This document shows, piece by piece, positions 1-64,000 of a DNA stretch of 64,000 nucleotides (positions within the stretch are counted from its first letter, which is position 1; the number at the start of each line of letters is the position of its first letter). The notes beneath the pieces are model-generated. The model was not told where the DNA came from, did not search any database, and worked only from the letters and a program-made list of their open reading frames with translations. The stretch is taken from assembly GCA_938002255.1 (NCBI GenBank), contig CALLAL010000019.1:1-64000 (forward strand), read 5' to 3'. This DNA comes from an uncultured bacterium. Its GTDB lineage: Bacteria > Desulfobacterota > BSN033 > UBA1163. A program made the translations under genes and the position numbers.

Positions 1-410
<410 letters not shown>

Positions 411-710
411 TTACTTTTTCAAAGATTTGATTAACCCGGTTAACATCTTGTCGATCTCAATCATTAAGGGTGATACATCCTTGAGATCATTTTCCTCAAT
501 GTACTCTAATGCACTGGCTACCTCAAAATGAGTATCAAGTTCACTCAGTGAACCCTGAGCCTTATGGAGAAATTGGATAAATTCCCTCTTTGTTTGCCGA
601 ACCGCACCCTCCGAAATATTGGCAGGAATGGAAACCGCTGCCCTCCTCATCTGACCACCTAAAGCATACTCCTCACTCTTAGGAAAAGAGGAGGTTATTT
701 CATAAATACT
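411..710 (-). pseudogene. four-helix bundle (23S rRNA intervening-sequence type) protein, N-terminally truncated
   Basis: The frame reads IYEITSSFPKSEEYALGGQ, then MRRAAVSIPANISEG, then a helical tail ending KSLKK. This is the four-helix-bundle family (S23/IVP-like), whose members have the signature Q-MRRAA-SIP-NI-EG. Family members are usually ~115-125 residues and start with a helix like LEVWQKAMDL. Here that helix is absent and the upstream frame has no ATG or ribosome site before entering tandem-repeat DNA (727 onward). An internal ATG at 648-650 would give 79 residues and lose helix 1. Probably a remnant. Confidence 0.65.
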
Positions 711-726
711 CTTTACTGGTTTGTCA

Positions 727-921
727 GATCTTTCTGGACGAATATTTATTGATGCGGAATGGAAGGGAGAGCTCGTTTATGCCTCCGGGATGGAAGGGAG
801 TCGATACGACTGGAAGTGAGTGCATTCTGAACTGGAAATGATGCTTCGCCTGGAAGTAAAAGCTGCGTTCTGGAAATTTATGCTGCGCGATGGAAGTTAC
901 CCTTCGGTTGGAATAAATGGG
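727..921. repeat. degenerate ~20-nt tandem repeat, TGGAAGTRA core
   Basis: About eight irregular units, each starting TGGAA followed by GGGA, GTGA, ATGA, GTAA or similar, are spaced roughly 18-25 nt apart with a GC-richer middle containing TTCG or TGCG. No open frame spans it. The same family recurs at 1903-2030, and both arrays begin with the same 13-mer GATCTTTCTGGAC. Function unknown. Confidence 0.6.
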
Positions 922-969
922 TTTATAGGGTCTGTTGGGTTTATTTGATTATATTAATGGCAATGAAAA

Positions 970-1314
970 TCATCTATTCATTATCTGTTGATATATAAAA
1001 TTCAACACCTGCTCTAATGTTCGCTCATAAGAAGGTTCTATTTCCCTTTTATCTCCAAAATGCTTATGATGAGGAAATGTTTCCACCTCCCAGTCCGGTG
1101 CATTATCCCATCGGATTATAAGTTTGTCATCTTTTCTCTGCCAGTGATAAGCATATTTTCGTTTTGTTTCAATGACAGTTTCCCGTATATAAAGCTTAGA
1201 ATCATCAATTAAATTAACCTCGGCTCTTAATCTCAATAGCTTTCCAAATTGTTCAAATTTTATAATCTTATAGGAACGGATTATTTGAGAGTACTTTCTA
1301 AGAATCTGAAGCAC
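970..1314 (-). CDS. toxin, TumE-like family (TA system)
   Basis: 114 residues. The centre reads YHWQRKDDKLIIRWDNAPDW followed by EVETFPHHKHFGDK. The WDNAPHxxxxxTFPHHKH-type core is what I recall of the TumE (former DUF6516) toxin-like proteins. It overlaps the end of the upstream 98-residue partner gene by 17 nt, the usual arrangement of a co-translated toxin-antitoxin pair. The product is expected in the cytoplasm. Family assignment is from recalled motif only, and toxic activity is not shown by the sequence. Confidence 0.65.
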   Translation of the reverse strand: MLQILRKYSQIIRSYKIIKFEQFGKLLRLRAEVNLIDDSKLYIRETVIETKRKYAYHWQRKDDKLIIRWDNAPDWEVETFPHHKHFGDKREIEPSYERTLEQVLNFIYQQIMNR

Positions 1315-1594
1315 TTTGGAGATCCTTTACCTTTTCCTTCCACCACTCAAGAGCCTTTAAAGAGAATTCCCAATCAGTAACATCTTCTTCTTTTTCAAAG
1401 TCTTCTTTGCCTTTTTCTCGGCGAAGAAAGGCTTCGAATTCTCCAAAGGTCATCCCGTACTTCTTTTGAAAAGATTCACATTCTGCCTGGTATTGTTCAA
1501 TCTTAGAAAGTGCGTTGATCAGAGACCAATCTCGCACCAATTCATTTGGAGAACTAAACCCTTCTTTTAGTAGAATCTCTTTCAATGCTTCCAT
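1298..1594 (-). CDS. antitoxin partner of the TumE-like toxin (TumA-like)
   Basis: 98 residues, acidic and predicted mostly helical. It contains NELVRDWSLINALSKIEQYQ and later KYGMTFGEFEAFLRREKGK, then an acidic stretch EDFEKEEDVTDWEF. This helix-rich 'LxKIxQYxxExxxFxxKYGMxFxEFE' pattern is typical of antitoxins encoded just before TumE-family toxins. It comes first in the operon and overlaps the toxin gene by 17 nt. The start ATG at 1592-1594 follows a GAGGTGAGC ribosome site. Antitoxin role is inferred from pairing. Confidence 0.6.
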   Translation of the reverse strand: MEALKEILLKEGFSSPNELVRDWSLINALSKIEQYQAECESFQKKYGMTFGEFEAFLRREKGKEDFEKEEDVTDWEFSLKALEWWKEKVKDLQSASDS

Positions 1595-1690
1595 TTTTGC
1601 TCACCTCACAAAAATAATAGCACATTTTTAAGAAATGACCAAATATTTTATACCCCCAGAGGGACCGTTGTTGAAAATTACCACTTCTCC

Positions 1691-1761
1691 GATTGATCTG
1701 GCCTATCTGGTCTTTTTAGTTTTTCTGGTCTATTTGGTTTCTCTGGTCTTTTTGGTCTATA
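1691..1761. repeat. CTGGTYTNT short-period repeat array
   Basis: Nearly every 9-10 nt the motif CTGGTCT or TTGGTTT returns (…TATCTGG, TTTCTGG, TATTTGG, CTCTGG…). The same vocabulary occurs at 2640-2666, 3688-3730, 4229-4280, 8846-8920 and 16980-17000, always at gene boundaries on this strand arrangement. Confidence 0.7.
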
Positions 1762-1763
1762 CA

Positions 1764-1870
1764 TGAGCGAGAAAGGTTGAAAGCGAGAAAAGCGAGAAAA
1801 GTGATAAATGATAAATGCGAGACAAGGTGAAAGCGAGAAAGGGTGAATGCGAGAAAGGCGAGAAAAGCAC
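1764..1870. repeat. GCGAGAAAG low-complexity repeat
   Basis: Repeats of GCGAGAAA with small insertions (GGTTGAAA, AGTGATAAAT) occur about eight times. A shorter version is at 2670-2730 and a trace at 331-345. Not coding. Confidence 0.6.
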
Positions 1871-1902
1871 CCGGTGTCAGGCATGCGTAATTGCGGTTTT
1901 AC

Positions 1903-2030
1903 GATCTTTCTGGACAAATGATTCACTTCGTGAATGGAATGAAGAGCCGCCATCTTGAATAGAACCCTCGATATGCTCGGGATGGAAGTGAGCCTTCGCT
2001 TGGAAGTAAGGCGGAGCCTGGAATAGATAT
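1903..2030. repeat. second TGGAAGTRA tandem array
   Basis: Units starting TGGAATGAAG, TGGAAGTGAG, TGGAAGTAAG and TGGAATAG are spaced ~18-27 nt, preceded by GATCTTTCTGGAC as in the array at 727-921. It includes a small palindrome, TTCACTTCGTGAA. Function unknown. Confidence 0.55.
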
Positions 2031-2161
2031 AAGGTTTTTTGGGATAATGTTTAAAGCCCTATATTCCGAGTTCAGGGTTAATTGTTCTCATGTTCAAAGT
2101 TCATGTTTCAAGGTGGAGGTTGGGAAGAGTGAAATCTTCAAAGTAAATCAAGAAATTGTTC

Positions 2162-2359
2162 TTATGTAAGGCCAGCCTTATGAATAGCACCTTTCAACAA
2201 ACCAATTTTAAGTTCCCCTTTATCTGGAATAGTAATAATTATACCCTTAGGCATCTTTATGTTAATATGGTCACCTTTTCCTGGTTTTTCCGTTCCACCA
2301 GCACGTATGAACGCTTTTATCGCATCCTTTCCTTTAATGCCCCGTAGTTCCCTGCCCAT
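2162..2359 (-). CDS. hicA: HicA-family toxin (mRNA interferase)
   Basis: 65 residues: an N-terminal helix (GKDAIKAFIRAG), then the KGDH…I turn that carries the HicA catalytic histidine, then strand IIITIPDKGELKIGLLKGAI and a final helix. HicA is a small dsRBD-like ribonuclease that cleaves mRNA in the cytoplasm and is held inactive by HicB. It lies 16 nt downstream of hicB, so the order is antitoxin first. Length and motif order fit the family well. The common GSHH is here GDHI, with the key His kept. Confidence 0.85.
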   Translation of the reverse strand: MGRELRGIKGKDAIKAFIRAGGTEKPGKGDHINIKMPKGIIITIPDKGELKIGLLKGAIHKAGLT

Positions 2360-2375
2360 TCCTTTTCAGGTCTCT

Positions 2376-2588
2376 CTATACCTCTACATGACTGAAGACC
2401 ATCGTCTGGTCCTTTGGAGGATGTCTTCCTTCGGCTTTAAGAGCTATTAGATGGGATTCGATTGCTTCTTTGATATTCTTAAGGGCCTCCTCAACAGTCT
2501 CTCCCTGAGAGAAACAACCGGACAGGGCTGGAACTTCCACCCAATATCCACCTTCCTCTGCTGGATGTAAGATAACTGTGTATTCCAT
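2376..2588 (-). CDS. hicB: HicB-family antitoxin
   Basis: 70 residues with the classic HicB fold text: YTVILHPAEEGGYWVEVPAL, SGCFSQGETVEEAL, NIKEAIESHL. It is the partial RNase H-like antitoxin domain without a C-terminal DNA-binding domain, so operon autoregulation by this protein alone is uncertain. The start at 2588 is preceded by AAAGGGGTGA. It is the first gene of the hicBA pair and lies in the scrap zone next to the other toxin-antitoxin module. Confidence 0.88.
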   Translation of the reverse strand: MEYTVILHPAEEGGYWVEVPALSGCFSQGETVEEALKNIKEAIESHLIALKAEGRHPPKDQTMVFSHVEV

Positions 2589-2756
2589 TTTATCACCCCT
2601 TTGATAATTCTAATTCTTTTATAAGATTTCTTCAATATTTTTGTCCATTTGGTCTTTTTGGTTTGTTAATCAGCGAGAAAGGGTGAAGACAAGAAAAGGG
2701 GTAAAAGGAAAATGCGAGACAAGGGCTTCCATTTCAGTCTGTTTGGTTTATCCGGG

Positions 2757-3566
2757 TTAGGGTTTGGGAGGAGCGGAAGAAGGCAGAGGCTCTCGTGCCA
2801 TGGGTCGTGGACTGGCCGGGGTGGTTATGATGGACTCGATTTCGGGAATACGAAATTCAATCTCCTGAATATGCTGACGGGGAATAGAAACCTCTTCTTC
2901 CGTACGAAGCTTCAGTTTTAAAACCATCCCGCTGATCATCCCTGTCAGTTTGTCTCCATATTTCGAGAGGAGGGTATCTTTTTCTCCCTCTTTCTGTCCG
3001 CTTCGGGGGTTCCCAAAATAGATTTTCTGAATATCCTCTTTTTTGAATGAAATGGTTCCATAAACCGTTCGAATCAGGAGGGTCTCCACCAGCAGGTCTC
3101 CCATAAGGATATCTCCATTTCTCAGGGTAATCCGATCGAGCCAACGGGGGGAAGCCCCCTCCTCCTTGGGGGATATATCTTCTTTCTTCTTTTCCTCTGT
3201 TCCAGGTAATGACAGAAGCACTTTCTGGGTCTTTTCAAAGGGGATCGAAATCCATCCGAAATCGGTCCTGCCACGAAAGACGGAAAATTGCCTAAGGTTA
3301 TAAGACTCTTTCTTCCCGCTCACATATTGGACATCCACCCAATAATCGGGACCCACTTTTCTAATCTCAAAAGAAGAAAGGTCCTTCCAGTCGAGTTTCC
3401 CGATCCCTCCAGGGGCATCTATCGAAAATGCCCTCCTCCCATCCATGGAGAAGTCACTGACCTCGAGGACCACTCCTTCTATGGTTTCAATACGAGCATT
3501 AAAGGCGCAAAGCCCTGCTGGAATAAGCATCAAAAACAAAGTCGCTGAGAGAAGTCGTGTTTTCAT
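2757..3566 (-). CDS. secreted protein of the polysaccharide locus, unknown function
   Basis: 269 residues with a signal peptide (LLSATLFLMLIPAGLCA, cleavage near residue 21). Two related segments follow, WLDRITLRNGDILMGDLL… (~145-185) and DTLLSKYGDKLTGMISG… (~200-240). Each has the form NGD-L-G followed by I--DI--I, a beta-rich repeat seen in unassigned envelope proteins. The C-terminus is proline/alanine-rich. It is the last gene of the minus-strand polysaccharide cluster, after the NusG-like gene and a hairpin at 3688-3730. I do not recognise a function. Periplasmic or surface location is inferred from the signal peptide. Confidence 0.75.
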   Translation of the reverse strand: MKTRLLSATLFLMLIPAGLCAFNARIETIEGVVLEVSDFSMDGRRAFSIDAPGGIGKLDWKDLSSFEIRKVGPDYWVDVQYVSGKKESYNLRQFSVFRGRTDFGWISIPFEKTQKVLLSLPGTEEKKKEDISPKEEGASPRWLDRITLRNGDILMGDLLVETLLIRTVYGTISFKKEDIQKIYFGNPRSGQKEGEKDTLLSKYGDKLTGMISGMVLKLKLRTEEEVSIPRQHIQEIEFRIPEIESIITTPASPRPMAREPLPSSAPPKP

Positions 3567-3687
3567 TGGAACCTCTTATAGGTTTATCTGTTGAAATAGA
3601 TAGGCTTCCGCCATCCCGAAAATTGAGTCTTTTCGGCAGAAAAATCGATAAGTCTGTGCCAGTGAATGAACCCACTGGGTATGTATG

Positions 3688-3730
3688 GTCTATCTGGTTT
3701 GTCTGTTTTTTCCAGTTAAACCAGATAGAC
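3688..3730 (-). other. 13-bp inverted repeat made of CTGGT repeats
   Basis: GTCTATCTGGTTT (3688-3700) is exactly complementary to 3718-3730, with a 17-nt loop. It lies just downstream of the NusG-like stop codon. There is no T-run on the minus-strand side, so it looks like an intercistronic hairpin rather than a terminator. Confidence 0.65.
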
Positions 3731-3734
3731 AATC

Positions 3735-4262
3735 TCAGGCAACTTTACGGAGTTGCCATTTCGAAATCTGGACAGGGACGTCCACGCCGATCAGATTGAG
3801 AAGTATCCTCACCCGTCCGCTATCGGATATCTTTTTCTGAAAGACTCCTGTCAGATCTTTTAAAATGCCTGAACGGATCTGGACAGGATCGCCCTCCTTC
3901 CAATCTTCTTCAAGTTTCACCAGATTGCCCTCCCCGCTCCGATCTTTAATTGCTTTAACGACCCTGTCAGAGACAGGAAGAGGTTGAATACCGTTTCCAA
4001 GGATCTTACTGACCCCTCTTGTCCATCTCACTCTGTAGTAGTCGAGATCGAGGTCGAGCCTGGCAAAGAGGTAGTTGGGGAAGAGAGGCAAGATGATCCG
4101 GATCATCTTGCCTTTCACTGGCCGATAGGTTTCGTACATCGGGAGAAAGGTCTCAATCTCCTGATTTAAAAGGTTTCTTTCAACGCGGTGCTCACCGGCA
4201 GGTTTTGTCTGAATGACAAACCATTGAAGGTTCTTCTGGTCCGTCTGGTTCATCTGTTTCAT
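3735..4262 (-). CDS. specialised NusG paralogue (RfaH/LoaP-like antiterminator)
   Basis: 175 residues. The NGN domain (~13-110) reads WFVIQTKPAGEHRVERNLL, then LPLFPNYLFARLDLD and RWTRGVSKIL. A KOW-like C-terminal domain (~122-172) starts WKEGDPVQIRSGILKDLTGV. RfaH/UpxY/LoaP-type proteins bind elongating RNA polymerase and allow long polysaccharide operons to be read through. Its place inside the operon fits that role, and an intrinsic terminator precedes wza (13605-13644). The ATG overlaps the upstream stop (ATGA), so translation is probably coupled. The first ~12 residues (MKQMNQTDQKN) are encoded by CTGGT repeat DNA. Confidence 0.85.
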   Translation of the reverse strand: MKQMNQTDQKNLQWFVIQTKPAGEHRVERNLLNQEIETFLPMYETYRPVKGKMIRIILPLFPNYLFARLDLDLDYYRVRWTRGVSKILGNGIQPLPVSDRVVKAIKDRSGEGNLVKLEEDWKEGDPVQIRSGILKDLTGVFQKKISDSGRVRILLNLIGVDVPVQISKWQLRKVA

Positions 4263-4280
4263 CTGGTCTGTCTGGTTGAT
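4229..4280. repeat. CTGGT repeat spanning a gene junction
   Basis: TTCTGGTCCGTCTGGTTCATC… runs across the stop of the O-antigen-ligase-like gene and the start of the NusG-like gene. It encodes both the ligase tail STRQTR and the NusG-like N-terminus. Confidence 0.65.
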
Positions 4281-5662
4281 ATTTTCAGGATGACCGAAAC
4301 GATAAAGGTATAGAGAAAAGCGTTTGCCGGAATCTGGATGTTTCGCTCCACAAGGCTGTGAAACATCAGAGCAAGAATCCCCACCAATCCACCCATCCCG
4401 ATATATCGAGCTGGATCTCTCGGTGAAAGCTTTCGAATCTCTGCCACCCCACGATAGAGGAGATAGAGGAAGAGTAATCCAAGTAAGCCTGCCCCAATCA
4501 ACCCTGCCTCAGCCATCAACTGAAGGAAGTCATTCTCCGCATGGGTGATGAGCCCCCGAATGTGAAAAGATCGGTACATCGGAAAGATCTGGGTGAAGGT
4601 CCCGAGTCCGGTCCCGAAGAGAGGGTAATCCCTGATGATCTGGAGCGTATTCGCCCATAATCGCCAGCGGTCTTCAAAACTCTCGGTCACCGCAAAGAAA
4701 CGGCTGATGACCGTATCGAGGCCAATCCATGCCGCCCAGAGAAGAGCCAATCCAAGGATCAGGACTGAAGATTTTGAAAGGGTTCTCCCCTCCTCTCTAT
4801 TTCTGAAGAGAAAACTGATCAGACTGAAAGAAAGGAGAAGACTGACGATTCCCATTCGGGAAGCAGAGAAGAGGAGACTGAGGATCATCAGGATGATGCC
4901 AAAGGCAATGAGGAGGGTTCTTCCATCAAGGGAGGAGAGGTGATGACGCCAGCCTAATAAACCTCCTGACCGATGAACTTCTTTTGAAAAGAGGTATCCA
5001 AGGCTCAGGGGAATAACCATTAGAAGATATCCTGCAAAGGCGTTACGATTGATAAAGGTCCCGGTTACAGCAGAAACCAGATGCTCCATTCTCAAGTGAA
5101 GGATATGTTTATGGCCGCTAAAGAACTCGAACATCCCATAAAGGGATTCAAAAAGTCCCACAAAAAAGATAACGAGAATCAATTTTTCTATCCTTTTTTG
5201 CCCCAATCCTCTCCAGGAGAGAAGAAAGAGAAAGAACCCGGAGAGGGTAAGCCATTTGAAGAATTCAATCCGGGTAACGAAAGGAAAGAAGGAGATAAAA
5301 AAGGTTGATGGAGTGAGATCAAGGCGAAGGGTGTAGGTGTTTGGGGAGCACACCCTGAGGACCTTCCCTGGAAGGGGAAGGATTTGGAAGAGGAGAAGAG
5401 CGTGAAAGAGGAAAAGGAAAATCAGGATGACCTTTAGGTTCAGAGTTCGGTCAACACCTCTGCTCGATTCCGACCTAAGTTCCAAACCCATAGAAGAAGA
5501 GGAAAGGGTTGGCCTGATCATCTGGTGGATTGCCCAGAGCACAAGGATCAGGAGGATGCCCAACTCCATTAGTGAGTATGCCCATAGCTCGACCGAGCCA
5601 AAGGCAATGGGCGTGAAGATCAACAGTGAAGAGATCAGTAACAGGAGAATCACGTCCACCAT
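4259..5662 (-). CDS. O-antigen ligase / Wzy-type polymerase family membrane protein
   Basis: 467 residues and about 11-12 hydrophobic segments, starting VILLLLISSLLIFTPIAFG. The central region carries the family's usual loop: GTFINRNAFAGYLLMVIPL, then SRMGIVSLLLS, then GTGLGTFTQIFPMYRS and THAENDFLQLMAEAGLIG. The last two motifs (G-G-F and HxxNxxL) belong to the Wzy_C/O-antigen-ligase domain. It acts at the inner membrane on lipid-linked glycans, polymerising or transferring them. It overlaps the phosphatase gene upstream by 13 nt and the NusG-like gene by 4 nt. Confidence 0.85.
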   Translation of the reverse strand: MVDVILLLLISSLLIFTPIAFGSVELWAYSLMELGILLILVLWAIHQMIRPTLSSSSMGLELRSESSRGVDRTLNLKVILIFLFLFHALLLFQILPLPGKVLRVCSPNTYTLRLDLTPSTFFISFFPFVTRIEFFKWLTLSGFFLFLLSWRGLGQKRIEKLILVIFFVGLFESLYGMFEFFSGHKHILHLRMEHLVSAVTGTFINRNAFAGYLLMVIPLSLGYLFSKEVHRSGGLLGWRHHLSSLDGRTLLIAFGIILMILSLLFSASRMGIVSLLLSFSLISFLFRNREEGRTLSKSSVLILGLALLWAAWIGLDTVISRFFAVTESFEDRWRLWANTLQIIRDYPLFGTGLGTFTQIFPMYRSFHIRGLITHAENDFLQLMAEAGLIGAGLLGLLFLYLLYRGVAEIRKLSPRDPARYIGMGGLVGILALMFHSLVERNIQIPANAFLYTFIVSVILKISTRQTR

Positions 5663-6429
5663 CGTCTCCTTTTCGAGGATTCCACCGGCATGGGATCCGG
5701 TAGATCGAGTTTCTTTCCCTCAAGAATGGCTCTGGGATAGTCGGATACCATCTTTTCGGCTTCTGTTTTGCCCACCAGCTTCTCTGCCGCTTTCACGCCG
5801 GATGATAGAATGGGTGGTCTTCTATCTGCGGAATGGGCATCCGAGGCCATGAGATGCACCAGATGGCTCTGCATCAGTTTTTCCGCCAGTTGTTTCACCT
5901 GTGAACCAAATTCTCCGGTCAGACTCATAGCCGTTACCTGGCCCAGGCAGCCCATCCGGATCATCTCATAGTATCGTTCTGGCTTTCTCATCACTTCAAG
6001 ATTTCGCTCTGGATGGGTAAGAATAGGAATCCAACCTCTGTCCAGAATTTGGAAGAGAATCTTCTCTGCCTGAAAAGGAATCGCCTGGAAGGGAAATTCG
6101 ACCAGCATATATTTTCCTAAATCGCCAATTGTCGTCGCTTCACCCTGATCGATCTGCTGAATGATTGCCTCGCTGAAATGGATGTCAGAACCGGGGAGAA
6201 TGTTTAATGGCAGCCCGGAGTGATGCGTTTGTATTTCAGCGTTAAGTTTTTGGATGCCCTTGAGAATCATGGCCTTGCTGTTTTGATAAACCCCATCAAG
6301 GACATGAGGAGTGGCGACAATGGTCCGAACACCATCGTGAAAGGCCATCTGGCACATCTGAACCGCCTCATCCATGGTTTGCGGGCCATCATCCAGACCG
6401 GGAAGGATATGGCAGTGGAGATCAATCAT
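5650..6429 (-). CDS. tyrosine-protein phosphatase, CpsB/YwqE-type PHP domain
   Basis: About 259 residues from the ATG at 6429. The PHP metal-binding pattern is complete: DLHCHILPGLDDGP at the N-terminus, VATPHV, then ILTHPERN and LMASDAHSADRRPP. This family removes phosphate from the tyrosine-rich tail of Wzc/CpsD-type autokinases and so controls chain length and export. Its kinase partner is at 10222-12522. The start is uncertain: ATG 6429 lies 2 nt after the upstream stop and gives MIDLHCH at the usual position, while ATG 6447 (after GAGAGATTAATT) would add six residues. Confidence 0.88.
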   Translation of the reverse strand: MIDLHCHILPGLDDGPQTMDEAVQMCQMAFHDGVRTIVATPHVLDGVYQNSKAMILKGIQKLNAEIQTHHSGLPLNILPGSDIHFSEAIIQQIDQGEATTIGDLGKYMLVEFPFQAIPFQAEKILFQILDRGWIPILTHPERNLEVMRKPERYYEMIRMGCLGQVTAMSLTGEFGSQVKQLAEKLMQSHLVHLMASDAHSADRRPPILSSGVKAAEKLVGKTEAEKMVSDYPRAILEGKKLDLPDPMPVESSKRRRWWT

Positions 6430-6430
6430 C

Positions 6431-6901
6431 TTAAGGGTCGATCCCATAATTAATCTCTCTGATTTTGATGACACCATCCTGTCGAATTAACCACCACTGG
6501 ATGTTTCCCTGGAAGACCCTCCCCCTCCCCATTTTCAAAATTTGAGTGATCTGATAACGGCCGCTGGCAAAGGCTGTTTCTCCATCGCTTCTAACGACCT
6601 GGAGTGACACATTCATGGAGAGGACGTGGCTTCCCTGAAGAGTTTTCCGATACGCCTCTCGAATATCTGTATAGGGAAGGGTCCGATTTTCGAGGGCTCC
6701 CTTTGAAAAGAGGTCCATATATGCCTCGAGGTTCATTTCACTGAACCGTCTGGTATAATGCTCAATGAACTCTCGAACCTCTGACTCTTGAATCTTTCCG
6801 TGGATGGGAGGCGTCTGAGGACTACTGGCTCCTGCGTCCAAAAGAGGCAAGAGAGAAAACCCCAGGAAAAGGAAAAGATATAGCTTGATCATTTGTTTCA
6901 T
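6431..6901 (-). CDS. exported NTF2-like domain protein (1 of 3)
   Basis: 156 residues: signal peptide (LYLFLFLGFSLLPLLDAGAS), then one NTF2/SnoaL-like domain with ESEVREFIEHYTRRFSEMNL, DLFSKGALENR and GNIQWWLIRQDGVIKI. NTF2-like folds form a cone-shaped pocket and serve in binding or catalysis. No catalytic set is evident here. It is similar in order and wording to the next two genes (VRQFF…, LFS…AIQN, G-IRW-L--EDG-LKI), which suggests tandem duplication. Start supported by GGAGGTGACCC. Periplasmic function in polysaccharide assembly is inferred. Confidence 0.75.
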   Translation of the reverse strand: MKQMIKLYLFLFLGFSLLPLLDAGASSPQTPPIHGKIQESEVREFIEHYTRRFSEMNLEAYMDLFSKGALENRTLPYTDIREAYRKTLQGSHVLSMNVSLQVVRSDGETAFASGRYQITQILKMGRGRVFQGNIQWWLIRQDGVIKIREINYGIDP

Positions 6902-6919
6902 GGGTCACCTCCGTTCTTT

Positions 6920-7378
6920 TTAAGGAAGCTTTTCGTGCTGGTACGTGAGTGAGATGATTTTTAGAATCCCGTCCTCTTTCGTCAAAATCCATCGTATCTT
7001 CCCGGCCCACTCTTTCTCCTTCCCACCTATGTGAGGTTTTTGACGGAGGGTGTAACGCGCTTTAGCCTCGACCGCGTTCTGATAGATTTCATATTCCAAG
7101 GCTTCAAGATGGTAGTCGAGGGCAAGACTCTGGTTGAAAAAGAGGGTGTAGGCTTTTTTAATCTCTACCATTCCTTCTCTACGATTCTGAATTGCCTGTG
7201 GAGAGAAGAGAGCGAGAAACTCATCGATCGCCTTTCGGTTATAACAATCCTCATAGGCTGTGAAAAATTGACGGACTTCTTCTTCTGTGGCGATTAAGGA
7301 TGGCTGGGGCTGCGCCCAACCCCATCCGGAGAGGAATGCGATAAGTCCAATGGCCAAAACGAAAGATTTCATCTTCAT
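6920..7378 (-). CDS. exported NTF2-like domain protein (2 of 3)
   Basis: 152 residues: signal peptide (FVLAIGLIAFLSGWGWAQ), then an NTF2-like domain: EEEVRQFFTAYEDCYNRKAI, LFSPQAIQNRREG, KAYTLFFNQSLALDYHLEAL, GKIRWILTKEDGILKI and the ending TYQHEKLP. The ending is almost the same as that of the J-domain protein upstream (NYQHEKSP), so the two domains are close paralogues. Start supported by GGGAGGCT. Cluster-specific role unknown. Confidence 0.75.
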   Translation of the reverse strand: MKMKSFVLAIGLIAFLSGWGWAQPQPSLIATEEEVRQFFTAYEDCYNRKAIDEFLALFSPQAIQNRREGMVEIKKAYTLFFNQSLALDYHLEALEYEIYQNAVEAKARYTLRQKPHIGGKEKEWAGKIRWILTKEDGILKIISLTYQHEKLP

Positions 7379-7395
7379 AGCCTCCCTTATGCAAT

Positions 7396-8841
7396 TCAGG
7401 GTGATTTTTCATGCTGGTAGTTAAGCGTAACGATTTTAAGCCTTCCCTCCTCTTTGACCAGCACCCAGCGGACCTTTCCCTTAAAAATTTTCTCTTCGCC
7501 TCCCTTCTTTAAAACCTGCTTCACCCGATAACGTGCCTCCACCTCGACCCGATCTGCCTGGATCCGAGTATTCATCCACTCGAGATGATATTGAAGTTGC
7601 TGGCTCTGATTGAAAAAGGTCGAGTAAATCTTTCTGATTTCTTCCAATCCGTTGATCTGATTTTGAATCGCTCTTGAAGAAAAGAGGGAGAGAAACCCAT
7701 CGATATTTTTACGGGCATATTGGTCGATGTAGTTTGAAAAGAACTGTCTCACCTCCTCTTCTCTCGCGACAAGAGTAAGCAGAAGAGAGGAAGCTTCAAC
7801 GGGCTCGGGTTTAGGCTTGGAGAATTGAAGGTTTTCTTGTTGCCTGGTCTGTTCAGGAGTTTTGGAAAGGTCTCTTGGTTTTTCCTCGGGAATCGTTTCG
7901 GGCGATCTCTCTCCTATTTTCGCCGAGGCTTGAACGAATGGAGCCACCCGAGGTAACGTTTCTTTCTTTGGCGTCTCAGCCTGTTTCAATTCTTTCTCCC
8001 TGGGGGTCCCTATGGACATCGGAGACAAAGGGACAGGTTCCATTTTCTCTTCAGCAAGGACCGTCTGGACTTCAACCAGACCCTTTGGAGCATCCTTCTG
8101 GGCTGTTGGAGTTTCTGGAGGGGGGTGGATTTTCTGGGGCACTTGAGCTTCTGGTTGGGGGGTAGGAGGCGTTGTTGCTTCCACTTTCTCGATGTCAGGG
8201 GGTTCCTTGATTTCTGTAACCTCCTTGCCCGGTGGAATTTTTTGAGCAATAGGAGTCTCTTTGATTGCTGGAGAAGGTTGAGGGATTCGAGCAGGTCTTT
8301 CTACCAGGGCTGACGCCTGCGAGAACCTCTCCTCAGACCTGGATGGCTGGGGTGAAGGAAGGACCTCTGCCTTATCCTGTCTAAAAATCTTCTCTTCTCT
8401 GGAAACTCCTTGATCAGACTTTTTGGAAGGAATGGGTGCAGGCTTCTGCTGTGATGGAATTCGTTCGATTGGATAAATGCCATGAGAAGGCGGCGAAGAA
8501 GGAGCGCCAAGCCACCTCACCATCGCCAAACCGAGGAGGATACAGGAGAACGAGATTCCTGCAAAAAGAATAATCTTTCGGGTCTGTGTCTTTTTCTCGG
8601 AGTGTCGTTGCGCCCTCCGGAGACTTCTTCTCTTCACTAATCGTTCAAGGTCGTATTCTAAGCGCGTGGATTGGTCTTTAAGGATCTGATAAGCATCGTT
8701 AATCTCTTTTAATGTTTCTTCTGCACTCTCATTTTTACCCAGGTCAGGATGATAACGCTTGGTCAACTCAACCCAGCGAGCCCGAATCTCTTCTTCAGAG
8801 GCTTCTTCATCAATGCCAAGAATTTTGTAATAGTCTTTCAC
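7396..8841 (-). CDS. membrane-anchored J-domain protein with C-terminal NTF2-like domain
   Basis: About 481 residues from GTG 8841. A J-domain at the N-terminus (KDYYKILGIDEEASEEEIR…) has the HPD motif (residues ~31-33) that stimulates DnaK. One membrane segment follows (~90-111, IILFAGISFSCILLGLAM), then a long proline/lysine/glutamate-rich stretch, then an NTF2-like domain (~357-481). The topology implies a cytoplasmic J-domain and a periplasmic NTF2 domain. The frame stays open to TTG 8928, but that extension (NQKNQRDKKNQINEINQKN) is CTGGT repeat DNA without a ribosome site. GTG 8841 puts V-KDYYKILGI at the usual J-domain start. This fusion is unusual in a polysaccharide locus. Confidence 0.8.
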   Translation of the reverse strand: MKDYYKILGIDEEASEEEIRARWVELTKRYHPDLGKNESAEETLKEINDAYQILKDQSTRLEYDLERLVKRRSLRRAQRHSEKKTQTRKIILFAGISFSCILLGLAMVRWLGAPSSPPSHGIYPIERIPSQQKPAPIPSKKSDQGVSREEKIFRQDKAEVLPSPQPSRSEERFSQASALVERPARIPQPSPAIKETPIAQKIPPGKEVTEIKEPPDIEKVEATTPPTPQPEAQVPQKIHPPPETPTAQKDAPKGLVEVQTVLAEEKMEPVPLSPMSIGTPREKELKQAETPKKETLPRVAPFVQASAKIGERSPETIPEEKPRDLSKTPEQTRQQENLQFSKPKPEPVEASSLLLTLVAREEEVRQFFSNYIDQYARKNIDGFLSLFSSRAIQNQINGLEEIRKIYSTFFNQSQQLQYHLEWMNTRIQADRVEVEARYRVKQVLKKGGEEKIFKGKVRWVLVKEEGRLKIVTLNYQHEKSP

Positions 8842-8845
8842 GTTC

Positions 8846-8920
8846 AGGTCTGTCCGGTTCTTCTGGTTTATCTCATTTATCTGGTTTTTCTTGTCTCTCT
8901 GGTTTTTCTGGTTTAAATAG
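8846..8920. repeat. CTGGT repeat before the J-domain gene
   Basis: About seven CTGGTTTNTCTGGT units with a 9-10 nt period lie directly upstream of the J-domain start. They are open in the J-domain frame, reading Asn/Gln/Lys-rich peptide. Confidence 0.65.
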
Positions 8921-8949
8921 CCAAACAAGACATAAAAAACCCAGAGAGA

Positions 8950-10212
8950 CTAAAAAGACGATTTTTTCTCTTTAAGAGAGAGGTTATCCACCCAGACCGT
9001 TCCGGAGATAAAACGGTCAAATTTCTCGGTCTTCTCTCGCCGAAATCGAACCAGTCCTCCCTTGATGTCGGAGGGCGTTCGGAAAGAGAGGCTCACTTCT
9101 TTCCATTCCTGATCTCCGATCAAGGGCTCTGATGCTTTATAAAAAGAGGCTCCCACCCCTATAATCTCAACCTTCACACCGCTCTTTGTTGTCACTGCTT
9201 TCGCTTTGACCTGAGCCCGGAGGGTGTAGTCGGTATCGGGTCTTAAAGCCACAACCTGACTGACATGGTGGAAATCGACATTTTCTTTTCCATCAAATTG
9301 AATCCTTAACGAACGTCTTCCCTCAATGGCATGGGTTGGATCGATCAAAATTTCAGCCCCTGCAACTTTTCCGATCTTCCAGTCAAATCCCCCGCCAAGA
9401 AAGCCTTCCTTTTCAAAACCTCCATTGGTAATCAGTTCTCCCTCCTGAGGTGAAGGATGCCCTTGTTCGAGAAATCTTGTTTGCCAGATGGTGAAGGCCT
9501 CCCCGATTTCTTTCTCCCGGATGAGAAACTCGATATGCTGAAGTATTTCGCTCCGATTTGGCTGAAAACCGAGTTGAACGCTCTTCTTCCAGACATTCTG
9601 AGCAGACTTTTTATCTCCGATCTCATAAAGGTAGAGGAGAAATTGATGAAAGGAGAACCAGTCTTTGGGGACGACCTTTTCGACAATAAAGTTCGAATCG
9701 GAGAATGCCCTTCTGAGGACATCGTAGACGAGATACCCCTGATTCGGGTAATGGGCAAGGAGATAAGAGAAATGGGGAAGGGCTTCCTCCACGCTTCCAT
9801 GTTGCAGGAGAAGATTGGCACTCACCCACCGTCCCTGATAACCTGTGGGAAAGACCTGAATGGCCCTCTTCAAAGCCTGCTTCGAAGCCTCTGTGGTACC
9901 ATTACGAAAGAGAAGTTTTGCCAGGTGGAGCCAGTACTGTTGCTCCAATGGATTCCATTCGATCGCCTGTTTTAAATACCGGACCGATTTCTGAAGGTCA
10001 GCCTTATGGATCTCCCATTCATAGAGAAGGGCCAAACGATAGTATGGATCGGGGTTAGAGGGAGTGAGGCGGATCACCCGCTCAAAATCATCTCGCGAAG
10101 ATTCCGGAGGATTAAGCAAAACCCCTTTCCAGAGGGAAAGGACGAAGTATCCTACGAGAAGAGAAAGGATCAGGATGAAGCCCGGGATCAGGCGTTTTTT
10201 CATAAGGGACAA
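8950..10212 (-). CDS. TPR protein with C-terminal carbohydrate-binding-like domain
   Basis: 420 residues. An N-terminal membrane anchor (IPGFILILSLLVGYFVLSLW) is followed by TPR-type helices (~35-235): FERVIRLTPSNPDPYYRLAL, YLKQAIEWNPLEQQYWLHLA, ALKRAIQVFP. From ~265 comes a beta-sandwich segment: LITNGGFEKEGF, then AIEGRRSLRIQFDG, then VVALRPDTDYTLRAQVKA and VWVDNLSLKEK. The NGGFE…G-W/F-DN-SL pattern is typical of CBM4/9-like sandwiches. Such proteins occur in polysaccharide/exosortase loci as assembly scaffolds. It sits between the tyrosine kinase and the J-domain gene with short gaps (9 and ~108 nt). Confidence 0.75.
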   Translation of the reverse strand: MSLMKKRLIPGFILILSLLVGYFVLSLWKGVLLNPPESSRDDFERVIRLTPSNPDPYYRLALLYEWEIHKADLQKSVRYLKQAIEWNPLEQQYWLHLAKLLFRNGTTEASKQALKRAIQVFPTGYQGRWVSANLLLQHGSVEEALPHFSYLLAHYPNQGYLVYDVLRRAFSDSNFIVEKVVPKDWFSFHQFLLYLYEIGDKKSAQNVWKKSVQLGFQPNRSEILQHIEFLIREKEIGEAFTIWQTRFLEQGHPSPQEGELITNGGFEKEGFLGGGFDWKIGKVAGAEILIDPTHAIEGRRSLRIQFDGKENVDFHHVSQVVALRPDTDYTLRAQVKAKAVTTKSGVKVEIIGVGASFYKASEPLIGDQEWKEVSLSFRTPSDIKGGLVRFRREKTEKFDRFISGTVWVDNLSLKEKKSSF

Positions 10213-10221
10213 CCCAGTGCT

Positions 10222-12522
10222 CTATGCCGAAGTCGATTCCTCTTCAGATAGATAGGGAAGTTTTTTCTTCTCTTTTCCTTCTTTTCCGTAATAGTAATGG
10301 TACCGGTAATAGTAGTAACCGTACTCGCTTCGTTCAATGTTGACCCGGTTGATCACCACTCCCAGGATTTTGGCATTGACCTGAAGAAGCAGGTCTTTTG
10401 CCCTCTGGAGGGTTTCCCGGGGCGTCTTTCCTCCCACAGCAACCAAGATCAAGCCATCCACCGAAGTGGAGAGGACCGCTGTATCGGCAAAGCCGAGGAC
10501 AGGCGGAGAGTCAAAGACGATATGGTTAAACCGTTCTCCAAGACTCTGAACCATCTCTTTAAACAGATTGGAACTGATCAGCTCAGAGGGATTAGGAGGA
10601 ATGGGACCGGAGGGGATGTAGAAGAGATTCGGAATCTCTGTGGCTTTGATAATCGCCTCCAGTCCGGTATTTCCGGAAAGAAAATTGGAGAGACCAACTC
10701 CATTTTCTTCACTAAAGACTCTGTGAATGCGGGGTTTTCTGAGATCAGCATCTATCAGGACCACGCTCGCACCGGTCTGAGAGAGAGCAATGGCCGTATT
10801 GATCGCCGTTGTGGTCTTTCCCTCGGCAGGATTGGGACTGGTGATGGCAATCCGTTTGGGAGGCCTTTCAGAAAAAGAGAGAAGGATCGATGTTCGGATA
10901 TTCCGATAGGCTTCAGAGAGCATCGATTTGGGGTGACGGTGGGTGATGAGTTCGATCGGATAGGTCTGCCCTTTCTCCAATCTCTTTCGCCGATATTGAG
11001 AGATCTCAGGTACCATCCCGAAGGAAGGAAGCCGGATGAGTTGTTCCACATCTTCCGGAGTCTTGACTGTGTTATCAAGATATTCAAAGAAGAAGGCCAG
11101 ACCCACACCAAGGAAGAGACCCACAACCACCGATAGGATGAGATTGAGCTCCTTGTTGGGCTTGAACGGCTTGATGGGCCGCTCTGCCTGATCCACTACC
11201 TGAATGTTGCTTGCCATGATTCCAGCAGAGACACCCGCCTCTTTCATCCGCTGAAGGAGGCCTCGATAGAGTTCTTTGTTGGTATCGGCTTCCCGTTTAA
11301 GAATATTGTACTGGATTGCCTTCTCTTTCATCTCCATAACCCTACGTTTCTGGGCTTCAAAGCTCTCCCGAAGCAGTTTCTCCCTTCGAAGACTCGACTC
11401 ATACTCATTCTGGATCCCTGTGACGATGCGTTGAATCTCTCCATCGAGCCGATCCCGAATCGTTTTAATCTGGGTTCGCAGTCTGACCATCTCGGGATGT
11501 TCCGGTTTGAATGTTTCTGACAGTTTCATGTACTGGCCTTCAAGCTGGATGAGAGCCTGTTTTAAATCCATCACCAATTTGTTTTCGAGGATAGAGGGAA
11601 GGGAATCGCCATAAGCCCCTTTGGTCTGCCGATAGAGCGCCTCCTTTCCCATCCGCTCAGCTTCGGCTTTGGTCAACGCCTCATTCAGTTCATTGAGACG
11701 TTGAATGACGACATTCTCCTTCTCTTCAAGAGAGATGATGTCATGTCTGGATCCAAACGCCTGGAGCGCCTCATCTGCCCGTTCCACCTTAGCTTTCAAA
11801 TCTTCCAACTGTTTGGTCAGCCATTCTTTGGCTTGCTCTGTGGCATAGAAACGGGTTTCAAGGTTCTGCTGGATGTAAGCCTTGGCCAGCGCATTGGCTA
11901 CCTGCGCAGAAAGATCAGGATCATTGGAGTCAAAATGTATTTTTACCAGACGGGAGTTGCGGATGGGTTCGACTTTCAACTGTTTGAGGAACCGATTGAT
12001 AAAGAGGGACTCCTTTTCCGTTTCGTCAGGCTCCTTCTCCACAGCAGACTTCCAGAAGGAGGAGATTGAGTTGAGGAGATTTGATTTCCAGGTTTGAAAA
12101 GCCGTCTCCTTTTCAGGTTGAAATTGGGGGTGTTCCTGAAGCTTGAGGGAATGGATCACCCTTCGAGCCAGCGTCCGGCTCTCGAGGATTTTATACTGGG
12201 TTTGGTAATAATCCATATCCATCGTATTCACGGCGAGGATCTCTTTGAAGTCAACAATCTGTGGGTTCTCTTTGTTGATCTGGAGCGTGGTCGTGCCCCG
12301 GTAGATGGGTTTCATGGTGAAGGTAAAAACCAGGGTGGTCAGGACAACGATGAGAAAGAAAGCCAGGACTGTCCATCTCCTCTTCAGGATAACCCGTCCA
12401 TAGTCCCTCAGGTGGATTTCTTTCTCTTCTTGAGGGTAAAACGATCCATAACCCGGGGGGGGCTGGGGAGCATTGTATCGATCATTGTATCGATCAGGAT
12501 AGTTCCAGTTGATCTCGTTCAT
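10222..12522 (-). CDS. polysaccharide co-polymerase with BY-kinase (Wzc-type tyrosine autokinase)
   Basis: 766 residues. The Wzz-type N-terminus has membrane segment 1 (~45-70, WTVLAFFLIVVLTTLVFTF), a large coiled-coil periplasmic part (~190-430) and segment 2 (~455-480, LNLILSVVVGLFLGVG). The cytoplasmic kinase has Walker A NPAEGKTTT, Walker A' VVLIDADLRKP and Walker B HIVFDSPPV. The tail YGYYYYRYHYYY has nine tyrosines in twelve residues and is the autophosphorylation cluster. It controls chain length and drives export with Wza. The PHP phosphatase at 5650 is the expected counterpart. Confidence 0.93.
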   Translation of the reverse strand: MNEINWNYPDRYNDRYNAPQPPPGYGSFYPQEEKEIHLRDYGRVILKRRWTVLAFFLIVVLTTLVFTFTMKPIYRGTTTLQINKENPQIVDFKEILAVNTMDMDYYQTQYKILESRTLARRVIHSLKLQEHPQFQPEKETAFQTWKSNLLNSISSFWKSAVEKEPDETEKESLFINRFLKQLKVEPIRNSRLVKIHFDSNDPDLSAQVANALAKAYIQQNLETRFYATEQAKEWLTKQLEDLKAKVERADEALQAFGSRHDIISLEEKENVVIQRLNELNEALTKAEAERMGKEALYRQTKGAYGDSLPSILENKLVMDLKQALIQLEGQYMKLSETFKPEHPEMVRLRTQIKTIRDRLDGEIQRIVTGIQNEYESSLRREKLLRESFEAQKRRVMEMKEKAIQYNILKREADTNKELYRGLLQRMKEAGVSAGIMASNIQVVDQAERPIKPFKPNKELNLILSVVVGLFLGVGLAFFFEYLDNTVKTPEDVEQLIRLPSFGMVPEISQYRRKRLEKGQTYPIELITHRHPKSMLSEAYRNIRTSILLSFSERPPKRIAITSPNPAEGKTTTAINTAIALSQTGASVVLIDADLRKPRIHRVFSEENGVGLSNFLSGNTGLEAIIKATEIPNLFYIPSGPIPPNPSELISSNLFKEMVQSLGERFNHIVFDSPPVLGFADTAVLSTSVDGLILVAVGGKTPRETLQRAKDLLLQVNAKILGVVINRVNIERSEYGYYYYRYHYYYGKEGKEKKKLPYLSEEESTSA

Positions 12523-12536
12523 TGGTGTCCTCGCAT

Positions 12537-13592
12537 CTATAAGGAGCCCAGAGAAAATCCAAGCCCGAAGATTCCCCTGAAAGTATCGCGAAATTCCACG
12601 AGAAAGGTCTTCATGCCGCTTTTGGGAACGATGACGATGTCGTTCTCTACCAGCAGGACGTCATCGGCCAAGCCTTTTTGAATTGCATCGATATTTACCG
12701 TGATGAGGTCTCTCTGATTCTTATTTTCCGATTGACGGAAAATGCTCACCCGGGTGGCATCGGCTGTAAGCTTCAAACCCTCTGCCATGACAATGGCCTG
12801 GCTTGCAGTCATTTTTTTACCTTTGAGTAGGAACCCTCCAGGTTTGACGACCTCGCCTCCCACAAAGATCTTTCCCGAAACCGGAACATTGATCACGTCT
12901 CCATGGGTGACTGAAAGATTGATCCCGGAATTGCCCCGTATCAGGAGCTCTTCGAGGTCGATCACGAGGGTTTCAGGGAGAAGACCCGAGACTTCGACTG
13001 AATCTTTTCCGATCAAGGGCGGGGAGCGAATCAGAAAGAGCGTCTGACCGGCATCCTCCTTGAGCCCTCCGGCCATCCCAAGCATATCGAGGATTGTCCT
13101 CTGTCCGGTGATGTCAAAGACGCCGGGCTTTTCCACAGCCCCCATCACCGCGATCCGTTGATTTCGATACTCCTTGATGAAGACATTTACATTTGGATTT
13201 TGTAAATATTTTTCTGCTAAAAGTTCCCGTAGTTCTCTCTCCAGATCCCCTGCGGTCAGCCCCTTCACCCTCAAGGTTCCAATAAGAGGGAGGGTGATCT
13301 GTCCCTGGGAGCTCACCCTCACTGTCTTATTAAGCTTCTCATCCTCAAAGACAGAAATCTCGAGAAGGTCTTCTGGACCGATTCGATAATCCTCATAAGG
13401 ATCTCTTTTCACAGAGAGCGCACTCATCAGAATCTTCTGGTTCATTAATTGGATCTGCCTTGAAGAATCTGATTCTTGGAGAAAAGAAGGGAGACGAGTG
13501 ACCTCTTCACGTTTTGCAGGTTGAGGAGTGGTACAAGAGACAAGGAAAAGAAGCAAAAGGAGAGAGAATAATCTGTATTTCAGAATGATCAT
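12537..13592 (-). CDS. outer-membrane polysaccharide export lipoprotein, Wza-type
   Basis: 351 residues with a lipoprotein signal (LLLLFLVSC, lipid Cys20). The poly-export domain (~65-150) reads DYRIGPEDLLEISVFEDEKL, SSQGQITLPLIGTLRVKGLT and NPNVNVFIKEYRNQRI, and is followed by SLBB domains (VMGAVEKPGVFDI; IFVGGEVVKPGGFLL). Wza-type proteins form the octameric outer-membrane channel for capsule/EPS. It is 14 nt upstream of the kinase gene. A terminator-like hairpin at 13605-13644 ends 12 nt before its start codon, so expression probably needs read-through or antitermination. Confidence 0.92.
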   Translation of the reverse strand: MIILKYRLFSLLLLLFLVSCTTPQPAKREEVTRLPSFLQESDSSRQIQLMNQKILMSALSVKRDPYEDYRIGPEDLLEISVFEDEKLNKTVRVSSQGQITLPLIGTLRVKGLTAGDLERELRELLAEKYLQNPNVNVFIKEYRNQRIAVMGAVEKPGVFDITGQRTILDMLGMAGGLKEDAGQTLFLIRSPPLIGKDSVEVSGLLPETLVIDLEELLIRGNSGINLSVTHGDVINVPVSGKIFVGGEVVKPGGFLLKGKKMTASQAIVMAEGLKLTADATRVSIFRQSENKNQRDLITVNIDAIQKGLADDVLLVENDIVIVPKSGMKTFLVEFRDTFRGIFGLGFSLGSL

Positions 13593-13604
13593 AGCTTTTC
13601 CCTT

Positions 13605-13644
13605 AAAAAAAAACCCAGTCAGAAACAGAGTGAATCAACTGGGT
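13605..13644 (-). terminator. intrinsic terminator/attenuator between fecR-like gene and wza
   Basis: On the minus strand ACCCAGT pairs with ACTGGGT around an 18-nt loop and is followed directly by nine T. It lies only 12 nt before the wza ATG, so a promoter cannot easily fit between them. This makes it an attenuator inside the operon and a plausible target for the NusG-like protein at 3735. Confidence 0.65.
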
Positions 13645-13727
13645 CTTTCTCTTGGTCAAACTAATCTATCAATTTTTACTAATGAAGAGGTTTCAGAATA
13701 TTTTATCGTAGAATCCCAAAAGTTTAC

Positions 13728-14522
13728 CTATGGACAAATGGGAATCCCGTCTCCTCCATCACCCCCTCCACCAGCGGCAATGGCTACTCCTGCAATGACA
13801 GCAGCCCCGGCAATAATTCCTACCCATCCCCAGGTTGAGATTCCCAAAAAGGCTCCCTTGGTCTCGGTGGTGGTTGACGTCTCTCCAGCCTGAGCAACCA
13901 TCACCCTCTGGGGACCTGTGACGGTTATAGAAGGCAGGGTGACAGAGTCATTTTTGGGAATGGCAGCCAGAAGAGAATGATCAGGGCCTAATACCTGAAC
14001 CTTTCCCTCAAGGGTTTTGACCGTCACTGAGCCATTGGCATGGATAGACACAGTTCCAGAAACGAGGGAATCTGTTGAAGGAAAGGATGAACTTCCCTGC
14101 GACGCCTGCAGTATCCGTGCCCTGGTAATTGAGAGGTTTCCAATCCTTAAGGTCAGATCGGATGTAACAGGGAGCGAAAATCGGAGGCTTCCCTGGGTCA
14201 AGGTCAATTTACCTTCTGAATCAAATGAGAAGAGGCTCCCGGAATGGACTTCAACCTTTCCGTTGTCAGGCAGGCGGACAATCGCCTGACCTTTTTCAGT
14301 CTTCACCCGGGTCCCTTTAAAAAGCGGAAAATGGGAGGATTCAACATTCTTCCAAATATTCTCTCTAACTTCAAACTTCACGTCCCCTCTTGAGATCATC
14401 TCAGCGAGAGGTCTTTCGGTTTCTCTTGCTTCCAATCCCATTCTCGAAAAACCATTCATTAATAGGAGAAAAGAGAAGCAGAGAAAATAGATAAACCCTT
14501 TATAAAACATCCCCTTTTTCAT
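13728..14522 (-). CDS. FecR-domain exported protein
   Basis: 264 residues: signal peptide (GFIYFLCFSFLLLMNGFS), then a FecR-like beta domain: FPLFKGTRVKTEKGQAIVRL, DNGKVEVHSGSLFSFDSEGK and LTQGSLRFSLPV. FecR-type domains act as periplasmic anchors or signal sensors and are common in EPS loci. The C-terminus has a hydrophobic segment (GWVGIIAGAAVIAGVAIAA), then a glycine run and ICP. First gene of the minus-strand cluster, with a promoter at 14575-14602. The exact partner is unknown. Confidence 0.8.
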   Translation of the reverse strand: MKKGMFYKGFIYFLCFSFLLLMNGFSRMGLEARETERPLAEMISRGDVKFEVRENIWKNVESSHFPLFKGTRVKTEKGQAIVRLPDNGKVEVHSGSLFSFDSEGKLTLTQGSLRFSLPVTSDLTLRIGNLSITRARILQASQGSSSFPSTDSLVSGTVSIHANGSVTVKTLEGKVQVLGPDHSLLAAIPKNDSVTLPSITVTGPQRVMVAQAGETSTTTETKGAFLGISTWGWVGIIAGAAVIAGVAIAAGGGGDGGDGIPICP

Positions 14523-14574
14523 TCAACCCCCTCCTTTCCCAGATTTTTTTTGGATTTAAAAATATGCATGTTAA

Positions 14575-14602
14575 ATAAAACATAACTAAAAAAAAATGTC
14601 AA
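14575..14602 (-). promoter_or_regulatory. sigma-70-type promoter of the polysaccharide operon
   Basis: Minus strand TTGACA (14597-14602), 16-nt spacer, TTTTAT (14575-14580), about 50 nt before the fecR-like start. The -35 box is 6 nt from the target duplication of MITE copy 1. Confidence 0.5.
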
Positions 14603-14616
14603 GTCTTTTTTTTGAC

Positions 14617-14850
14617 GTAACCCCTCAGTTAAAGAAATAAAAAAGGGTTGGGAGGTTGCTTCAGAAAAACCTTGAAGCGAAACCTCTGTTCGTCAAAACG
14701 ACCCAATCTGATTCAAAAAAATCCAATTCAAAGGGCATGAGGGCCCGATGAGGGTAACCTTTTATAACCGCTATTCAAGGTTTTGGAGAAGGAACGTTCC
14801 AACCCTTTTAAACCGATTAAACCGAAAACACCACATAACTGAGGGATTAC
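14617..14850 (+). mobile_element. MITE-like element, copy 1
   Basis: 234 bp with 15-bp terminal inverted repeats, GTAACCCCTCAGTTA left and the complement of GTAATCCCTCAGTTA right (one mismatch). It is flanked by TTTTTGAC (14609-14616) and TTTTTAAC (14851-14858), an 8-bp target duplication with one difference. Inside are further complementary arms: AAAAGGGTTGG with CCAACCCTTTT and AAAACCTTGAA with TTCAAGGTTTT. The element could therefore fold into one long nested hairpin. No open frame. Copies 2 and 3 are at 19685 and 48000. GTAA ends plus 8-bp duplications recall IS66-type elements, so an IS66-family transposase may have moved it (inference). Confidence 0.85.
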
Positions 14851-14903
14851 TTTTTAACCCAACCTCCAACTTTTGAGGGATGACTTTCAAAAAAATTTTT
14901 CCC

Positions 14904-14931
14904 TTGATTTTTTATATTCATCATGTATAAT
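14904..14931 (+). promoter_or_regulatory. promoter of the HU gene
   Basis: TTGATT (14904-14909), 16-nt spacer and a perfect TATAAT (14926-14931). A start near 14938 leaves a short leader containing the GAGGAGGG ribosome site (14950-14957). Confidence 0.75.
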
Positions 14932-14964
14932 TCTCGCAAATCTTTTTTTGAGGAGGGCCACTAT

Positions 14965-15267
14965 ATGGCTGGAAAGAAAATGCTTACGAAGTCGCAGATT
15001 GTCTCTCATGTTGCAAACAAGTTTGATCTCTCCAAGAAGGTTGCCGGAGCTATCATCGATGAGATGGCTGCTCTGGCCGTCACGGAAACGAAGAAGGCAG
15101 GGGCCTTCACCTTTCCCGGAATCGGAAAACTCGTCCTGGTCAAACGGAAAGCCCGAGTGGGGAGAAACCCTGCTACGGGTGAGCCGATTAAAATTCCTGC
15201 AAAGACCGTTGTGAAGATGAGAATCGCAAAGGCTTGCAAGGATGCCATCGTCCCACCCAAAAAGTAA
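14965..15267 (+). CDS. HU-family DNA-binding protein
   Basis: 100 residues starting MAGKKMLTKSQIVSHVANK. The HU/IHF core is recognisable: KKVAGAIIDEMAALAVTETK, FTFPGIGKLVLVKRKARVGR and the arm NPATGEPIKIPAKTVVKM. The K-ARxGRNPxTGE-IxIPA-xV arm inserts into the DNA minor groove to bend it. ATG 14965 is chosen over the upstream ATG at 14923 because it follows GAGGAGGG at the right distance and gives the family's normal N-terminus. Single gene with its own promoter and a shared bidirectional terminator (15301-15347). Confidence 0.92.
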   Translation: MAGKKMLTKSQIVSHVANKFDLSKKVAGAIIDEMAALAVTETKKAGAFTFPGIGKLVLVKRKARVGRNPATGEPIKIPAKTVVKMRIAKACKDAIVPPKK

Positions 15268-15300
15268 TAACCGATTTCCCATCTTCATTTTCGATCTCAG

Positions 15301-15347
15301 AAAAGGCAGAAACCCCGTCCTCATATGGGAAGGGGGATCTGCCTTTT
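15301..15347. terminator. bidirectional terminator between HU and the cyclodeaminase gene
   Basis: AAAAGGCAGA (15301-15310) pairs perfectly with TCTGCCTTTT (15338-15347), with extra C/G pairing in the loop (CCCC with GGGG). The arms themselves supply the A and T runs on both strands. It lies between convergent genes. Confidence 0.8.
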
Positions 15348-15362
15348 AAGATCCTGTTTTGT

Positions 15363-15968
15363 TTATCCGAGCTTGATCAGCGATTTTAAGATCTCGCCCA
15401 TCAGTCTATTTCTCTCTTTTGCCCACCCTGCCATACGCAAACGGGTCCTTTTCAGGAAGGCTTGATCCTTCACGGGAACCAGATTGATCCCGATATTGAG
15501 TAACCCTCCGGCAATGGCTGCATCGGCAAGAAAGGCAGCAACTCCTGTATCACTGACGGCATTTGGATTCCCCTTTAAGATGAGAAATTTTGCATCCTTA
15601 AGGAGTTGAATGGATTGCTGGCAGACCAACTGGGGAGTAAGGGTTGCTTTTTGATAAGCCTTCTGGATGGCTCTGGCACGGCGATGCTGCTCCTTTTCTG
15701 TCTCTCGGGGAAGACGATAGGCCTGGATGACCTGATCAAAGGATTGAGCATCCTCATCGACCGCTCGCAAGAGCCTTTTCTGGATGGCGAGGGTCTTCTT
15801 TTTAATTTTTTCCATCTCTCTCTGATTCTTCTTATCCTTTTTGGCAGAAAGGCCGGCCACCATCATGATGAGCGATGCTGACAGGGCGCCTGCCAGTGCA
15901 GAAACACTACCTCCACCCGGAGTTGGGGTATCCGATGCCACTTTGTCTAAGAATTGTTTCAAGTCCAT
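15363..15968 (-). CDS. fchA: formimidoyltetrahydrofolate cyclodeaminase / methenyl-THF cyclohydrolase family
   Basis: 201 residues. The N-terminus DTPTPGGGSVSALAGALSAS is the FTCD-C/FchA signature, followed by MMVAGLSAKKDKKN and a helical bundle ending RMAGWAKERNRLMGEILK. This family converts 5-formimino-THF to 5,10-methenyl-THF and ammonia, or hydrolyses methenyl-THF. Directly after ftcD, it completes histidine breakdown by feeding the formimino carbon into the folate pool. The start ATG at 15968 follows GAGGAACA. Last gene of the hisC-hutI-ftcD-fchA operon. Confidence 0.88.
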   Translation of the reverse strand: MDLKQFLDKVASDTPTPGGGSVSALAGALSASLIMMVAGLSAKKDKKNQREMEKIKKKTLAIQKRLLRAVDEDAQSFDQVIQAYRLPRETEKEQHRRARAIQKAYQKATLTPQLVCQQSIQLLKDAKFLILKGNPNAVSDTGVAAFLADAAIAGGLLNIGINLVPVKDQAFLKRTRLRMAGWAKERNRLMGEILKSLIKLG

Positions 15969-16069
15969 TGTTCCTCCTCGACCAGATAGAGCCCCCTGTC
16001 AATTGCCAAGGGAGGGGACCACCTGCTCTTCGTCTGGCTAAAAAATTTTTACAACCTTCTGGATAAAAA

Positions 16070-16966
16070 TCATTCAAACTCCAGGATCCGTTGCTCAATG
16101 ACCTGACGGATGGAAAATTCCGGATATTTAAGGTAATGTTGAACAATCCCTTCCAGAACACCGAGAGGAATAAGCCCCACAACCTCTGAGCCTGCCACCT
16201 GAACTCCCCTCTTTTGGGCCTCCTCTTCTATAAAATCATACACTTTGGGGATGTTGGTCACCTGATAATTGGTTAGATTCATCGAGACCTGAACCATCCC
16301 CTTCTCCTTAAGCTCCACTCCCATGGCTCTCACATGGGGAAATCCTCCATCTTTATATCTCACTTTTTTGGCAATCTCTTTTGCCAGATTCAGGTCCTGG
16401 CTTATTAGATTGACATTGTAGGCAACCAGGGGAAATCGAGCTCCCACAATTGTGGCTCCGGACTTTGGAAGAAAGACTGCTGGCCCTTCGTCAGGTTTCC
16501 AGTGAGGATCTTTGAGTTTTTCAGGTAACCCCTCATACTCCCCTTTTCGAATCACAGGAAGCTCTCTTCGGTCTGGGTGGAGCGCAGCCTCCTCATAGAA
16601 GAAGACAGGAATGCCCCTCTCTCCCAGGGCTTTCCCGAAAGATCGAGCAATTCTTATAGCCTCCTCCATCTGGACTCCATGAATCGGGACAAAAGGGACG
16701 ACATCCACTGCGCCCAACCGGGGATGTTCTCCTCGGTGGTCTCTCATATCAATGAGGTCGATGGCTTTCAGGGCAAAGGAGAGGGCTGCCTCTTTAACGG
16801 CTTCCGGTTCTCCTACAAAAGTGAACACACTCCGGTGGTGGTCCCGATCTGAAGAAACATTAAGAAGTCTGACCTTTGGATGGTTGATAATCTCTGATGA
16901 AATGGCAGCAATCTTCTCCGGGTCTCTTCCTTCACTGATGTTTGGAACGCATTCAAGGAGTTTCAT
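16070..16966 (-). CDS. ftcD: glutamate formimidoyltransferase
   Basis: 298 residues: MKLLECVPNISEGRDPEKI, then SDRDHHRSVFTFVGEP, RDHRGEHPRLGAVDVVPFVP, FFYEEAALHPDRRELPVIRK and SMNLTNYQVTNIPKVYDFIE. This is the formiminotransferase domain alone; the cyclodeaminase is a separate gene downstream. It transfers the formimino group from N-formiminoglutamate to tetrahydrofolate and releases glutamate. Preceded by a long-hairpin element (17017-17190) that separates it from hutI. Cytoplasmic. Confidence 0.95.
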   Translation of the reverse strand: MKLLECVPNISEGRDPEKIAAISSEIINHPKVRLLNVSSDRDHHRSVFTFVGEPEAVKEAALSFALKAIDLIDMRDHRGEHPRLGAVDVVPFVPIHGVQMEEAIRIARSFGKALGERGIPVFFYEEAALHPDRRELPVIRKGEYEGLPEKLKDPHWKPDEGPAVFLPKSGATIVGARFPLVAYNVNLISQDLNLAKEIAKKVRYKDGGFPHVRAMGVELKEKGMVQVSMNLTNYQVTNIPKVYDFIEEEAQKRGVQVAGSEVVGLIPLGVLEGIVQHYLKYPEFSIRQVIEQRILEFE

Positions 16967-17016
16967 TCCCGTTCCTCTCGTTTATCTGGTCTGTTTGATT
17001 TACCTTGCAGTTGCAT

Positions 17017-17190
17017 AAAGGGCCATGGGTAAACCGCTCTCCAACGCTTCGAATGGCGGTTAACCGGATTTCTTAAAGGAATCGCTGGACTTCACCAAGG
17101 GTGAATTCCAGCATGGGTTAGCGATGTAAATGCCCATTGGTTTGAAGGTTCGCCTCGAATCGTTTCCGAACGGTTCACCCATATCCCTTT
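17017..17190 (-). repeat. 174-nt long imperfect hairpin element between hutI and ftcD
   Basis: The ends match as inverted repeats in 17 of 20 positions (17017-17036 against 17171-17190; AAAGGG…ATGGGT…AACCG). Further pairing continues inward (AACGCTTCGA with TCGAATCGTT). The centre is a 13-bp stem with one mismatch and a 3-nt loop (17084-17096 with 17100-17112). No frame is open. It could be a MITE or a processed or structured RNA inside the operon transcript. No second copy is visible here and I see no clear target duplication. Confidence 0.7.
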
Positions 17191-17215
17191 GTTTCAATTT
17201 TTTGTTAAGGTTTAT

Positions 17216-18469
17216 TTAGGGTCTTTTTCGTTCGTACACAATTTTCCCTTGTTTAATCACACATTCTGTATGGTTCACGCCGAAGTGGTAAGGGAGATAT
17301 TTATAGTTTGGAATCTCGAGAATGAGAAGATCAGCCTTCTTGCCAGGTTCAAGAGTTCCGATCTCATGCTCCCTTCCTATTGATCTGGCGGCATTGAGAG
17401 TAACGGCCTGAATCACCTCTTTGGGAGTCATTCGATAGAAGAGGCATCCCATGGTCATCATCAAGGGAAGAGATTCGGTCATCGAAGATCCCGGGTTGAA
17501 ATCAGTGGAAAGGGCAACCCGGACTCCTCTTTCAATCATCTCCCTTGCAGGGGGATACTTCTTCATCGAAAGAAAGAAGGTGGCTCCGGGCAAGAGCACA
17601 GCGGTCACCCCTTTTTCTGCCATTAACTCGATCCCCTTCGAACTCACATATTCGAGATGGTCAGCAGAAATCGCTCCCACCTCTGCGGCTAACTCTGCCC
17701 CTCCCCCAGGACTGAGCTGGTCTGCATGAATCTTTGGCTTAAGACCGAATTCCTTCCCAGCCTCGAGGATCTTTCGTGACTCCTCAAGAGTAAAGGCCTT
17801 CTCTTCACAGAAGACATCGCAGAATTCCGCCAATCCTTCTTCCGCAACGTTCGGGATCATCCTCTGGATCACAAGGTCCACATATTTGCTTCTCTCTTCT
17901 CGAAACTCTTTCGGAAGGGTGTGGGCTCCCAGGAACGTCGAAACGATCTCAACGGGATGGTCCTGATTCAATGCCTTTAAGACACGAAGGATCTTCAATT
18001 CATCTTCAACTGAAAGTCCATAGCCACTCTTTGCCTCGATGGTTGTAACACCATTGGAGAGGAAGCGATCGAGTCTTCTTCTGCCCAGAATAAAGAGTTC
18101 TTCAAAGGAGGCCCTTCTTGTTGCCTCAACAGTTGACAGGATTCCTCCCCCCCTTTCTGCAATCTCAAGGTAGGTGAGGCCTTCGATCCTCTGCTCAAAT
18201 TCATTCTCCCTTGATCCACCGAAGACGAGATGGGTGTGCGCATCAATAAAGCCTGGCATAACCACCTTACCCGTTGCATTAATGATGTTTTGGGGTTGTC
18301 CTGAAATCCATTCTCCGGGTAGAGCCTCTGTCTTTCCAATCCAGGAGATCTTTCCCTCCTGGACCACAAGAGCCCCGTCCTGTATGATCCCCAGTCCTGT
18401 CGGGTCTCTGAAGGATGAAGAAAGAGTCAGAAGTTCCTGGATATTCTTAATGACAAGTCCCTTGTCCAT
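17216..18469 (-). CDS. hutI: imidazolonepropionase
   Basis: About 417 residues from ATG 18469 (MDKGLVIKNIQELL). Amidohydrolase-type metal motif MPGFIDAHTHLVFGGSRENE, then AKSGYGLSVEDELKIL, FLGAHTLPKEF, HADQLSPGGGAELAAEVGA, SADHLEYVS and STDFNPGSSMTESLP. It hydrolyses 4-imidazolone-5-propionate to N-formimino-L-glutamate. The frame remains open to 18562, but that overlaps the end of the hisC-like gene. ATG 18492 (after AGGGAACC) and 18469 (after CGGGAAACC) are both possible, 9 and 32 nt after the upstream stop. Confidence 0.93.
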   Translation of the reverse strand: MDKGLVIKNIQELLTLSSSFRDPTGLGIIQDGALVVQEGKISWIGKTEALPGEWISGQPQNIINATGKVVMPGFIDAHTHLVFGGSRENEFEQRIEGLTYLEIAERGGGILSTVEATRRASFEELFILGRRRLDRFLSNGVTTIEAKSGYGLSVEDELKILRVLKALNQDHPVEIVSTFLGAHTLPKEFREERSKYVDLVIQRMIPNVAEEGLAEFCDVFCEEKAFTLEESRKILEAGKEFGLKPKIHADQLSPGGGAELAAEVGAISADHLEYVSSKGIELMAEKGVTAVLLPGATFFLSMKKYPPAREMIERGVRVALSTDFNPGSSMTESLPLMMTMGCLFYRMTPKEVIQAVTLNAARSIGREHEIGTLEPGKKADLLILEIPNYKYLPYHFGVNHTECVIKQGKIVYERKRP

Positions 18470-18500
18470 GGTTTCCCGTTTTTCGTTCATGGTTCCCTGT

Positions 18501-19595
18501 TTATCGTCGGTAAATCTTATCCAGTGCCCTGATAAACCTGCGGTTCTCTTCCAGGGTTCCAATCGTCACTCTGGCGAAGGTGGGAAAACCCCATGTTTTT
18601 CCAGGACGGATGATAATCCCCTCACTCAGAAGGGCTCTAAAGACCTCTTCAGAATCTCTATGAAAATCGATGAAGATAAAGTTTGCCTGGCTGGGCACAT
18701 AAGCCAGTCCTATGCGCTTCAGCTCCTGATAGAGAAACCTTCTCCCCTCTGAGACCATCCGGATCGTCTTTTCAGCGTGACGCTTATCTTGCAACGCTGC
18801 AACCGCAGCAACCTGAGCCAGTCTATGGACTGGAAAGGGATCCCTCACCTGATAGAGACAATGGATTAAGTCCTCCCTCCCCAGGGCATATCCGATTCTC
18901 AATCCTGCCAACCCATAAACTTTTGAGAAGGTCCTTAAAAGAATGAGTTGCTTCTTCCCAATATAATCAAGCCCCCTGGGGCTGGAGGAATCTTCCACAA
19001 ACTCTCCATAGGCCTCATCGAGTATGACGATCACTCGTTCTGGAAGGGCTGACAGGAAATCCTCGAAGATCTTTCGATTGACCGTTGTTCCAGTCGGATT
19101 GTTGGGGTTGCAGATGAAAATTAATTTCGTCTTTCGAGTCACCCTCTCCAGCATCCCCCTGAGGTCGTGAGTAAATTCTTTCAACCTGATGGGTATGACT
19201 TTTCCCCCCATGATCTGAGTGACGTTGGTGTAAACCGTAAAGGTGGGATCAGCCATGATCACTTCATCTCCCTCGTTGACAAAAGCACATCCGATCATCA
19301 GAATCAGGTTGTCTGCCCCATTGGAAATGACGATCCTCTCTTCAGGCAATGAAAATTGTTGAGCAATCGCCTGTCTTAAGAGGGAACAGGGTCCCTCAGG
19401 ATAGAAATGAATCTTTGAAAGTTCTTTCTGGATGGCCCTGATGGCTTTCGGAGAAGGACCCAACACATTTTCATTCGATGCCAGTTTGACCCAGCGCTTT
19501 GGACCATACTCCTTCTGGACCTCCTCGATCGATTTCCCAGGGACATAGGAAGCGATGTTGAGGATGTTTTTCCTTGCTATTTTCTCGATCTTCAA
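18501..19595 (-). CDS. hisC: histidinol-phosphate aminotransferase family (HisC-like)
   Basis: 364 residues, class I/II PLP-dependent aminotransferase: YVPGKSIEEVQKEYGPKRWV, LASNENVLGPSP, ISNGADNLIL, FICNPNNPTGTTVN, VILDEAYGEFVE and LLRTFSKVYGLAGLRIGYAL, where the Lys of FSK is the PLP-binding residue. HisC makes histidinol phosphate in biosynthesis, but here it heads a histidine-degradation operon (hutI 9-32 nt downstream). It may serve biosynthesis, or act on an imidazole or aromatic substrate linked to histidine use. The sequence does not decide. Own promoter at 19638-19665. Confidence 0.85.
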   Translation of the reverse strand: MKIEKIARKNILNIASYVPGKSIEEVQKEYGPKRWVKLASNENVLGPSPKAIRAIQKELSKIHFYPEGPCSLLRQAIAQQFSLPEERIVISNGADNLILMIGCAFVNEGDEVIMADPTFTVYTNVTQIMGGKVIPIRLKEFTHDLRGMLERVTRKTKLIFICNPNNPTGTTVNRKIFEDFLSALPERVIVILDEAYGEFVEDSSSPRGLDYIGKKQLILLRTFSKVYGLAGLRIGYALGREDLIHCLYQVRDPFPVHRLAQVAAVAALQDKRHAEKTIRMVSEGRRFLYQELKRIGLAYVPSQANFIFIDFHRDSEEVFRALLSEGIIIRPGKTWGFPTFARVTIGTLEENRRFIRALDKIYRR

Positions 19596-19637
19596 GGTTC
19601 GATACCCTCTCTTTCAATTGATGATCACAATGGGCTC

Positions 19638-19665
19638 ATTTTAATGGATTGATCGGTGATGTCAA
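19638..19665 (-). promoter_or_regulatory. promoter of the hisC-hutI-ftcD-fchA operon
   Basis: Minus strand TTGACA (19660-19665), 16-nt spacer, TAAAAT (19638-19643), ~40 nt before the hisC start. MITE copy 2 begins 19 nt upstream of the -35 box. Confidence 0.65.
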
Positions 19666-19684
19666 GGAGATTTGAATGTCGATG

Positions 19685-19909
19685 GTCATCCCTCAGTTAG
19701 GTGGTGTTTTCGGTTTAAAAGGGGTGGAACGTTCCTCCTCCAAAACCTTGAATAGCAGTTATAAAAGGTTACCCTCATCGGGGCCCTCATCCCCTTTGAA
19801 TCGGTTTTTTTGAACCAGATTGGGTCGTTTTGACGAACAGAGGTTTCGCCACAAGATTTTTCCGAAGCAACCTCCCACCCCTTTTTTATTTCTTTAACTG
19901 AGGGGGGAC
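19685..19909 (-). mobile_element. MITE-like element, copy 2 (inverted)
   Basis: 225 bp, reverse complement of copy 1 with scattered substitutions. Ends are GTCATCCCTCAGTTA and the complement of GTCCCCCCTCAGTTA. It is flanked by perfect 8-bp direct repeats TGTCGATG at 19677-19684 and 19910-19917, exactly abutting the ends. This is the clearest evidence that the family transposes. It lies between divergent hisC and dctP, 19 nt and 16 nt from TTGACA boxes on either side. Confidence 0.9.
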
Positions 19910-19994
19910 TGTCGATGAGATGGATTTGACAAACCTATCGGAACGTATTAAACGTATTAAATGTTTTGAAATATTTTAAAAAGGAGGAGGAGAA

Positions 19995-21125
19995 ATGCAA
20001 ATGAAGAGAATTGTACTGTTGCTTCTCATGGTTTCGATTTCGTTTTTCTTCTTTTCGGGTCTCGCAAACGCTCAGACAAAGGTTTATACCTGGAAGATTC
20101 AGAGTACCTGGGCGGCTGGAGCCTTCGAGCATGTTAACCCCAAAGATCTGGTGGCAAGGCTGGAAGAGATGGCAGGGGGAAGATTAAAACTTGAACTCCT
20201 TCCTGGAGGGGCTATCGTTCCACCCTTTGAGGTGCTCGACGCCGTCCATAAAGGTATTGTAGATGCTGGTCATGGATGGCCGGGATACTGGGTTGGAAAA
20301 CATCCAGCCATGGCCCTCTTCAGCACAGCAGGCGGCGGTCCTTTTGGAATGGAACGTGAGGATTTCATGAGCTGGGTTTATCTTGGAGGAGGGCTTGACC
20401 TTTATAATGAACTTCTCCAGAAGGAACTGAAGTATGATGTCGTCTCCTTTCCAACAGCAGGAGACCCTCCTGAGCCTCTGGGATGGTTTAAAAGACCGAT
20501 CAAATCTGTTGCCGACTTCAAAGGGATTAAGTTCCGGGCCGCGGGTATGGCCGCAGAGGTCTTTAAAGAACTTGGGATGTCCGTGGTCACCCTTCCCGGA
20601 GGGGAGATTGTTCCTGCCCTTGAGCGAGGGGTAATTGATGGGACGGAATATCATTCCCCGAGTGCGGATATGTCAATCGGCCTTCATAATGTACGTAAGG
20701 TCTATATGATGCCGAGCATCCATCAACCTACAGGGTTTATGGAATTGATCATCAACCGCAAGAAGTGGGAGGAATTACCAGCAGACCTGAAAGCCATTGT
20801 GAAAACGGCCTGTATGGCAGATGCTCTCTATTTTGCTCTCAAGCAGATCGACCAGAACAGCAAAGACCTTGAGACCATGGTGACCAAACATGGAGTTCAG
20901 GTGGTTCAAACTCCTGATGAAATCATCATCGAGATGCTGAAGGCATGGGACAGGGTGGCAGAGAGGAAGTCAAAGGAGAATCCCTTCTTTGCAAAAGTTC
21001 TTGCCTCTCAAAAAGCCTGGGCAGGTCGGGTGGTTCCTTTCCGTACGGTCTATCATCCGCCCACGGAAAAGATTGCTGAATATTACTGGAAAGGGGTCAA
21101 CCCTTATAAGGTTACAAAGCCGTAG
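19995..21125 (+). CDS. TRAP transporter substrate-binding protein, DctP family
   Basis: 376 residues: signal peptide (LLLLMVSISFFFFSGLANAQ), then TRAP DctP text: STWAAGAFEHVNPKDLVARL, ELLPGGAIVPPFEVLDAVHK, GIKFRAAGMAAEVFKELGMS, LPGGEIVPALERGVIDGTEY and a long connecting helix. It binds a small acid, often a carboxylate or amino-acid derivative, in the periplasm and hands it to DctQM. The start follows AAGGAGGAGGAG. A terminator (21157-21190) separates it from dctQM, so the binding protein can be made in excess. Location between two hut operons suggests urocanate, histidine or a related acid as substrate (inference). Confidence 0.92.
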   Translation: MQMKRIVLLLLMVSISFFFFSGLANAQTKVYTWKIQSTWAAGAFEHVNPKDLVARLEEMAGGRLKLELLPGGAIVPPFEVLDAVHKGIVDAGHGWPGYWVGKHPAMALFSTAGGGPFGMEREDFMSWVYLGGGLDLYNELLQKELKYDVVSFPTAGDPPEPLGWFKRPIKSVADFKGIKFRAAGMAAEVFKELGMSVVTLPGGEIVPALERGVIDGTEYHSPSADMSIGLHNVRKVYMMPSIHQPTGFMELIINRKKWEELPADLKAIVKTACMADALYFALKQIDQNSKDLETMVTKHGVQVVQTPDEIIIEMLKAWDRVAERKSKENPFFAKVLASQKAWAGRVVPFRTVYHPPTEKIAEYYWKGVNPYKVTKP

Positions 21126-21156
21126 GTTAGGATCGCTCTAACCAGTTGATCAATCA

Positions 21157-21190
21157 GTAGGGAATGGTTTAAAGCCATTCCCTACTTTTT
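21157..21190 (+). terminator. intrinsic terminator after dctP
   Basis: GTAGGGAATGG (21157-21167) pairs perfectly with CCATTCCCTAC (21175-21185) around a 7-nt loop and is followed by TTTTT. dctQ starts 15 nt later without an obvious promoter, so partial read-through is likely. Confidence 0.85.
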
Positions 21191-21205
21191 AGTTATCCAT
21201 GCGTT

Positions 21206-21733
21206 ATGAATTCATTTCCCAAACCCTTACAAACCCTTATCAGCATTATTGATGCAGTCGGTGAGTGGTCAGGGAAGATCGTTGGCTGGCTGATTATTCC
21301 TCTGATCCTTGGCCTAACCTATGAGGTGATCGCCCGTTATGGTTTCAATGCTCCCACGGTCTGGGCTTACGACGTCGCCTATATGCTCTATGGAACCCTC
21401 TTCATGTTAGGAGCAGCCTACACTCTCCGCCACAATGGCCATATCCGTACGGATATGCTCTATGACCGCTGGTCTCCCAGAAGACAGGGATGGGTCAACG
21501 TGATTTCTTATCTTTTCCTTTTTTTCCCCGGGATGATCTTCTTTTTCATCTCTGGCACCAGTGCCGCGATCCATTCCTGGAGTATACTTGAGAAGTCTGA
21601 CTTCAGCCCCTGGAGACCTCCCCTCTATCCCTTCAAAACCGTCATCCCGGTGGCGGCCTTTCTTTTGATCCTTCAAGGGATCTCTGAATTTTTCAAAAGC
21701 CTCCATGCGGCATTGAGAGGAAAGTGGCAATGA
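21206..21733 (+). CDS. TRAP transporter small permease, DctQ family
   Basis: 175 residues with four membrane segments: IVGWLIIPLILGLTYEVIAR, VAYMLYGTLFMLGAAYTLRH, GWVNVISYLFLFFPGMIFFF and TVIPVAAFLLILQGISEF. The segment NGHIRTDMLYDRWSPRR after helix 2 is typical of DctQ. It forms the inner-membrane transporter with DctM. The stop overlaps the dctM start by 4 nt (ATGA). Confidence 0.9.
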   Translation: MNSFPKPLQTLISIIDAVGEWSGKIVGWLIIPLILGLTYEVIARYGFNAPTVWAYDVAYMLYGTLFMLGAAYTLRHNGHIRTDMLYDRWSPRRQGWVNVISYLFLFFPGMIFFFISGTSAAIHSWSILEKSDFSPWRPPLYPFKTVIPVAAFLLILQGISEFFKSLHAALRGKWQ

Positions 21734-23046
21734 GTTCCGAAATCCTTGGTCTGATCTTCCTGGCAGCCCTTCTAACCGGAATCTTTGCCGGCTTTCCCAT
21801 TGCCTTCTCCCTGATCATCCTTTCTGTCATTTTCGGCTATATCGGTTTTGGAGCCAGCGTCTTTGACCTGATGGTTCTTCAGACCCTCGGTGTAATGAAA
21901 GAGGAAACCCTCGCGGCTGTTCCGCTTTTCATCTTTATGGGTCATCTTCTCGAGAAAGCCGGTTTAATGGAGCGGCTCTTTACCTCCTTCCAGCACATGC
22001 TTGGAGGAGTAAGAGGCTCTCTCTATCTTGGCGTTCTCCTGACCGCCACCATCTTTGCCACAGCCACAGGGATTATTGGTGCCTCTGTAACGGTCATTGG
22101 CATCATGGCCGCACCTGCGATGATGAAGAGCCGATACGATGTGAGGCTTTCAGCAGGAACGATCACCGCAGGTGGGACTCTTGGAATTCTCATTCCTCCC
22201 AGCGTGATGCTTGTTGTGATGGGACCTGTAGCCGGTGTCTCTGTGGTGAAGCTTTTTGGCGCTGCCATTCTGCCGGGCTTGCTCCTCTCCGGACTTTATA
22301 TTGGTTATGCGATGATCAAAAGTTATCTTAACCCGGAACTCGGACCTCCCCTCCCCCCGGAACAACGGCTCACGTCAACACGTAAGATCATTGCCGAATT
22401 CTTATCAGGCATTCTGCCCATGGGGTTTATCATCTTCGCCGCCTTGGGAAGCATCATTATGGGTCTTGCCACCCCTACTGAAGCAGCGGCCATGGCCTCC
22501 ACTGGCTCTATTCTCCTGACTCTCGCTTACCGCAGACTCACGTGGCCTACGCTTAAGGACGCTGTGTATAAGACCCTTCAAACTTCAAGCATGATCCTCT
22601 TTCTGGGGATGGCTTCCAATATTTACGGCGCAGTCTTCACTCGCCTCGGAACGAGTACGATGATTGCCAAATCTCTTCTTAACCTGGACATTCATCCGAT
22701 GGGACTCATCGCCCTGGTCATGCTCATCATCTTTCTTCTCGGATGGCCCCTCGAATGGCCAGCCATTGTCTTCATCTTCCTTCCCATCTTTCTCCCGGTT
22801 GTCCAGGAATTGAAGATGGACCTCCTCTGGTTTACCACCCTCGTGGCGGTTAATCTTCAGACGGCCTTTCTCTCTCCGCCGGTAGCGATGGCCGCTTATT
22901 ATCTGAAAGCCGTGGCTCCTCAGTGGGAATTGAAGGATATCTATCGAGGGATGATCGATTTTATGATTCTGCAGATGATCGGGCTGGGGCTGGTCTTCTT
23001 CTTTCCAAAGATTGCTACCTGGTTGCCGGGCTTGCTCTTCAGTTAA
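21730..23046 (+). CDS. TRAP transporter large permease, DctM family
   Basis: About 438 residues, ~12 membrane segments, starting [20 protein letters not shown]. DctM hallmarks: [73 protein letters not shown] and the ending FPKIATWLP. It is the Na+-coupled transport subunit. Translation probably starts at ATG 21730 overlapping dctQ; GTG 21724 is also in frame. The 3' end overlaps the convergent hutH gene by 4 nt, and no terminator lies between them. Confidence 0.92.
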
Positions 23047-24572
23047 TCCAATCCTCCTACGACCTTTTCGACTTTTTCAAGCAATTCGCCAGATTCAATC
23101 AATTGCTGAATCTTTTTGATATCTGTGCTGAACCTTCGATCGCCTTTAATGGCAGGTACTTTCTGACGGACTAATTGGTAAGCTTCCTGAACTCCAAGAC
23201 CTGGCTTGAGAGGGAGCAAAAACTCCAATCCCTGGGTGGCACATAAAAGTTCCATTGCCAAAATATGTTCCACATTCCTGACGATCTCTCTTCCCTTTCT
23301 GGCAGCAATTGTTCCCATTGAAACATGGTCTTCCTTGTCAGCAGAGGTAGGAATCGAATCAACGCTTGCAGGATGAGCAAGAACTTTATTTTCCGAAACC
23401 AGTGCGGCTGCACTTACCTGAACCATCATCAATCCTGAATGAAGCCCACCTTCCGTGGTGAGAAAGGGAGGAAGACCTGAGAGTGCAGGATTGATCAATT
23501 TCTCAATCCTTCGTTCTGAGATGTTTCCAAGCTCAGAGACGACGATTCCAAGGAGGTCCATGGCAAAGGCGACGGGTTCTCCATGGAAATTTCCACAATT
23601 AAGGATCTTTCCCTGGTCAGCAAAGATGAGGGGGTTGTCTGTTGCAGAGTTGACTTCCGTTTCAAGCACCTTTCGAACATAGGCGAGTCCGTCTCTGACT
23701 GCACCATGCACTTGGGGCATGCAACGGACAGAATAGGCATCCTGAATCTTGGAGCAGAATTTATGGGATTCCTCAATTTCGCTTCGGCGACAGAGCTTTT
23801 GAAAATTGATCGAGACAGCCCGATGCCCTGCAAAGGGACGAACCTTCTGAATATCAGGGTCAAAAGCCGAAAGGGTTCCTTTCAGGGCGTCCAGGGTGGA
23901 GGCTCCTACAATATCGGCCACTTTACAGAGTCTCTCCGCCCTTAAAAGAGAAAGAACCCCAATCGCGGTCATCACTTGAGTCCCATTAATCAAGGAAAGA
24001 CCCTCTTTGGCTTTAAGCGTCAGAATCGGAATGCCAGCTTTTTCCATTGCCTTCCTTCCTGACATCACTTTGCCCTGATATATAGCTTCACCCTCACCCA
24101 TCAAAACTGAGGTGAGATGGGCCAGAGGAGCAAGATCTCCACTGGCTCCTACAGAGCCCTGTTCAGGAATGCGTGGATGGACACGGCGGTTGAGCATTTC
24201 AACGAGGGTACGGAGGACTTCCAATCGGACTCCGGAATACCCCATGGCAAGAACATTGGCTCTAAGGAGCATGATCGCCCTCGTTGTCTCCTCGTCAAAA
24301 TAAGGACCAACCCCAACGCTATGGCTTCGGATAAGATTTCGTTGAAGGGCTTCAATCTGGGAGAGGTCAATCACCTGATCTGCAAGCATGCCAAACCCGG
24401 TGGTGACGCCATACATCTTTTCGCCCTGGGCAAGCGCCCTCTCCACAAACTCTCTCGAGCGTTTCATCTTTGGAGGAACCGCTGGCGATAGTTTGACGTT
24501 TGCCTTTCCTCCAGCAACCTCCAGGACATCCTCCAACGCGAGGTGGACACCATCAAGCACAATTGTTCTCAT
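23043..24572 (-). CDS. hutH: histidine ammonia-lyase
   Basis: 509 residues from ATG 24572 ([16 protein letters not shown]). YGVTTGFG and [13 protein letters not shown] are the MIO-enzyme signatures; Ala143-Ser144-Gly145 cyclise to the MIO prosthetic group. Other family stretches are [35 protein letters not shown] and [13 protein letters not shown]. It deaminates L-histidine to urocanate. An earlier start in frame at 24614 is less likely, because family members begin near this ATG. Last gene of the LIV-hutU-hutH operon, converging on dctM. Confidence 0.96.
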
Positions 24573-24710
24573 TCTGTCACCCAAAAAGTCAAGGGGCGCC
24601 AAGACCCGATTCAAAGGGTTTAAATATGTTACCCCTATCCATGCGATCGAATTTAGAGTGTTCTTCTATTTTACCTTTCCCACACTCAACGTCTGAGGAA
24701 ATTTAGGAGT

Positions 24711-26423
24711 TCATCGCTGGTAAATCGTTACGCCGGGGATTTTGAGGCCTCTCTCTTTGGCGGTCTGAATCGCTTCTTCATAGCCTGCATCTGTGTGGCG
24801 CATCACCCCTGTTCCGGGATCGGTCGTCAACACCCTTTCGAGTCTTCTCTCAGCTTCTTTGGTCCCGTCCGCCACCACGACCATCCCTGCATGGATTGAA
24901 TAGCCAATCCCAACACCTCCTCCATGATGGACCGAGACCCACGTTGCCCCAGCAGCCACATTGAGAAGGGCGTTGAGAATGGGCCAATCCGCAATCGCAT
25001 CGCTTCCATCCTTCATTCCCTCGGTTTCCCGATAAGGAGAAGCCACTGAGCCACTGTCCAGGTGGTCTCTTCCAATCACAATGGGGGCTTTCAATTCCCC
25101 TTTGGCCACCATGTCGTTAAACACCTTTCCGATCCTTGCCCTTTGACCATACCCGAGCCAGCAGATCCTTGCAGGAAGCCCTTGAAATTGAACCTTCTCC
25201 CTCGCAAGACGGATCCACCTCGCCAGAGAGAGATCCTCTGGGAATTCCTTTAAAATCGCTTCATCGGTTTTGTAGATATCCTCTGGATCTCCGGAAAGGG
25301 CTGCCCATCGAAACGGTCCCTTTCCTTCGCAGAAGAGAGGCCGGATAAAGGCAGGAACAAATCCAGGATAGTTGAAAGCCTCTTCCACACCTGCCTGAAA
25401 TGCCTGCGCCCGGATGTTGTTGCCATAGTCAAACACGATGGCGCCCTTCTTTTGCATTTCAAGCATGGCCCGAACATGGACGGCCATTGACTCCATGGAA
25501 CGACGGATATATTCTTTCGCATCCTTCTTCCGCAGTTCAAGGGCTTCTTCAAGGCTGAGCCCAGCTGGAACGTATCCATTCAAGGCGTCATGGGCCGAGG
25601 TCTGATCGGTCACCAGGTCTGGAACGATTCCCCTTTTGATAAGTTCTGGATGAATTTCAGCCGCATTTCCAAGAAGCCCGATGGATTTGGGAATTCCTTT
25701 CTCTTTGGCGCTAAAGGCCAAGATAAGGGCATCTTCGAGGCGATCGGTCATCACATCGAGATAACCCGTTTCAAGACGCCGTTTGATCCGGATGGGATCC
25801 ACCTCCACTCCCAGGAAGACTCCTTCATTCATGGTTGCTGCAAGGGGCTGAGCCCCTCCCATGCCCCCCAAACCTGCGGAGAGAACCAGTCTCCCCTTAA
25901 GGGATCCACCGAAATGCTTCTTTCCGGCAGAGGCAAAGGTCTCATAGGTGCCTTGGAGAATTCCCTGGGTCCCGATGTAGATCCAGCTTCCTGCAGTCAT
26001 CTGACCGTACATCGTAAGACCCAGTTCCTCCAATTCTCTGAACTTCTCCCAGTTGGCCCAGTTGGGAACGAGCATTGCATTGGAGATTAAGACCCGGGGA
26101 GCATCCTTATGGGTTCTGAAAATTCCGACGGGTTTCCCCGATTGAACAAGTAAGGTTTCATCATCGTCTAAATCTTTTAAACATTTCACGAGAAGGTGAT
26201 AGGCTTCCCAGTTTCGTGCCGCCTTGCCTGAGCCACCATAGACGATCAATTCTGCAGGTTTTTCGGCAACCTCTGGATCGAGATTATTCATCAACATACG
26301 CATGGCAGCTTCGGTCTGCCAGCTTTTGCAGGTGAGGGTTGTTCCTCTCGGAGCCCTAATCCCAACCTGAACACCAGTGAGCGTCTCAACTCTCTCTTTC
26401 ACTTCAACTTTTTTCTTCTCCAT
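24711..26423 (-). CDS. hutU: urocanate hydratase
   Basis: 570 residues. After a short charged N-terminus come [34 protein letters not shown] and [18 protein letters not shown], then [59 protein letters not shown] and [15 protein letters not shown]. Near-full-length match to the HutU family (~555 aa). It binds NAD+ and converts urocanate to imidazolonepropionate. It lies between livF (78-nt gap) and hutH, so transport and the first two degradation steps share an operon. Confidence 0.96.
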
Positions 26424-26500
26424 CGTTCACCTCTCGAAGGATTCGTCCAAGTAAGAGGCCTGATCCACAAGCAAAACGTGTGGACTCCCCGGATATCCGA

Positions 26501-27208
26501 TTAGGAACCTCCCAGGTAAGCCTTCTTAACTTGTGGGTTTGATTCGAGGTTCTGGCTGGTGTCGCTTAAGACGATCTCTCCTGTTTCGAGGACATAACCC
26601 CGATCGGCAATGGCAAGGGCTTTGCGTGCATTCTGTTCGACGAGAAGAATGGTTACCCCCTGCTGGTGTAGATTTTGAATCACCCTGAACGTCTCTTCCA
26701 CATAGATAGGCATCAATCCAAGAGAGATTTCATCCATCAGGATCAGACGGGGTCTGGACATCAACGCTCTGGCAATGGCAAGCATCTGCTGTTCGCCGCC
26801 GCTCAAGGTCTTTCCGACCTGGTTTCTTCTCTCTTTCAGCACGGGAAAGAGCCTAAAAGACTCCTCCAGCCCCGAGTCAATTGTTTTTCGATCCTGCTGG
26901 ATGTAAGCCCCCATCATCAAGTTTTCCATGACAGTAAGGTCCGGAAAGATCTTCCTGCCTTCAGGAACCAGACTGATCCCTAACCGGGCACGCTGATGGG
27001 CTGGCATAGAGGTAATGACCTTCCCCTGAAATTGAATCTCTCCCCTTTGGCACTTCACCAGACCCATCACGCTTCGCAGAATCGTGCTCTTTCCCGCACC
27101 ATTGGCACCGATAATAGTGACCAGTTCTCCGTCATTGACCGTGAAACTGATCTCCTTAAGGGCTAAAAATTCTCCGTAAGAGACCTCGATCCCTCGAACC
27201 TTGAGCAT
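26501..27208 (-). CDS. livF: branched-chain-type ABC transporter ATPase, LivF
   Basis: 235 residues: Walker A GANGAGKST, Q-loop region, signature LSGGEQQMLAIARAL, Walker B RLILMDEISLGL and switch His in LLVEQNA. Begins directly after livG (start and stop abut). LivF-type ATPases power HAAT-family uptake of hydrophobic amino acids. In this operon the cargo is probably histidine or urocanate, because hutU follows (inference). Confidence 0.9.
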   Translation of the reverse strand: MLKVRGIEVSYGEFLALKEISFTVNDGELVTIIGANGAGKSTILRSVMGLVKCQRGEIQFQGKVITSMPAHQRARLGISLVPEGRKIFPDLTVMENLMMGAYIQQDRKTIDSGLEESFRLFPVLKERRNQVGKTLSGGEQQMLAIARALMSRPRLILMDEISLGLMPIYVEETFRVIQNLHQQGVTILLVEQNARKALAIADRGYVLETGEIVLSDTSQNLESNPQVKKAYLGGS

Positions 27209-27955
27209 TTAACCCTCCTTCCCCAGGTAAGCCTCGATGACCCGGGGGTTGGATCGAATCTCTTCAGGAGACCCTTCAGCAATTTTTGATCCGTGGTCAA
27301 GGACCACGATCCGCTTGCAAAGATCCATCACAACCTGCATATTGTGTTCGATGAGAAGGACAGAGATTCCCTGATCCCTCACCTTTCGGATCAGATCCAT
27401 CAATTGGACTGACTCTTCAAATCGTAGCCCTCCAGAAGGTTCGTCAAGCAAAAGGAGGCGAGGCTTAAGGGCAAGAGCCCTTGCGATTTCAACCCTCTTT
27501 TTAATCCCCAGAGGGAGATTCTTTGCCAGTTGTTTCGCATAGGGTTGAAGCCCTGTACTTTCGATCAGGGCATCAATCTCTTTTTGAATGTCTGGCTGGC
27601 GAAAAGGGAGGGTTGAATTCCATAGATGAGGATAGAATCGATGGCCATAGGCAACCAGAATGTTCGTCTCCACATCGAGATTGGGAAAAGGACGAACGAT
27701 CTGAAATGTCCTTCCAATCCCTAAGCGACTAATCTGATGAGGTTTCTTGCCAAGGATGGAGTCCCCTCGAAAAGAGACCTCCCCTCCCGTGGCTGGATAA
27801 ACCCCTGTGATCACATTGAAGAGGGTCGTCTTTCCTGCCCCGTTGGGACCGATAATTCCGAGGATCTCCTGTTCCTCTGCGGTAAAACTCACACGATCCA
27901 GGGCTTTTAAGCCATCGAACTCTTTACTGAGCCCCTCCACCCTCAATAGAACCAT
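27209..27955 (-). CDS. livG: branched-chain-type ABC transporter ATPase, LivG
   Basis: 248 residues: LRVEGLSKEFDGLKALDRVS, Walker A GPNGAGKTT, GIGRTFQIVRPFPNLDVETN (a LivG-specific stretch), signature-region NLPLGIKKRVEIARALA, Walker B RLLLLDEPSGGL and LIEHNMQVVMDLC. The C-motif here reads LPLGIKKR rather than LSYGQQR, a mild deviation. Three nt after livM. Confidence 0.9.
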   Translation of the reverse strand: MVLLRVEGLSKEFDGLKALDRVSFTAEEQEILGIIGPNGAGKTTLFNVITGVYPATGGEVSFRGDSILGKKPHQISRLGIGRTFQIVRPFPNLDVETNILVAYGHRFYPHLWNSTLPFRQPDIQKEIDALIESTGLQPYAKQLAKNLPLGIKKRVEIARALALKPRLLLLDEPSGGLRFEESVQLMDLIRKVRDQGISVLLIEHNMQVVMDLCKRIVVLDHGSKIAEGSPEEIRSNPRVIEAYLGKEG

Positions 27956-27958
27956 CTC

Positions 27959-28852
27959 TTATCCCTTTTCAGATGAATGGGATTGAAATCGTCTTAACAT
28001 TTTAGGAAGGATCGATTCTTCTCCAAGGAGACCCCCCGGTTGAAACCTCATCATGGCTAAAAGCAATACTCCGTAAACCAATGTCCGATATTCCATAATG
28101 GGCCGGGAGATCTCCGGAAGAACACCCAGGATGATAGCGCCTAAAAACGGGCCCCAACGTGTTCCGATTCCTCCAAAGACAACCATACAGAGGATCACAA
28201 TGGACTGACCAAAGCCAAAATTCTGGGGCATGATGAAGGTGAGAAAGTGGGCGTAGAACCCACCGGCAAGCCCTGCAATGGAACTTCCAAGCACAAAGGC
28301 TAACACTTTGAACCGAACCAGATCCACGCCCATGGCTTCTGCGGCTTGTTCATCTTCCCGGATGGACGACCAGGCAAGACCAATCCATGACCGCCCCAAT
28401 CTCCGGTCAAGAAGAAGGAGAAGAAGAAAGACGATCAGAATCAGGAAAAAATATTCGGATTTCGTCATCTCTCTGCCAAACCAGTGGGGGAGATTGATTC
28501 CTCCGATCCCCATGGCTCCACCAAAAAAAGGAATATAAAGAAAAATGGCTTCGACCACAAAGCCTATCCCCATGGTGGTGATCGCAAGAAAGTCGTCACG
28601 AACCCGGAGGCAGGGAATTCCAAGGAAAATCCCTACCAACCCCGCAACAAGGGCAGCCAGAGGAACAGCCACCCAGAAAGAGACGCCCGCCTGAGTATAG
28701 AAGAGAGCAGAGGTGTAAGCACCAATGCCAAAAAAAGCCGCATGGCCGAGAGAGATCTGGCCAGCATGCCCTGTGATAATATTAAGGCTATGGGCCAAAA
28801 TGGCATAGACAAGAACTGTAATGAGAATGGTAATGAGATAACCGCTCATCAT
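27959..28852 (-). CDS. livM: branched-chain-type ABC transporter permease, LivM
   Basis: 297 residues, ~8-9 membrane segments. LivM family stretches: HSLNIITGHAGQISLGHAAF, FGIGAYTSALFYTQ, DFLAITTMGIGFVVEAIF, AWSSIREDEQAAEAMGVDLV (coupling loop) and VFGGIGTRWGPFLGAIILG. Forms the channel with LivH. Separated from livH by 87 nt holding a nested hairpin (28871-28918). Confidence 0.9.
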   Translation of the reverse strand: MMSGYLITILITVLVYAILAHSLNIITGHAGQISLGHAAFFGIGAYTSALFYTQAGVSFWVAVPLAALVAGLVGIFLGIPCLRVRDDFLAITTMGIGFVVEAIFLYIPFFGGAMGIGGINLPHWFGREMTKSEYFFLILIVFLLLLLLDRRLGRSWIGLAWSSIREDEQAAEAMGVDLVRFKVLAFVLGSSIAGLAGGFYAHFLTFIMPQNFGFGQSIVILCMVVFGGIGTRWGPFLGAIILGVLPEISRPIMEYRTLVYGVLLLAMMRFQPGGLLGEESILPKMLRRFQSHSSEKG

Positions 28853-28870
28853 CAGGAAACGCCGTGAGGC

Positions 28871-28918
28871 GTAAGGCTTCAGGGATCAGAAGATTCGCAT
28901 CCCTCTCCCAAGCCTTAC
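28871..28918 (-). other. intercistronic nested hairpin between livH and livM
   Basis: GTAAGGCTT (28871-28879) pairs with AAGCCTTAC (28910-28918), with an inner AGGGAT/ATCCCT stem. No T-run on the minus strand; probably an mRNA stability or processing element. Confidence 0.6.
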
Positions 28919-28939
28919 ACATGTTCCATTTTAGATCCT

Positions 28940-29797
28940 TTAGGCTTTCCCCAGCAACCCGTAAGGTCTAAACATGAGTACCAGAATCATCGCAATAAAA
29001 GCAACCGCATCTCTGGGAAAAGGGATGGCGACCACGCCGATGAAGAAGGTCTCTGCCAATCCTACAACGAGGGAAGCCAACACAGTACCCGGAATATTCC
29101 CCAGTCCCCCTAAAACGACAATCGCCAGTGATTTATATGCAGGAATACTTCCCATAGTCGGCCAGACCTGGTTGTCATAGACGCCTATCAAGACACCTGC
29201 TGCACCTGCCATAGCAGAGCCCAGGAGAAAATTGATGGCGATGATCGCATTCACATTGACCCCGAAAGAAGAGGTCGTTTCCGCATCCATGGCACAGGCT
29301 CTCATTGCCAGACCTGTGCGTGTGCGCGTGAGAATAGCCCAGAGGATAACCAGGATAAGGCCCGTGATAAAAAGAATGAGAATCTGGGTCTCCGTAAGCT
29401 GGAAATTCCCAATGGAAAGATCTCCCAATCCGACCCGGGCATTGTAGGTCAGAGTGTGGGGACCTGCGATGATCCGGAAAGTCTCCTCCATGGCAATAAA
29501 GAGCCCGATGGAGACGATTAAAGGCGCAATCCTTGGGAGATGGAGAAGTGGAGAATAGAGGTAACGCTGGACGAAATACCCAGCAAGAGCGGACCCTGCC
29601 ATGCCGATCAGGAGAGAGAGCCAGAAGTCTCCTATCAGTCGAAAGGAGAACCAGCCCACATAGGCGCCCAGAGCATAGATCCCTGCATGGGCGACATGGA
29701 GAATCCGGAGGATTCCATAGACCATGGTCAACCCGAGGGAGATCAAGGCATAGACGCTTCCTATAGCAATTCCGTTGGCAAGTTGTTGGATCAGCAT
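28940..29797 (-). CDS. livH: branched-chain-type ABC transporter permease, LivH
   Basis: 285 residues, ~8 membrane segments. Family stretches: QLANGIAIGSVYALISLGLT, MVYGILRILHVAHAGIYALG, RTGLAMRACAMDAETTSSFG (coupling loop) and VVLGGLGNIPGTVLASLVVG, ending LMFRPYGLLGKA. First permease of the operon, 75 nt after the binding protein. Confidence 0.9.
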   Translation of the reverse strand: MLIQQLANGIAIGSVYALISLGLTMVYGILRILHVAHAGIYALGAYVGWFSFRLIGDFWLSLLIGMAGSALAGYFVQRYLYSPLLHLPRIAPLIVSIGLFIAMEETFRIIAGPHTLTYNARVGLGDLSIGNFQLTETQILILFITGLILVILWAILTRTRTGLAMRACAMDAETTSSFGVNVNAIIAINFLLGSAMAGAAGVLIGVYDNQVWPTMGSIPAYKSLAIVVLGGLGNIPGTVLASLVVGLAETFFIGVVAIPFPRDAVAFIAMILVLMFRPYGLLGKA

Positions 29798-29811
29798 CGG
29801 TTAAGTACGGA

Positions 29812-29840
29812 GTTCGGAGTTCGTATTGATCTCTCCGAAC
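29812..29840 (-). other. short hairpin between the binding-protein gene and livH
   Basis: GTTCGGAG (29812-29819) pairs with CTCCGAAC (29833-29840). Such hairpins after binding-protein genes often protect the upstream mRNA segment. No T-run. Confidence 0.5.
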
Positions 29841-29872
29841 CCCAGACTCATTGCTATGAACTATTGGCACAT

Positions 29873-31045
29873 TTACTGTTTAAGCGGGGGAGTAATCACC
29901 TCTGGATTGTCGACCACGCCAAGCCGCCGGAATTTTCCACCTTTGACCACCTGAATCTGGACGGGTTTGACAACCTCTCCCTGGATGAAGCGACTGATCT
30001 TTCCAGTCAGACCATTATAATCCTTCGTCTCAAGCAGAGCTTTCTGAATGGCTTTGGGATCGGTTCCAGCCTTCTTGATTGCATCCACAAGAATCATAAA
30101 GGCATCGTAACTGGAGGCGCCGACCATATCTGCATCTTCATTATAAGCTTTCCGGTAATTTGTCAGAAAATTCTGAACCACAGGTCTGGGATCGTCTCGA
30201 TCCAGGTTGGTCGCAATGATGACCCCTTCAGCCGCAGGACCTGCGATCTCTAAAAATTTTGGAGAATCGAACCCCTCTTCTCCCATAATCTGGGCTGTGA
30301 TCCCCAACTCTTTTGCCTGCCGAACAATCGAGGCAGCCTCATTATAATACCCTGCAGCAAAGATCAGATCCGGATTGCCTTCTTTGATTCGGGTGAGAAA
30401 GGGTCGGAAGTCCTTCTCGCCAGGGAACTTATACATCTGCTTGGTCAAAATTGTAGACCCCAATTTTTCCGCCCTTGCCGCAAAACCAGCGGATATCGCT
30501 CGTCCGAAATCATTGTCCATCGAGATAATCGATATCTTTTTCGCCTTCAGATTCTTGACAGCAAACTCTGCGGCTGCCGCTCCCTCCACTTCACCGAGGA
30601 AACCGTTGCGAAAGATAAAATCATTTGGTTTTTTCTGGGTCGGATCCCACGTGACATCCGGATGAACCGCATAACCCGCTACCATGGGTATTTCAGCCTT
30701 CTGGAAAATGGGAGCAGTCACACGGGTAGGACCGCTGTATGAACCGCTGACCACGCCGACCACTTTGTCTTTTTCAATCAGTTTGTTTGCAATCGCCACT
30801 GCCTCCTGAGGATTGAGACGATCATCATAGATAATCAGCTCTACTTTTTTCCCTTTGATTCCGCCTGCGTCATTGACCTCTTTTAGCCCAAGTTCAACGG
30901 CGTGTTTGGCGCTCGTTCCATCTGCAGCTGCGGGTCCGGTGATGGGTGCAAAAAATCCTATCTTGATCGTATCCTGCGCTTGAACCAGCCCGACGAAGAG
31001 AAAAACGAAGATTGTCCAAAGTGCCAGATACATGAATCTTCTCAT
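29873..31045 (-). CDS. branched-chain-type ABC transporter substrate-binding protein, LivK-like
   Basis: 390 residues from ATG 31045, after GGAGGATGTGGTT: signal peptide (YLALWTIFVFLFVGLVQAQ), then IKIGFFAPITGPAAADGTSA, GGIKGKKVELIIYDDRLNPQ and VVGVVSGSYSGPTRVTAPIF, with periplasmic-binding fold type I throughout. An in-frame ATG at 31078 is less likely because it places the signal peptide 11 residues inside. It determines transporter specificity. Upstream promoter 31111-31139. Histidine or urocanate binding is inferred from co-transcription with hutUH. Confidence 0.88.
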   Translation of the reverse strand: MRRFMYLALWTIFVFLFVGLVQAQDTIKIGFFAPITGPAAADGTSAKHAVELGLKEVNDAGGIKGKKVELIIYDDRLNPQEAVAIANKLIEKDKVVGVVSGSYSGPTRVTAPIFQKAEIPMVAGYAVHPDVTWDPTQKKPNDFIFRNGFLGEVEGAAAAEFAVKNLKAKKISIISMDNDFGRAISAGFAARAEKLGSTILTKQMYKFPGEKDFRPFLTRIKEGNPDLIFAAGYYNEAASIVRQAKELGITAQIMGEEGFDSPKFLEIAGPAAEGVIIATNLDRDDPRPVVQNFLTNYRKAYNEDADMVGASSYDAFMILVDAIKKAGTDPKAIQKALLETKDYNGLTGKISRFIQGEVVKPVQIQVVKGGKFRRLGVVDNPEVITPPLKQ

Positions 31046-31110
31046 AACCACATCCTCCTTTCCTGGATTCGAAGCCAAAAGACTTAAGGGATCTTAAAAT
31101 AACCTGAATG

Positions 31111-31139
31111 TCTATAAAAGAAAAAAAAGGTGTGGTCAA
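31111..31139 (-). promoter_or_regulatory. promoter of the liv-hutUH operon
   Basis: Minus strand TTGACC (31134-31139), 17-nt spacer, TATAGA (31111-31116), ~66 nt before the binding-protein ATG. Confidence 0.65.
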
Positions 31140-31198
31140 GAGGAAAATTGGTTGCTTTCACTGAGGAGCAACGAGATGGAGGTCAGGCGCGGAAATCA

Positions 31199-34100
31199 TT
31201 AAGGAGAGTTTACAGAAGCGGGCCGGTTTTTAATCTTCTCTGAAACGACCTGAATAATCTGATTAAAATCGAAGGGTTTGGTGATGATGAAATCGAGGCC
31301 AGCCGCTTTTTTTCTCTTTTCGTCCACCTCTAAACCCCAACCGGTAATCATTCCCACAGGGATGGAAGGACTCATCCTCTTGATACTTTCACAGACCTCC
31401 CAACCGGAAACCCCGGGCATCCCCAAATCGGTCAGCACCAGGTCAAATTTATCCTGTTGAAATAACCGGATTCCTTCTGTGCCGTCCTTGGCCACCGTTA
31501 CCTGATGATGGATCTGGGTGAGCATTCTCGCCAAGACACTTCGGACCGTCTCTTCATCATCGATCACTAAAATATGAAGCGGCCTCTGAGGGTGAGGGGG
31601 TTGTGAAGAGCTGACCCTCTCCGCCTGGTGGTTATCCCCTTGAGTCACAGGGAGAAGAATCGTAAAGGTGGTTCCAGATCCCCTTTGACTCTCCACTTTA
31701 ATTTCTCCTCCAAAGCGCCTGATAATTCCATAAGAAACACTCAACCCGAGACCTGTGTTTGAAAAAGGTTTGGTCGTAAAAAAAGGCTCAAATACTTTTT
31801 GTCGAGTGGTCTCATCCATCCCGATGCCTGTGTCCGTCACCTGAATATAGACCCAATGGTCTTTTTCGAAGGTATGGATCTTGATCTGTCCTCCTTGGGG
31901 CATGGCCTCGAGTGCATTGAGCAAAAGATTGGTCATGACTTCCCTCATCTCCGAGGCATTGCCAGGAACCTTGGACACTTCTTCGAGATGGGTATGGATT
32001 TCAAACTGGAGTCCTTTCCTTTGGGCTTCATCCTTCCATTTGGGTCGGGTAATCTCAACCACATCTTGAATGATGGCATTGACATCCAGTTTAAAGAGTT
32101 CTTGCCTGACCCGCTTGCGGGTAAAATCTTGCAATCGCTTCACGGTTTGAGCGCTGTCCTTTGCCACTTTCTCAATGGTCTTCAGCGGCTCTCGCACCTC
32201 TTCCTCTTTTACTGTGTGAAGGAGAAGCTGCGTATTGCCAAGAATGGCAGCCAGGGCGTTGTTGAAATCGTGCGCCACACCGCTGGCCATCTCACCTAAA
32301 GCCCGGAGTTTCTCCGTCTGAAGCAATTGTTCCTCCATTTTCTTATGGTCTGTAATATCCTTCACAAAGCAAATGTAATTCGCATTGCCTTGATCATCTT
32401 TGATGATCTGGACATTAATTTCTACCTGACGAACCTCACTCCCCCCTTTCAGAATCTCCAACTCAAAACTGGGGGATAAGGTTTCTCCTTTTGCCCAACG
32501 GAGATATCGATCTGCCATGATTTCCTGGCTCGCCTCCGTGAGCGTTTCTCGGAAATCTCTTCCGATTAACTTTTCGACCGGGATGCCCATCATCTCTCCC
32601 ATCTTTGCATTCAGATATCGAAATCGATTGTCCATACCAATCACACAGATGCCTTCGTGAGCTCCTTCGACTACAGTCCGGTATCTTTTTTCGGACTCCT
32701 TGATCTCTTCCACCAGTCTTGCATTCTTGATCGTCATCCCAATCTGGTTCCCAAGGCTTTTTAAGAGATGAATCTCATTCTGGTGTAGAAGACGTTCAGA
32801 ACGGCTGGTCAAACAAATGGCACCGATGGCTTCTCCCTTGGAGAACAAAGGAATCCCCACGAGGGCTTTCACTTTCTCTTCAAGGAGGTGGGGGAGGATA
32901 TGAGAAGAGGGGTATTGATTGATGGAGAGAATGATTACCTCTTTTTTCTCAACGGCGGTCCCTGCCACCCCCTCCCCTCTCTTAAGCCTTTTCACTGCCT
33001 CTTCCAGATGGGAGGGATAGTTCTTGTGATACCTCAACTCCAACCATTCTTTGCCTTCATTGAGGAGATAAATCGTCCCCATCTCAAAACCGGTAAGGGC
33101 TATCACCCTCTCTAAAGCCATGGGCAGAACCTGGTCTAAGTCCAGAGTCTGGTTGATCAGGACACTTAGGTCATAGAGGGTCTCCAGTTCCTTTGTCCTC
33201 TGGTAAAGCTCTTCTTCAATCCGCTTACGATAGGTGATATCCTTGATGGTTCCTTCGTAACCGATGATCTTCCCATCTCGATCCCTTCGAACCGAGCCTG
33301 TGATGAGACAGTCCAGGGGTGTCCCATCACGCTTCTTTAACTTTACCTCAAAATCTTTGACAAACCCCCTTTGTGAGACTTCTTGCTGGAATTTAAATCT
33401 CTCCACAGCATAGAAGTAGAGGTTTTTGACCGGTGTGTTCATCAGTTCTTCTTTATGGGTGTAGCCAAGCATCTCAACGCCTGCCTGGTTGACATCAATA
33501 AATTCTCCATCCACAGAGGTAATATAGACCATATCCTTTGAACTCTCAAAAATATTCCGGTATTTTTCTTCTGCCTTTTTAATGGATTCCTGAGATTCCT
33601 TTAAATCTTGAATCATCTGGTTGAAGGATCGGGTTAAGTATCCGACCTCATCTTTCGTAGAGGGCTTAATATGGACATCTAAATCCCCTTTGGACACCTT
33701 TGCCATCTCTCCCGACAATTTTTTGATTGGAGAAATTAACCGCTTTGTAAGAAAAAGGCTAAAAGCAAAAGCCAAAATAAAGGAGATGATAATCCATTTG
33801 ATAGCCGTACGAGTGATCTCCTTAATGGGCTCGTAGGCTTCGCCTACAGGAACCTGGACAACTACTCCCCATTTCAACTCGGGAATGGGTTTATAGACGA
33901 CCAAATATTTCTGTCCCCTTAGATTCTCAAACTCCAGACTCCCTTCTTCTCCTGCGATGACTCTATCCACAAAGGGTCCTAATTGAATGTTGACGCCTTC
34001 GGGTTGGGCTATGAGAAACCCTTCCCGGTCTACCACATAGGCGCAGCCTTTTTCTCCAATCTTGGTTTGCTTCATTAACTCAGATAAATATCGAAGTTGA

Positions 34101-34627
34101 ACTCTCGCACTTAACACACCCACCCGTTTTCCGGCATAATCCTGGACCGGAATTGCAACTCCTATCGTGAGCACGCCATCCGGGGGAAAATAAAAATCTC
34201 CATAATAAATTCCCCCCATTGAAGTGATTTTAAACATCTCGCTATCTGATCGGTTTCTCAGATCGGACTGGCCCTGCTTGGAAACCCTTACGGTCTCCCA
34301 ACCCTTCTCATCCAGTAAACTCAATTCTGAGAAGTAATCCCTCTGATTGAGTAATTTCTTTAGTTGTTCCTTGGCATTAGAGAGGCTGCTCCAATTTTGG
34401 TCCTCATTTGCGAGATCAAAGAGGATATCTGTTATCTTTTCCATAAATCCCCTTGTCCTCTCAACAACGAGAATAACCTTTTCTTTCTGGAACTCAACAA
34501 TCGATTTCTTCTCATTTTTTTGATAAATTTGGATGATCCTGTAACCTGAAATAGAAAGGGGAACAGTGGCCAGGAGGATTGAGAAGACCATCCATTTGAA
34601 AGTGATGCTTTTCCAAATAGGCCTCAT
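31199..34627 (-). CDS. hybrid sensor histidine kinase (dCache-HAMP-PAS-GAF-PAS-HisKA-HATPase-REC)
   Basis: About 1142 residues from ATG 34627 (after GGAGAGGAG). Segment 1 (~12-32) and segment 2 (~270-292) enclose a dCache-type periplasmic sensor. HAMP follows (KRLISPIKKLSGEMAKVSKG), then PAS (YRNIFESSKDMVYITSVDGE), GAF (LYDLSVLINQTLDLDQVL), a second PAS (RTVVEGAHEGICVIGMDNRF), HisKA (GEMASGVAHDFNNALAAILG, phospho-His in VAHDF), HATPase (TGIGMDET; TGLGLSVSYGI) and receiver (DLVLTDLGMPGVSGWEV, then ITKPF). It should sense a small extracytoplasmic ligand. It starts 2 nt after a small HTH gene with a sigma-54-like promoter. No separate output regulator adjoins it. Confidence 0.9.
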   Translation of the reverse strand: MRPIWKSITFKWMVFSILLATVPLSISGYRIIQIYQKNEKKSIVEFQKEKVILVVERTRGFMEKITDILFDLANEDQNWSSLSNAKEQLKKLLNQRDYFSELSLLDEKGWETVRVSKQGQSDLRNRSDSEMFKITSMGGIYYGDFYFPPDGVLTIGVAIPVQDYAGKRVGVLSARVQLRYLSELMKQTKIGEKGCAYVVDREGFLIAQPEGVNIQLGPFVDRVIAGEEGSLEFENLRGQKYLVVYKPIPELKWGVVVQVPVGEAYEPIKEITRTAIKWIIISFILAFAFSLFLTKRLISPIKKLSGEMAKVSKGDLDVHIKPSTKDEVGYLTRSFNQMIQDLKESQESIKKAEEKYRNIFESSKDMVYITSVDGEFIDVNQAGVEMLGYTHKEELMNTPVKNLYFYAVERFKFQQEVSQRGFVKDFEVKLKKRDGTPLDCLITGSVRRDRDGKIIGYEGTIKDITYRKRIEEELYQRTKELETLYDLSVLINQTLDLDQVLPMALERVIALTGFEMGTIYLLNEGKEWLELRYHKNYPSHLEEAVKRLKRGEGVAGTAVEKKEVIILSINQYPSSHILPHLLEEKVKALVGIPLFSKGEAIGAICLTSRSERLLHQNEIHLLKSLGNQIGMTIKNARLVEEIKESEKRYRTVVEGAHEGICVIGMDNRFRYLNAKMGEMMGIPVEKLIGRDFRETLTEASQEIMADRYLRWAKGETLSPSFELEILKGGSEVRQVEINVQIIKDDQGNANYICFVKDITDHKKMEEQLLQTEKLRALGEMASGVAHDFNNALAAILGNTQLLLHTVKEEEVREPLKTIEKVAKDSAQTVKRLQDFTRKRVRQELFKLDVNAIIQDVVEITRPKWKDEAQRKGLQFEIHTHLEEVSKVPGNASEMREVMTNLLLNALEAMPQGGQIKIHTFEKDHWVYIQVTDTGIGMDETTRQKVFEPFFTTKPFSNTGLGLSVSYGIIRRFGGEIKVESQRGSGTTFTILLPVTQGDNHQAERVSSSQPPHPQRPLHILVIDDEETVRSVLARMLTQIHHQVTVAKDGTEGIRLFQQDKFDLVLTDLGMPGVSGWEVCESIKRMSPSIPVGMITGWGLEVDEKRKKAAGLDFIITKPFDFNQIIQVVSEKIKNRPASVNSP

Positions 34628-34629
34628 TT

Positions 34630-34812
34630 TTAATTCTCCTCTCCTTTTAAGAACCGGTTCAACTCTGACAGCAAAACCCTCCATCCTTTACCCGCTTTGG
34701 TAGCTTTAATTCTACCGAGGTGGATATATTTTAAAAAGGTAGGTTTGGAGATCTTTAAATATTCTATAGCATCCTCTGTAGTTAAGACTTGATCTTTATC
34801 CATCACCGTCAT
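34630..34812 (-). CDS. excisionase-type helix-turn-helix protein
   Basis: 60 residues: VLTTEDAIEYLKISKPTFLK, YIHLGRIKATKAGKGWRVLL, SELNRFLKG. This is the winged HTH of the excisionase/MerR-like family (HTH_17), which binds DNA as a small stand-alone domain. The gene ends 2 nt before the hybrid kinase start, so the two are probably translated together. It could be a transcription regulator linked to the kinase. No phage genes are near, so excision activity is unlikely. Start ATG 34812 follows GGAGAAAAG. Confidence 0.8.
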   Translation of the reverse strand: MTVMDKDQVLTTEDAIEYLKISKPTFLKYIHLGRIKATKAGKGWRVLLSELNRFLKGEEN

Positions 34813-34850
34813 TGACTTTTCTCCATTTGTCCAGATTTTTTCGTGAGAAC

Positions 34851-34868
34851 AGCAAATTTTATGCCAAA
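34851..34868 (-). promoter_or_regulatory. sigma-54-type (-24/-12) promoter of the HTH-kinase operon
   Basis: Minus strand TTTGGCATAAAATTTGCT: GG at -24 and GC at -12 with exactly 10 nt between, close to TGGCAC-N5-TTGC. A start near 34840 would be ~28 nt before the ATG. Confidence 0.55.
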
Positions 34869-35020
34869 GGTTCTATACTGAAAAACTAATTATAACTGCT
34901 TAATTTTTAATATTATTTTTTAAAAGAAAGCGGAGTGGCGAAAATGGAAAGAGGGGGAGCATACAACTTATTGGCAAAAGTGTTACGTTATTGACCAGGA
35001 AGGGACTAAAGGATAGGACA

Positions 35021-35533
35021 CTACATCTTGTAATCGCCAAAGTCTTCTGGATTCATATTTTCGATGATGTTTTTTAATTCATCCTGCTCTTCTAAAAATC
35101 GGTTTGCCAAAACCCCTAAATGTTTTGTCGCTTCTATTACAGAACGAGCAATGAAGATAGGCGCCTTCACCCTGATGGCCAGCGCAATCGCATCACTGGG
35201 TCTGCTATCGACGACCAGTTCTTTGCCTTCTGAAAGAAAGTAGAGTTTGGCATAAAAGGTGTTTTCTTTAATATCATTAATGACCACACGAACCAAAGAG
35301 GCGCTCAGGGTATCAAGGATCTGTTTGAGAAGATCATGGGTCATCGGGCGGAGGGTGACGACATCTTCAAGACCTCGTGAAATGGCTTCAGCCTCGAAGA
35401 CCCCAATCCAGATGGGAAGGGCTTTTTGCCCTTCTAAATCGGCCAAAACGACGACAGGGTTGGAGGACTTCGAGTCGATTACAATCCCCATCACTTTCAT
35501 TTCTAACAGGTCTTGATCCATAAATGGGTTCAT
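35021..35533 (-). CDS. bifunctional nuclease family protein (DUF151)
   Basis: About 170 residues: MKVMGIVIDSKSSNPVVVLA, LEGQKALPIWIGVFEAEAIS, LRPMTHDLLKQILDTL, VVINDIKENTFYAKLYF and VDSRPSDAIALAIRVKAPIF. The DSRPSDAIALA stretch marks DUF151/BFN. Some relatives degrade RNA or DNA, but the role in bacteria is unsettled. ATGs at 35533 and 35521 are possible starts, with no strong ribosome site. A TTG at 35563 would extend it. It has its own promoter with a palindrome downstream (35579-35641). Confidence 0.85.
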   Translation of the reverse strand: MNPFMDQDLLEMKVMGIVIDSKSSNPVVVLADLEGQKALPIWIGVFEAEAISRGLEDVVTLRPMTHDLLKQILDTLSASLVRVVINDIKENTFYAKLYFLSEGKELVVDSRPSDAIALAIRVKAPIFIARSVIEATKHLGVLANRFLEEQDELKNIIENMNPEDFGDYKM

Positions 35534-35578
35534 TAAATTTCTGAAAAACAAAATGCCCAACAAACGGTTTTTTTGTGA

Positions 35579-35641
35579 AAACGGTTACCGTTTGTCTGGT
35601 TCATTTAACCATAATTGTAACCTGTATGGGAAGGTTGTCAA
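35579..35641 (-). promoter_or_regulatory. promoter with AAACGGT palindrome (candidate operator) before DUF151 gene
   Basis: Minus strand TTGACA (35636-35641), 16-nt spacer, TACAAT (35614-35619). Just after the expected start lies AAACGGT-T-ACCGTTT (35579-35593), a perfect 7-bp inverted repeat. A further AAACGGT half-site is at 35562-35568. Confidence 0.6.
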
Positions 35642-35660
35642 CCCTGTGGCAGAAGTGAAA

Positions 35661-36095
35661 TTATCTTTTTTCTTTTTTAATGAAGGGAAGAGAAGTTCCC
35701 TTTCGGTAGGCAAGAGCCTGGCAAGTGGCAATGGGTTGGTTTTGTTCATCGAATACTTTGATCTCGCAAAGAGAGGTCTTTTGAGTCTGATGAACTTCTC
35801 TCGCTTCGGCAATCAACCGGCTTCCGGGGGCAGGAGGGGAGAGATAGGTAATATTCATATTCAAAGCCACGGCTAACGTTCCATGGGAGTTGGAAGCTGT
35901 TTCAAAGGCTTCATCGATCAGGGCAAAGAGGGCACCGCCGTGAGCCATCTGGAAAAGATTTTCCATATCAGGAGTAAAGAGCATCTCAACCTTGGAGTAA
36001 CCCGTTCCGATATCCAAAAGTCTGAGCCCAAATTTTTTAGCAAAAGGCTCCTGTTGAACTTGCTGGAAGAACGCCTCTCTTGTCTTTTCGTCCAT
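35661..36095 (-). CDS. PaaI-type hotdog thioesterase
   Basis: About 144 residues from ATG 36095: FGLRLLDIGTGYSKVEMLFT, then MAHGGALFALIDEAFETASN (the HGG…D/E signature of PaaI-type hotdog thioesterases), NMNITYLSPPAPGSRLIAEA and CEIKVFDEQNQPIATCQALA. It hydrolyses acyl- or phenylacyl-CoA, and the substrate is not evident. The frame extends to 36167, but that would overlap the kinase gene upstream. ATG 36095 gives a normal-length protein 30 nt after that stop. Confidence 0.85.
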   Translation of the reverse strand: MDEKTREAFFQQVQQEPFAKKFGLRLLDIGTGYSKVEMLFTPDMENLFQMAHGGALFALIDEAFETASNSHGTLAVALNMNITYLSPPAPGSRLIAEAREVHQTQKTSLCEIKVFDEQNQPIATCQALAYRKGTSLPFIKKEKR

Positions 36096-36124
36096 GAGGG
36101 ATAATCCCGTCCATAAGAAATTTC

Positions 36125-37285
36125 TCAAAGAGGGGTAAGGGGGTTTTGGGCTTCTGGGGAAACCCACTGCCGTCGGATGGGCCGTCTCCGGTCCTTTGGG
36201 ATAGTGATTCTCACTTCCGTGCCTCGCCGTCGTCTGCTCTTGACCCAGATGTTTCCGCCATGTTCTTCAACAACCTTTTTGACAAAAGTAAGTCCCAGTC
36301 CAATCTGACCTGGCTTCGTTGAGAAAAAGGGTTCGAAAATATGACCGAGATCCCTTTTGGCGATTCCCTCGCCTCTGTCCGAAACCACGATCTCTATGGC
36401 TTCCTCATGGGATGCCACCGAAATGGTGATTTTCTTTCGTTCTCGTGTTCCTTTGACCTGATGAACCGATTCAATGCTATTTGCTAAAATACGAGCCAGT
36501 GCCCGATGAATCAAAGCTCGATCCACATAAAAAAATTCCTCTCCGGCAAGCGTCCCCTCTTCCAAACGGATAGAGAGAGCTCTCGCTTTTTCTGTTTGGG
36601 ATACCTCTTGAACGACACGCTCCACGATTTCAAGAACCCTCTCTTTTTGAAAATTGGGCCTGGGCATCTTCACCAACTCCTCCATCCGCCGCACAATTTC
36701 TTCCAGACGTTTTGTCTCCTGAAGAATTCGATCCAAATAGGTCTCCCCCCGAGAGGATGGGGAAGAAACTTTTTTGAGACGTTGGAGATAGCCTCCGATG
36801 GAGGCGATTGGGTTCCGAACCTGATGAGCAATCTCTTCAACCATCATTCCGAGGCTTGCCCAATGCTTCCATTCAATTTTTTCTCTCTCCAGTCTCTTTA
36901 AGCGCTGGATCTCCTGGAAAGAAAAGGTCAAGAAGGTTTCCCCTTCTTCCTGAAAGGAGGTGGCAGAGAGATGGACGAAGATGCCCTTCCCATCCCTCTG
37001 TCTCAAAAGTCCATCTCCTTCGAATCCTCCCTTATAAATCGCCAGGTAAACGATATTGGGCAGAAAAAACTTCAGATCCTCTTCGAAGAAAAGGAGCCTG
37101 AGTCTCTGTCCCTCCATCTCTTCTCTTGTATAGCCGAAAAGATGTTCCGAAAATCGATTGGCATAGAGGATTTTTGAGTGGGTGTCCGTAAGGAGAAAAG
37201 CCACCTTGACAAAATCAAGAAGGAGGTGTCGACTTTTAAGAGGCTCGGACATTGAATGCCTGATAACAGGGAATGATGAACCCAT
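36125..37285 (-). CDS. PAS-domain sensor histidine kinase (NtrB-like, soluble)
   Basis: 386 residues without membrane segments. PAS domain (~25-130): VAFLLTDTHSKILYANRFSE, FGYTREEMEGQRLRLLF. HisKA has IAHQVRNPIASIGGYLQRL, with the phospho-His in AHQVRNP. The ATPase part has RILANSIESVHQ (N box), SDRGEGIAKRDLGHIFEPFF and GLGLTFVKKVVEEHGG. The start follows GGAGGG. It probably signals to a separate response regulator elsewhere, since none is adjacent. Together with the sigma-54-like promoter nearby, an NtrC-type partner is plausible (inference). Confidence 0.88.
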   Translation of the reverse strand: MGSSFPVIRHSMSEPLKSRHLLLDFVKVAFLLTDTHSKILYANRFSEHLFGYTREEMEGQRLRLLFFEEDLKFFLPNIVYLAIYKGGFEGDGLLRQRDGKGIFVHLSATSFQEEGETFLTFSFQEIQRLKRLEREKIEWKHWASLGMMVEEIAHQVRNPIASIGGYLQRLKKVSSPSSRGETYLDRILQETKRLEEIVRRMEELVKMPRPNFQKERVLEIVERVVQEVSQTEKARALSIRLEEGTLAGEEFFYVDRALIHRALARILANSIESVHQVKGTRERKKITISVASHEEAIEIVVSDRGEGIAKRDLGHIFEPFFSTKPGQIGLGLTFVKKVVEEHGGNIWVKSRRRRGTEVRITIPKDRRRPIRRQWVSPEAQNPLTPL

Positions 37286-37384
37286 TTTATTTAACCCTCC
37301 TGAAAAGTCAAGATTTTTTGTTCATCGTCCTCTGTTCATCCGGTTTTCTTGACAAACTGAAGAAAACCTCGTTATGAAGGGGTA

Positions 37385-38905
37385 ATGAAACTTCAGACAG
37401 AAGTTCTTGTCGTCGGCGGTGGTGCAACGGGCGTTGGTCTCGTAAGGGACCTCTCTTTAAGAAACATACCCTGCCTTCTGATTGAACGGGGGGATTTCTG
37501 CTCCGGTGCGTCCGGAAGGAACCATGGCTTGTTCCATAGTGGCGGAAGATATGCTGTCTCTGACCCGGAGGCAGCCCGTGAGTGCATCGGTGAAAATAGA
37601 ATTCTGAGAAACATTGCCCCTCACTGCATTGAGGAAACAGAAGGCCTTTTCGTCTCATTACCCGAAGACGGCCTCGATTTCAGGGACAGATTCATTCAAG
37701 CCTGTCAACAGGTAGCTATCCCAACCCGACTCCTCTCCCGGGACGAAGCCCTCTCTCTGGAACCCGGCCTCCATCCCGATCTTCTAAGTGCGGTTCAGGT
37801 TCCAGACGGTGCCATCGATCCATTCGAACTGGTCCTCTCCAATGCAAAAGATGCAGAGGCTCTTGGAACCCGATTCCTTCTCCATACGGAAGTGACTTCA
37901 CTCACCATCAATAGAAATAGAGTGAGGTACATTCTGGCAAGAGATCTTCTTCATGGGGAGGAGTATGAAATCGAAGCCTCTTATCTGATCAATGCTACCG
38001 GAGCCTGGGCAGATCGGTTTCTGAGATTGGCAGGCTTTCATATTCCCATGGCTCTTTCAAGAGGGGCCATGCTCATCACCAATCAGAGATTTTCCCATCG
38101 GGTGATCAACCGCTGCAGGCTTCCTTCAGATGGGGACATCATCGTTCCGAATCATACGGTCTCCATTCTCGGAACGACCTCTGTTCGTTCAGAAGAGCCC
38201 GAATCTGTTGAGGTAACTTCCCAGGACGTTTCTCTTCTGATTCAGGAAACATCAAAGATGATTCCAGCCATTAAAGAGGCCCGATTGATCCGCGCTTATG
38301 CAGGAATTAGGCCCCTCTTTCAGTCGGTCGAAAAGGGGGAGGACCGGGCAATCAGCAGGGGTTTTGTTCTGATCGACCATGAGAAAAGGGATGGGATAAA
38401 GAATCTCATGACCATCACAGGAGGAAAATTGATCACCTATCGATTGATGGCTGAAAAGGCCTCTGACTTGATCTGTCAAAAGATGGGAATCAAAGCAGAC
38501 TGTTCCACCCACCAAAAACCTCTTCCAGGAGCAGAAAAAACCCGGGGTTTTAAAGATCGGCTTAAGGCATTGGGGAGAATGGACATTCTGTGTGACTGCG
38601 AATTGGTGTTAAAAGAGGAAGTGGAAGAGGTCTTAAAGGAAAGAAAATTATATGATCTTCAAGACATTCTTCATCGAACCCGACTTGCCAAAGGAACCTG
38701 CCAGGGCGGCTTCTGCGTTTATCGCCTGCTTGGAATCTTGCATGAATTAGGAATGGCTGAAGGAGATTCCAATAAAAAATTGAAAGGTTTTCTTGAAGAG
38801 AGGTGGAAGGGAATTCGACCGATCCTCTGGGGATCTGCTGCCAGAGAAGAAGAATTGATCGAAGGAATCTATAAAGGAATCTTTAATCTCAATAATAAGG
38901 AATAA
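37385..38905 (+). CDS. glpA: anaerobic glycerol-3-phosphate dehydrogenase, subunit A
   Basis: 506 residues. FAD-binding N-terminus VLVVGGGATGVGLVRDLSLR, then ERGDFCSGASGRNHGLFHSG (typical of GlpA), AVQVPDGAIDPFELVLSNAK, LINATGAWADRFLRLAG and GTTSVRSEEPE. The C-terminal BFD-like segment has CDCELV and GTCQGGFCVYRL, suggesting an Fe-S site. It oxidises sn-glycerol-3-phosphate to DHAP and passes electrons through GlpB/GlpC to the quinone pool. First gene of glpABC; start at ATG 37385 with AAGGGG just upstream. Confidence 0.92.
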   Translation: MKLQTEVLVVGGGATGVGLVRDLSLRNIPCLLIERGDFCSGASGRNHGLFHSGGRYAVSDPEAARECIGENRILRNIAPHCIEETEGLFVSLPEDGLDFRDRFIQACQQVAIPTRLLSRDEALSLEPGLHPDLLSAVQVPDGAIDPFELVLSNAKDAEALGTRFLLHTEVTSLTINRNRVRYILARDLLHGEEYEIEASYLINATGAWADRFLRLAGFHIPMALSRGAMLITNQRFSHRVINRCRLPSDGDIIVPNHTVSILGTTSVRSEEPESVEVTSQDVSLLIQETSKMIPAIKEARLIRAYAGIRPLFQSVEKGEDRAISRGFVLIDHEKRDGIKNLMTITGGKLITYRLMAEKASDLICQKMGIKADCSTHQKPLPGAEKTRGFKDRLKALGRMDILCDCELVLKEEVEEVLKERKLYDLQDILHRTRLAKGTCQGGFCVYRLLGILHELGMAEGDSNKKLKGFLEERWKGIRPILWGSAAREEELIEGIYKGIFNLNNKE

Positions 38906-38910
38906 AATGC

Positions 38911-38929
38911 CCTGCCTGCAGCAGGCAGG
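38911..38929 (+). other. perfect GC palindrome in the glpA-glpB gap
   Basis: CCTGCCTGC-A-GCAGGCAGG: 9-bp arms around one base, shortly after the glpA stop. It looks like a REP-type or mRNA-stability hairpin. No T-run. Confidence 0.6.
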
Positions 38930-38952
38930 CGAAATCCCCCTTCGGGTCATCA

Positions 38953-40170
38953 ATGCACTACGACCTCATTATCATCGGGATGGGTCTCTCCGGTTTAATG
39001 GCGGCTCAAACCGCTTCTGACGCTAATCAAAAAGTCCTGATCGTAGGAAAAGGGATGGGCGGTCTTGCCCTCTTTTCCAATACGGTCGATCTGTTAGGTG
39101 ACATTTCAGAGGGAGTAAAATGGAAGGACGGTCTTTCTCGCTGGATTCAGGACCATCCTGACCACCCTTATGGAAAGATCGGTCTGGAAAAGATTGAGGA
39201 GTCCCTTTCTTCATTTAACTCTCTCTTCCCACCGCCATACACCTTTCAATCAAAAAATGAGGCTAACAGTTTGATTCCAACAGGTATAGGAACCTTTCGC
39301 CCGACCTTTCTCATTCCCTCCACTCTGATGAGAGGAATCACTGTCAGAGAGAAAAAGACCCTGATCATCGGGTTCAAGGGATATAAGGATTTCTATGCTC
39401 ATCGCGTGGCTGATCAATTGAAATGCAGGGGAATCGTCCTCTCTCTGCCTGAAAAACTTCAAGGAGAAATTTCTGCTACGGCTCTTGCAAGACGGATGGA
39501 ACAATCCTCCTTCAGGGAATTCATTGGGGCGGAGGTCAAAAAACATCTCAGAGACGAGGAGTTAATTGGCTTTCCTGCATTATTAGGAATCAAGGCTCCT
39601 ACCGGAGTAAAAAAAGACCTTGAAAAGAGAATCGGAGCCTCTCTGTTTGAGATCCCTGTTCTTCCACCTTCCATTCCCGGGATGAGGATCTTTAACCGGT
39701 TTAAGGAGCGATTGATCCAGAAGGGGGTGACGTTTCTCCAGGGATATTCCGTCTCAAAGGCACTGTTTAAAGGAAAAAGGTGTGTGGGGGTTGAGATATC
39801 TCACCCGCCAGTCATCACTCTTTATTCGGCTGATCATTACATTCTTGCCACGGGTCGTTTCACAGGTGGAGGTTTGAAAGTTGACCGCAACAGGATATCC
39901 GAACCTCTCTTCCAACTGCCTGTGCATCAGCCCGGATCACAGGAAGAGTGGTTTGAAAAATCTTTCTTTGAGGCTCATCCGATGCACCGGATAGGTGTTT
40001 TGACCGACTCCAGCCTCCGTCCCATGGGTGAAAAAGGAGAGCCGATCCTCGAAAATGTCCGGGTGGTTGGAACAATCTTGGCTCATCAGAACTGGATCGA
40101 AGAAAAATCGAGAGAAGGAATTGAGATTGCCACAGGATACTGGGCAGCCCGGCAGGCCTTGGCGCAATAA
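38953..40170 (+). CDS. glpB: anaerobic glycerol-3-phosphate dehydrogenase, subunit B
   Basis: 405 residues: dinucleotide-binding N-terminus YDLIIIGMGLSGLMAAQTAS, then VGKGMGGLALFSNTVDLLGD (a GlpB-specific stretch), and C-terminal HYILATGRFTGGGLKVDRNR with HRIGVLTDSSLRPMGEKGEP. GlpB carries FMN/FAD and links GlpA to the membrane subunit GlpC. Order glpA-glpB-glpC is the same as in Escherichia coli. Confidence 0.92.
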   Translation: MHYDLIIIGMGLSGLMAAQTASDANQKVLIVGKGMGGLALFSNTVDLLGDISEGVKWKDGLSRWIQDHPDHPYGKIGLEKIEESLSSFNSLFPPPYTFQSKNEANSLIPTGIGTFRPTFLIPSTLMRGITVREKKTLIIGFKGYKDFYAHRVADQLKCRGIVLSLPEKLQGEISATALARRMEQSSFREFIGAEVKKHLRDEELIGFPALLGIKAPTGVKKDLEKRIGASLFEIPVLPPSIPGMRIFNRFKERLIQKGVTFLQGYSVSKALFKGKRCVGVEISHPPVITLYSADHYILATGRFTGGGLKVDRNRISEPLFQLPVHQPGSQEEWFEKSFFEAHPMHRIGVLTDSSLRPMGEKGEPILENVRVVGTILAHQNWIEEKSREGIEIATGYWAARQALAQ

Positions 40171-40350
40171 CCAAATCATGATCAGTTTCCAACAACCAAT
40201 GTACTCCCAATGATTCTCCCCTCCTTCCCTCACTTTGCCTCCCCTTCAATGAAGGGGAGAGAGGTGTTATCGGTAATGGAAGTTTGGTGATGGGTGTTGA
40301 TTGGGTTATTGGTATGGGGTGACTGGAATCTGTTGCAGTGGGTTAGACAT

Positions 40351-41565
40351 ATGGCTGAAAATATGAACAAGAAGGCCTGGCCTAAACACAACTCTGACTT
40401 GTGCATCCGCTGTGCAAGCTGTATGGCGGTCTGTCCGGTCTCGAGAGTCACCTCCCTCTTTCCGGGTCCCAAACATGCAGGGCCAGGGGCCCAGCGATTT
40501 CGAAAACCCGGAGACCCATCCGTGAACGAGTGGATTGACCTTTGCATCGGTTGCCATCTCTGTGATCTTGTCTGCCCTTCAGGGGTTCCCATTTCTGAAC
40601 TGAACCTCATTGCCAGGGCCAAATATCTTGATGAACAAGGCAGGCCCTTTCGGGACTGGCTCCTGACCCACTCTTACCTCTACGGAAAACTGGGGTCTCG
40701 CTTCTCCCGTATCCTCAACCCTCTGTTGAAAAATGGGATCATGAGATGGATCGTCCAACTCCTTTTAGGAATCGACCGAAGAAGAGAACTTCCGGTTTAC
40801 GATTCACCCACTTTCCGACAATGGTTTAGAAACCATCTTCCACAAGAGGGAAAAAAAGTGGCTTACTTTTATGGCTGTTATATCAATACAAATGAAACGG
40901 ACGTGGGGAAGGCAACTGTAGAGGTTTTAGAGGCCAATGGCTTTGAAGTGGTTCTTCCCCCTCAGGAGTGTTGCGGTATTCCCATGCTCGGGAATGGAAA
41001 TTTCAAAGAAGCAAGAAAGATGGCCCTGAAGAATATTCCTTCCCTTCTCCAGGCCATTCGCTCGGGGTCTGATCTCATCTTCTCCTCGACCACTTGCGGT
41101 TATATGATCAGGCATGAATATAGCCATCTCCTCAATATCCCCGGTTCAGAGGAAGTTGCCAGAAAGACTTTTGATCTCTTTGAATATCTCCGAAACCTTA
41201 AAGAATCAGGGAACCTGAAGACTCGTTTTAAGGCACTCCAGATCAAAGCCGCCTACTTTGCTCCCTGCCATCTCCGATCTCTTGGCATCGGTCTACCTGC
41301 CCTTGACATTCTGAGACTCCTACCTGGACTAACGATCGAAAATGTCGAGGCAGATTGTTGTGGTTTGGGCGGCACGTTCGGATTTAAAAAGGAAAAGTAT
41401 GAGATCTCTCAGGAGATTGGAAATGATTTAAAGGAGGCCATTGATCGTTTAGAGCCTGAAATCGTCCTCACGGATTGCGAAGGCTGCCGCATGCAGATCC
41501 ACCATCTCACCGGTTTGAAGGTGTTACACCCCGTTCAGGTGCTCAGAGAGGCTCTGATACCGTAA
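40351..41565 (+). CDS. glpC: anaerobic glycerol-3-phosphate dehydrogenase, subunit C
   Basis: About 404 residues. Two 4Fe-4S motifs: CIRCASCMAVCPVSR and CIGCHLCDLVCPSG. Two CCG domains follow: VLPPQECCGIPMLGNGNFKE and VEADCCGLGGTFGFKKEKYE. CCG domains bind non-cubane clusters, as in HdrB and GlpC. It anchors the dehydrogenase and passes electrons to quinone. ATG 40351 (MAENMNKKAWPKHNSDLC) and ATG 40363 are the best starts. The frame is open from 40294, but that part lacks the family's sequence. Confidence 0.92.
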   Translation: MAENMNKKAWPKHNSDLCIRCASCMAVCPVSRVTSLFPGPKHAGPGAQRFRKPGDPSVNEWIDLCIGCHLCDLVCPSGVPISELNLIARAKYLDEQGRPFRDWLLTHSYLYGKLGSRFSRILNPLLKNGIMRWIVQLLLGIDRRRELPVYDSPTFRQWFRNHLPQEGKKVAYFYGCYINTNETDVGKATVEVLEANGFEVVLPPQECCGIPMLGNGNFKEARKMALKNIPSLLQAIRSGSDLIFSSTTCGYMIRHEYSHLLNIPGSEEVARKTFDLFEYLRNLKESGNLKTRFKALQIKAAYFAPCHLRSLGIGLPALDILRLLPGLTIENVEADCCGLGGTFGFKKEKYEISQEIGNDLKEAIDRLEPEIVLTDCEGCRMQIHHLTGLKVLHPVQVLREALIP

Positions 41566-41621
41566 CAGGTGTAAAGGGAGAGACCTTAAGAGTCAACGCC
41601 ATTTTTCCCGGGATCTCCGTC

Positions 41622-42428
41622 TCAACCCGTTCCCCTATCCCCTATCAATAAATGTTCGACATCGGCAATGCTCTGGAAGACGAAGTCGGGTTGGCCAGGG
41701 GTGTGTTTAATCTTCCGGAGATCTTCTTCGCGAGTGACACCGGTCAGAACAATCCCTGTGGCGATTCCGGCTTCTTTTCCCATCCGAATATCGGTCTCCA
41801 ACCGATCTCCGATGAGAATGCAATCTTCTGGATTCAACCCTAAAACATCCAAAACCGTCTCCACCATAATCGGAGAAGGTTTGCCTACAATGACCTCGAC
41901 CTTCTTCTCCGTCACCGCTTCAATCGCGGCAATCATGCCGGCACAGTCTGGAATCTCTCCGCCTTCCACCGGGCAGGTTCGGTCAGGGTTGGTGGCGATG
42001 AAATGGGCTCCAAACTTCTTAATGGCCTGAAAGGCAATATTTAATTTTCTGTAATCGAAGGTCCGATCAAAGGCTGCAATCACATAGTCAATCTCTTTCG
42101 GCTCTTCGGTGATCTTGAACCCCGCTCTCTCCAATTCTTCAATAAAGGGACGTTCTCCTACAACAAAAAGCCTTGCCTCCGGAGCATTCTTTTTTAAATA
42201 GTGGACCATCACAAAGGTGGAGTTGATGACCTCATCAGGTTGAGTGGGTATTCCAAGATGAGTCAGTTTGGCGGCGTAATCCTCGCGGGTCTGGAGAGGT
42301 TTGTTTGAAAGGAAGACCACTTTCTTCCCTGCCAGCCGGAGATGCTGAATCACCCGGTCGGCTCCTGGAATCAATCGATCGCTGAGATATACCGTTCCAT
42401 CCAGATCAAAAATAAACCCTTTAAACAA
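41622..42428 (-). CDS. HAD-IIA phosphatase, NagD/glycerol-phosphatase-like
   Basis: 268 residues: motif I FIFDLDGTVYLSDRLIPGAD, motif II FLSNKP, the Asp-rich cap region VIAAFDRTFDYRKL, motif III Lys in VIVGKPSPIMVE and motif IV ILIGDRLETDIRMGKEAGI. NagD-family enzymes act on sugar phosphates, nucleotides or glycerol phosphates. Position between glpABC and the ABC importer suggests glycerol-phosphate metabolism (inference). Convergent with glpC and 12 nt before the end of the upstream ATPase gene. Confidence 0.87.
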   Translation of the reverse strand: MFKGFIFDLDGTVYLSDRLIPGADRVIQHLRLAGKKVVFLSNKPLQTREDYAAKLTHLGIPTQPDEVINSTFVMVHYLKKNAPEARLFVVGERPFIEELERAGFKITEEPKEIDYVIAAFDRTFDYRKLNIAFQAIKKFGAHFIATNPDRTCPVEGGEIPDCAGMIAAIEAVTEKKVEVIVGKPSPIMVETVLDVLGLNPEDCILIGDRLETDIRMGKEAGIATGIVLTGVTREEDLRKIKHTPGQPDFVFQSIADVEHLLIGDRGTG

Positions 42429-42440
42429 GAGCTTCTCCTG

Positions 42441-43553
42441 TTATCCTTCTGCTTTAATCCGGAGATTGGGGGGATCTTTTTCAAACAGGTGCATTCGATC
42501 GAGATCGAAGACGATCTCGATCTCCTGATGGACCCGGTACGTAGTCTGGACATCCACTACAGCCACAAGATTATGCTGCCCTGCTGTGACATTAAGATGG
42601 ATCTCCGATCCGAGGGGTTCAATCACATCGATGACAGAGCGGACAGAATTCTCTTTTAAATGCTCGGGAGCAAACGCTCGATCATAAATATCTTTGGGCC
42701 GAATTCCAAAAATGGCTTCCGAATGGACCAACGGGTGATAAGAGGGGATCCGCTTCTCCGGGATGAGAAGCTGAAAGCTTCCAGCATCGATCAGCAGGCG
42801 TCCCTCCTGTGAAAGGATTCGGCAAGGGACGAAGTTCATGACCGGACTTCCGATAAATCCTGCTACAAAGAGGTTGACTGGGTAGTTATATACCTCCAGA
42901 GGTGGTCCCACCTGTTGAATCACCCCATCTTTCATCACCACGATCTTCGTGCCCATGGTCATGGCCTCAACCTGATCATGAGTGACATAGATCATGGTTG
43001 TCTGAAGTCGGTCATGAAGTTTGGAGAGCTCAGCCCGCATCTGGACTCGTAACTTGGCGTCCAGGTTAGAAAGGGGTTCATCAAAGAGAAAGACGGCTGG
43101 TTTTCGGACAATGGCTCTTCCGACAGCCACCCGCTGACGCTGCCCTCCGGAAAGTTGTTTCGGTTTCCGATCCAAGAAGTCCTGGATGCCAAGGATCTCT
43201 GCCGCCTCCCTAACCCTCTGGTCGATCTCCTGTTTGGGAAATTTTCTCAACTTGAGACCAAAGGCCATATTCTTATAGACCGACATGTGGGGATAGAGGG
43301 CATATTCCTGGAAGACCATGGCAATGTCCCGATCTTTGGGAGGGAGATCGTTGACCAGGCGGTCTCCGATGGAGATGGTTCCCGTGGTGGGTTCTTCTAA
43401 TCCCGCAATCATCCTTAGTGCAGTCGATTTGCCGCATCCTGAAGGCCCCACAAGAATGGCAAATTCCTTGTCCTCCACCGTGAGGTTGAAATCCTTCACT
43501 GCCTGAACGGTCCCAAAAAATTTCGAGACATTCTCCATCACCACTCTTGCCAT
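42441..43553 (-). CDS. ABC importer ATPase, UgpC/MalK type
   Basis: 370 residues: Walker [10 protein letters not shown], signature [15 protein letters not shown], Walker [33 protein letters not shown], then TOBE-type C-terminus ending [17 protein letters not shown]. Length and the long C-terminal domain place it in the CUT1 (sugar/glycerol-phosphate) ATPase group. It is the last gene of an importer operon that already has another ATPase (43636), an uncommon doubling. Confidence 0.88.
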
Positions 43554-43635
43554 CGCTTATCCTTTTTATTGAGGAGGGTTGTAATGTCCACGGGGATTAT
43601 TGCTAAAGGTTCTGATATTAACCTTAACTCAGACC

Positions 43636-44712
43636 TTAAGGTAATGCGATGCACTTTTCGGGGTTTAAGTAGAGGTAAAGCTCTTCTCCTTCCTTCTGCC
43701 TCAAATGATAAGGGACCTGGACTCGAATCATCGTATGATCCACGTTGACAAAGAAATTAAGAAAGTTGCCCAAATAGGCACGATGCATGATCGTGCCTTT
43801 AAAGACGTTGTCTCGAGACCCTGAAGGTTCTGCATACACCTCAATATCTTCGGGACGAATAGACACATGGACCTTTTGATCCGGGACGGCTGTCGCTGAG
43901 TCAAACACCTTACAAAGTATCTTCTGACCGAATTCCGTTGTCACATAGATCTGATTCTCTCGGATTTCCGCAATCTCTCCTGGGATGAAGTTGGTCGTTC
44001 CGATGAAATCGGCCACAAACCGATTGGCAGGTTTCTTATAGATCTCTTCTGGAGCGCCGACCTGCACAATATTCCCTGACTCCATGACGGCAATCCGATC
44101 CGAGATGACCATGGCTTCTGCTTGATCGTGAGTCACATAGACAGAGGTCATATTCATCCGTCTTACCAGGCTCTTGATTTCGAATCGCATCCTCTCCCTG
44201 AGTTTCGCATCGAGGTTGCTGAGGGGTTCATCGAGCAGGAGTACCTTAGGATTTCTTACCAGTGCCCTTGCAAGGGCAACCCTCTGCTGCTGGCCACCGC
44301 TCAATTGCCCAGGATATCTTTTCCCCAGGCCGGAGAGCCCCACGGATTCCAAAACTTCGTTTACCCTTCTTTTGATTTCCTCTTTAGGAAGTCTCTGAAG
44401 TTTTAACCCATAGGCTACATTATCAAAGACCCTCAAATGAGGCCAAACCGCATAGTTTTGAAAGACCATTCCAATTTCCCTCTGTGAAGGCGGGACAAAA
44501 CCTTTTGAAAACATTGGCTTTCCATCAATCAGAACATCACCCTCGTCAGGTCTCTCCAGTCCAGCAATACAACGCAGGGTAGTTGTCTTCCCGCATCCGC
44601 TGGGTCCAAGAAGGGTTAGGATCTCTCCTTGAATGACCTCCAGATCGATATGGTTGACTGCCACCATGGTTCCAAACTTTTTAAAAAGGTTTTCAATCTT
44701 AATGAAAGCCAT
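43636..44712 (-). CDS. ABC importer ATPase, FbpC/PotA-like
   Basis: About 358 residues from ATG 44712 (MAFIKIENLFKKFGTM). Walker A GPSGCGKTT, signature LSGGQQQRVALARAL, Walker [33 protein letters not shown] and a TOBE domain. The start overlaps the permease stop (TGATG). The frame open to 44889 runs inside the permease gene and is not real. With the fused permease and iron-type binding protein it resembles Fe3+/polyamine/phosphonate-type importers. Confidence 0.88.
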   Translation of the reverse strand: MAFIKIENLFKKFGTMVAVNHIDLEVIQGEILTLLGPSGCGKTTTLRCIAGLERPDEGDVLIDGKPMFSKGFVPPSQREIGMVFQNYAVWPHLRVFDNVAYGLKLQRLPKEEIKRRVNEVLESVGLSGLGKRYPGQLSGGQQQRVALARALVRNPKVLLLDEPLSNLDAKLRERMRFEIKSLVRRMNMTSVYVTHDQAEAMVISDRIAVMESGNIVQVGAPEEIYKKPANRFVADFIGTTNFIPGEIAEIRENQIYVTTEFGQKILCKVFDSATAVPDQKVHVSIRPEDIEVYAEPSGSRDNVFKGTIMHRAYLGNFLNFFVNVDHTMIRVQVPYHLRQKEGEELYLYLNPEKCIALP

Positions 44713-46394
44713 CAATATTTTCCTCCGGATGAACCCCAGGCTGCTCCGAGGATTCCTCCTCCGATGCGAGCCACAATGAGTAGAAGGACGAAGATGATCA
44801 CAATCATCAGAAATGCCATGGCTCCGGCGATGCCAAATTCCATACCTCGATGCCAGTTCAGATAGATGCCAATGGGCAAGGTCTCCCATCCACCTCGATA
44901 AAGGAAGATGGCGGTTGAAATTTCCTGGAACGCCATGATAAAAAACATCACCAGACCAACAAAAACTCCTTTCAATAACAGCGGCAAAGAAATATTGATA
45001 AAGGTTTTAAACTTCCCCGCACCGGATACTTCTGAAGCCTCTTCAAGAGAGACATCGAGCTGTAGATACGAAGCATGGGCCATTCTTAAAAAGTAGGGAA
45101 GTCGCCGGATGAAAAGGGATAAAGGCATAATGATCCAGTGGGTGGCCAGGGGAATGCCTTCCCAGAAGGCAAGTAAATAGCTCACACCAACAGCAATGCC
45201 CGGGAACGCAAGCATCAGAGTGATCACGAAGTCAAGCGTATCCTTTCCCGGGACTTTGGTCCGGGTAATCAGATAAGCGGCTGGAAGCCCGAAGGTCACG
45301 CCAAAGAGAAGTGCTACGGCACTGAAGACGAACGAATTTTTCAAAAGGATGGGTGTTTCAAGAAAGATAAGCCTGAAATTATCGAGGGTCCAATAGGAAG
45401 GAAAAGGTTGCAAGACCCACCGCCTTGAAAAGGCTGACAATCCAAGAACAATGGGAATGAGAAGCACAAAGACGGCAATAAAAAGCATGTAAGCATAAGC
45501 CCATACCTTCGTAAACAGTCCGGTCTCGATAATCCTTCCCTCCAGCGTTGTCCCTTTCGAGAGGGCGGTATATTTCTTCTTCTCCACCCAGGTCTTGGAA
45601 GCAAGAAAGATTCCCACGCAGATGAGAGAGGAGATCACCACGGAAACTATGCCCATATATTTCCGATGCATATCGGTAAAGTGGTAAGCGATATTAATAT
45701 AGGCAATCGAGGGAAGATAATCTTGCTGTCCGAAAATGAGTGGGGTTAACCAGTCAGTGAAGGGCCATAAAAAGACAATGACTGCTCCGGCCAAATAATT
45801 CGGGCTAGTCAACGGCAGAGTAACGGTCAAAAACCTTTTCCAGCCACTTGCTCCCTCAACTTCTGCTGCCTCTTCGAGAGAAGGATCGATATTGGTAAAT
45901 CCCGCTGAAATGCTGAGAACGATAAAAGGCAGGAGATGAAGAGCCTGAATGAAGACCAACCCATGGAGTCCAAAGACGAAGTTAATCGGTTTGCTGATCA
46001 ACCCCCAATCCATCAAGAGGAGATTGATTGTTCCCATCTTTCCAAAAAGCACGATCAGGGCAAAGGCTCCAGCATAGGCGGGTAAGACAATGGGCAAAAG
46101 GATGAGTGCTGTGAAAAGCACTTTTCCTTTAAGACGATATCTCGCAAGAATATAAGCCAGTGGCAACCCGACCAGTGTGGTCGTGGCAAGGACCAGTACG
46201 CCAAGGAGTAAGGTGTTCCCAAACGTTTTTAAATAATAAGGATCTTTAAAAAAATCGATATAATTCTGAAGGCCATAGCGATCGGTTCCTGCGATCTTAA
46301 AGCTTTCGATCATTAAAAAGGAAAGCGGATAGATGACAAAGAGAGCGACCACAGACCAAAGGATCGCTGAGATAAGGAGGTTGCCTCGTGACAT
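44712..46394 (-). CDS. ABC importer permease, two fused permease domains
   Basis: 560 residues, ~12 membrane segments in two similar halves. Each half has an EAA coupling loop: FTNIDPSLEEAAEVEGASGW (~185) and YLQLDVSLEEASEVSGAGKF (~470). Such double permeases are typical of FbpB/iron- and thiamine-type importers. A strong hairpin (46408-46453) lies between it and the binding-protein gene. Confidence 0.9.
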   Translation of the reverse strand: MSRGNLLISAILWSVVALFVIYPLSFLMIESFKIAGTDRYGLQNYIDFFKDPYYLKTFGNTLLLGVLVLATTTLVGLPLAYILARYRLKGKVLFTALILLPIVLPAYAGAFALIVLFGKMGTINLLLMDWGLISKPINFVFGLHGLVFIQALHLLPFIVLSISAGFTNIDPSLEEAAEVEGASGWKRFLTVTLPLTSPNYLAGAVIVFLWPFTDWLTPLIFGQQDYLPSIAYINIAYHFTDMHRKYMGIVSVVISSLICVGIFLASKTWVEKKKYTALSKGTTLEGRIIETGLFTKVWAYAYMLFIAVFVLLIPIVLGLSAFSRRWVLQPFPSYWTLDNFRLIFLETPILLKNSFVFSAVALLFGVTFGLPAAYLITRTKVPGKDTLDFVITLMLAFPGIAVGVSYLLAFWEGIPLATHWIIMPLSLFIRRLPYFLRMAHASYLQLDVSLEEASEVSGAGKFKTFINISLPLLLKGVFVGLVMFFIMAFQEISTAIFLYRGGWETLPIGIYLNWHRGMEFGIAGAMAFLMIVIIFVLLLIVARIGGGILGAAWGSSGGKY

Positions 46395-46407
46395 GGATGA
46401 TCCTTTT

Positions 46408-46453
46408 GTGAAATGGCGAGGGCGAGCCGGCGCTCGCCCTCGTGCCCCTTCAC
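46408..46453 (-). other. very stable intercistronic hairpin after the binding-protein gene
   Basis: CGAGGGCGAGC (46417-46427) pairs perfectly with GCTCGCCCTCG (46432-46442) around CGGC. An outer GTGAA/TTCAC pair (46408-46412, 46449-46453) extends it. It lacks a T-run and so is probably a 3' stabiliser that raises binding-protein expression above the permease. Confidence 0.75.
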
Positions 46454-46469
46454 GGTAAAATGGAGAGCA

Positions 46470-47771
46470 TTATTTTACAAGTAACGTCCGGGCTTCCGAA
46501 GCAGCCAATCGTGCTTGGGCATAGGCACCGTCGAACTCAAAGAGTCTTCGGGCCTCTTTGATTTTTGCTTCTGCCCTTGTCACATCAACCCCTTTCTTTT
46601 TTGCGGCATCGATTTCACCCTCCACCTCTTCGATCAGAAAAAGACTGCTTTTCAATTCCCTCCATTTCCGATAGATTTCCATCTCGTAATAGCGGTTGAC
46701 TTCATCCCATCGCTTTGTGGCAAGCTCGAGATCATAATTGATAAATCCCACTTTCAAATCCCAGAAGGAATCCACCCCAAGGGCATCCCGGGCGTGTTTG
46801 GCCATGGTCACGCCTTCTTTTTCCCAGACGGAAAATTTAATATCTGTCCGCGCCGGGAAGTAGCGACCTTCCAGAACGTATTTCTGGCCTTCCAGACTGA
46901 AAAGCCAATCGAGGAAGATTTTTCCATTGGCTTCATTGGGAGCCCCTTTTAATAATCCAACCGCTTCCGGAACCAAAATGGTTTTGTCAGGGAGTAAGTC
47001 TCGCACCGGATAGCCATCCGCCCGTGCACCCATCGCATTCATTTGAGGCTGAGCAATCCCGATGGGAACTTCGCCCCGGCTAACCATATGGGTGGTATCC
47101 ACACTTCCGGTTGAAAATCTGGCTAACTGAGCTGCCAGAAGACGATTATAGGCCCATCCTTCTTTTTCACCGAAACTCTGGAGATGAATTTCGATCACCT
47201 CATGTTGGGTGCCCGAGGCATAGGGTAAGGTCTGGACGACATACTCTCTGTAAATAGGATTCAGCAACTCTTTCCAGGTCTTTGGCACCGGCAATTTGAG
47301 CGCTTTCAAGACCCTCTCGTTATAAAGATTGGTGACTATCCAGGGCGCAAAACAGGTCCACATAAATTTCTCATCTTTGACCTTCATGCCACCCCATTTA
47401 TCAGGAATCTTGTCCCAATCTTTCGGTTTATATGGAACAATTAAACCTTCTTTATCCAAAACTTCGAAGGCAGGAGCGCCGGCGCCTAAAAAGACATCGG
47501 CATCAGGTTTTCCCTTCCATGCCCGCACCTTATCCACACAGACCGGCCATCCGCCTGGCCTAACAAAGGTGATATCAATGTCCTTCCCATAAGTCTTTTT
47601 GTAATACTCCTTGAAACCTTTCATCAGACTGTCAGAGAGTTCTTTGTAAACCGGGCCAACCCAACCAACCTTCTCTCTCTGCGCTTGGACCTCGGAAAAT
47701 GGCACAGAAAGAACCATCCCCAAGATCATTAAAAAAAGTGTAGTGATTTTGATGACTCCTTTCCCTTTCAT
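46470..47771 (-). CDS. ABC importer substrate-binding protein with C-terminal helical extension
   Basis: About 433 residues from ATG 47771, after GAAAGGAGGG. Signal peptide (TTLFLMILGMVLSVPFSEVQ), then a type II periplasmic-binding fold (~30-345): WVGPVYKELSDSLMKGFKEY, GKPDADVFLGAGAPAFEVLD, VNLY-like NLYNERVLKALKL and LLKGAPNEANGKIFLDWLF. This is the wording of Fe3+/2-AEP/thiamine-type binding proteins. The last ~85 residues (KWRELKSSLFLIEEVEGEID… to the end) form charged helices not normally present. Substrate unknown; glycerol-phosphate is only a guess from the neighbours. Confidence 0.85.
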   Translation of the reverse strand: MKGKGVIKITTLFLMILGMVLSVPFSEVQAQREKVGWVGPVYKELSDSLMKGFKEYYKKTYGKDIDITFVRPGGWPVCVDKVRAWKGKPDADVFLGAGAPAFEVLDKEGLIVPYKPKDWDKIPDKWGGMKVKDEKFMWTCFAPWIVTNLYNERVLKALKLPVPKTWKELLNPIYREYVVQTLPYASGTQHEVIEIHLQSFGEKEGWAYNRLLAAQLARFSTGSVDTTHMVSRGEVPIGIAQPQMNAMGARADGYPVRDLLPDKTILVPEAVGLLKGAPNEANGKIFLDWLFSLEGQKYVLEGRYFPARTDIKFSVWEKEGVTMAKHARDALGVDSFWDLKVGFINYDLELATKRWDEVNRYYEMEIYRKWRELKSSLFLIEEVEGEIDAAKKKGVDVTRAEAKIKEARRLFEFDGAYAQARLAASEARTLLVK

Positions 47772-47999
47772 GTTAAGCCCTCCTTTCGGTAACCTAATGG
47801 ATGTTAAAATGGAATCTTCCGAGAAGACAGGATTGATTCGCTCCTCCACCTCCGCTCTTTAATATCATCATGTGACAATCATGTGACCAATCAAAAACAT
47901 TTAAGTTACAGATTCTTATTCCCATCTTTCAAGGGTTGGTTATTTTTTTCACAATATTATCTTTCATTTAAAAAGATGTCAAGAACAATCACACACCCA

Positions 48000-48227
48000 G
48001 TAACCCCTCAGTTTAATAAATAAAAAAAAAGGTTGGGAGGTTGCTTCGGAAAAACCTTGAAGCGAAACCTCTGTTCGTCAAAACGACCCAATCTGATTCA
48101 AAAAAATAAAATTCAAAGGGCATGAAGGCTTCGATGAGGATAACCTTTGATAACCGCTATTCAAGGTTTTGGAGGAGGAACGTTCCAACCCTTTTAAACC
48201 GAAAACACCACATTACTGAGGGATGAC
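48000..48227 (+). mobile_element. MITE-like element, copy 3
   Basis: 228 bp, same orientation as copy 1. Ends are GTAACCCCTCAGTTT and the complement of GTCATCCCTCAGTAA. Flanks CACACCCA (47992-47999) and CACACAAA (48228-48235) agree at 6 of 8 positions, fitting an older target duplication. Internal arms and most of the core are conserved. It lies between the divergent binding-protein and radical SAM genes, 20 nt from the -35 box of the latter. Confidence 0.85.
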
Positions 48228-48247
48228 CACACAAAGTGAAATAAAAA

Positions 48248-48276
48248 TTGACAACGACTTGTTTTCATCTTATAAA
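48248..48276 (+). promoter_or_regulatory. promoter of the radical SAM gene
   Basis: TTGACA (48248-48253), 17-nt spacer, TATAAA (48271-48276), ~95 nt before the ATG. Confidence 0.75.
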
Positions 48277-48370
48277 TAGGTTTAAAGGATTTGCCGACCG
48301 AATCGTGTTCTTTACCATCCGGATCAAACCCTTTAACCTCACTCTTGTTCGAATTAAGGTTGAATGATTT

Positions 48371-49861
48371 ATGAACGTTCTTTTGATCTATCCTGAAATT
48401 CCGGATACCTTCTGGAGTTTCAAACATGCCCTCAAGTTCATCCGCAAAAAGGCCGCTTCTCCACCGCTTGGCCTCCTCACCATTGCTCCGATGTTACCCT
48501 CTGAATGGAAAAAACGGCTGGTTGATCTCAATGTGAGAAAGCTCACCAGGGAAGACCTGGTATGGGCAGATTGCGCCCTGATCAGTGCCATGACCGTTCA
48601 AAGAGACTCAGCCAAGAGGACGATTGCCCAATGCAAAGAGGCAGGCCTGCGGGTCATCGCAGGGGGACCGCTCTTCACAACCGAGTACGAACAGTTCGAA
48701 AGAGTCGATCATTTCGTCCTCAATGAAGCAGAGTTGACCCTGCCCGCCTTTCTTGAGGACTTTACCAGAGGACAGGCTCGGAGAGTTTATACAACTTCTG
48801 CATTTGCCGATATTCGTAAGACACCTACGCCCATGTGGGAGCTAGTTCGGTTTGGTGATTACGCTTCCATGTCCGTCCAATTTTCACGAGGGTGCCCTTT
48901 TAACTGTGAGTTCTGCAATGTGACCGCCCTGTTCGGCCATCGGCCACGCACCAAGAGCGCTTTGCAGTTGATCGCTGAACTGGACAGCCTCTACCGATTA
49001 GGATGGCGCGGAGGGGTCTTTTTTGTGGACGACAACCTTATTGGAAACAAAAGACAACTCCGACAGGAACTCTTGCCTGCCCTCATGGAGTGGCGAAGAG
49101 ATAAAAAGGGATTTTTGTTCAGTACCGAGGTGTCAATCAATCTGGCTGACGACGAGTCCTTGATCCAGATGATGGTCCAAGCAGGGTTTGACACGGTCTT
49201 CATTGGAATCGAAACGCCAAATGAAGAAAGTCTTGCGGAATGCAGTAAAAAGCAGAATATGCATCGAGATCTGGTGCAGGATGTGAAGCGAATTCAGCGA
49301 GGAGGACTTCAGGTGCAGGGAGGATTCATCCTCGGTTTTGACAACGACTCGGCGCTGACGTTTCGTCGGTTGATCGATTTCATTCAGAAAAGTGGAATCG
49401 CCACGGCAATGGTCGGCCTTCTCCAAGCTCCTCCAGGGACCAAACTTTACGAGCGTCTTAAACAGGCAGGACGTTTGTTCGACAAATTGTCTGGAGATAA
49501 TGTGGATGGATCCACAAATATCATCCCCCTCATGAATCTGGATGTTCTTCGAAAGGGATACAAAGAGGTCCTCCAGTACCTCTACTCTCCCGAGGCTTAT
49601 TATCAACGGGTCAAAACCTTTTTGAAAGAATACAAACCTCCCAAAATCCATATTTCATTTAATGCCCGCCAGATTCCGGTAAACCTCCACGCTTTGATCC
49701 ACTCGATTTTACGATTGGGCATTGTTGGAAAAGAACGGGTTCAGTATTGGAAACTCTTCTGGTGGACCCTTTTTCGTCGCCCAAGGGTTTTTCCCCTGGC
49801 CATCACCTTGGCCATCTATGGACATCATTTCCGTAAGACCAGTGAGACCCATGTTTTGTAG
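48371..49861 (+). CDS. B12-binding-type radical SAM protein (DUF4070-like)
   Basis: 496 residues. N-terminal cobalamin-binding-like part (~1-150): MNVLLIYPEIPDTFWSFKHA, SPPLGLLTIAPMLP. The radical SAM core has RGCPFNCEFCNVTALFGHRP, with the three cluster Cys in CPFNCEFC, FFVDDNLIGNKRQLRQELLP and GFDTVFIGIETPNEESL. The C-terminal region resembles DUF4070-type proteins. Relatives modify lipids, hopanoids or peptides, with methylation or rearrangement chemistry. A true cobalamin ligand (DxHxxG) is not visible, so B12 use is unsure. Monocistronic, with its own promoter next to MITE copy 3. Confidence 0.85.
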   Translation: MNVLLIYPEIPDTFWSFKHALKFIRKKAASPPLGLLTIAPMLPSEWKKRLVDLNVRKLTREDLVWADCALISAMTVQRDSAKRTIAQCKEAGLRVIAGGPLFTTEYEQFERVDHFVLNEAELTLPAFLEDFTRGQARRVYTTSAFADIRKTPTPMWELVRFGDYASMSVQFSRGCPFNCEFCNVTALFGHRPRTKSALQLIAELDSLYRLGWRGGVFFVDDNLIGNKRQLRQELLPALMEWRRDKKGFLFSTEVSINLADDESLIQMMVQAGFDTVFIGIETPNEESLAECSKKQNMHRDLVQDVKRIQRGGLQVQGGFILGFDNDSALTFRRLIDFIQKSGIATAMVGLLQAPPGTKLYERLKQAGRLFDKLSGDNVDGSTNIIPLMNLDVLRKGYKEVLQYLYSPEAYYQRVKTFLKEYKPPKIHISFNARQIPVNLHALIHSILRLGIVGKERVQYWKLFWWTLFRRPRVFPLAITLAIYGHHFRKTSETHVL

Positions 49862-49920
49862 CTTGATTTGACTCTTCCTTGACTTTCCCTCTTAAATAAA
49901 TTAAAAAATAATTAAGTTAG

Positions 49921-50030
49921 ATCTCCGAGCCCTTTTCCTAAATCCTTCATGGACAAGGAAGATGGCCGCCAGGGCATGGCTGGAAACGGCCATACCTCCC
50001 GTGTTTGGAAAGGAGATGGAAAACGCCTGA
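49921..50030 (+). promoter_or_regulatory. molybdenum cofactor (Moco) riboswitch aptamer
   Basis: The segments CTCCGAGCC (49923-49931), GCCGCCAGGGCATGGCTGG, AAACGGCC, CCTCCCGT and GGAAAGGAGATGG follow one another as in the Moco RNA motif. It precedes a Moco biosynthesis operon and is followed at once by a terminator, so it should switch the operon off when cofactor is abundant. Positions 49998-50007 (CCCGTGTTTG) are complementary to 50044-50053 in the terminator, which supplies an antiterminator pairing. Confidence 0.88.
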
Positions 50031-50033
50031 ATG

Positions 50034-50071
50034 GCCGATACCTCAAACACGGGTATCGGCTTTTTTGTTTT
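50034..50071 (+). terminator. riboswitch-controlled intrinsic terminator
   Basis: GCCGATACC (50034-50042) pairs with GGTATCGGC (50052-50060) around a 9-nt loop, followed by TTTTTTGTTTT. The moeA start is 85 nt downstream. Expression platform of the Moco riboswitch. Confidence 0.88.
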
Positions 50072-50155
50072 AATATATAACATCAATGGAAACGAGTCCC
50101 CCAAACATTCAGTGAGGTGCGCCATTCCTTCTCTTTTTTGTAATTTGGATTGACT

Positions 50156-51385
50156 ATGAAAGGGTTTTTCAGGGTTCAGACGCCCAAACAACTTCTTGAG
50201 AAATTGAACCGCTTTGGGCCGCTTCCCTCTGAAGTGGTCTCCCTTGAAGATGCTCTTCATCGGATCCTGGCGGAAGATATCCTTTCACCGATAAACCTTC
50301 CTGAATTTCCCCGATCCACTGTGGATGGGTTTGCTCTAAAAGCAAAGGATACCTATGGGGCCTCTGAAAAGAACCCCGCCCTTCTTCAGGTTGTCGGAGA
50401 AATCCCGATGGGTCAACTTTCCTCCATCCACCTCAAGGATGGGCAAGCCGTCAAGATCGCTACCGGTGGGATGATCCCGGAGGGAGCAGATGGTGTGGAA
50501 ATGGTTGAATACACAGAATGGGTTGATGCCCAGACCATCCATGTGTTTAAACCGATCTCTCCTCTGGAGAACGTTATTCAAGTGGGAGAGGATATTAAAG
50601 AAGGAGAGATCGTCCTAAAAAAAGGACGCCCCATTCGGCCTCAAGAGAGTGGACTACTTGCCGGAATCGGTTGGACCAAAGTCAGAGTATTCCTCAAACC
50701 GAAGGTGGGGATCATCTCCTCTGGAGATGAAATCGTTCCTGTTGAACAAAAGCCAAAGCCCGGAGAGGTGAGGGATATCAACCGCTACACCATTTCTTCT
50801 ATGGTAAGAGAAGCCGGTGGAATTCCAATCTTCTTGGGAATTGCCCGAGATTGTTTTCATGAGATCAAAGAAAAGATCGAATCAGGGTTAAGACAATCCG
50901 ATATGGTCGTCATCACCGGAGGAAGTTCTGTGGGAACCCTTGATCTGGTTGGAGAAGTCTTCCAATCTTTTCATGGAACCGAGATCTTAGGACACGGAAT
51001 CTCCATCAGGCCTGGAAAACCCACCTTGCTTGCCGAAATCGAGAGAAAACCCCTCTTGGGACTTCCGGGCCATCCTGTTTCTGCCATGGTCATCTTTCAT
51101 CTTTTTGGAAAGGCTCTACTGAACATCCTTTCGGGGGTTTCTGAAGAGACAGGACCAAAGAGGATAGGGAAAGCAAAAGCCGGTCGAAATATCCCGTCTG
51201 TGGCAGGAAGAGAGGATTACGTCAGGGTCAAATTGGAAGAAAGGGATGGAACCCTCTGGGCTTACCCTGTTTTTGGGAAATCCGGAGCCATTGCCCACTT
51301 GGCTTATGCGGATGCCTTACTCAAGATCGGAATCGATGAAGAAGGATTGGCAGAAGGAGAAGAAGCTGAAGTGATATTCATATGA
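50156..51385 (+). CDS. moeA: molybdopterin molybdotransferase
   Basis: 409 residues from ATG 50156. MoeA stretches: VSLEDALHRILAEDI, PEFPRSTVDGFALKAKDTYG, ATGGMIPEGADGVEMVEYTE, VGEDIKEGEIVLKKG, GIISSGDEIVPVE, VVITGGSSVGTLDLVGEVF and LLGLPGHPVSAMVIFHLF. It inserts molybdate into adenylylated molybdopterin. First gene of the riboswitch-controlled operon, overlapping the next gene by 4 nt. Confidence 0.93.
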   Translation: MKGFFRVQTPKQLLEKLNRFGPLPSEVVSLEDALHRILAEDILSPINLPEFPRSTVDGFALKAKDTYGASEKNPALLQVVGEIPMGQLSSIHLKDGQAVKIATGGMIPEGADGVEMVEYTEWVDAQTIHVFKPISPLENVIQVGEDIKEGEIVLKKGRPIRPQESGLLAGIGWTKVRVFLKPKVGIISSGDEIVPVEQKPKPGEVRDINRYTISSMVREAGGIPIFLGIARDCFHEIKEKIESGLRQSDMVVITGGSSVGTLDLVGEVFQSFHGTEILGHGISIRPGKPTLLAEIERKPLLGLPGHPVSAMVIFHLFGKALLNILSGVSEETGPKRIGKAKAGRNIPSVAGREDYVRVKLEERDGTLWAYPVFGKSGAIAHLAYADALLKIGIDEEGLAEGEEAEVIFI

Positions 51386-53295
51386 AACGAAACATTTATC
51401 TCAAGAAAAAATCCCTCGAAGAAGCGAAAAGGCTTTCATCCATGCTGGCCGGACTCATTCACCTCGGCGATGAAACAATCCCTGTCATTCAGGCACGGGG
51501 AAGGGTAACGTCCCAACCAATCTTCGCTAAAATCTCTTCTCCCCCTTTCCATTGTGCGGCAATGGACGGTATCGCAGTGAGAGCAGAATCAACCTACGGA
51601 GCCACAGAGGATGCTCCCAGAGTGGTGCGTCTCGGTCAAGAAGCCATCTTCATCAATACTGGACAGCCCCTTCCGCCAGGGATGAATGCCGTCATCATGA
51701 TTGAAGACATTCATCAGATCGATTCCGCAAGGGTGGAGATCAGAGAGGCTGCGTATCCCTGGCAGCATGTGAGACCGATCGGAGAGGACATCGTCGCAAC
51801 GGAAATGGTTTTACCTGCAAGCCACAAACTTACCCCTTATGATATTGGAGCCCTTCTGGCGAGCGGGTATCAAAAAATTCAGGTAAAAACGAAACCGAAA
51901 GTTCTGATCCTCCCCACCGGCTCAGAATTAATTGAACCGAAAGACGTCAATCTATCAGAGCCATTGACGAAAGTGATCGAATCCAATTCCTATGTTTTAC
52001 ACCAATTAGTCATCGAAGATGGAGGAGAACCCAGCAGGCATCCGATTGTGGAAGACGATTTCGATCAGATACGAAACACCCTCCTCTCAAAGGCTAAAGA
52101 AGTTGATCTCATTTTGATTATCGCAGGCTCTTCTGCGGGAACCAGAGATTATACCCGTTCCATCATTGAAAAAGAGGGAGAGATCTATGCCCATGGCATT
52201 TCCATGATGCCAGGGAAACCGGCTCTTTTGGGAAGGATGAAAAACCGACCCATCATCGGCATTCCAGGTTATCCTGTATCGGCAATCATGGCCTATGAAG
52301 AATTGGTACGTCCCCTTCTTTACCAGGTTTTCCAACTCATCAAACCAGAAAGGGTCAGACTGAGGGTTTATCCGACTCGGAACATTCCATCAAAACTCGG
52401 AACCGAGGAATTCTTGAGGGTGAATGTTGGGAAAGTGGGAGAAACATTTTATGCTTCTCCCCTTCCCCGTGGCTCTGGAATCATTACCTCTTTGACGAAA
52501 GCGGATGGCATCCTCCGAATTCCCTCTCTCTCAGAGGGGGTGGAAGAGAGTCGAGAGGTCGAAGTTGAACTCTTCAGGCCCCTTGAAGTCATTCTTCAAA
52601 ACGTGGTGATGGTCGGAAGTCATGATCTCACCCTTGATCTCTTAGCCAACCTCCTCAGGGAATTTTATCCCCCTATCTTTCTCTCCTCCCAATCCGTAGG
52701 CAGTTTAGGAGGCCTTCTCGCCTTAAAAAATGGCTTTTGTCATCTGGCAGGAACCCATCTTCTCGACCCCGAGACAGGGGAATACAATATCCCCTACCTT
52801 CGAACCTATTTGGGAGAGATGAAGGTGAAGGTGATCAACCTGGTCTATCGGGAGCAGGGTCTCATGGTCCAGAGAAATAATCCAAAAGGGTTAAGAAGTT
52901 TAAAGGATCTTTTGAGGGAAGATATCTCTTTCATCAATCGTCAAAAAGGCTCTGGAACACGAATCCTTCTCGATCACGAGCTAAAAAAACTCTCCATTGA
53001 ACCCACTCAGATTCGAGGATATGAAAGGGAGGAATATACCCACATGGCGGTAGCCTCTTTGGTGGCCAGTGGTATGGTGGATGCTGGGCTGGGAATTCTA
53101 TCTTCAGCCAAAGCGCTGAATCTCGACTTTATTCCTGTATCCAAAGAGCGCTACGATCTGGTCATTCCGTCCATTTATTTAAATGAGGAGAAAGTTGAGA
53201 AAGTGATTGAGACCATTCGTTCCAAAAAATTTAAAGAAGAAGTCCTCCGCCTGGGAGGATATGATGTGTCAAAAACAGGAGAAGAGCTTCTTTAA
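51382..53295 (+). CDS. MoeA fused to a periplasmic-binding-type domain (MoeA-PBP)
   Basis: 637 residues. A MoeA part (~1-405) has PPFHCAAMDGIAVRAESTYG, INTGQPLPPGMNAVIMIED, ILPTGSELIEP, LIIAGSSAGTRDYTRSI and IIGIPGYPVSAIMAYEEL. A second domain (~410-637) has VVMVGSHDLTLDLLANLL, LLALKNGFCHLAGTHLLDPE, RQKGSGTRILLDHELKK and MVDAGLGILSSAKAL, which resemble LysR/ModE-type molybdate- or tungstate-sensing binding domains. Such fusions follow moeA in many anaerobes and may select Mo versus W or deliver the oxyanion. The function of the fused domain is unproven. Confidence 0.9.
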   Translation: MKRNIYLKKKSLEEAKRLSSMLAGLIHLGDETIPVIQARGRVTSQPIFAKISSPPFHCAAMDGIAVRAESTYGATEDAPRVVRLGQEAIFINTGQPLPPGMNAVIMIEDIHQIDSARVEIREAAYPWQHVRPIGEDIVATEMVLPASHKLTPYDIGALLASGYQKIQVKTKPKVLILPTGSELIEPKDVNLSEPLTKVIESNSYVLHQLVIEDGGEPSRHPIVEDDFDQIRNTLLSKAKEVDLILIIAGSSAGTRDYTRSIIEKEGEIYAHGISMMPGKPALLGRMKNRPIIGIPGYPVSAIMAYEELVRPLLYQVFQLIKPERVRLRVYPTRNIPSKLGTEEFLRVNVGKVGETFYASPLPRGSGIITSLTKADGILRIPSLSEGVEESREVEVELFRPLEVILQNVVMVGSHDLTLDLLANLLREFYPPIFLSSQSVGSLGGLLALKNGFCHLAGTHLLDPETGEYNIPYLRTYLGEMKVKVINLVYREQGLMVQRNNPKGLRSLKDLLREDISFINRQKGSGTRILLDHELKKLSIEPTQIRGYEREEYTHMAVASLVASGMVDAGLGILSSAKALNLDFIPVSKERYDLVIPSIYLNEEKVEKVIETIRSKKFKEEVLRLGGYDVSKTGEELL

Positions 53296-53401
53296 TTGTG
53301 TCATGCAGAGGGCCGATTGCGGAGTGTAAACCCCGAAGATCAGATCGCTACCTTTTATTTAAGGGGTTTCATTCCAAAATCCGAAATCCAAAACGAATCC
53401 T

Positions 53402-54385
53402 ATGTTATTCGATCCCTATCAACGAAAAATCAACTATCTTCGGATCTCAGTGACCGACCGCTGCAACCTTCGTTGTCGTTACTGTATGCCCGAAGAAGGA
53501 CTTTCTCTCATTGCCCATGACGAAATTTTAACCTATGAGGAGATTCTAAGGATCGTCCGCGTCTTTGCTAAAGAGGGAATGTCAAAGGTTCGGCTGACGG
53601 GTGGAGAACCCCTGGTGAGAAACGGAATCGTCCAGTTCATCTCCCGGCTTTCTCAGATTGAAGAGATCAGGGATCTGAGTCTGACAACCAACGGGCTCCT
53701 TCTGAAAGACTTTGCCTCAGACTTAAAGCGTGCAGGGCTAAAGAGGATTAACATCAGCCTTGATACGCTCAACCATGAAAAATTCTCTCAGATCACCCGA
53801 AGGAATGGCTTTGAGAGGGTGTGGCAGGGTATCGAAGAAGCGATGCGGGTTTCCCTCTTTCCCATCAAAATCAACATGGTCGCTATCAAAGGCTTAAACG
53901 ACGATGAAATTGAGGCCTTTGCTCGGCTCACGCTCCACTATCCTCTGATCGTACGTTACATTGAGTATATGCCTTCCGGTAAGGGTGACGAATGGAAGGA
54001 CGGAGAAATTTTAACCGTCTTGGAGATAAAACATCGTCTCGAAGGGATGGGAAACCTCATTCCCATCCCTTCGGACCAATGGGATGGTCCGGCCCGACGA
54101 TATCGACTCGAAGGGGCGATGGGCGAGATTGGATTGATCGGGCCAGTGAGCGACCACTTCTGTGGAAATTGCAATCGGTTACGTTTGACTCCAGATGGAA
54201 AGATTCGGACCTGTCTTTTTTCGGATGAGGAAATCGATGTAAAACGATTTCTGCGAAACGGCGGAAGCGATGAAGATGTGAAAAAACAACTTCTTCTCGC
54301 TCTTCAAACCAAGCCTGAAAGACATCTCATTAATACGCATCAGTTCAAAAAATGCCAGAGAAATATGTCCGCAATAGGAGGATAA
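53402..54385 (+). CDS. moaA: GTP 3',8-cyclase
   Basis: 327 residues. N-terminal radical SAM motif VTDRCNLRCRYCMPEEG, then MSKVRLTGGEPLVRNGIVQF, LTTNGLLLKDFASDL and RINISLDTLNHEKFSQITRR. The C-terminal second cluster site has CGNCNRLRLTPDGKIRTCLF. The C-terminus ends in IGG, as required for activity. It converts GTP to the first Moco intermediate together with MoaC. 107 nt after the MoeA-PBP gene, with no clear ribosome site. Confidence 0.95.
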   Translation: MLFDPYQRKINYLRISVTDRCNLRCRYCMPEEGLSLIAHDEILTYEEILRIVRVFAKEGMSKVRLTGGEPLVRNGIVQFISRLSQIEEIRDLSLTTNGLLLKDFASDLKRAGLKRINISLDTLNHEKFSQITRRNGFERVWQGIEEAMRVSLFPIKINMVAIKGLNDDEIEAFARLTLHYPLIVRYIEYMPSGKGDEWKDGEILTVLEIKHRLEGMGNLIPIPSDQWDGPARRYRLEGAMGEIGLIGPVSDHFCGNCNRLRLTPDGKIRTCLFSDEEIDVKRFLRNGGSDEDVKKQLLLALQTKPERHLINTHQFKKCQRNMSAIGG

Positions 54386-54482
54386 TTCCCATTGTGAGAG
54401 ATAAAGCGTAAAGAGTAAGAAGGTTTCCTTGAACGTCACGCCTCACGTATAACGTGGACCACAGAGGGGAGAGGAGAATGGG

Positions 54483-54968
54483 ATGGCAAAGTTAACCCAT
54501 TTTGATAAAAAGGGTCAAGCCAGGATGGTGGATGTCAGTAGCAAGACTGAGACGCTGAGAGAAGCCATTGTCCGTGGATCGGTCTTCATGAAACCCACAA
54601 CCTTTAAAAAGATTATGACGGGGAAGATCGCTAAGGGAGATGTCCTCTCTGTGGCAAAAGTCGCAGGAATGATGGCCGCGAAGAAGACCGCAGAAATTAT
54701 TCCAATGTGCCACCCCCTCAATCTCTCCTATGTAGAAATTAACTTTTTCCCCCATGAGAACAAAAGTCGGATTGACATCGAGGCAAAAGTCAAAATTAAG
54801 GCACAAACCGGCGTAGAGATGGAGGGCATGGTGGCTGTGGCTGCTGCTGGGCTTACGATTTATGATATGTGCAAAGCCATTGACCGGGGCATGGTGGTCT
54901 CGAACATCCATCTGGTTAAGAAGACCGGTGGAAAGAGCGGCACTTATACCGCAAATCGTAAGGGATGA
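54483..54968 (+). CDS. moaC: cyclic pyranopterin monophosphate synthase
   Basis: 161 residues: LTHFDKKGQARMVDVSSKTE, AGMMAAKKTAEIIPMCHPLN (the MoaC signature with MCHPL), VEMEGMVAVAAAGLTIYDMC and KAIDRGMVVSNIHLVKKTGG, ending KSGTY. It acts after MoaA in the first step of Moco synthesis. The start is set by GAGGAGA just before ATG 54483. Confidence 0.96.
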   Translation: MAKLTHFDKKGQARMVDVSSKTETLREAIVRGSVFMKPTTFKKIMTGKIAKGDVLSVAKVAGMMAAKKTAEIIPMCHPLNLSYVEINFFPHENKSRIDIEAKVKIKAQTGVEMEGMVAVAAAGLTIYDMCKAIDRGMVVSNIHLVKKTGGKSGTYTANRKG

Positions 54969-55049
54969 GGGAAAAGGGACTCGACCCCTAACGCCTTACA
55001 ATTTACGCTTCCCGATCCTGACGATCCTATGATGGAAGGAGTGGATGGA

Positions 55050-55499
55050 ATGACAGGAACACAAAAAGGCAAAGTATTGGCAGTAAACATCAGCGAAGAA
55101 AAAGGCACCAAGAAGACGAATGTCCAATCCTGCATCCTTTTAAAGGACTTTGGCCTCAAGGGTGATGCTCATGGGGGTCCCTGGCACAGACAGGTGAGCC
55201 TATTGGCCAATGAATCGATCGAAAAGATGAAAGCCAAAGGATTAAAGGTGGGCTTTGGAGATTTTGCAGAGAATATCACAACCGAAGGCGTTGACCTTGT
55301 CAACCTTCCCATTGGAACCGAAATTTATATTGGAAAATCGATCGTTCTTCGCGTGACTCAGATCGGAAAAGAATGTCATGAACGATGCGCAGTCTATTAT
55401 CAGGCAGGAGACTGCGTCATGCCAAGAGAGGGAATCTTCGCGGAAGTGGTCAGCGAAGGGGAGGTGAAGGTAGGAGATGAAATTATAATCGGTTGTTGA
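55050..55499 (+). CDS. MOSC-domain protein
   Basis: 149 residues from ATG 55050, with AAGGAG at 55036-55041. GKVLAVNISEEKGTKKTNVQ, GLKGDAHGGPWHRQVSLLAN, NLPIGTEIYIGKSIVLRVTQ, IGKECHERCAVYYQAGDCVM and PREGIFAEVV form a stand-alone MOSC (Moco sulfurase C-terminal) domain with conserved Cys in GKECHxxC. The type is common beside mog in Moco operons, where it probably handles sulfur or the cofactor. Confidence 0.88.
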   Translation: MTGTQKGKVLAVNISEEKGTKKTNVQSCILLKDFGLKGDAHGGPWHRQVSLLANESIEKMKAKGLKVGFGDFAENITTEGVDLVNLPIGTEIYIGKSIVLRVTQIGKECHERCAVYYQAGDCVMPREGIFAEVVSEGEVKVGDEIIIGC

Positions 55500-55583
55500 A
55501 CCATTAGGGCGGCTTGAGTTACTTAGGTAACGAAGTGAATAAACACAATAAACCACCAAATCCAGTAACATGTTGAGCCACTT

Positions 55584-56075
55584 ATGTTTAAAGTAGCCAT
55601 TTTAACCATCAGTGATAAAGGTTCTAAAGGGGAACGTGAAGATTCAAGCGGTCCCCTGATTGAGGAGATGGTCAAGGATTTGCCCGCTCGGGTGACCCAT
55701 TATGAAATCATTCCCGACGAGAAAGAGCAGATTACGAGCGCTTTAATCAAATGCGCAGACAGTTTAAAAGTAGATCTCATCCTTACAACGGGGGGAACCG
55801 GGTTGAGTCCAAGGGATGTCACCCCTGATGCCACTCTCGAAGTGATGGAAAAAGAAGTTCCTGGGTTCTCTGAGGCGATGAGAGCAGAGAGCCTCAAAAA
55901 AACGCCCCATGCTATGATTTCAAGGGCTGTTGCAGGAACCCGGGGCTCAAGTTTGATTGTCAATCTGCCCGGGAGCCCGAAAGGAGTCAGAGAAAATCTG
56001 TCGGTGATCCTCCCTGCCTTACCCCATGCCCTTTCTAAACTTAAAGGCGACCCATCAGAATGCGGTCAAATGTAA
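55584..56075 (+). CDS. mog: molybdopterin adenylyltransferase, Mog/MoaB family
   Basis: 163 residues: VAILTISDKGSKGEREDSSG, EKEQITSALIKCADSL and LILTTGGTGLSPRDVTPDAT, the MPT-binding signature TTGGTGxxxRDVTPEA, then PGFSEAMRAESLKKTPHAMI and LIVNLPGSPKGVRENL. It adenylylates molybdopterin for MoeA. Last gene of the Moco operon; moaD/moaE and mobA are not in the window. Confidence 0.92.
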   Translation: MFKVAILTISDKGSKGEREDSSGPLIEEMVKDLPARVTHYEIIPDEKEQITSALIKCADSLKVDLILTTGGTGLSPRDVTPDATLEVMEKEVPGFSEAMRAESLKKTPHAMISRAVAGTRGSSLIVNLPGSPKGVRENLSVILPALPHALSKLKGDPSECGQM

Positions 56076-56093
56076 GGTCATCACGATGAGAAA

Positions 56094-57119
56094 TCATCCC
56101 CACCTCTCCAGCCACTTTCGCTTTCCCTCTGTATTGACCGCATAAAAAGGCCACTCCCCTTTTAGGGCCAGCACCACCTGCCCCATGGGCTTGTGCCAAA
56201 ATTCAGGGCCTGAATCAGCGGCAGTCGAATACCAGGCACTATGCCCTGTGAGGATGACATGGTCCATTTTTAACAGAGGATTCTCAGGATGGATGGGATC
56301 ATCGACAGTAACATCAAGCCCTGCCCCAGCGATGAGCCCCTCCTGGAGGGCTCGGATGAGCGCGGGTTGATCTACAATCTCTCCACGGGCATCATTGATG
56401 AGATAACAGGTACGTTTCATCTTCTTGAACTCAGAATACCCAATCATATTTCTCGTTTCGTCATTGAGCAGGGCATGAATGGCGATGAAATCAGATTCCC
56501 TCAAAAGAGTTTCGAAATCAACGGGGATCACCCCCCGACTCCGCATGACTTCCCCAAAGACATAGGGGTCATAAGCAAGGACTCTCATGCCTAATCCTTT
56601 GGCTTTAAGGGCCGTCGCAGTCCCAATCCTGCCTAAACCAATAATGCCCAGGGTCTGGTCTCGGAGACGAAAAATGGGATACATCCCTTCCATCACGGTT
56701 TTCCGATTCGGCGGGATGAAATTAACCTGCCTCTCCCGGACCATTCGATCCAGGGGCAGCAGCTTATAGGCCAGAGCCAGCATCAGGGCAATCGCCCGGC
56801 CTGAGACCTCATCAATGCAGTAATCAGGAACATTCGTCACTGCAATCCCGAGTTCTGTGGCTGCCTGGATGTCGATCCGGTCATAGGCATTGCCCAAACT
56901 CGCCACGATTCGACATCGGGGAAGCTGCTGGAGTACCCTTCGGGTAAAGGGTTGAATCGGGCCAGAGCAGATCACGGCATCGGCGTCCACTAAATGGGTC
57001 AGAAGTTCTTCTTCAGTTCGCCAAAACCCATTAACCAATGTTGCCTCCAAAGATTTAAGAAGATCTTCTCCAAAATCCAAACCAGGGGTATAGATAGCGT
57101 TGACGACTTTAAACGGCAT
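56094..57119 (-). CDS. D-isomer-specific 2-hydroxyacid dehydrogenase
   Basis: 341 residues: NAD-binding LGIIGLGRIGTATALKAKGL (GxGxxG), MRVLAYDPYV, then MKRTCYLINDARGEIVDQPA and LIRALQEGLIAGAGLDVTVD (catalytic Glu region), and HVILTGHSAWYST with the catalytic His. The N-terminal IASLGNAYDRIDIQAATELG is typical. It resembles C-terminal-binding-protein/phosphoglycerate-dehydrogenase-like members. Substrate cannot be told. Convergent with mog and not obviously linked to it. Confidence 0.88.
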   Translation of the reverse strand: MPFKVVNAIYTPGLDFGEDLLKSLEATLVNGFWRTEEELLTHLVDADAVICSGPIQPFTRRVLQQLPRCRIVASLGNAYDRIDIQAATELGIAVTNVPDYCIDEVSGRAIALMLALAYKLLPLDRMVRERQVNFIPPNRKTVMEGMYPIFRLRDQTLGIIGLGRIGTATALKAKGLGMRVLAYDPYVFGEVMRSRGVIPVDFETLLRESDFIAIHALLNDETRNMIGYSEFKKMKRTCYLINDARGEIVDQPALIRALQEGLIAGAGLDVTVDDPIHPENPLLKMDHVILTGHSAWYSTAADSGPEFWHKPMGQVVLALKGEWPFYAVNTEGKRKWLERWG

Positions 57120-57187
57120 TGGCTTTTCTCCTTTCTCAATCTTTTAGAGGCATCCCCTCTCCAAACGATTTGAGTGCCTTTTCGGGA

Positions 57188-57592
57188 TCACATTCTTTTT
57201 GAGGTGTGAGATCTTCGTCGTGGAACATAAGCAATGCATTCGATTTCAATTAACATCTCTGGGAGAGCCAAGCCGGTGATGACCGTTGAACGAGCAGGCA
57301 AAGGCTCAACGAAGTACTCCTTATACACCAGATTCATCTTGTTGAAGTCTTTTTCCCTTCGAAGGAAAACGGTTACCTTCACCACATCCTTTAGGGAGGC
57401 TCCTCCAGCCATTAAAACCTTTTGTAAATTTTCTAAACATAATCTGGTTTGGGCCTCAACACTTTTGACTTTCTTCCCCTCAGCATCAACAAAACCGACC
57501 TGCCCTGAAACGAAGATAAAATCGCCTGCTCGAATCCCCGGCGAAAAAGGGAGCGGAAGGGACTGGGGTAAGGTGATGACTTCTTTTTTCAT
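57188..57592 (-). CDS. RidA/YjgF family protein (enamine/imine deaminase)
   Basis: 134 residues from ATG 57592, after AGGAGGTACCC: LPFSPGIRAGDFIFVSGQVG, TRLCLENLQKVLMAGGASLK, DVVKVTVFLRREKDFNKMNL and PARSTVITGLALPEMLIEIE. The catalytic Arg is in PARST. It hydrolyses reactive enamines/imines made by PLP enzymes. The frame open to 57790 overlaps the divergent DUF169 gene and is not taken. Confidence 0.9.
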   Translation of the reverse strand: MKKEVITLPQSLPLPFSPGIRAGDFIFVSGQVGFVDAEGKKVKSVEAQTRLCLENLQKVLMAGGASLKDVVKVTVFLRREKDFNKMNLVYKEYFVEPLPARSTVITGLALPEMLIEIECIAYVPRRRSHTSKRM

Positions 57593-57693
57593 GGGTACCT
57601 CCTCCCTGGATATGATCATCGTCCCCCTGATAGAATGTGTAAGAGGTTGTATGGGATGATGGTTTATGTTACAAAATTTAAAAGGAGATTTCA

Positions 57694-58455
57694 ATGACCA
57701 ATTTTTCTGAAAATCCACTCTGGCAACGGTTTCGAGAGGCCATTGGGCTAAACGAATCCCCCCTCGGTATTTTTTACACCAACGATCCACCGGAAGGCAT
57801 CAGTCCGAAAGAAGGGGTTCATGGATGCATGATCGGGCTTCTTCAGCATGCAAGGAATAAGGGAAAGACCGTCTATTTTGATAAAACCCATTTTGGATGC
57901 CCAGGAGGAGCTTATTACATGGGTTTTTTTGAATCGCCCCGACCCAATATCGAATATTTCCTCTCCTGTGGGATTCCGGGAGAAATGGAAGGGGAGCGCT
58001 ACATCAAAACGCCGGAGCGGGCAAGAGAATACTTCGCTAAAATGATCCCAAGACGGGCGCCTGCAACCTACTGTGTCTTTAAACCTATTGAGCAATTTCA
58101 CGATGGGGTTTCCCCAGAGGTGGTGGTCTTTTTTGCCTCACCGGATCTCCTGTCTGGCCTTTTTACCTTGACCAATTACGCCCTTGAACGAACAGATGCG
58201 GTCTTCGCACCCTTTGGCTCTGGTTGCGGAACGATTCTTACCTATCCTTTGAAAGAAGCCATCCGGGAGCAACCTCGAGCGATTCTCGGGATGTTTGACG
58301 TCTCAGCAAGGCCCATGGTCGAGCGTCATATCTTGACTCTCTCGATGCCTTATACCCTCTTTTTAACCCTTTTAGAGAATGTCTCTGGTAGTTTTCTTGA
58401 AACCGAAAGCTGGAAGAAGGTTCATCGAAGGATTCAAAAATCACAGGGAGAATAA
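57694..58455 (+). CDS. DUF169 family protein
   Basis: 253 residues: PLWQRFREAIGLNESPLGIF, HFGCPGGAYYMGFFESPRPN, RYIKTPERAREYFAKMIPRR, VFFASPDLLSGLFTLTNYAL and FGSGCGTILTYPLKEAIREQ. This is the DUF169 pattern with conserved Cys in GCPGGA and GSGCG. These proteins are common in strict anaerobes, often near metal- or Moco-related genes; activity is unknown. ATG 57694 follows AAAGGAGATTTCA. Confidence 0.85.
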   Translation: MTNFSENPLWQRFREAIGLNESPLGIFYTNDPPEGISPKEGVHGCMIGLLQHARNKGKTVYFDKTHFGCPGGAYYMGFFESPRPNIEYFLSCGIPGEMEGERYIKTPERAREYFAKMIPRRAPATYCVFKPIEQFHDGVSPEVVVFFASPDLLSGLFTLTNYALERTDAVFAPFGSGCGTILTYPLKEAIREQPRAILGMFDVSARPMVERHILTLSMPYTLFLTLLENVSGSFLETESWKKVHRRIQKSQGE

Positions 58456-58503
58456 GTCTTTTAGGCATCCCCTCTCTCAGTCATTGATGAAAAAGGACGG
58501 AGC

Positions 58504-58920
58504 ATGATCCATTCCGAAACCATCTCACTTCGTACCAAAGGGTTTAGTGACGTCTTAGATATTACGCCTCAGGTGGCTACCGCCCTTGATCGCTCACAAA
58601 TCAAAAATGGTCTGGTCACAATATTTTGCCCCGGATCGACAGGAGCAATCACCACGATAGAATATGAATCGGGTGTACTAAAAGATCTCCAAAAAGCTAT
58701 TGAAACCCTCGTCCCCTCTCATCTCCCTTACGAACATGATCGACGCTGGGGCGATGGAAATGGATTTTCCCATGTGAGGGCAGCACTTTTAAAACCCTCT
58801 CTCACCATTCCAGTCATTAATGGGGAGCTGACTCTCGGGACATGGCAGCAGATTGTCTTTATCGATTTTGATAATCGAAGCAGAGAGAGGAAACTGAAGG
58901 TTCAAATCCTGGGAGAATAA
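58504..58920 (+). CDS. secondary thiamine-phosphate synthase-like protein, YjbQ/UPF0047
   Basis: 138 residues: FSDVLDITPQVATALDRSQI, VTIFCPGSTGAITTIEYESG, YEHDRRWGDGNGFSHVRAAL, LTIPVINGELTLGTWQQIVF and IDFDNRSRERKLKVQILGE. This is a full match to the YjbQ fold, with the conserved TWQQI/F-DFD region. Some members can make thiamine phosphate weakly; the physiological role is unclear. Confidence 0.92.
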   Translation: MIHSETISLRTKGFSDVLDITPQVATALDRSQIKNGLVTIFCPGSTGAITTIEYESGVLKDLQKAIETLVPSHLPYEHDRRWGDGNGFSHVRAALLKPSLTIPVINGELTLGTWQQIVFIDFDNRSRERKLKVQILGE

Positions 58921-58934
58921 AACCCATTTTGTCT

Positions 58935-59171
58935 TTAAAGAATATCTTTTAAGAGCATGCGGGCGATTTCTGACATTTCCGGTTCTAACTCTTTGACCGT
59001 AATGGCTTTCTCCTTGCAAATTTCGACACAACTCTGACAACCGAGGCATTCCTTAACTCTCGCTGGGATGGATTTGCCGTCCCTCATCTCAAACACACTC
59101 ACCGTACAAACTTCCAAGCATTCTTCACAACCGTTACATTTTTGGATGTCCACCATCACCTCAAAAGCCAT
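58935..59171 (-). CDS. 2[4Fe-4S] ferredoxin
   Basis: 78 residues with two cluster motifs: CNGCEECLEVC…, and CLGCQSCVEICKEKAI. Short acidic C-terminus. Low-potential electron carrier. It is divergent from the iron-sulfur operon at 59451, and the 280-nt gap carries paired TTGTATACAA sites, so it may be co-regulated with that operon. Start after GGAGGATTC. Confidence 0.9.
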   Translation of the reverse strand: MAFEVMVDIQKCNGCEECLEVCTVSVFEMRDGKSIPARVKECLGCQSCVEICKEKAITVKELEPEMSEIARMLLKDIL

Positions 59172-59221
59172 AGGATTGGAATCCTCCTTTTCAGGGACAA
59201 ATCTGAATACCGAAAATCAAA

Positions 59222-59231
59222 TTGTATACAA
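59222..59231. promoter_or_regulatory. TTGTATACAA palindrome, site 1
   Basis: Perfect 10-bp palindrome ~50 nt before the divergent ferredoxin gene. Identical to site 2 at 59408-59417. GntR-family (FCD-type) regulators often use such TTGTATACAA-like sites (general knowledge). Confidence 0.6.
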
Positions 59232-59351
59232 ATAATGGTTTCACCTCCGGGCGAATTAGCCCAAACAAAACTCACCCTTTCACTTCATACGATTCGAAAA
59301 TAAGTTATAACTCATCGATAATAAAAGAATATTATAATATTTAATTTTTTC

Positions 59352-59417
59352 TTGACATTCTATTAGCAATATTATAGAAAGTTTCCATAAAAAATTCAAT
59401 TCTTAATTTGTATACAA
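59352..59417 (+). promoter_or_regulatory. promoter and TTGTATACAA operator of the iron-sulfur operon
   Basis: TTGACA (59352-59357), 15-nt spacer (short), TATAGA (59373-59378). The second perfect palindrome TTGTATACAA is at 59408-59417, about 25 nt after the expected start, placed to block transcription when occupied. Confidence 0.55.
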
Positions 59418-59450
59418 TTCCAATTCAATGGAATAAGCGCGGGAGGATGT

Positions 59451-60200
59451 ATGAAGGCGGATGCAGATAAATGTATTGCCTGTAAGAGATGTTTCCCCTA
59501 TTGTCCTATGGGTCGAATTCAGACCTTTAAAAGACACGAAAAGATTCCTGGAAGAGTTTATATCGAAATCGACCAGGAACGATGCACGGACTGTGGGGTC
59601 TGTCTCCGTGCCAATATCTGTCCGGTCAAAGCCCTCTACCAACCTGAGACGCCCTGGCCCAGGGAGGTGCGAAGTATCTTAAGTAATCCTCTGATCGAAT
59701 TTAAAGGGTCACAGGTGCCTGGACGAGGAACAGAAGAGATGAAAACAAACGACGTCTCTGGAAGATTTCGTCCGGGGGAAGTCGGCGTGGGCATTGAACT
59801 GGGAAGGCCTGGAGTTGGAGCCTATTTCAGAGATGTAGAAATTGTTGCCATGGAATTGGCTCCACTGGGGTACGAATTTGCTGAAGAAAATCCCATTACC
59901 CACTTTATGACAGACAAAAAAACAGGAAAACTTAGAGAAGATATTCTCAATGAAAAAGCAACCTCTGCCATTGTGGAGGGAAAGTGTAAACTTGAACAAC
60001 TCCCCGTTATTCTGGAGGCGATCAAAAGAGCCGCCCAGAAGGTCAGCTCCGTCTTCACCGTAGAAGTAATCACGAAGGTCCCACTCGAGGGAGAAATTCC
60101 TGTCAAACCGGTGCTGGAGGAGCTGGGATATTGGTACTCCATCAATACCAAAAACAATATGGGACTGGGAGAACCGCCATTCAAATTCTATGAAGAATGA
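59451..60200 (+). CDS. 2[4Fe-4S] ferredoxin fused to an unrecognised domain
   Basis: 249 residues. The ferredoxin part has C8xxC11xxC14xxxC18P and C45xxC48xxC51xxxxxC57P. The remainder (~95-249) starts GRFRPGEVGVGIELGRPGVG, continues VEIVAMELAPLGYEFAEENP and ends GLGEPPFKFYEE, an alpha/beta-looking domain I do not recognise. Start ATG 59451 after GGGAGG. First gene of the operon leading to the CooS-like gene; the next gene follows within 16 nt. It may channel electrons to or from a dedicated enzyme. Confidence 0.8.
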   Translation: MKADADKCIACKRCFPYCPMGRIQTFKRHEKIPGRVYIEIDQERCTDCGVCLRANICPVKALYQPETPWPREVRSILSNPLIEFKGSQVPGRGTEEMKTNDVSGRFRPGEVGVGIELGRPGVGAYFRDVEIVAMELAPLGYEFAEENPITHFMTDKKTGKLREDILNEKATSAIVEGKCKLEQLPVILEAIKRAAQKVSSVFTVEVITKVPLEGEIPVKPVLEELGYWYSINTKNNMGLGEPPFKFYEE

Positions 60201-60215
60201 TTGAGGAGGAAGAGT

Positions 60216-60863
60216 ATGACCCATAGTCTCCATCGAAGAGGAACCTTTGATGATTTAAAGGATGATTTCGTGGTCTTAGGCTGTCCAGCCACAGGAATTA
60301 ACAAATCCGGATCTGCACCTAAAACTCAGAAATTTTTAAGCATCTGTTACAAACATGGGCCGGTGAATCTTGGAGATATGAAGACGGGCAATATTTACAA
60401 CACCACCATGGATGATATCTTGAGTCATGTGACCGACGGAACCATCGTCCAGTGTACCTTTGATAACCGTGAGAAAATCGTTTCCCTCCTGAAAGACCTC
60501 AAGGAGAACAGACCAGGCATTTCGGTCATCATCTCAGGCGTGAGTGATATTGTCCAGCAATGTATGGAAGAAGCTGGATTGGGCAGGATTCATACCATCG
60601 AGTATTCTCTTGGCACCTGGGGAAAAACCGAATTGCTCCCCGAATTTGAGATTCTCCAGACCCATACCATGTGTGGCCACGCCATGATTGGTGCGGACCT
60701 CATTCGAAAAATGGTGAGGGATGTCAAACGGGGAAGAAGAACGATTGAAGATGCCTGCCTCGAAATGGCCAAATGCTGCACCTGTGGAAACTATAACCTC
60801 ACCCGTGGCAAGAAGCTCATTAAAGAACTGCTGGCTAAATATATGGTCCACAGTCTGTATTAA
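60216..60863 (+). CDS. cysteine-rich protein of the CooS-like operon, unrecognised
   Basis: 215 residues from ATG 60216, after GAGGAGGAAGAG. Cys at ~23, 44, 80, 116, 153, 181, 187, 188 and 190. The C-terminal EDACLEMAKCCTCGNYNLTR looks like a metal or cluster site. Other motifs: VVLGCPATGINKSGSAPKTQ and THTMCGHAMIGADLIRKMV. It has no membrane segment or signal peptide. I do not recognise the family. Tight linkage to the ferredoxin-fusion and oxidoreductase genes suggests one complex or pathway. Confidence 0.75.
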   Translation: MTHSLHRRGTFDDLKDDFVVLGCPATGINKSGSAPKTQKFLSICYKHGPVNLGDMKTGNIYNTTMDDILSHVTDGTIVQCTFDNREKIVSLLKDLKENRPGISVIISGVSDIVQQCMEEAGLGRIHTIEYSLGTWGKTELLPEFEILQTHTMCGHAMIGADLIRKMVRDVKRGRRTIEDACLEMAKCCTCGNYNLTRGKKLIKELLAKYMVHSLY

Positions 60864-60960
60864 GGCGCAAGTGCAGAAGGCTAGGCGTACGTCCTCATGA
60901 ATTGAATCACGCTTTGCGCGATGCTCATTATGCGTTATGCCTTAAGAGAAGGAGAACATC

Positions 60961-62268
60961 ATGCGATATGTCATCATCGGTGGAAGTGCAGCCGCCATCA
61001 GCGCGGTTGAGGCCATTCGGTCTCTGGATCGGGAATCCCAGATCGATCTATTTAGTGATGAGGCAACCCCTCTCTTTTCGAGAGTGCTTCTGCCTTATTA
61101 CATTGCAGAAGAACTTTCCAAACCTTTCCTCAACTTTAGATCCTCGGACTTTTTTGAGCAGTACAAAGTCAATGCCCATCTGGGGGTGAAGGTCCAAGAA
61201 CTCTCTGTGACATCAAAAACCATCCTGATCGAAGGGGGAGAAACCTATCCTTTTGACAGACTTCTTCTGGCCACAGGTGGACATCCTATTGTCCCCCCCA
61301 TTCCAGGAATCGAGAAAGAGGGGATTTCCACACTGAAAACCATGGCAGACGCTGAAAAGATCTATCAACTTAAAGGTCAGAGGGCGGTTGTGATTGGTGC
61401 GGGGAGCGTGGGGGTAGAGTCCTGTATCAGTCTGAGAAAAAGAGGAATGGAAGTAACACTCCTCGAACAATTAGGACAGGTTTTGCCCACCGTGTTTGAT
61501 GAGGAGGCAGCTGCCATCATCCAAAAAAAGATTGAACATCTTGGCATCACCACGATTACGGGTGAGCGAGCGATTCAATTTGCTGGAAACGGGCATGTCC
61601 AACGTGTGATCACTGAATCAAGAGAATTGAAATGTGACCTGGTTGTGGTGGCGGTTGGGGTCAAACCCGCGATTGAACTGGCCCAGAAGGCTGGCATGGA
61701 TATCGGTTCACTGGATGGCATCACTGTCAATGCCCAGATGATGACAAACGTCCCGGATATCTATGCTGCTGGAGATGTTGCTGAAACGTTTGATATCACC
61801 CGACAGGCCAACTGGATTAATGCAATTTGGCCCTGTGCAGTTGAACAGGGTCGCATCGCAGGGTTAAACATGGCTGGCAAAAAAACGCTTTATGAAGGGT
61901 CCTTCAGAAGGAACTCCATCGGTAATTTTATAGGCGTACCCGCCATATCCATGGGGTTAACTCGTGCGGACACCTGCTCCACCTGTGAAGCTGGAGAATC
62001 CTTTCAGGAGATTAAACGAAGAACTAAAGAGTCCTACAAGAAGTTGATCATCAGAAATGGCAAACTGGTGGGCGCTATTCTGGTAGGACAGACTCAAAAG
62101 GCAGGTCTCTATTTAACTCTTCTTAAAAAACAGATCGAGGTTTCGGACTACCTCCCACTGTTAATCAGTCGGACCCTCAATTTTATGGACCTTTTACCTT
62201 TGATCCGAAGAAATGCCGATCGGTTCACCGAAACGGAGTTTAAAGAGATCATGGATACAGGGTTATAA
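60961..62268 (+). CDS. NAD(P)/FAD-dependent oxidoreductase (FNOR type)
   Basis: 435 residues. FAD-binding MRYVIIGGSAAAISAVEAIR, LLLATGGHPIVPPIPGIE, NAD(P)-binding AVVIGAGSVGVESCISLRKR and FAD site IYAAGDVAETFD, followed by a C-terminal cap. It resembles NADH:acceptor oxidoreductases of the NirB/rubredoxin-reductase class, without redox-active CxxC disulfide. Similar flavoproteins sit with CooF and CooS in CO dehydrogenase clusters and reduce NAD+. The same trio order occurs here. Confidence 0.85.
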   Translation: MRYVIIGGSAAAISAVEAIRSLDRESQIDLFSDEATPLFSRVLLPYYIAEELSKPFLNFRSSDFFEQYKVNAHLGVKVQELSVTSKTILIEGGETYPFDRLLLATGGHPIVPPIPGIEKEGISTLKTMADAEKIYQLKGQRAVVIGAGSVGVESCISLRKRGMEVTLLEQLGQVLPTVFDEEAAAIIQKKIEHLGITTITGERAIQFAGNGHVQRVITESRELKCDLVVVAVGVKPAIELAQKAGMDIGSLDGITVNAQMMTNVPDIYAAGDVAETFDITRQANWINAIWPCAVEQGRIAGLNMAGKKTLYEGSFRRNSIGNFIGVPAISMGLTRADTCSTCEAGESFQEIKRRTKESYKKLIIRNGKLVGAILVGQTQKAGLYLTLLKKQIEVSDYLPLLISRTLNFMDLLPLIRRNADRFTETEFKEIMDTGL

Positions 62269-62349
62269 ATGACATGTCAAATAAGATGAATTTTAAAAGA
62301 AAAAATTTGTAGCCGCATCCCTCAAGATGCGCTGGATGGGGAGGGAAAA

Positions 62350-62802
62350 TTGAAGATTCTAATGGTTGATAAAAACAAATGCACAGGATGCCATCAATGT
62401 GAACTCTGGTGCGGAACTGAAATTACATCGGTATCAAAGGAACTGACTCGAGCCATTCACGAGCAGCCCCAGCCTGTCCCAAGGGTGTATGTGGAAGGAA
62501 AACCTTTTGCCTTGCAATGCCGGCATTGTGAGGACGCTCCTTGCATTGAAGCCTGTCCTAACGGGACGATGAGAAGAGATCCAGAGACAGGTCTGGTCTA
62601 TGTGAACGAACCCACTTGCATTGCCTGCTGGATGTGTGTCATGGCCTGCCCTTTCGGGATCATCAATCCTTCTGCGTCCATGAAGGTGGCGATTAAATGT
62701 GATCGTTGCCGAAATATGGGGTATCCCATTTGTGCAGAGGTCTGTCCAACACAGGCGATCACGTTGGAAGAAAGGAAAGACTATCGGACAAAAGCTTTCT
62801 AA
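62350..62802 (+). CDS. CooF-like four-cluster ferredoxin
   Basis: 150 residues with four 4Fe-4S sites: CTGCHQCELWC, CRHCEDAPCIEACP, CIACWMCVMACPFG and CDRCRNMG-PICAEVCP. This order and spacing fit the CooF/HycB/DmsB-type electron-transfer subunits. It starts with TTG (62350) after GGGGAGGGAAAA. It would link the CooS-like protein to the flavoprotein upstream. 61 nt before the CooS-like start. Confidence 0.88.
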   Translation: MKILMVDKNKCTGCHQCELWCGTEITSVSKELTRAIHEQPQPVPRVYVEGKPFALQCRHCEDAPCIEACPNGTMRRDPETGLVYVNEPTCIACWMCVMACPFGIINPSASMKVAIKCDRCRNMGYPICAEVCPTQAITLEERKDYRTKAF

Positions 62803-62863
62803 TTGAAATAATGAAATGGTCAAAAGTCGGGTTTTATCCCTTTAGGTTAGAAAGGAGTAAGAG

Positions 62864-64000
62864 ATGGAATTTATTCAGAAGAAGACGATGGACACGGTGG
62901 TAGAATATTTTGTAACCAGGGCAGCAGAGGGAGAGATGCCTTTGGTATGGGATCGATTTGAAGGACAGTTGCCTGAGTGTGGTTTTTGTGAGACGGGGTT
63001 AAGCTGCCGCGACTGCCTTCAGGGACCCTGCATCAGCCATCCCTTCCGGGATGTCAATAAGGTAGGGGTCTGTGGTAAAGACAAAGACCACCTTGCCATC
63101 CAGTCCCTTTTGAGATTGGTGTTAAAAGGAACCATGATTTATTTAGACCGCTTAAGCGATCTGACCCGAGGGGTTGAAGCAGGAGAAGTCAAACCCCAAA
63201 GCAAGACCCAAACCGACCAATTGCTTAAGGAATGTCAAAACCTCCTGAGAAACGGTGGATCCCAATTTAAAAAGGAATTTCCAAAATCAGTGACTCGCCG
63301 ATGGGACGACTTGGGGATCGTGCCGGAAGGACTGGGAAGGGACCTCTTCAAACCTTCTCAAAAATTGGAGGGCGGGGTCAGCGATGTGGAAGAAATCTTC
63401 CTCTATGCCTTCAAGGCTTCTCTGTTAGGCTGTATGGCCCAATGGCTCTATGGAAAATTAAAGGAATCTGTCTTTGGCGAAACCGTTCCTACAACGATTG
63501 CCGTCAATTTAGGAGGTCTCAAACAAAATGGTCCCAACCTTCTTCTTTACGGTCATTTTTCACCGATCCTGAAACGAAAGATTGCTGAAGCAGCTAAGAA
63601 GCAGGACGTAAACGTGATGGGCGTCTGCATGGACCCCCTGCTCCCTCCTTTCCGCTTCCCCATCGCTACCAATTATGGATCCCAAGAAATTCCTTTGATG
63701 ACAGGAGCTGTTGACCTGCTGGTCGTGGGAGACCAGTCCGTTAATCCTTCTTTAGTGGAAGTGGCCAAGGCCTTTGAAGTCCCCATCATTTCAACAGAAA
63801 CTTTGAAACCCAAGAAAGATTCTGGAAGTTTTGCCAGAAGCATTGTCGAGCAGGCCAAACAAGCTTTCGACTTTCGCCGAGCCATTCCAAGAGAGATCCC
63901 GGAGGCCAACGAACAAGCCACCGTGGGTTTTTCTCAGGGCAGTCTCGATGGGAAAAAGATCGCCTCCAGTCTCCAGAAAGGTCTATTGAAAGGGATCGTG
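62864..64000 (+). CDS. CooS-family (CO dehydrogenase-like) protein with altered metal ligands, partial
   Basis: First 379 residues; the gene runs off the window. Start ATG 62864 after GAAAGGAG. The N-terminus PLVWDRFEGQLPECGFCETG, LSCRDCLQGPC…, VGVCG aligns without gaps to CooS. Cluster B Cys 48, 51, 56 and 70 are kept. Cluster D shows C39-x2-C42 and Ser47 instead of the common second Cys. His231 (LLLYGHFSP) matches the C-cluster His. The position of the next ligand is Met256 (GVCMD) and that of the following ligand is Ser292 (GDQSVNPS). It is therefore a CooS-fold protein probably unable to form the standard Ni-Fe site. A non-CO reaction or an electron-transfer role is possible. Confidence 0.85.
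   Translation, partial: MEFIQKKTMDTVVEYFVTRAAEGEMPLVWDRFEGQLPECGFCETGLSCRDCLQGPCISHPFRDVNKVGVCGKDKDHLAIQSLLRLVLKGTMIYLDRLSDLTRGVEAGEVKPQSKTQTDQLLKECQNLLRNGGSQFKKEFPKSVTRRWDDLGIVPEGLGRDLFKPSQKLEGGVSDVEEIFLYAFKASLLGCMAQWLYGKLKESVFGETVPTTIAVNLGGLKQNGPNLLLYGHFSPILKRKIAEAAKKQDVNVMGVCMDPLLPPFRFPIATNYGSQEIPLMTGAVDLLVVGDQSVNPSLVEVAKAFEVPIISTETLKPKKDSGSFARSIVEQAKQAFDFRRAIPREIPEANEQATVGFSQGSLDGKKIASSLQKGLLKGIV

Follow-up and report, generated by a model that had tools for sequence, protein, structure and literature searches.

A widespread ferredoxin-type gene pair accompanies CooS-like proteins that have lost their CO site at least twice

Results

Five redox genes precede an organic-acid transporter

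The window (the whole 64,000-nt stretch of DNA analysed, part of contig C19 of a 3.27 Mb genome) ends in five open reading frames that are intact, collinear and all on the + strand, spanning 59451-64585 with CooS extending beyond the window:

59451..60200, + strand: FDX, 249 aa, N-terminal dicluster ferredoxin fused to an undescribed domain
60216..60863, + strand: ORF215, 215 aa, undescribed Cys-containing partner of FDX
60961..62268, + strand: FNOR, 435 aa, FAD/NAD(P) oxidoreductase of the pyridine-nucleotide-disulphide family
62362..62802, + strand: CooF-like polyferredoxin, 146-150 aa, alternative TTG start at 62350
62864..64000 in the window (62864-64585 on the contig), + strand: CooS-like protein (probably a degenerate clade G Ni-CODH), 573 aa

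Intergenic gaps are 15, 97, 81-93 and 61 nt, and all reading frames are present with the arrangement that an earlier note on this DNA had described (five collinear genes, gaps of 15-97 nt). The cooS frame, cut by the window end, runs on uninterrupted on the contig. That note had recommended inspecting the genes to the right: CooS is complete to 64585, the organic-acid transporter genes TctC, TctB and TctA begin 46 nt 3' of it, and a GntR/FCD regulator and then a class-V aminotransferase follow, so that the operon is longer than the earlier note saw.

FNOR combines a Pyr_redox_2 domain with a rubredoxin-reductase-like C-terminus, and its nearest curated model is PadH, at 271 bits against a cut-off of 475; the CooF-like protein has four 4-Cys motifs. 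The host genome encodes one other CODH-family protein, on contig C17, in a Wood-Ljungdahl cluster whose gene identities were read from the sequence. Upstream of the operon, on the same strand, lie genes for a DUF169 protein, also found in a second species (G007), and a YjbQ/UPF0047 protein (57694-58920), and at 55029-56075 a MOSC-domain protein adjoins a MoaB-like molybdopterin protein.

FDX and ORF215 form an obligate pair

The ferredoxin part of FDX is of the 2x[4Fe-4S] type, with eight Cys (C8, C11, C14, C18; C45, C48, C51, C57), and is followed by a C-terminal domain of about 180 aa that bears the invariant motifs GRGTEExKxN...GRPG...NxKxNxGLG; K98, G118-R-P and K234 are invariant non-Cys residues of FDX. 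Invariant in ORF215 are R7, C153-G-H155 and C188-x-C190-G..N194..R197, and from this motif pattern the three Cys probably form the site for one further Fe-S cluster. The true start of ORF215 is the ATG at 60216, where the opening residues MTHSLHRRG are conserved.

Neither the FDX C-terminal domain nor ORF215 matched a Pfam or NCBIfam family, even with a consensus query, and sequence searches of the PDB returned no relative of either; the ferredoxin part of FDX alone resembled known ferredoxins, weakly. AF2 models of both proteins were confident (pLDDT 92.6 for FDX, 93.1 for ORF215), and a PDB fold search with them gave no match at E<=1e-3 for the FDX domain or ORF215. No homologue of known function was found for FDX or ORF215.

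A scan of bacterial and archaeal contigs with the FDX domain recovered at least 565 relatives, with hosts including Bacillota, Chloroflexota, Bathyarchaeota and Lokiarchaeota. ORF215 lies directly behind FDX in 163 of the 168 FDX genes read in context, with a median gap of 12 nt; three of the five exceptions lie where a contig or locus ends, and the other two have the order reversed. The earlier note was right that two genes here lack a described family (no Pfam, NCBIfam or PDB match), but with 163 of 168 adjacent they are one obligate pair, not the two orphans it had listed. Up to nine ORF215 matches occur in a single Desulfobacterota genome, and at loci L064, L110 and L157 a single operon contains several diverged pairs next to one another.

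Several variants of the pair were also recorded. Archaeal pairs with no CooS-like genes nearby occur in Bathyarchaeota (L117) and Lokiarchaeota (L145, L148). In an FDX subfamily (L055, L061, L065, L066) the second-cluster Cys are interrupted by about 25 inserted residues (NERYMPWFVRAVRKVL...), and an FDX homologue at L082 (genome G031) lacks the ferredoxin domain yet adjoins ORF215. At L160, ORF215 is split into a 140-aa N-terminal piece (10540-10962) and a 121-aa piece with the Cys motifs (19793-20158), the latter encoded behind a hydrogenase gene, which indicates that ORF215 has two modules. No reading frame with both FDX and ORF215 domains was found; two candidates for such a fusion, at L106 and L114, were merely long upstream ORFs.

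The CooS-like protein has lost the CO site and kept its B-cluster

The CooS-like protein belongs to the Prismane/CODH family over its full length, scoring 214 bits against the curated CODH cut-off of 478 (TIGR01702) and so falling short of the equivalog score. Ligands were assigned by alignment to CODH-IV and CODH-II. The B-cluster Cys (C48, C51, C56, C70) and a D-cluster of type III, CxxC(x5)C (PECGFCETGLSC), are kept. Of the C-cluster ligands His261, Cys295, Cys333, Cys446, Cys476 and Cys526, the protein retains the His and one Cys, at the 294/295 position, an assignment that hinges on a two-residue gap; Cys333/446/476/526 are replaced by S/S/E/G, and the acid-base Lys563 is Ser both here and in G007. 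The changed active site claimed by the earlier note is thereby confirmed, through loss of four C-cluster Cys and Lys563, and since the four Cys holding the Ni-Fe-S cubane are gone, the change is stronger than it had stated.

Same-operon orthologues from the same family (G045) and the same genus (G215) keep the C-cluster Cys and Lys563 and fit the clade G signature. The signature of clade G, as tabulated in PMC6344411 (Table 2: type III D-cluster; H,T,C,C,C,C; Tyr, Lys), is carried by orthologues L046 and L059, with which the window CooS groups in the tree, and not by the window copy. A mini-CooS-like protein of Anaerospora (L093) retains all ligands.

We surveyed 34 CooS-like proteins associated with FDX/ORF215 together with 20 canonical CODHs. 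The B-cluster Cys are complete in all 34, while all four C-cluster Cys are lost in 27 and kept in seven, five of which also keep Lys563; all 20 canonical CODHs have the four. Within the group that lost the site, no new Cys is conserved throughout as a replacement ligand (best 63%). D-cluster Cys39 is Asp in most proteins of this group, as in most Bacillota members, which weakens the case there for a relay between D- and B-clusters. Judged from the residues of the seven that keep all four Cys, some lineages may still carry out CO chemistry.

A maximum-likelihood tree of CooS implies at least two losses of the C-cluster, although its deep part is unsure because of long branches. Within it, the window protein and G007, both without the site, group with G045, G215 and G192, which keep it (support 100/100). 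Between the window and G007, CooS is 68% identical and the fastest of the five proteins, the other four being 79-90% identical; its best-conserved part (85%) is the stretch of 60 N-terminal residues with the D- and B-cluster motifs. For this comparison dN is 0.225 and dS is saturated, with 573 codons open in both species. A pseudogene is ruled out by an intact gene in two species with saturated dS; the degenerate CooS is under purifying selection and is not decaying.

The CooS type depends on the pair, and not the reverse

Across 297 Desulfobacterota we found 14 CooS-like matches above 430 bits, clearly apart from canonical CODH (at most 321 bits); 12 of these adjoin ORF215 and the other two are cut by contig ends. 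Among 83 Desulfitobacteriia, the 11 genomes with a CooS-like protein all fall within the 13 that have FDX, and none of the 70 without FDX has one, though most carry canonical CODH. Co-occurrence is thus complete from the CooS side (11/11 genomes in each of the two samples), with Fisher p ~5e-12 for CooS-like and FDX in Desulfitobacteriia and p 1e-13 for CooS-like and the pair in Desulfobacterota, both values ignoring kinship. In 39 further genomes, every CooS-like gene is on a contig that also carries FDX, next to it in nearly all cases and about 9 kb off in one, and no canonical CODH adjoins FDX-ORF215, the nearest being 19 kb away. Nor does any of the pair loci L043-L161 contain a canonical CODH.

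Of 106 pair loci, among which are some duplicates, just 25 have CooS within five genes. Many genomes have several FDX-ORF215 pairs that lack CooS; most pairs are of this kind, in organic-acid operons. The dependency is one-way: the CooS type was never found without the pair but the pair is mostly without CooS, which makes the pair the core and CooS, CooF and FNOR the accessory of a subset. The earlier note had proposed to check whether both proteins always accompany the variant CooS and never canonical CooS, naming as counter-evidence their occurrence mostly without CooS or with canonical CODH. The expected association holds in that the CooS type always has the pair, and no canonical CODH stands beside it; the converse fails, the pair being found mostly without CooS, with CooS near only the 25 of 106 loci.

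Gene order varies and neighbourhoods are diverse

The full set of five is found again in Desulfobacterota, Desulfitobacteriia, Sporomusaceae, Oscillospiraceae, Halanaerobiales and further groups, in at least three orders: CooF-CooS-FNOR-FDX-ORF and CooF-CooS-FDX-ORF-FNOR at 13 loci each, and FDX-ORF-FNOR-CooF-CooS at three, with a few loci duplicated. Gene content that stays constant while order shifts typically marks genes that function together, and this recurrence rules out chance clustering.

TTT or TRAP transporters lie at most five genes away in 44 of 106 pair loci. The enzymes encoded near the pair are very diverse (AOR, Zn-ADH, GlcD, HIBDH, PdxA, DapA, ThDP enzymes), too varied to decide on a substrate, and a common substrate class is not supported.

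An operon of Desulfosporosinus (L239 in G353:C68, also L120 and L134) encodes a sigma54 activator, FDX, an N-terminal ORF215 piece, an MDH2-type dehydrogenase, NuoE, a 1027-aa fusion of NuoF with a pyridine-nucleotide reductase, an [FeFe] hydrogenase, CooF, a CooS-like protein, ORF215 with the Cys motif, FNOR and IlvD; its redox genes from FDX to FNOR follow one another directly. NuoE and NuoF were identified by Pfam on relatives, and the hydrogenase by sequence motifs. Here the pair is found in the company of redox proteins linked to NAD(H), ferredoxin and H2. At L116 and L131 the pair adjoins hydantoinase, FdrA-like and DUF1116-like genes, named by eye, which suggests a ureide or cyclic-amide pathway.

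Discussion

The reading we favour, with about as much doubt as confidence, is that FDX-ORF215 is a ferredoxin-type oxidoreductase acting on an acid imported by TctCBA, for which CooF and FNOR provide the link to NAD(P)H and CooS a scaffold without CO chemistry. An organic acid would enter through TctCBA and be oxidised or reduced by FDX and ORF215 as two subunits, using two [4Fe-4S] clusters in FDX and probably a further one on the three invariant Cys of ORF215. We infer the catalytic role of the pair, and the name oxidoreductase, from its Fe-S motifs and gene context. CooF and FNOR would pass electrons between FDX and NAD(P)H, in a direction that we likewise infer, and the CooS-like protein, a former CO dehydrogenase, would serve as a scaffold for docking and, through its D- and B-clusters, for electron relay. 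With no catalytic C-cluster predicted in it, the operon would do no CO chemistry. For a broader statement, doubt slightly outweighs our confidence: that the pair is an undescribed class of ferredoxin-linked oxidoreductases widespread among anaerobes, both bacterial and archaeal, and that clade G and mini-CooS proteins are its electron-transfer subunits, repeatedly without the Ni site and with the B-cluster kept.

The operon could instead be a CO-dependent NAD(P)+ reduction system (CooS-CooF-FNOR) whose CooS has degenerated in this species, FDX-ORF215 being an accessory electron acceptor. The trio does match CO/FNOR units as described in PMC6344411 and PMC8776680, close orthologues, from within the genus and the family, retain the G-1 motif (H,T,C,C,C,C,Y,K), and the Anaerospora protein keeps every ligand. 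We nevertheless consider this quite unlikely, given that the window and G007 copies lack the four Cys and Lys563 yet retain gene, operon and purifying selection, that 27 of 34 members lack the site, that the CooS type never occurs without a pair which canonical CODHs never adjoin, and that the genome has a CODH/ACS-type CODH elsewhere.

Two further readings concern the pair itself. It may be a two-subunit, substrate-diversified relative of 6-hydroxynicotinate reductase (Hnr), that is, a reductase that depends on ferredoxin and acts on conjugated or heterocyclic acids; a presumed likeness in motifs (GRGTEEMKTND, CGHG...CxCGxFNP) and summed length points this way, as do the hydantoinase or FdrA-like genes near some pairs (L106, L116, L131). 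Hnr itself reduces a ring acid (PMC3511419). With no Pfam or NCBIfam match for the pair, no match in plasmids and no fused FDX-ORF215 gene found, we rate this as unlikely; it would be compatible with our favoured reading and would name the reaction type. That the pair is an electron-transfer or regulatory adaptor of transporter-linked catabolic operons, the true catalyst differing per operon, would suit its very diverse neighbours. The invariant non-Cys residues (R7, N194 and R197 of ORF215; K98, G118-R-P and K234 of FDX) resemble an active site, however, and several diverged pairs adjoin one another in single operons (L064, L110, L157), which makes an adaptor quite improbable.

CooS genes are used to recognise CO metabolism. 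The whole CooS lineage described here depends on a different Fe-S pair, and its CO site has disappeared at least two times, so that genes of this kind should not be taken as evidence of CO use; the redox reaction that these "CO dehydrogenase" genes support is probably another one. The deep-branching clade G also gains an obligate partner. FDX-ORF215, which has no curated model and occurs on more than 500 contig stretches of bacteria and archaea, is offered for biochemical test. If related to Hnr, the pair would constitute a family of reductases that use ferredoxin and act on conjugated acids, which would lower its own novelty and not that of the degenerate CooS.

Comparison with known systems

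The NAD-linked Fe-S modules of the PadH/PadI type, from phenylglyoxylate dehydrogenase, share with this operon the best curated match of FNOR, PadH, whereas subunits like the oxidoreductase PadEFG are lacking here. The 6-hydroxynicotinate reductase of E. barkeri and Azorhizobium, which we take to be ferredoxin-dependent, with an N-terminal ferredoxin and a resemblance in motifs and length, differs in that two genes are present here, in contexts that are mostly not those of nicotinate. The CooS-CooF-FNOR unit for CO-dependent NAD(P)+ reduction (clades C-G; Geobacter, Clostridium) likewise has CooF, FNOR and CooS in one operon; here, CooS is without the CO site, and the FDX-ORF215 pair and the TctCBA transporter are added.

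Closest is the clade G Ni-CODH (G-1) or mini-CooS, beside which CooF-FNOR was already reported by Inoue 2019 (PMC6344411). The clade descriptions in PMC6344411 and PMC8776680 agree with our proteins in length (~470-570 aa), type III D-cluster and CooF and FNOR neighbours, and L046 and L059 share the His/Thr/C/C/C/C pattern with Tyr and Lys. A link to FDX-ORF215 is absent from those descriptions, and our literature search, itself incomplete, found no paper linking the pair to CooS. According to its selection procedure, the 2022 CODH survey (PMC8776680) removed proteins in which C-cluster Cys were lost, and this would account for the group having gone unnoticed. It is in these residues that the known clade and our set differ, the window protein and 26 other members being without the C-cluster Cys.
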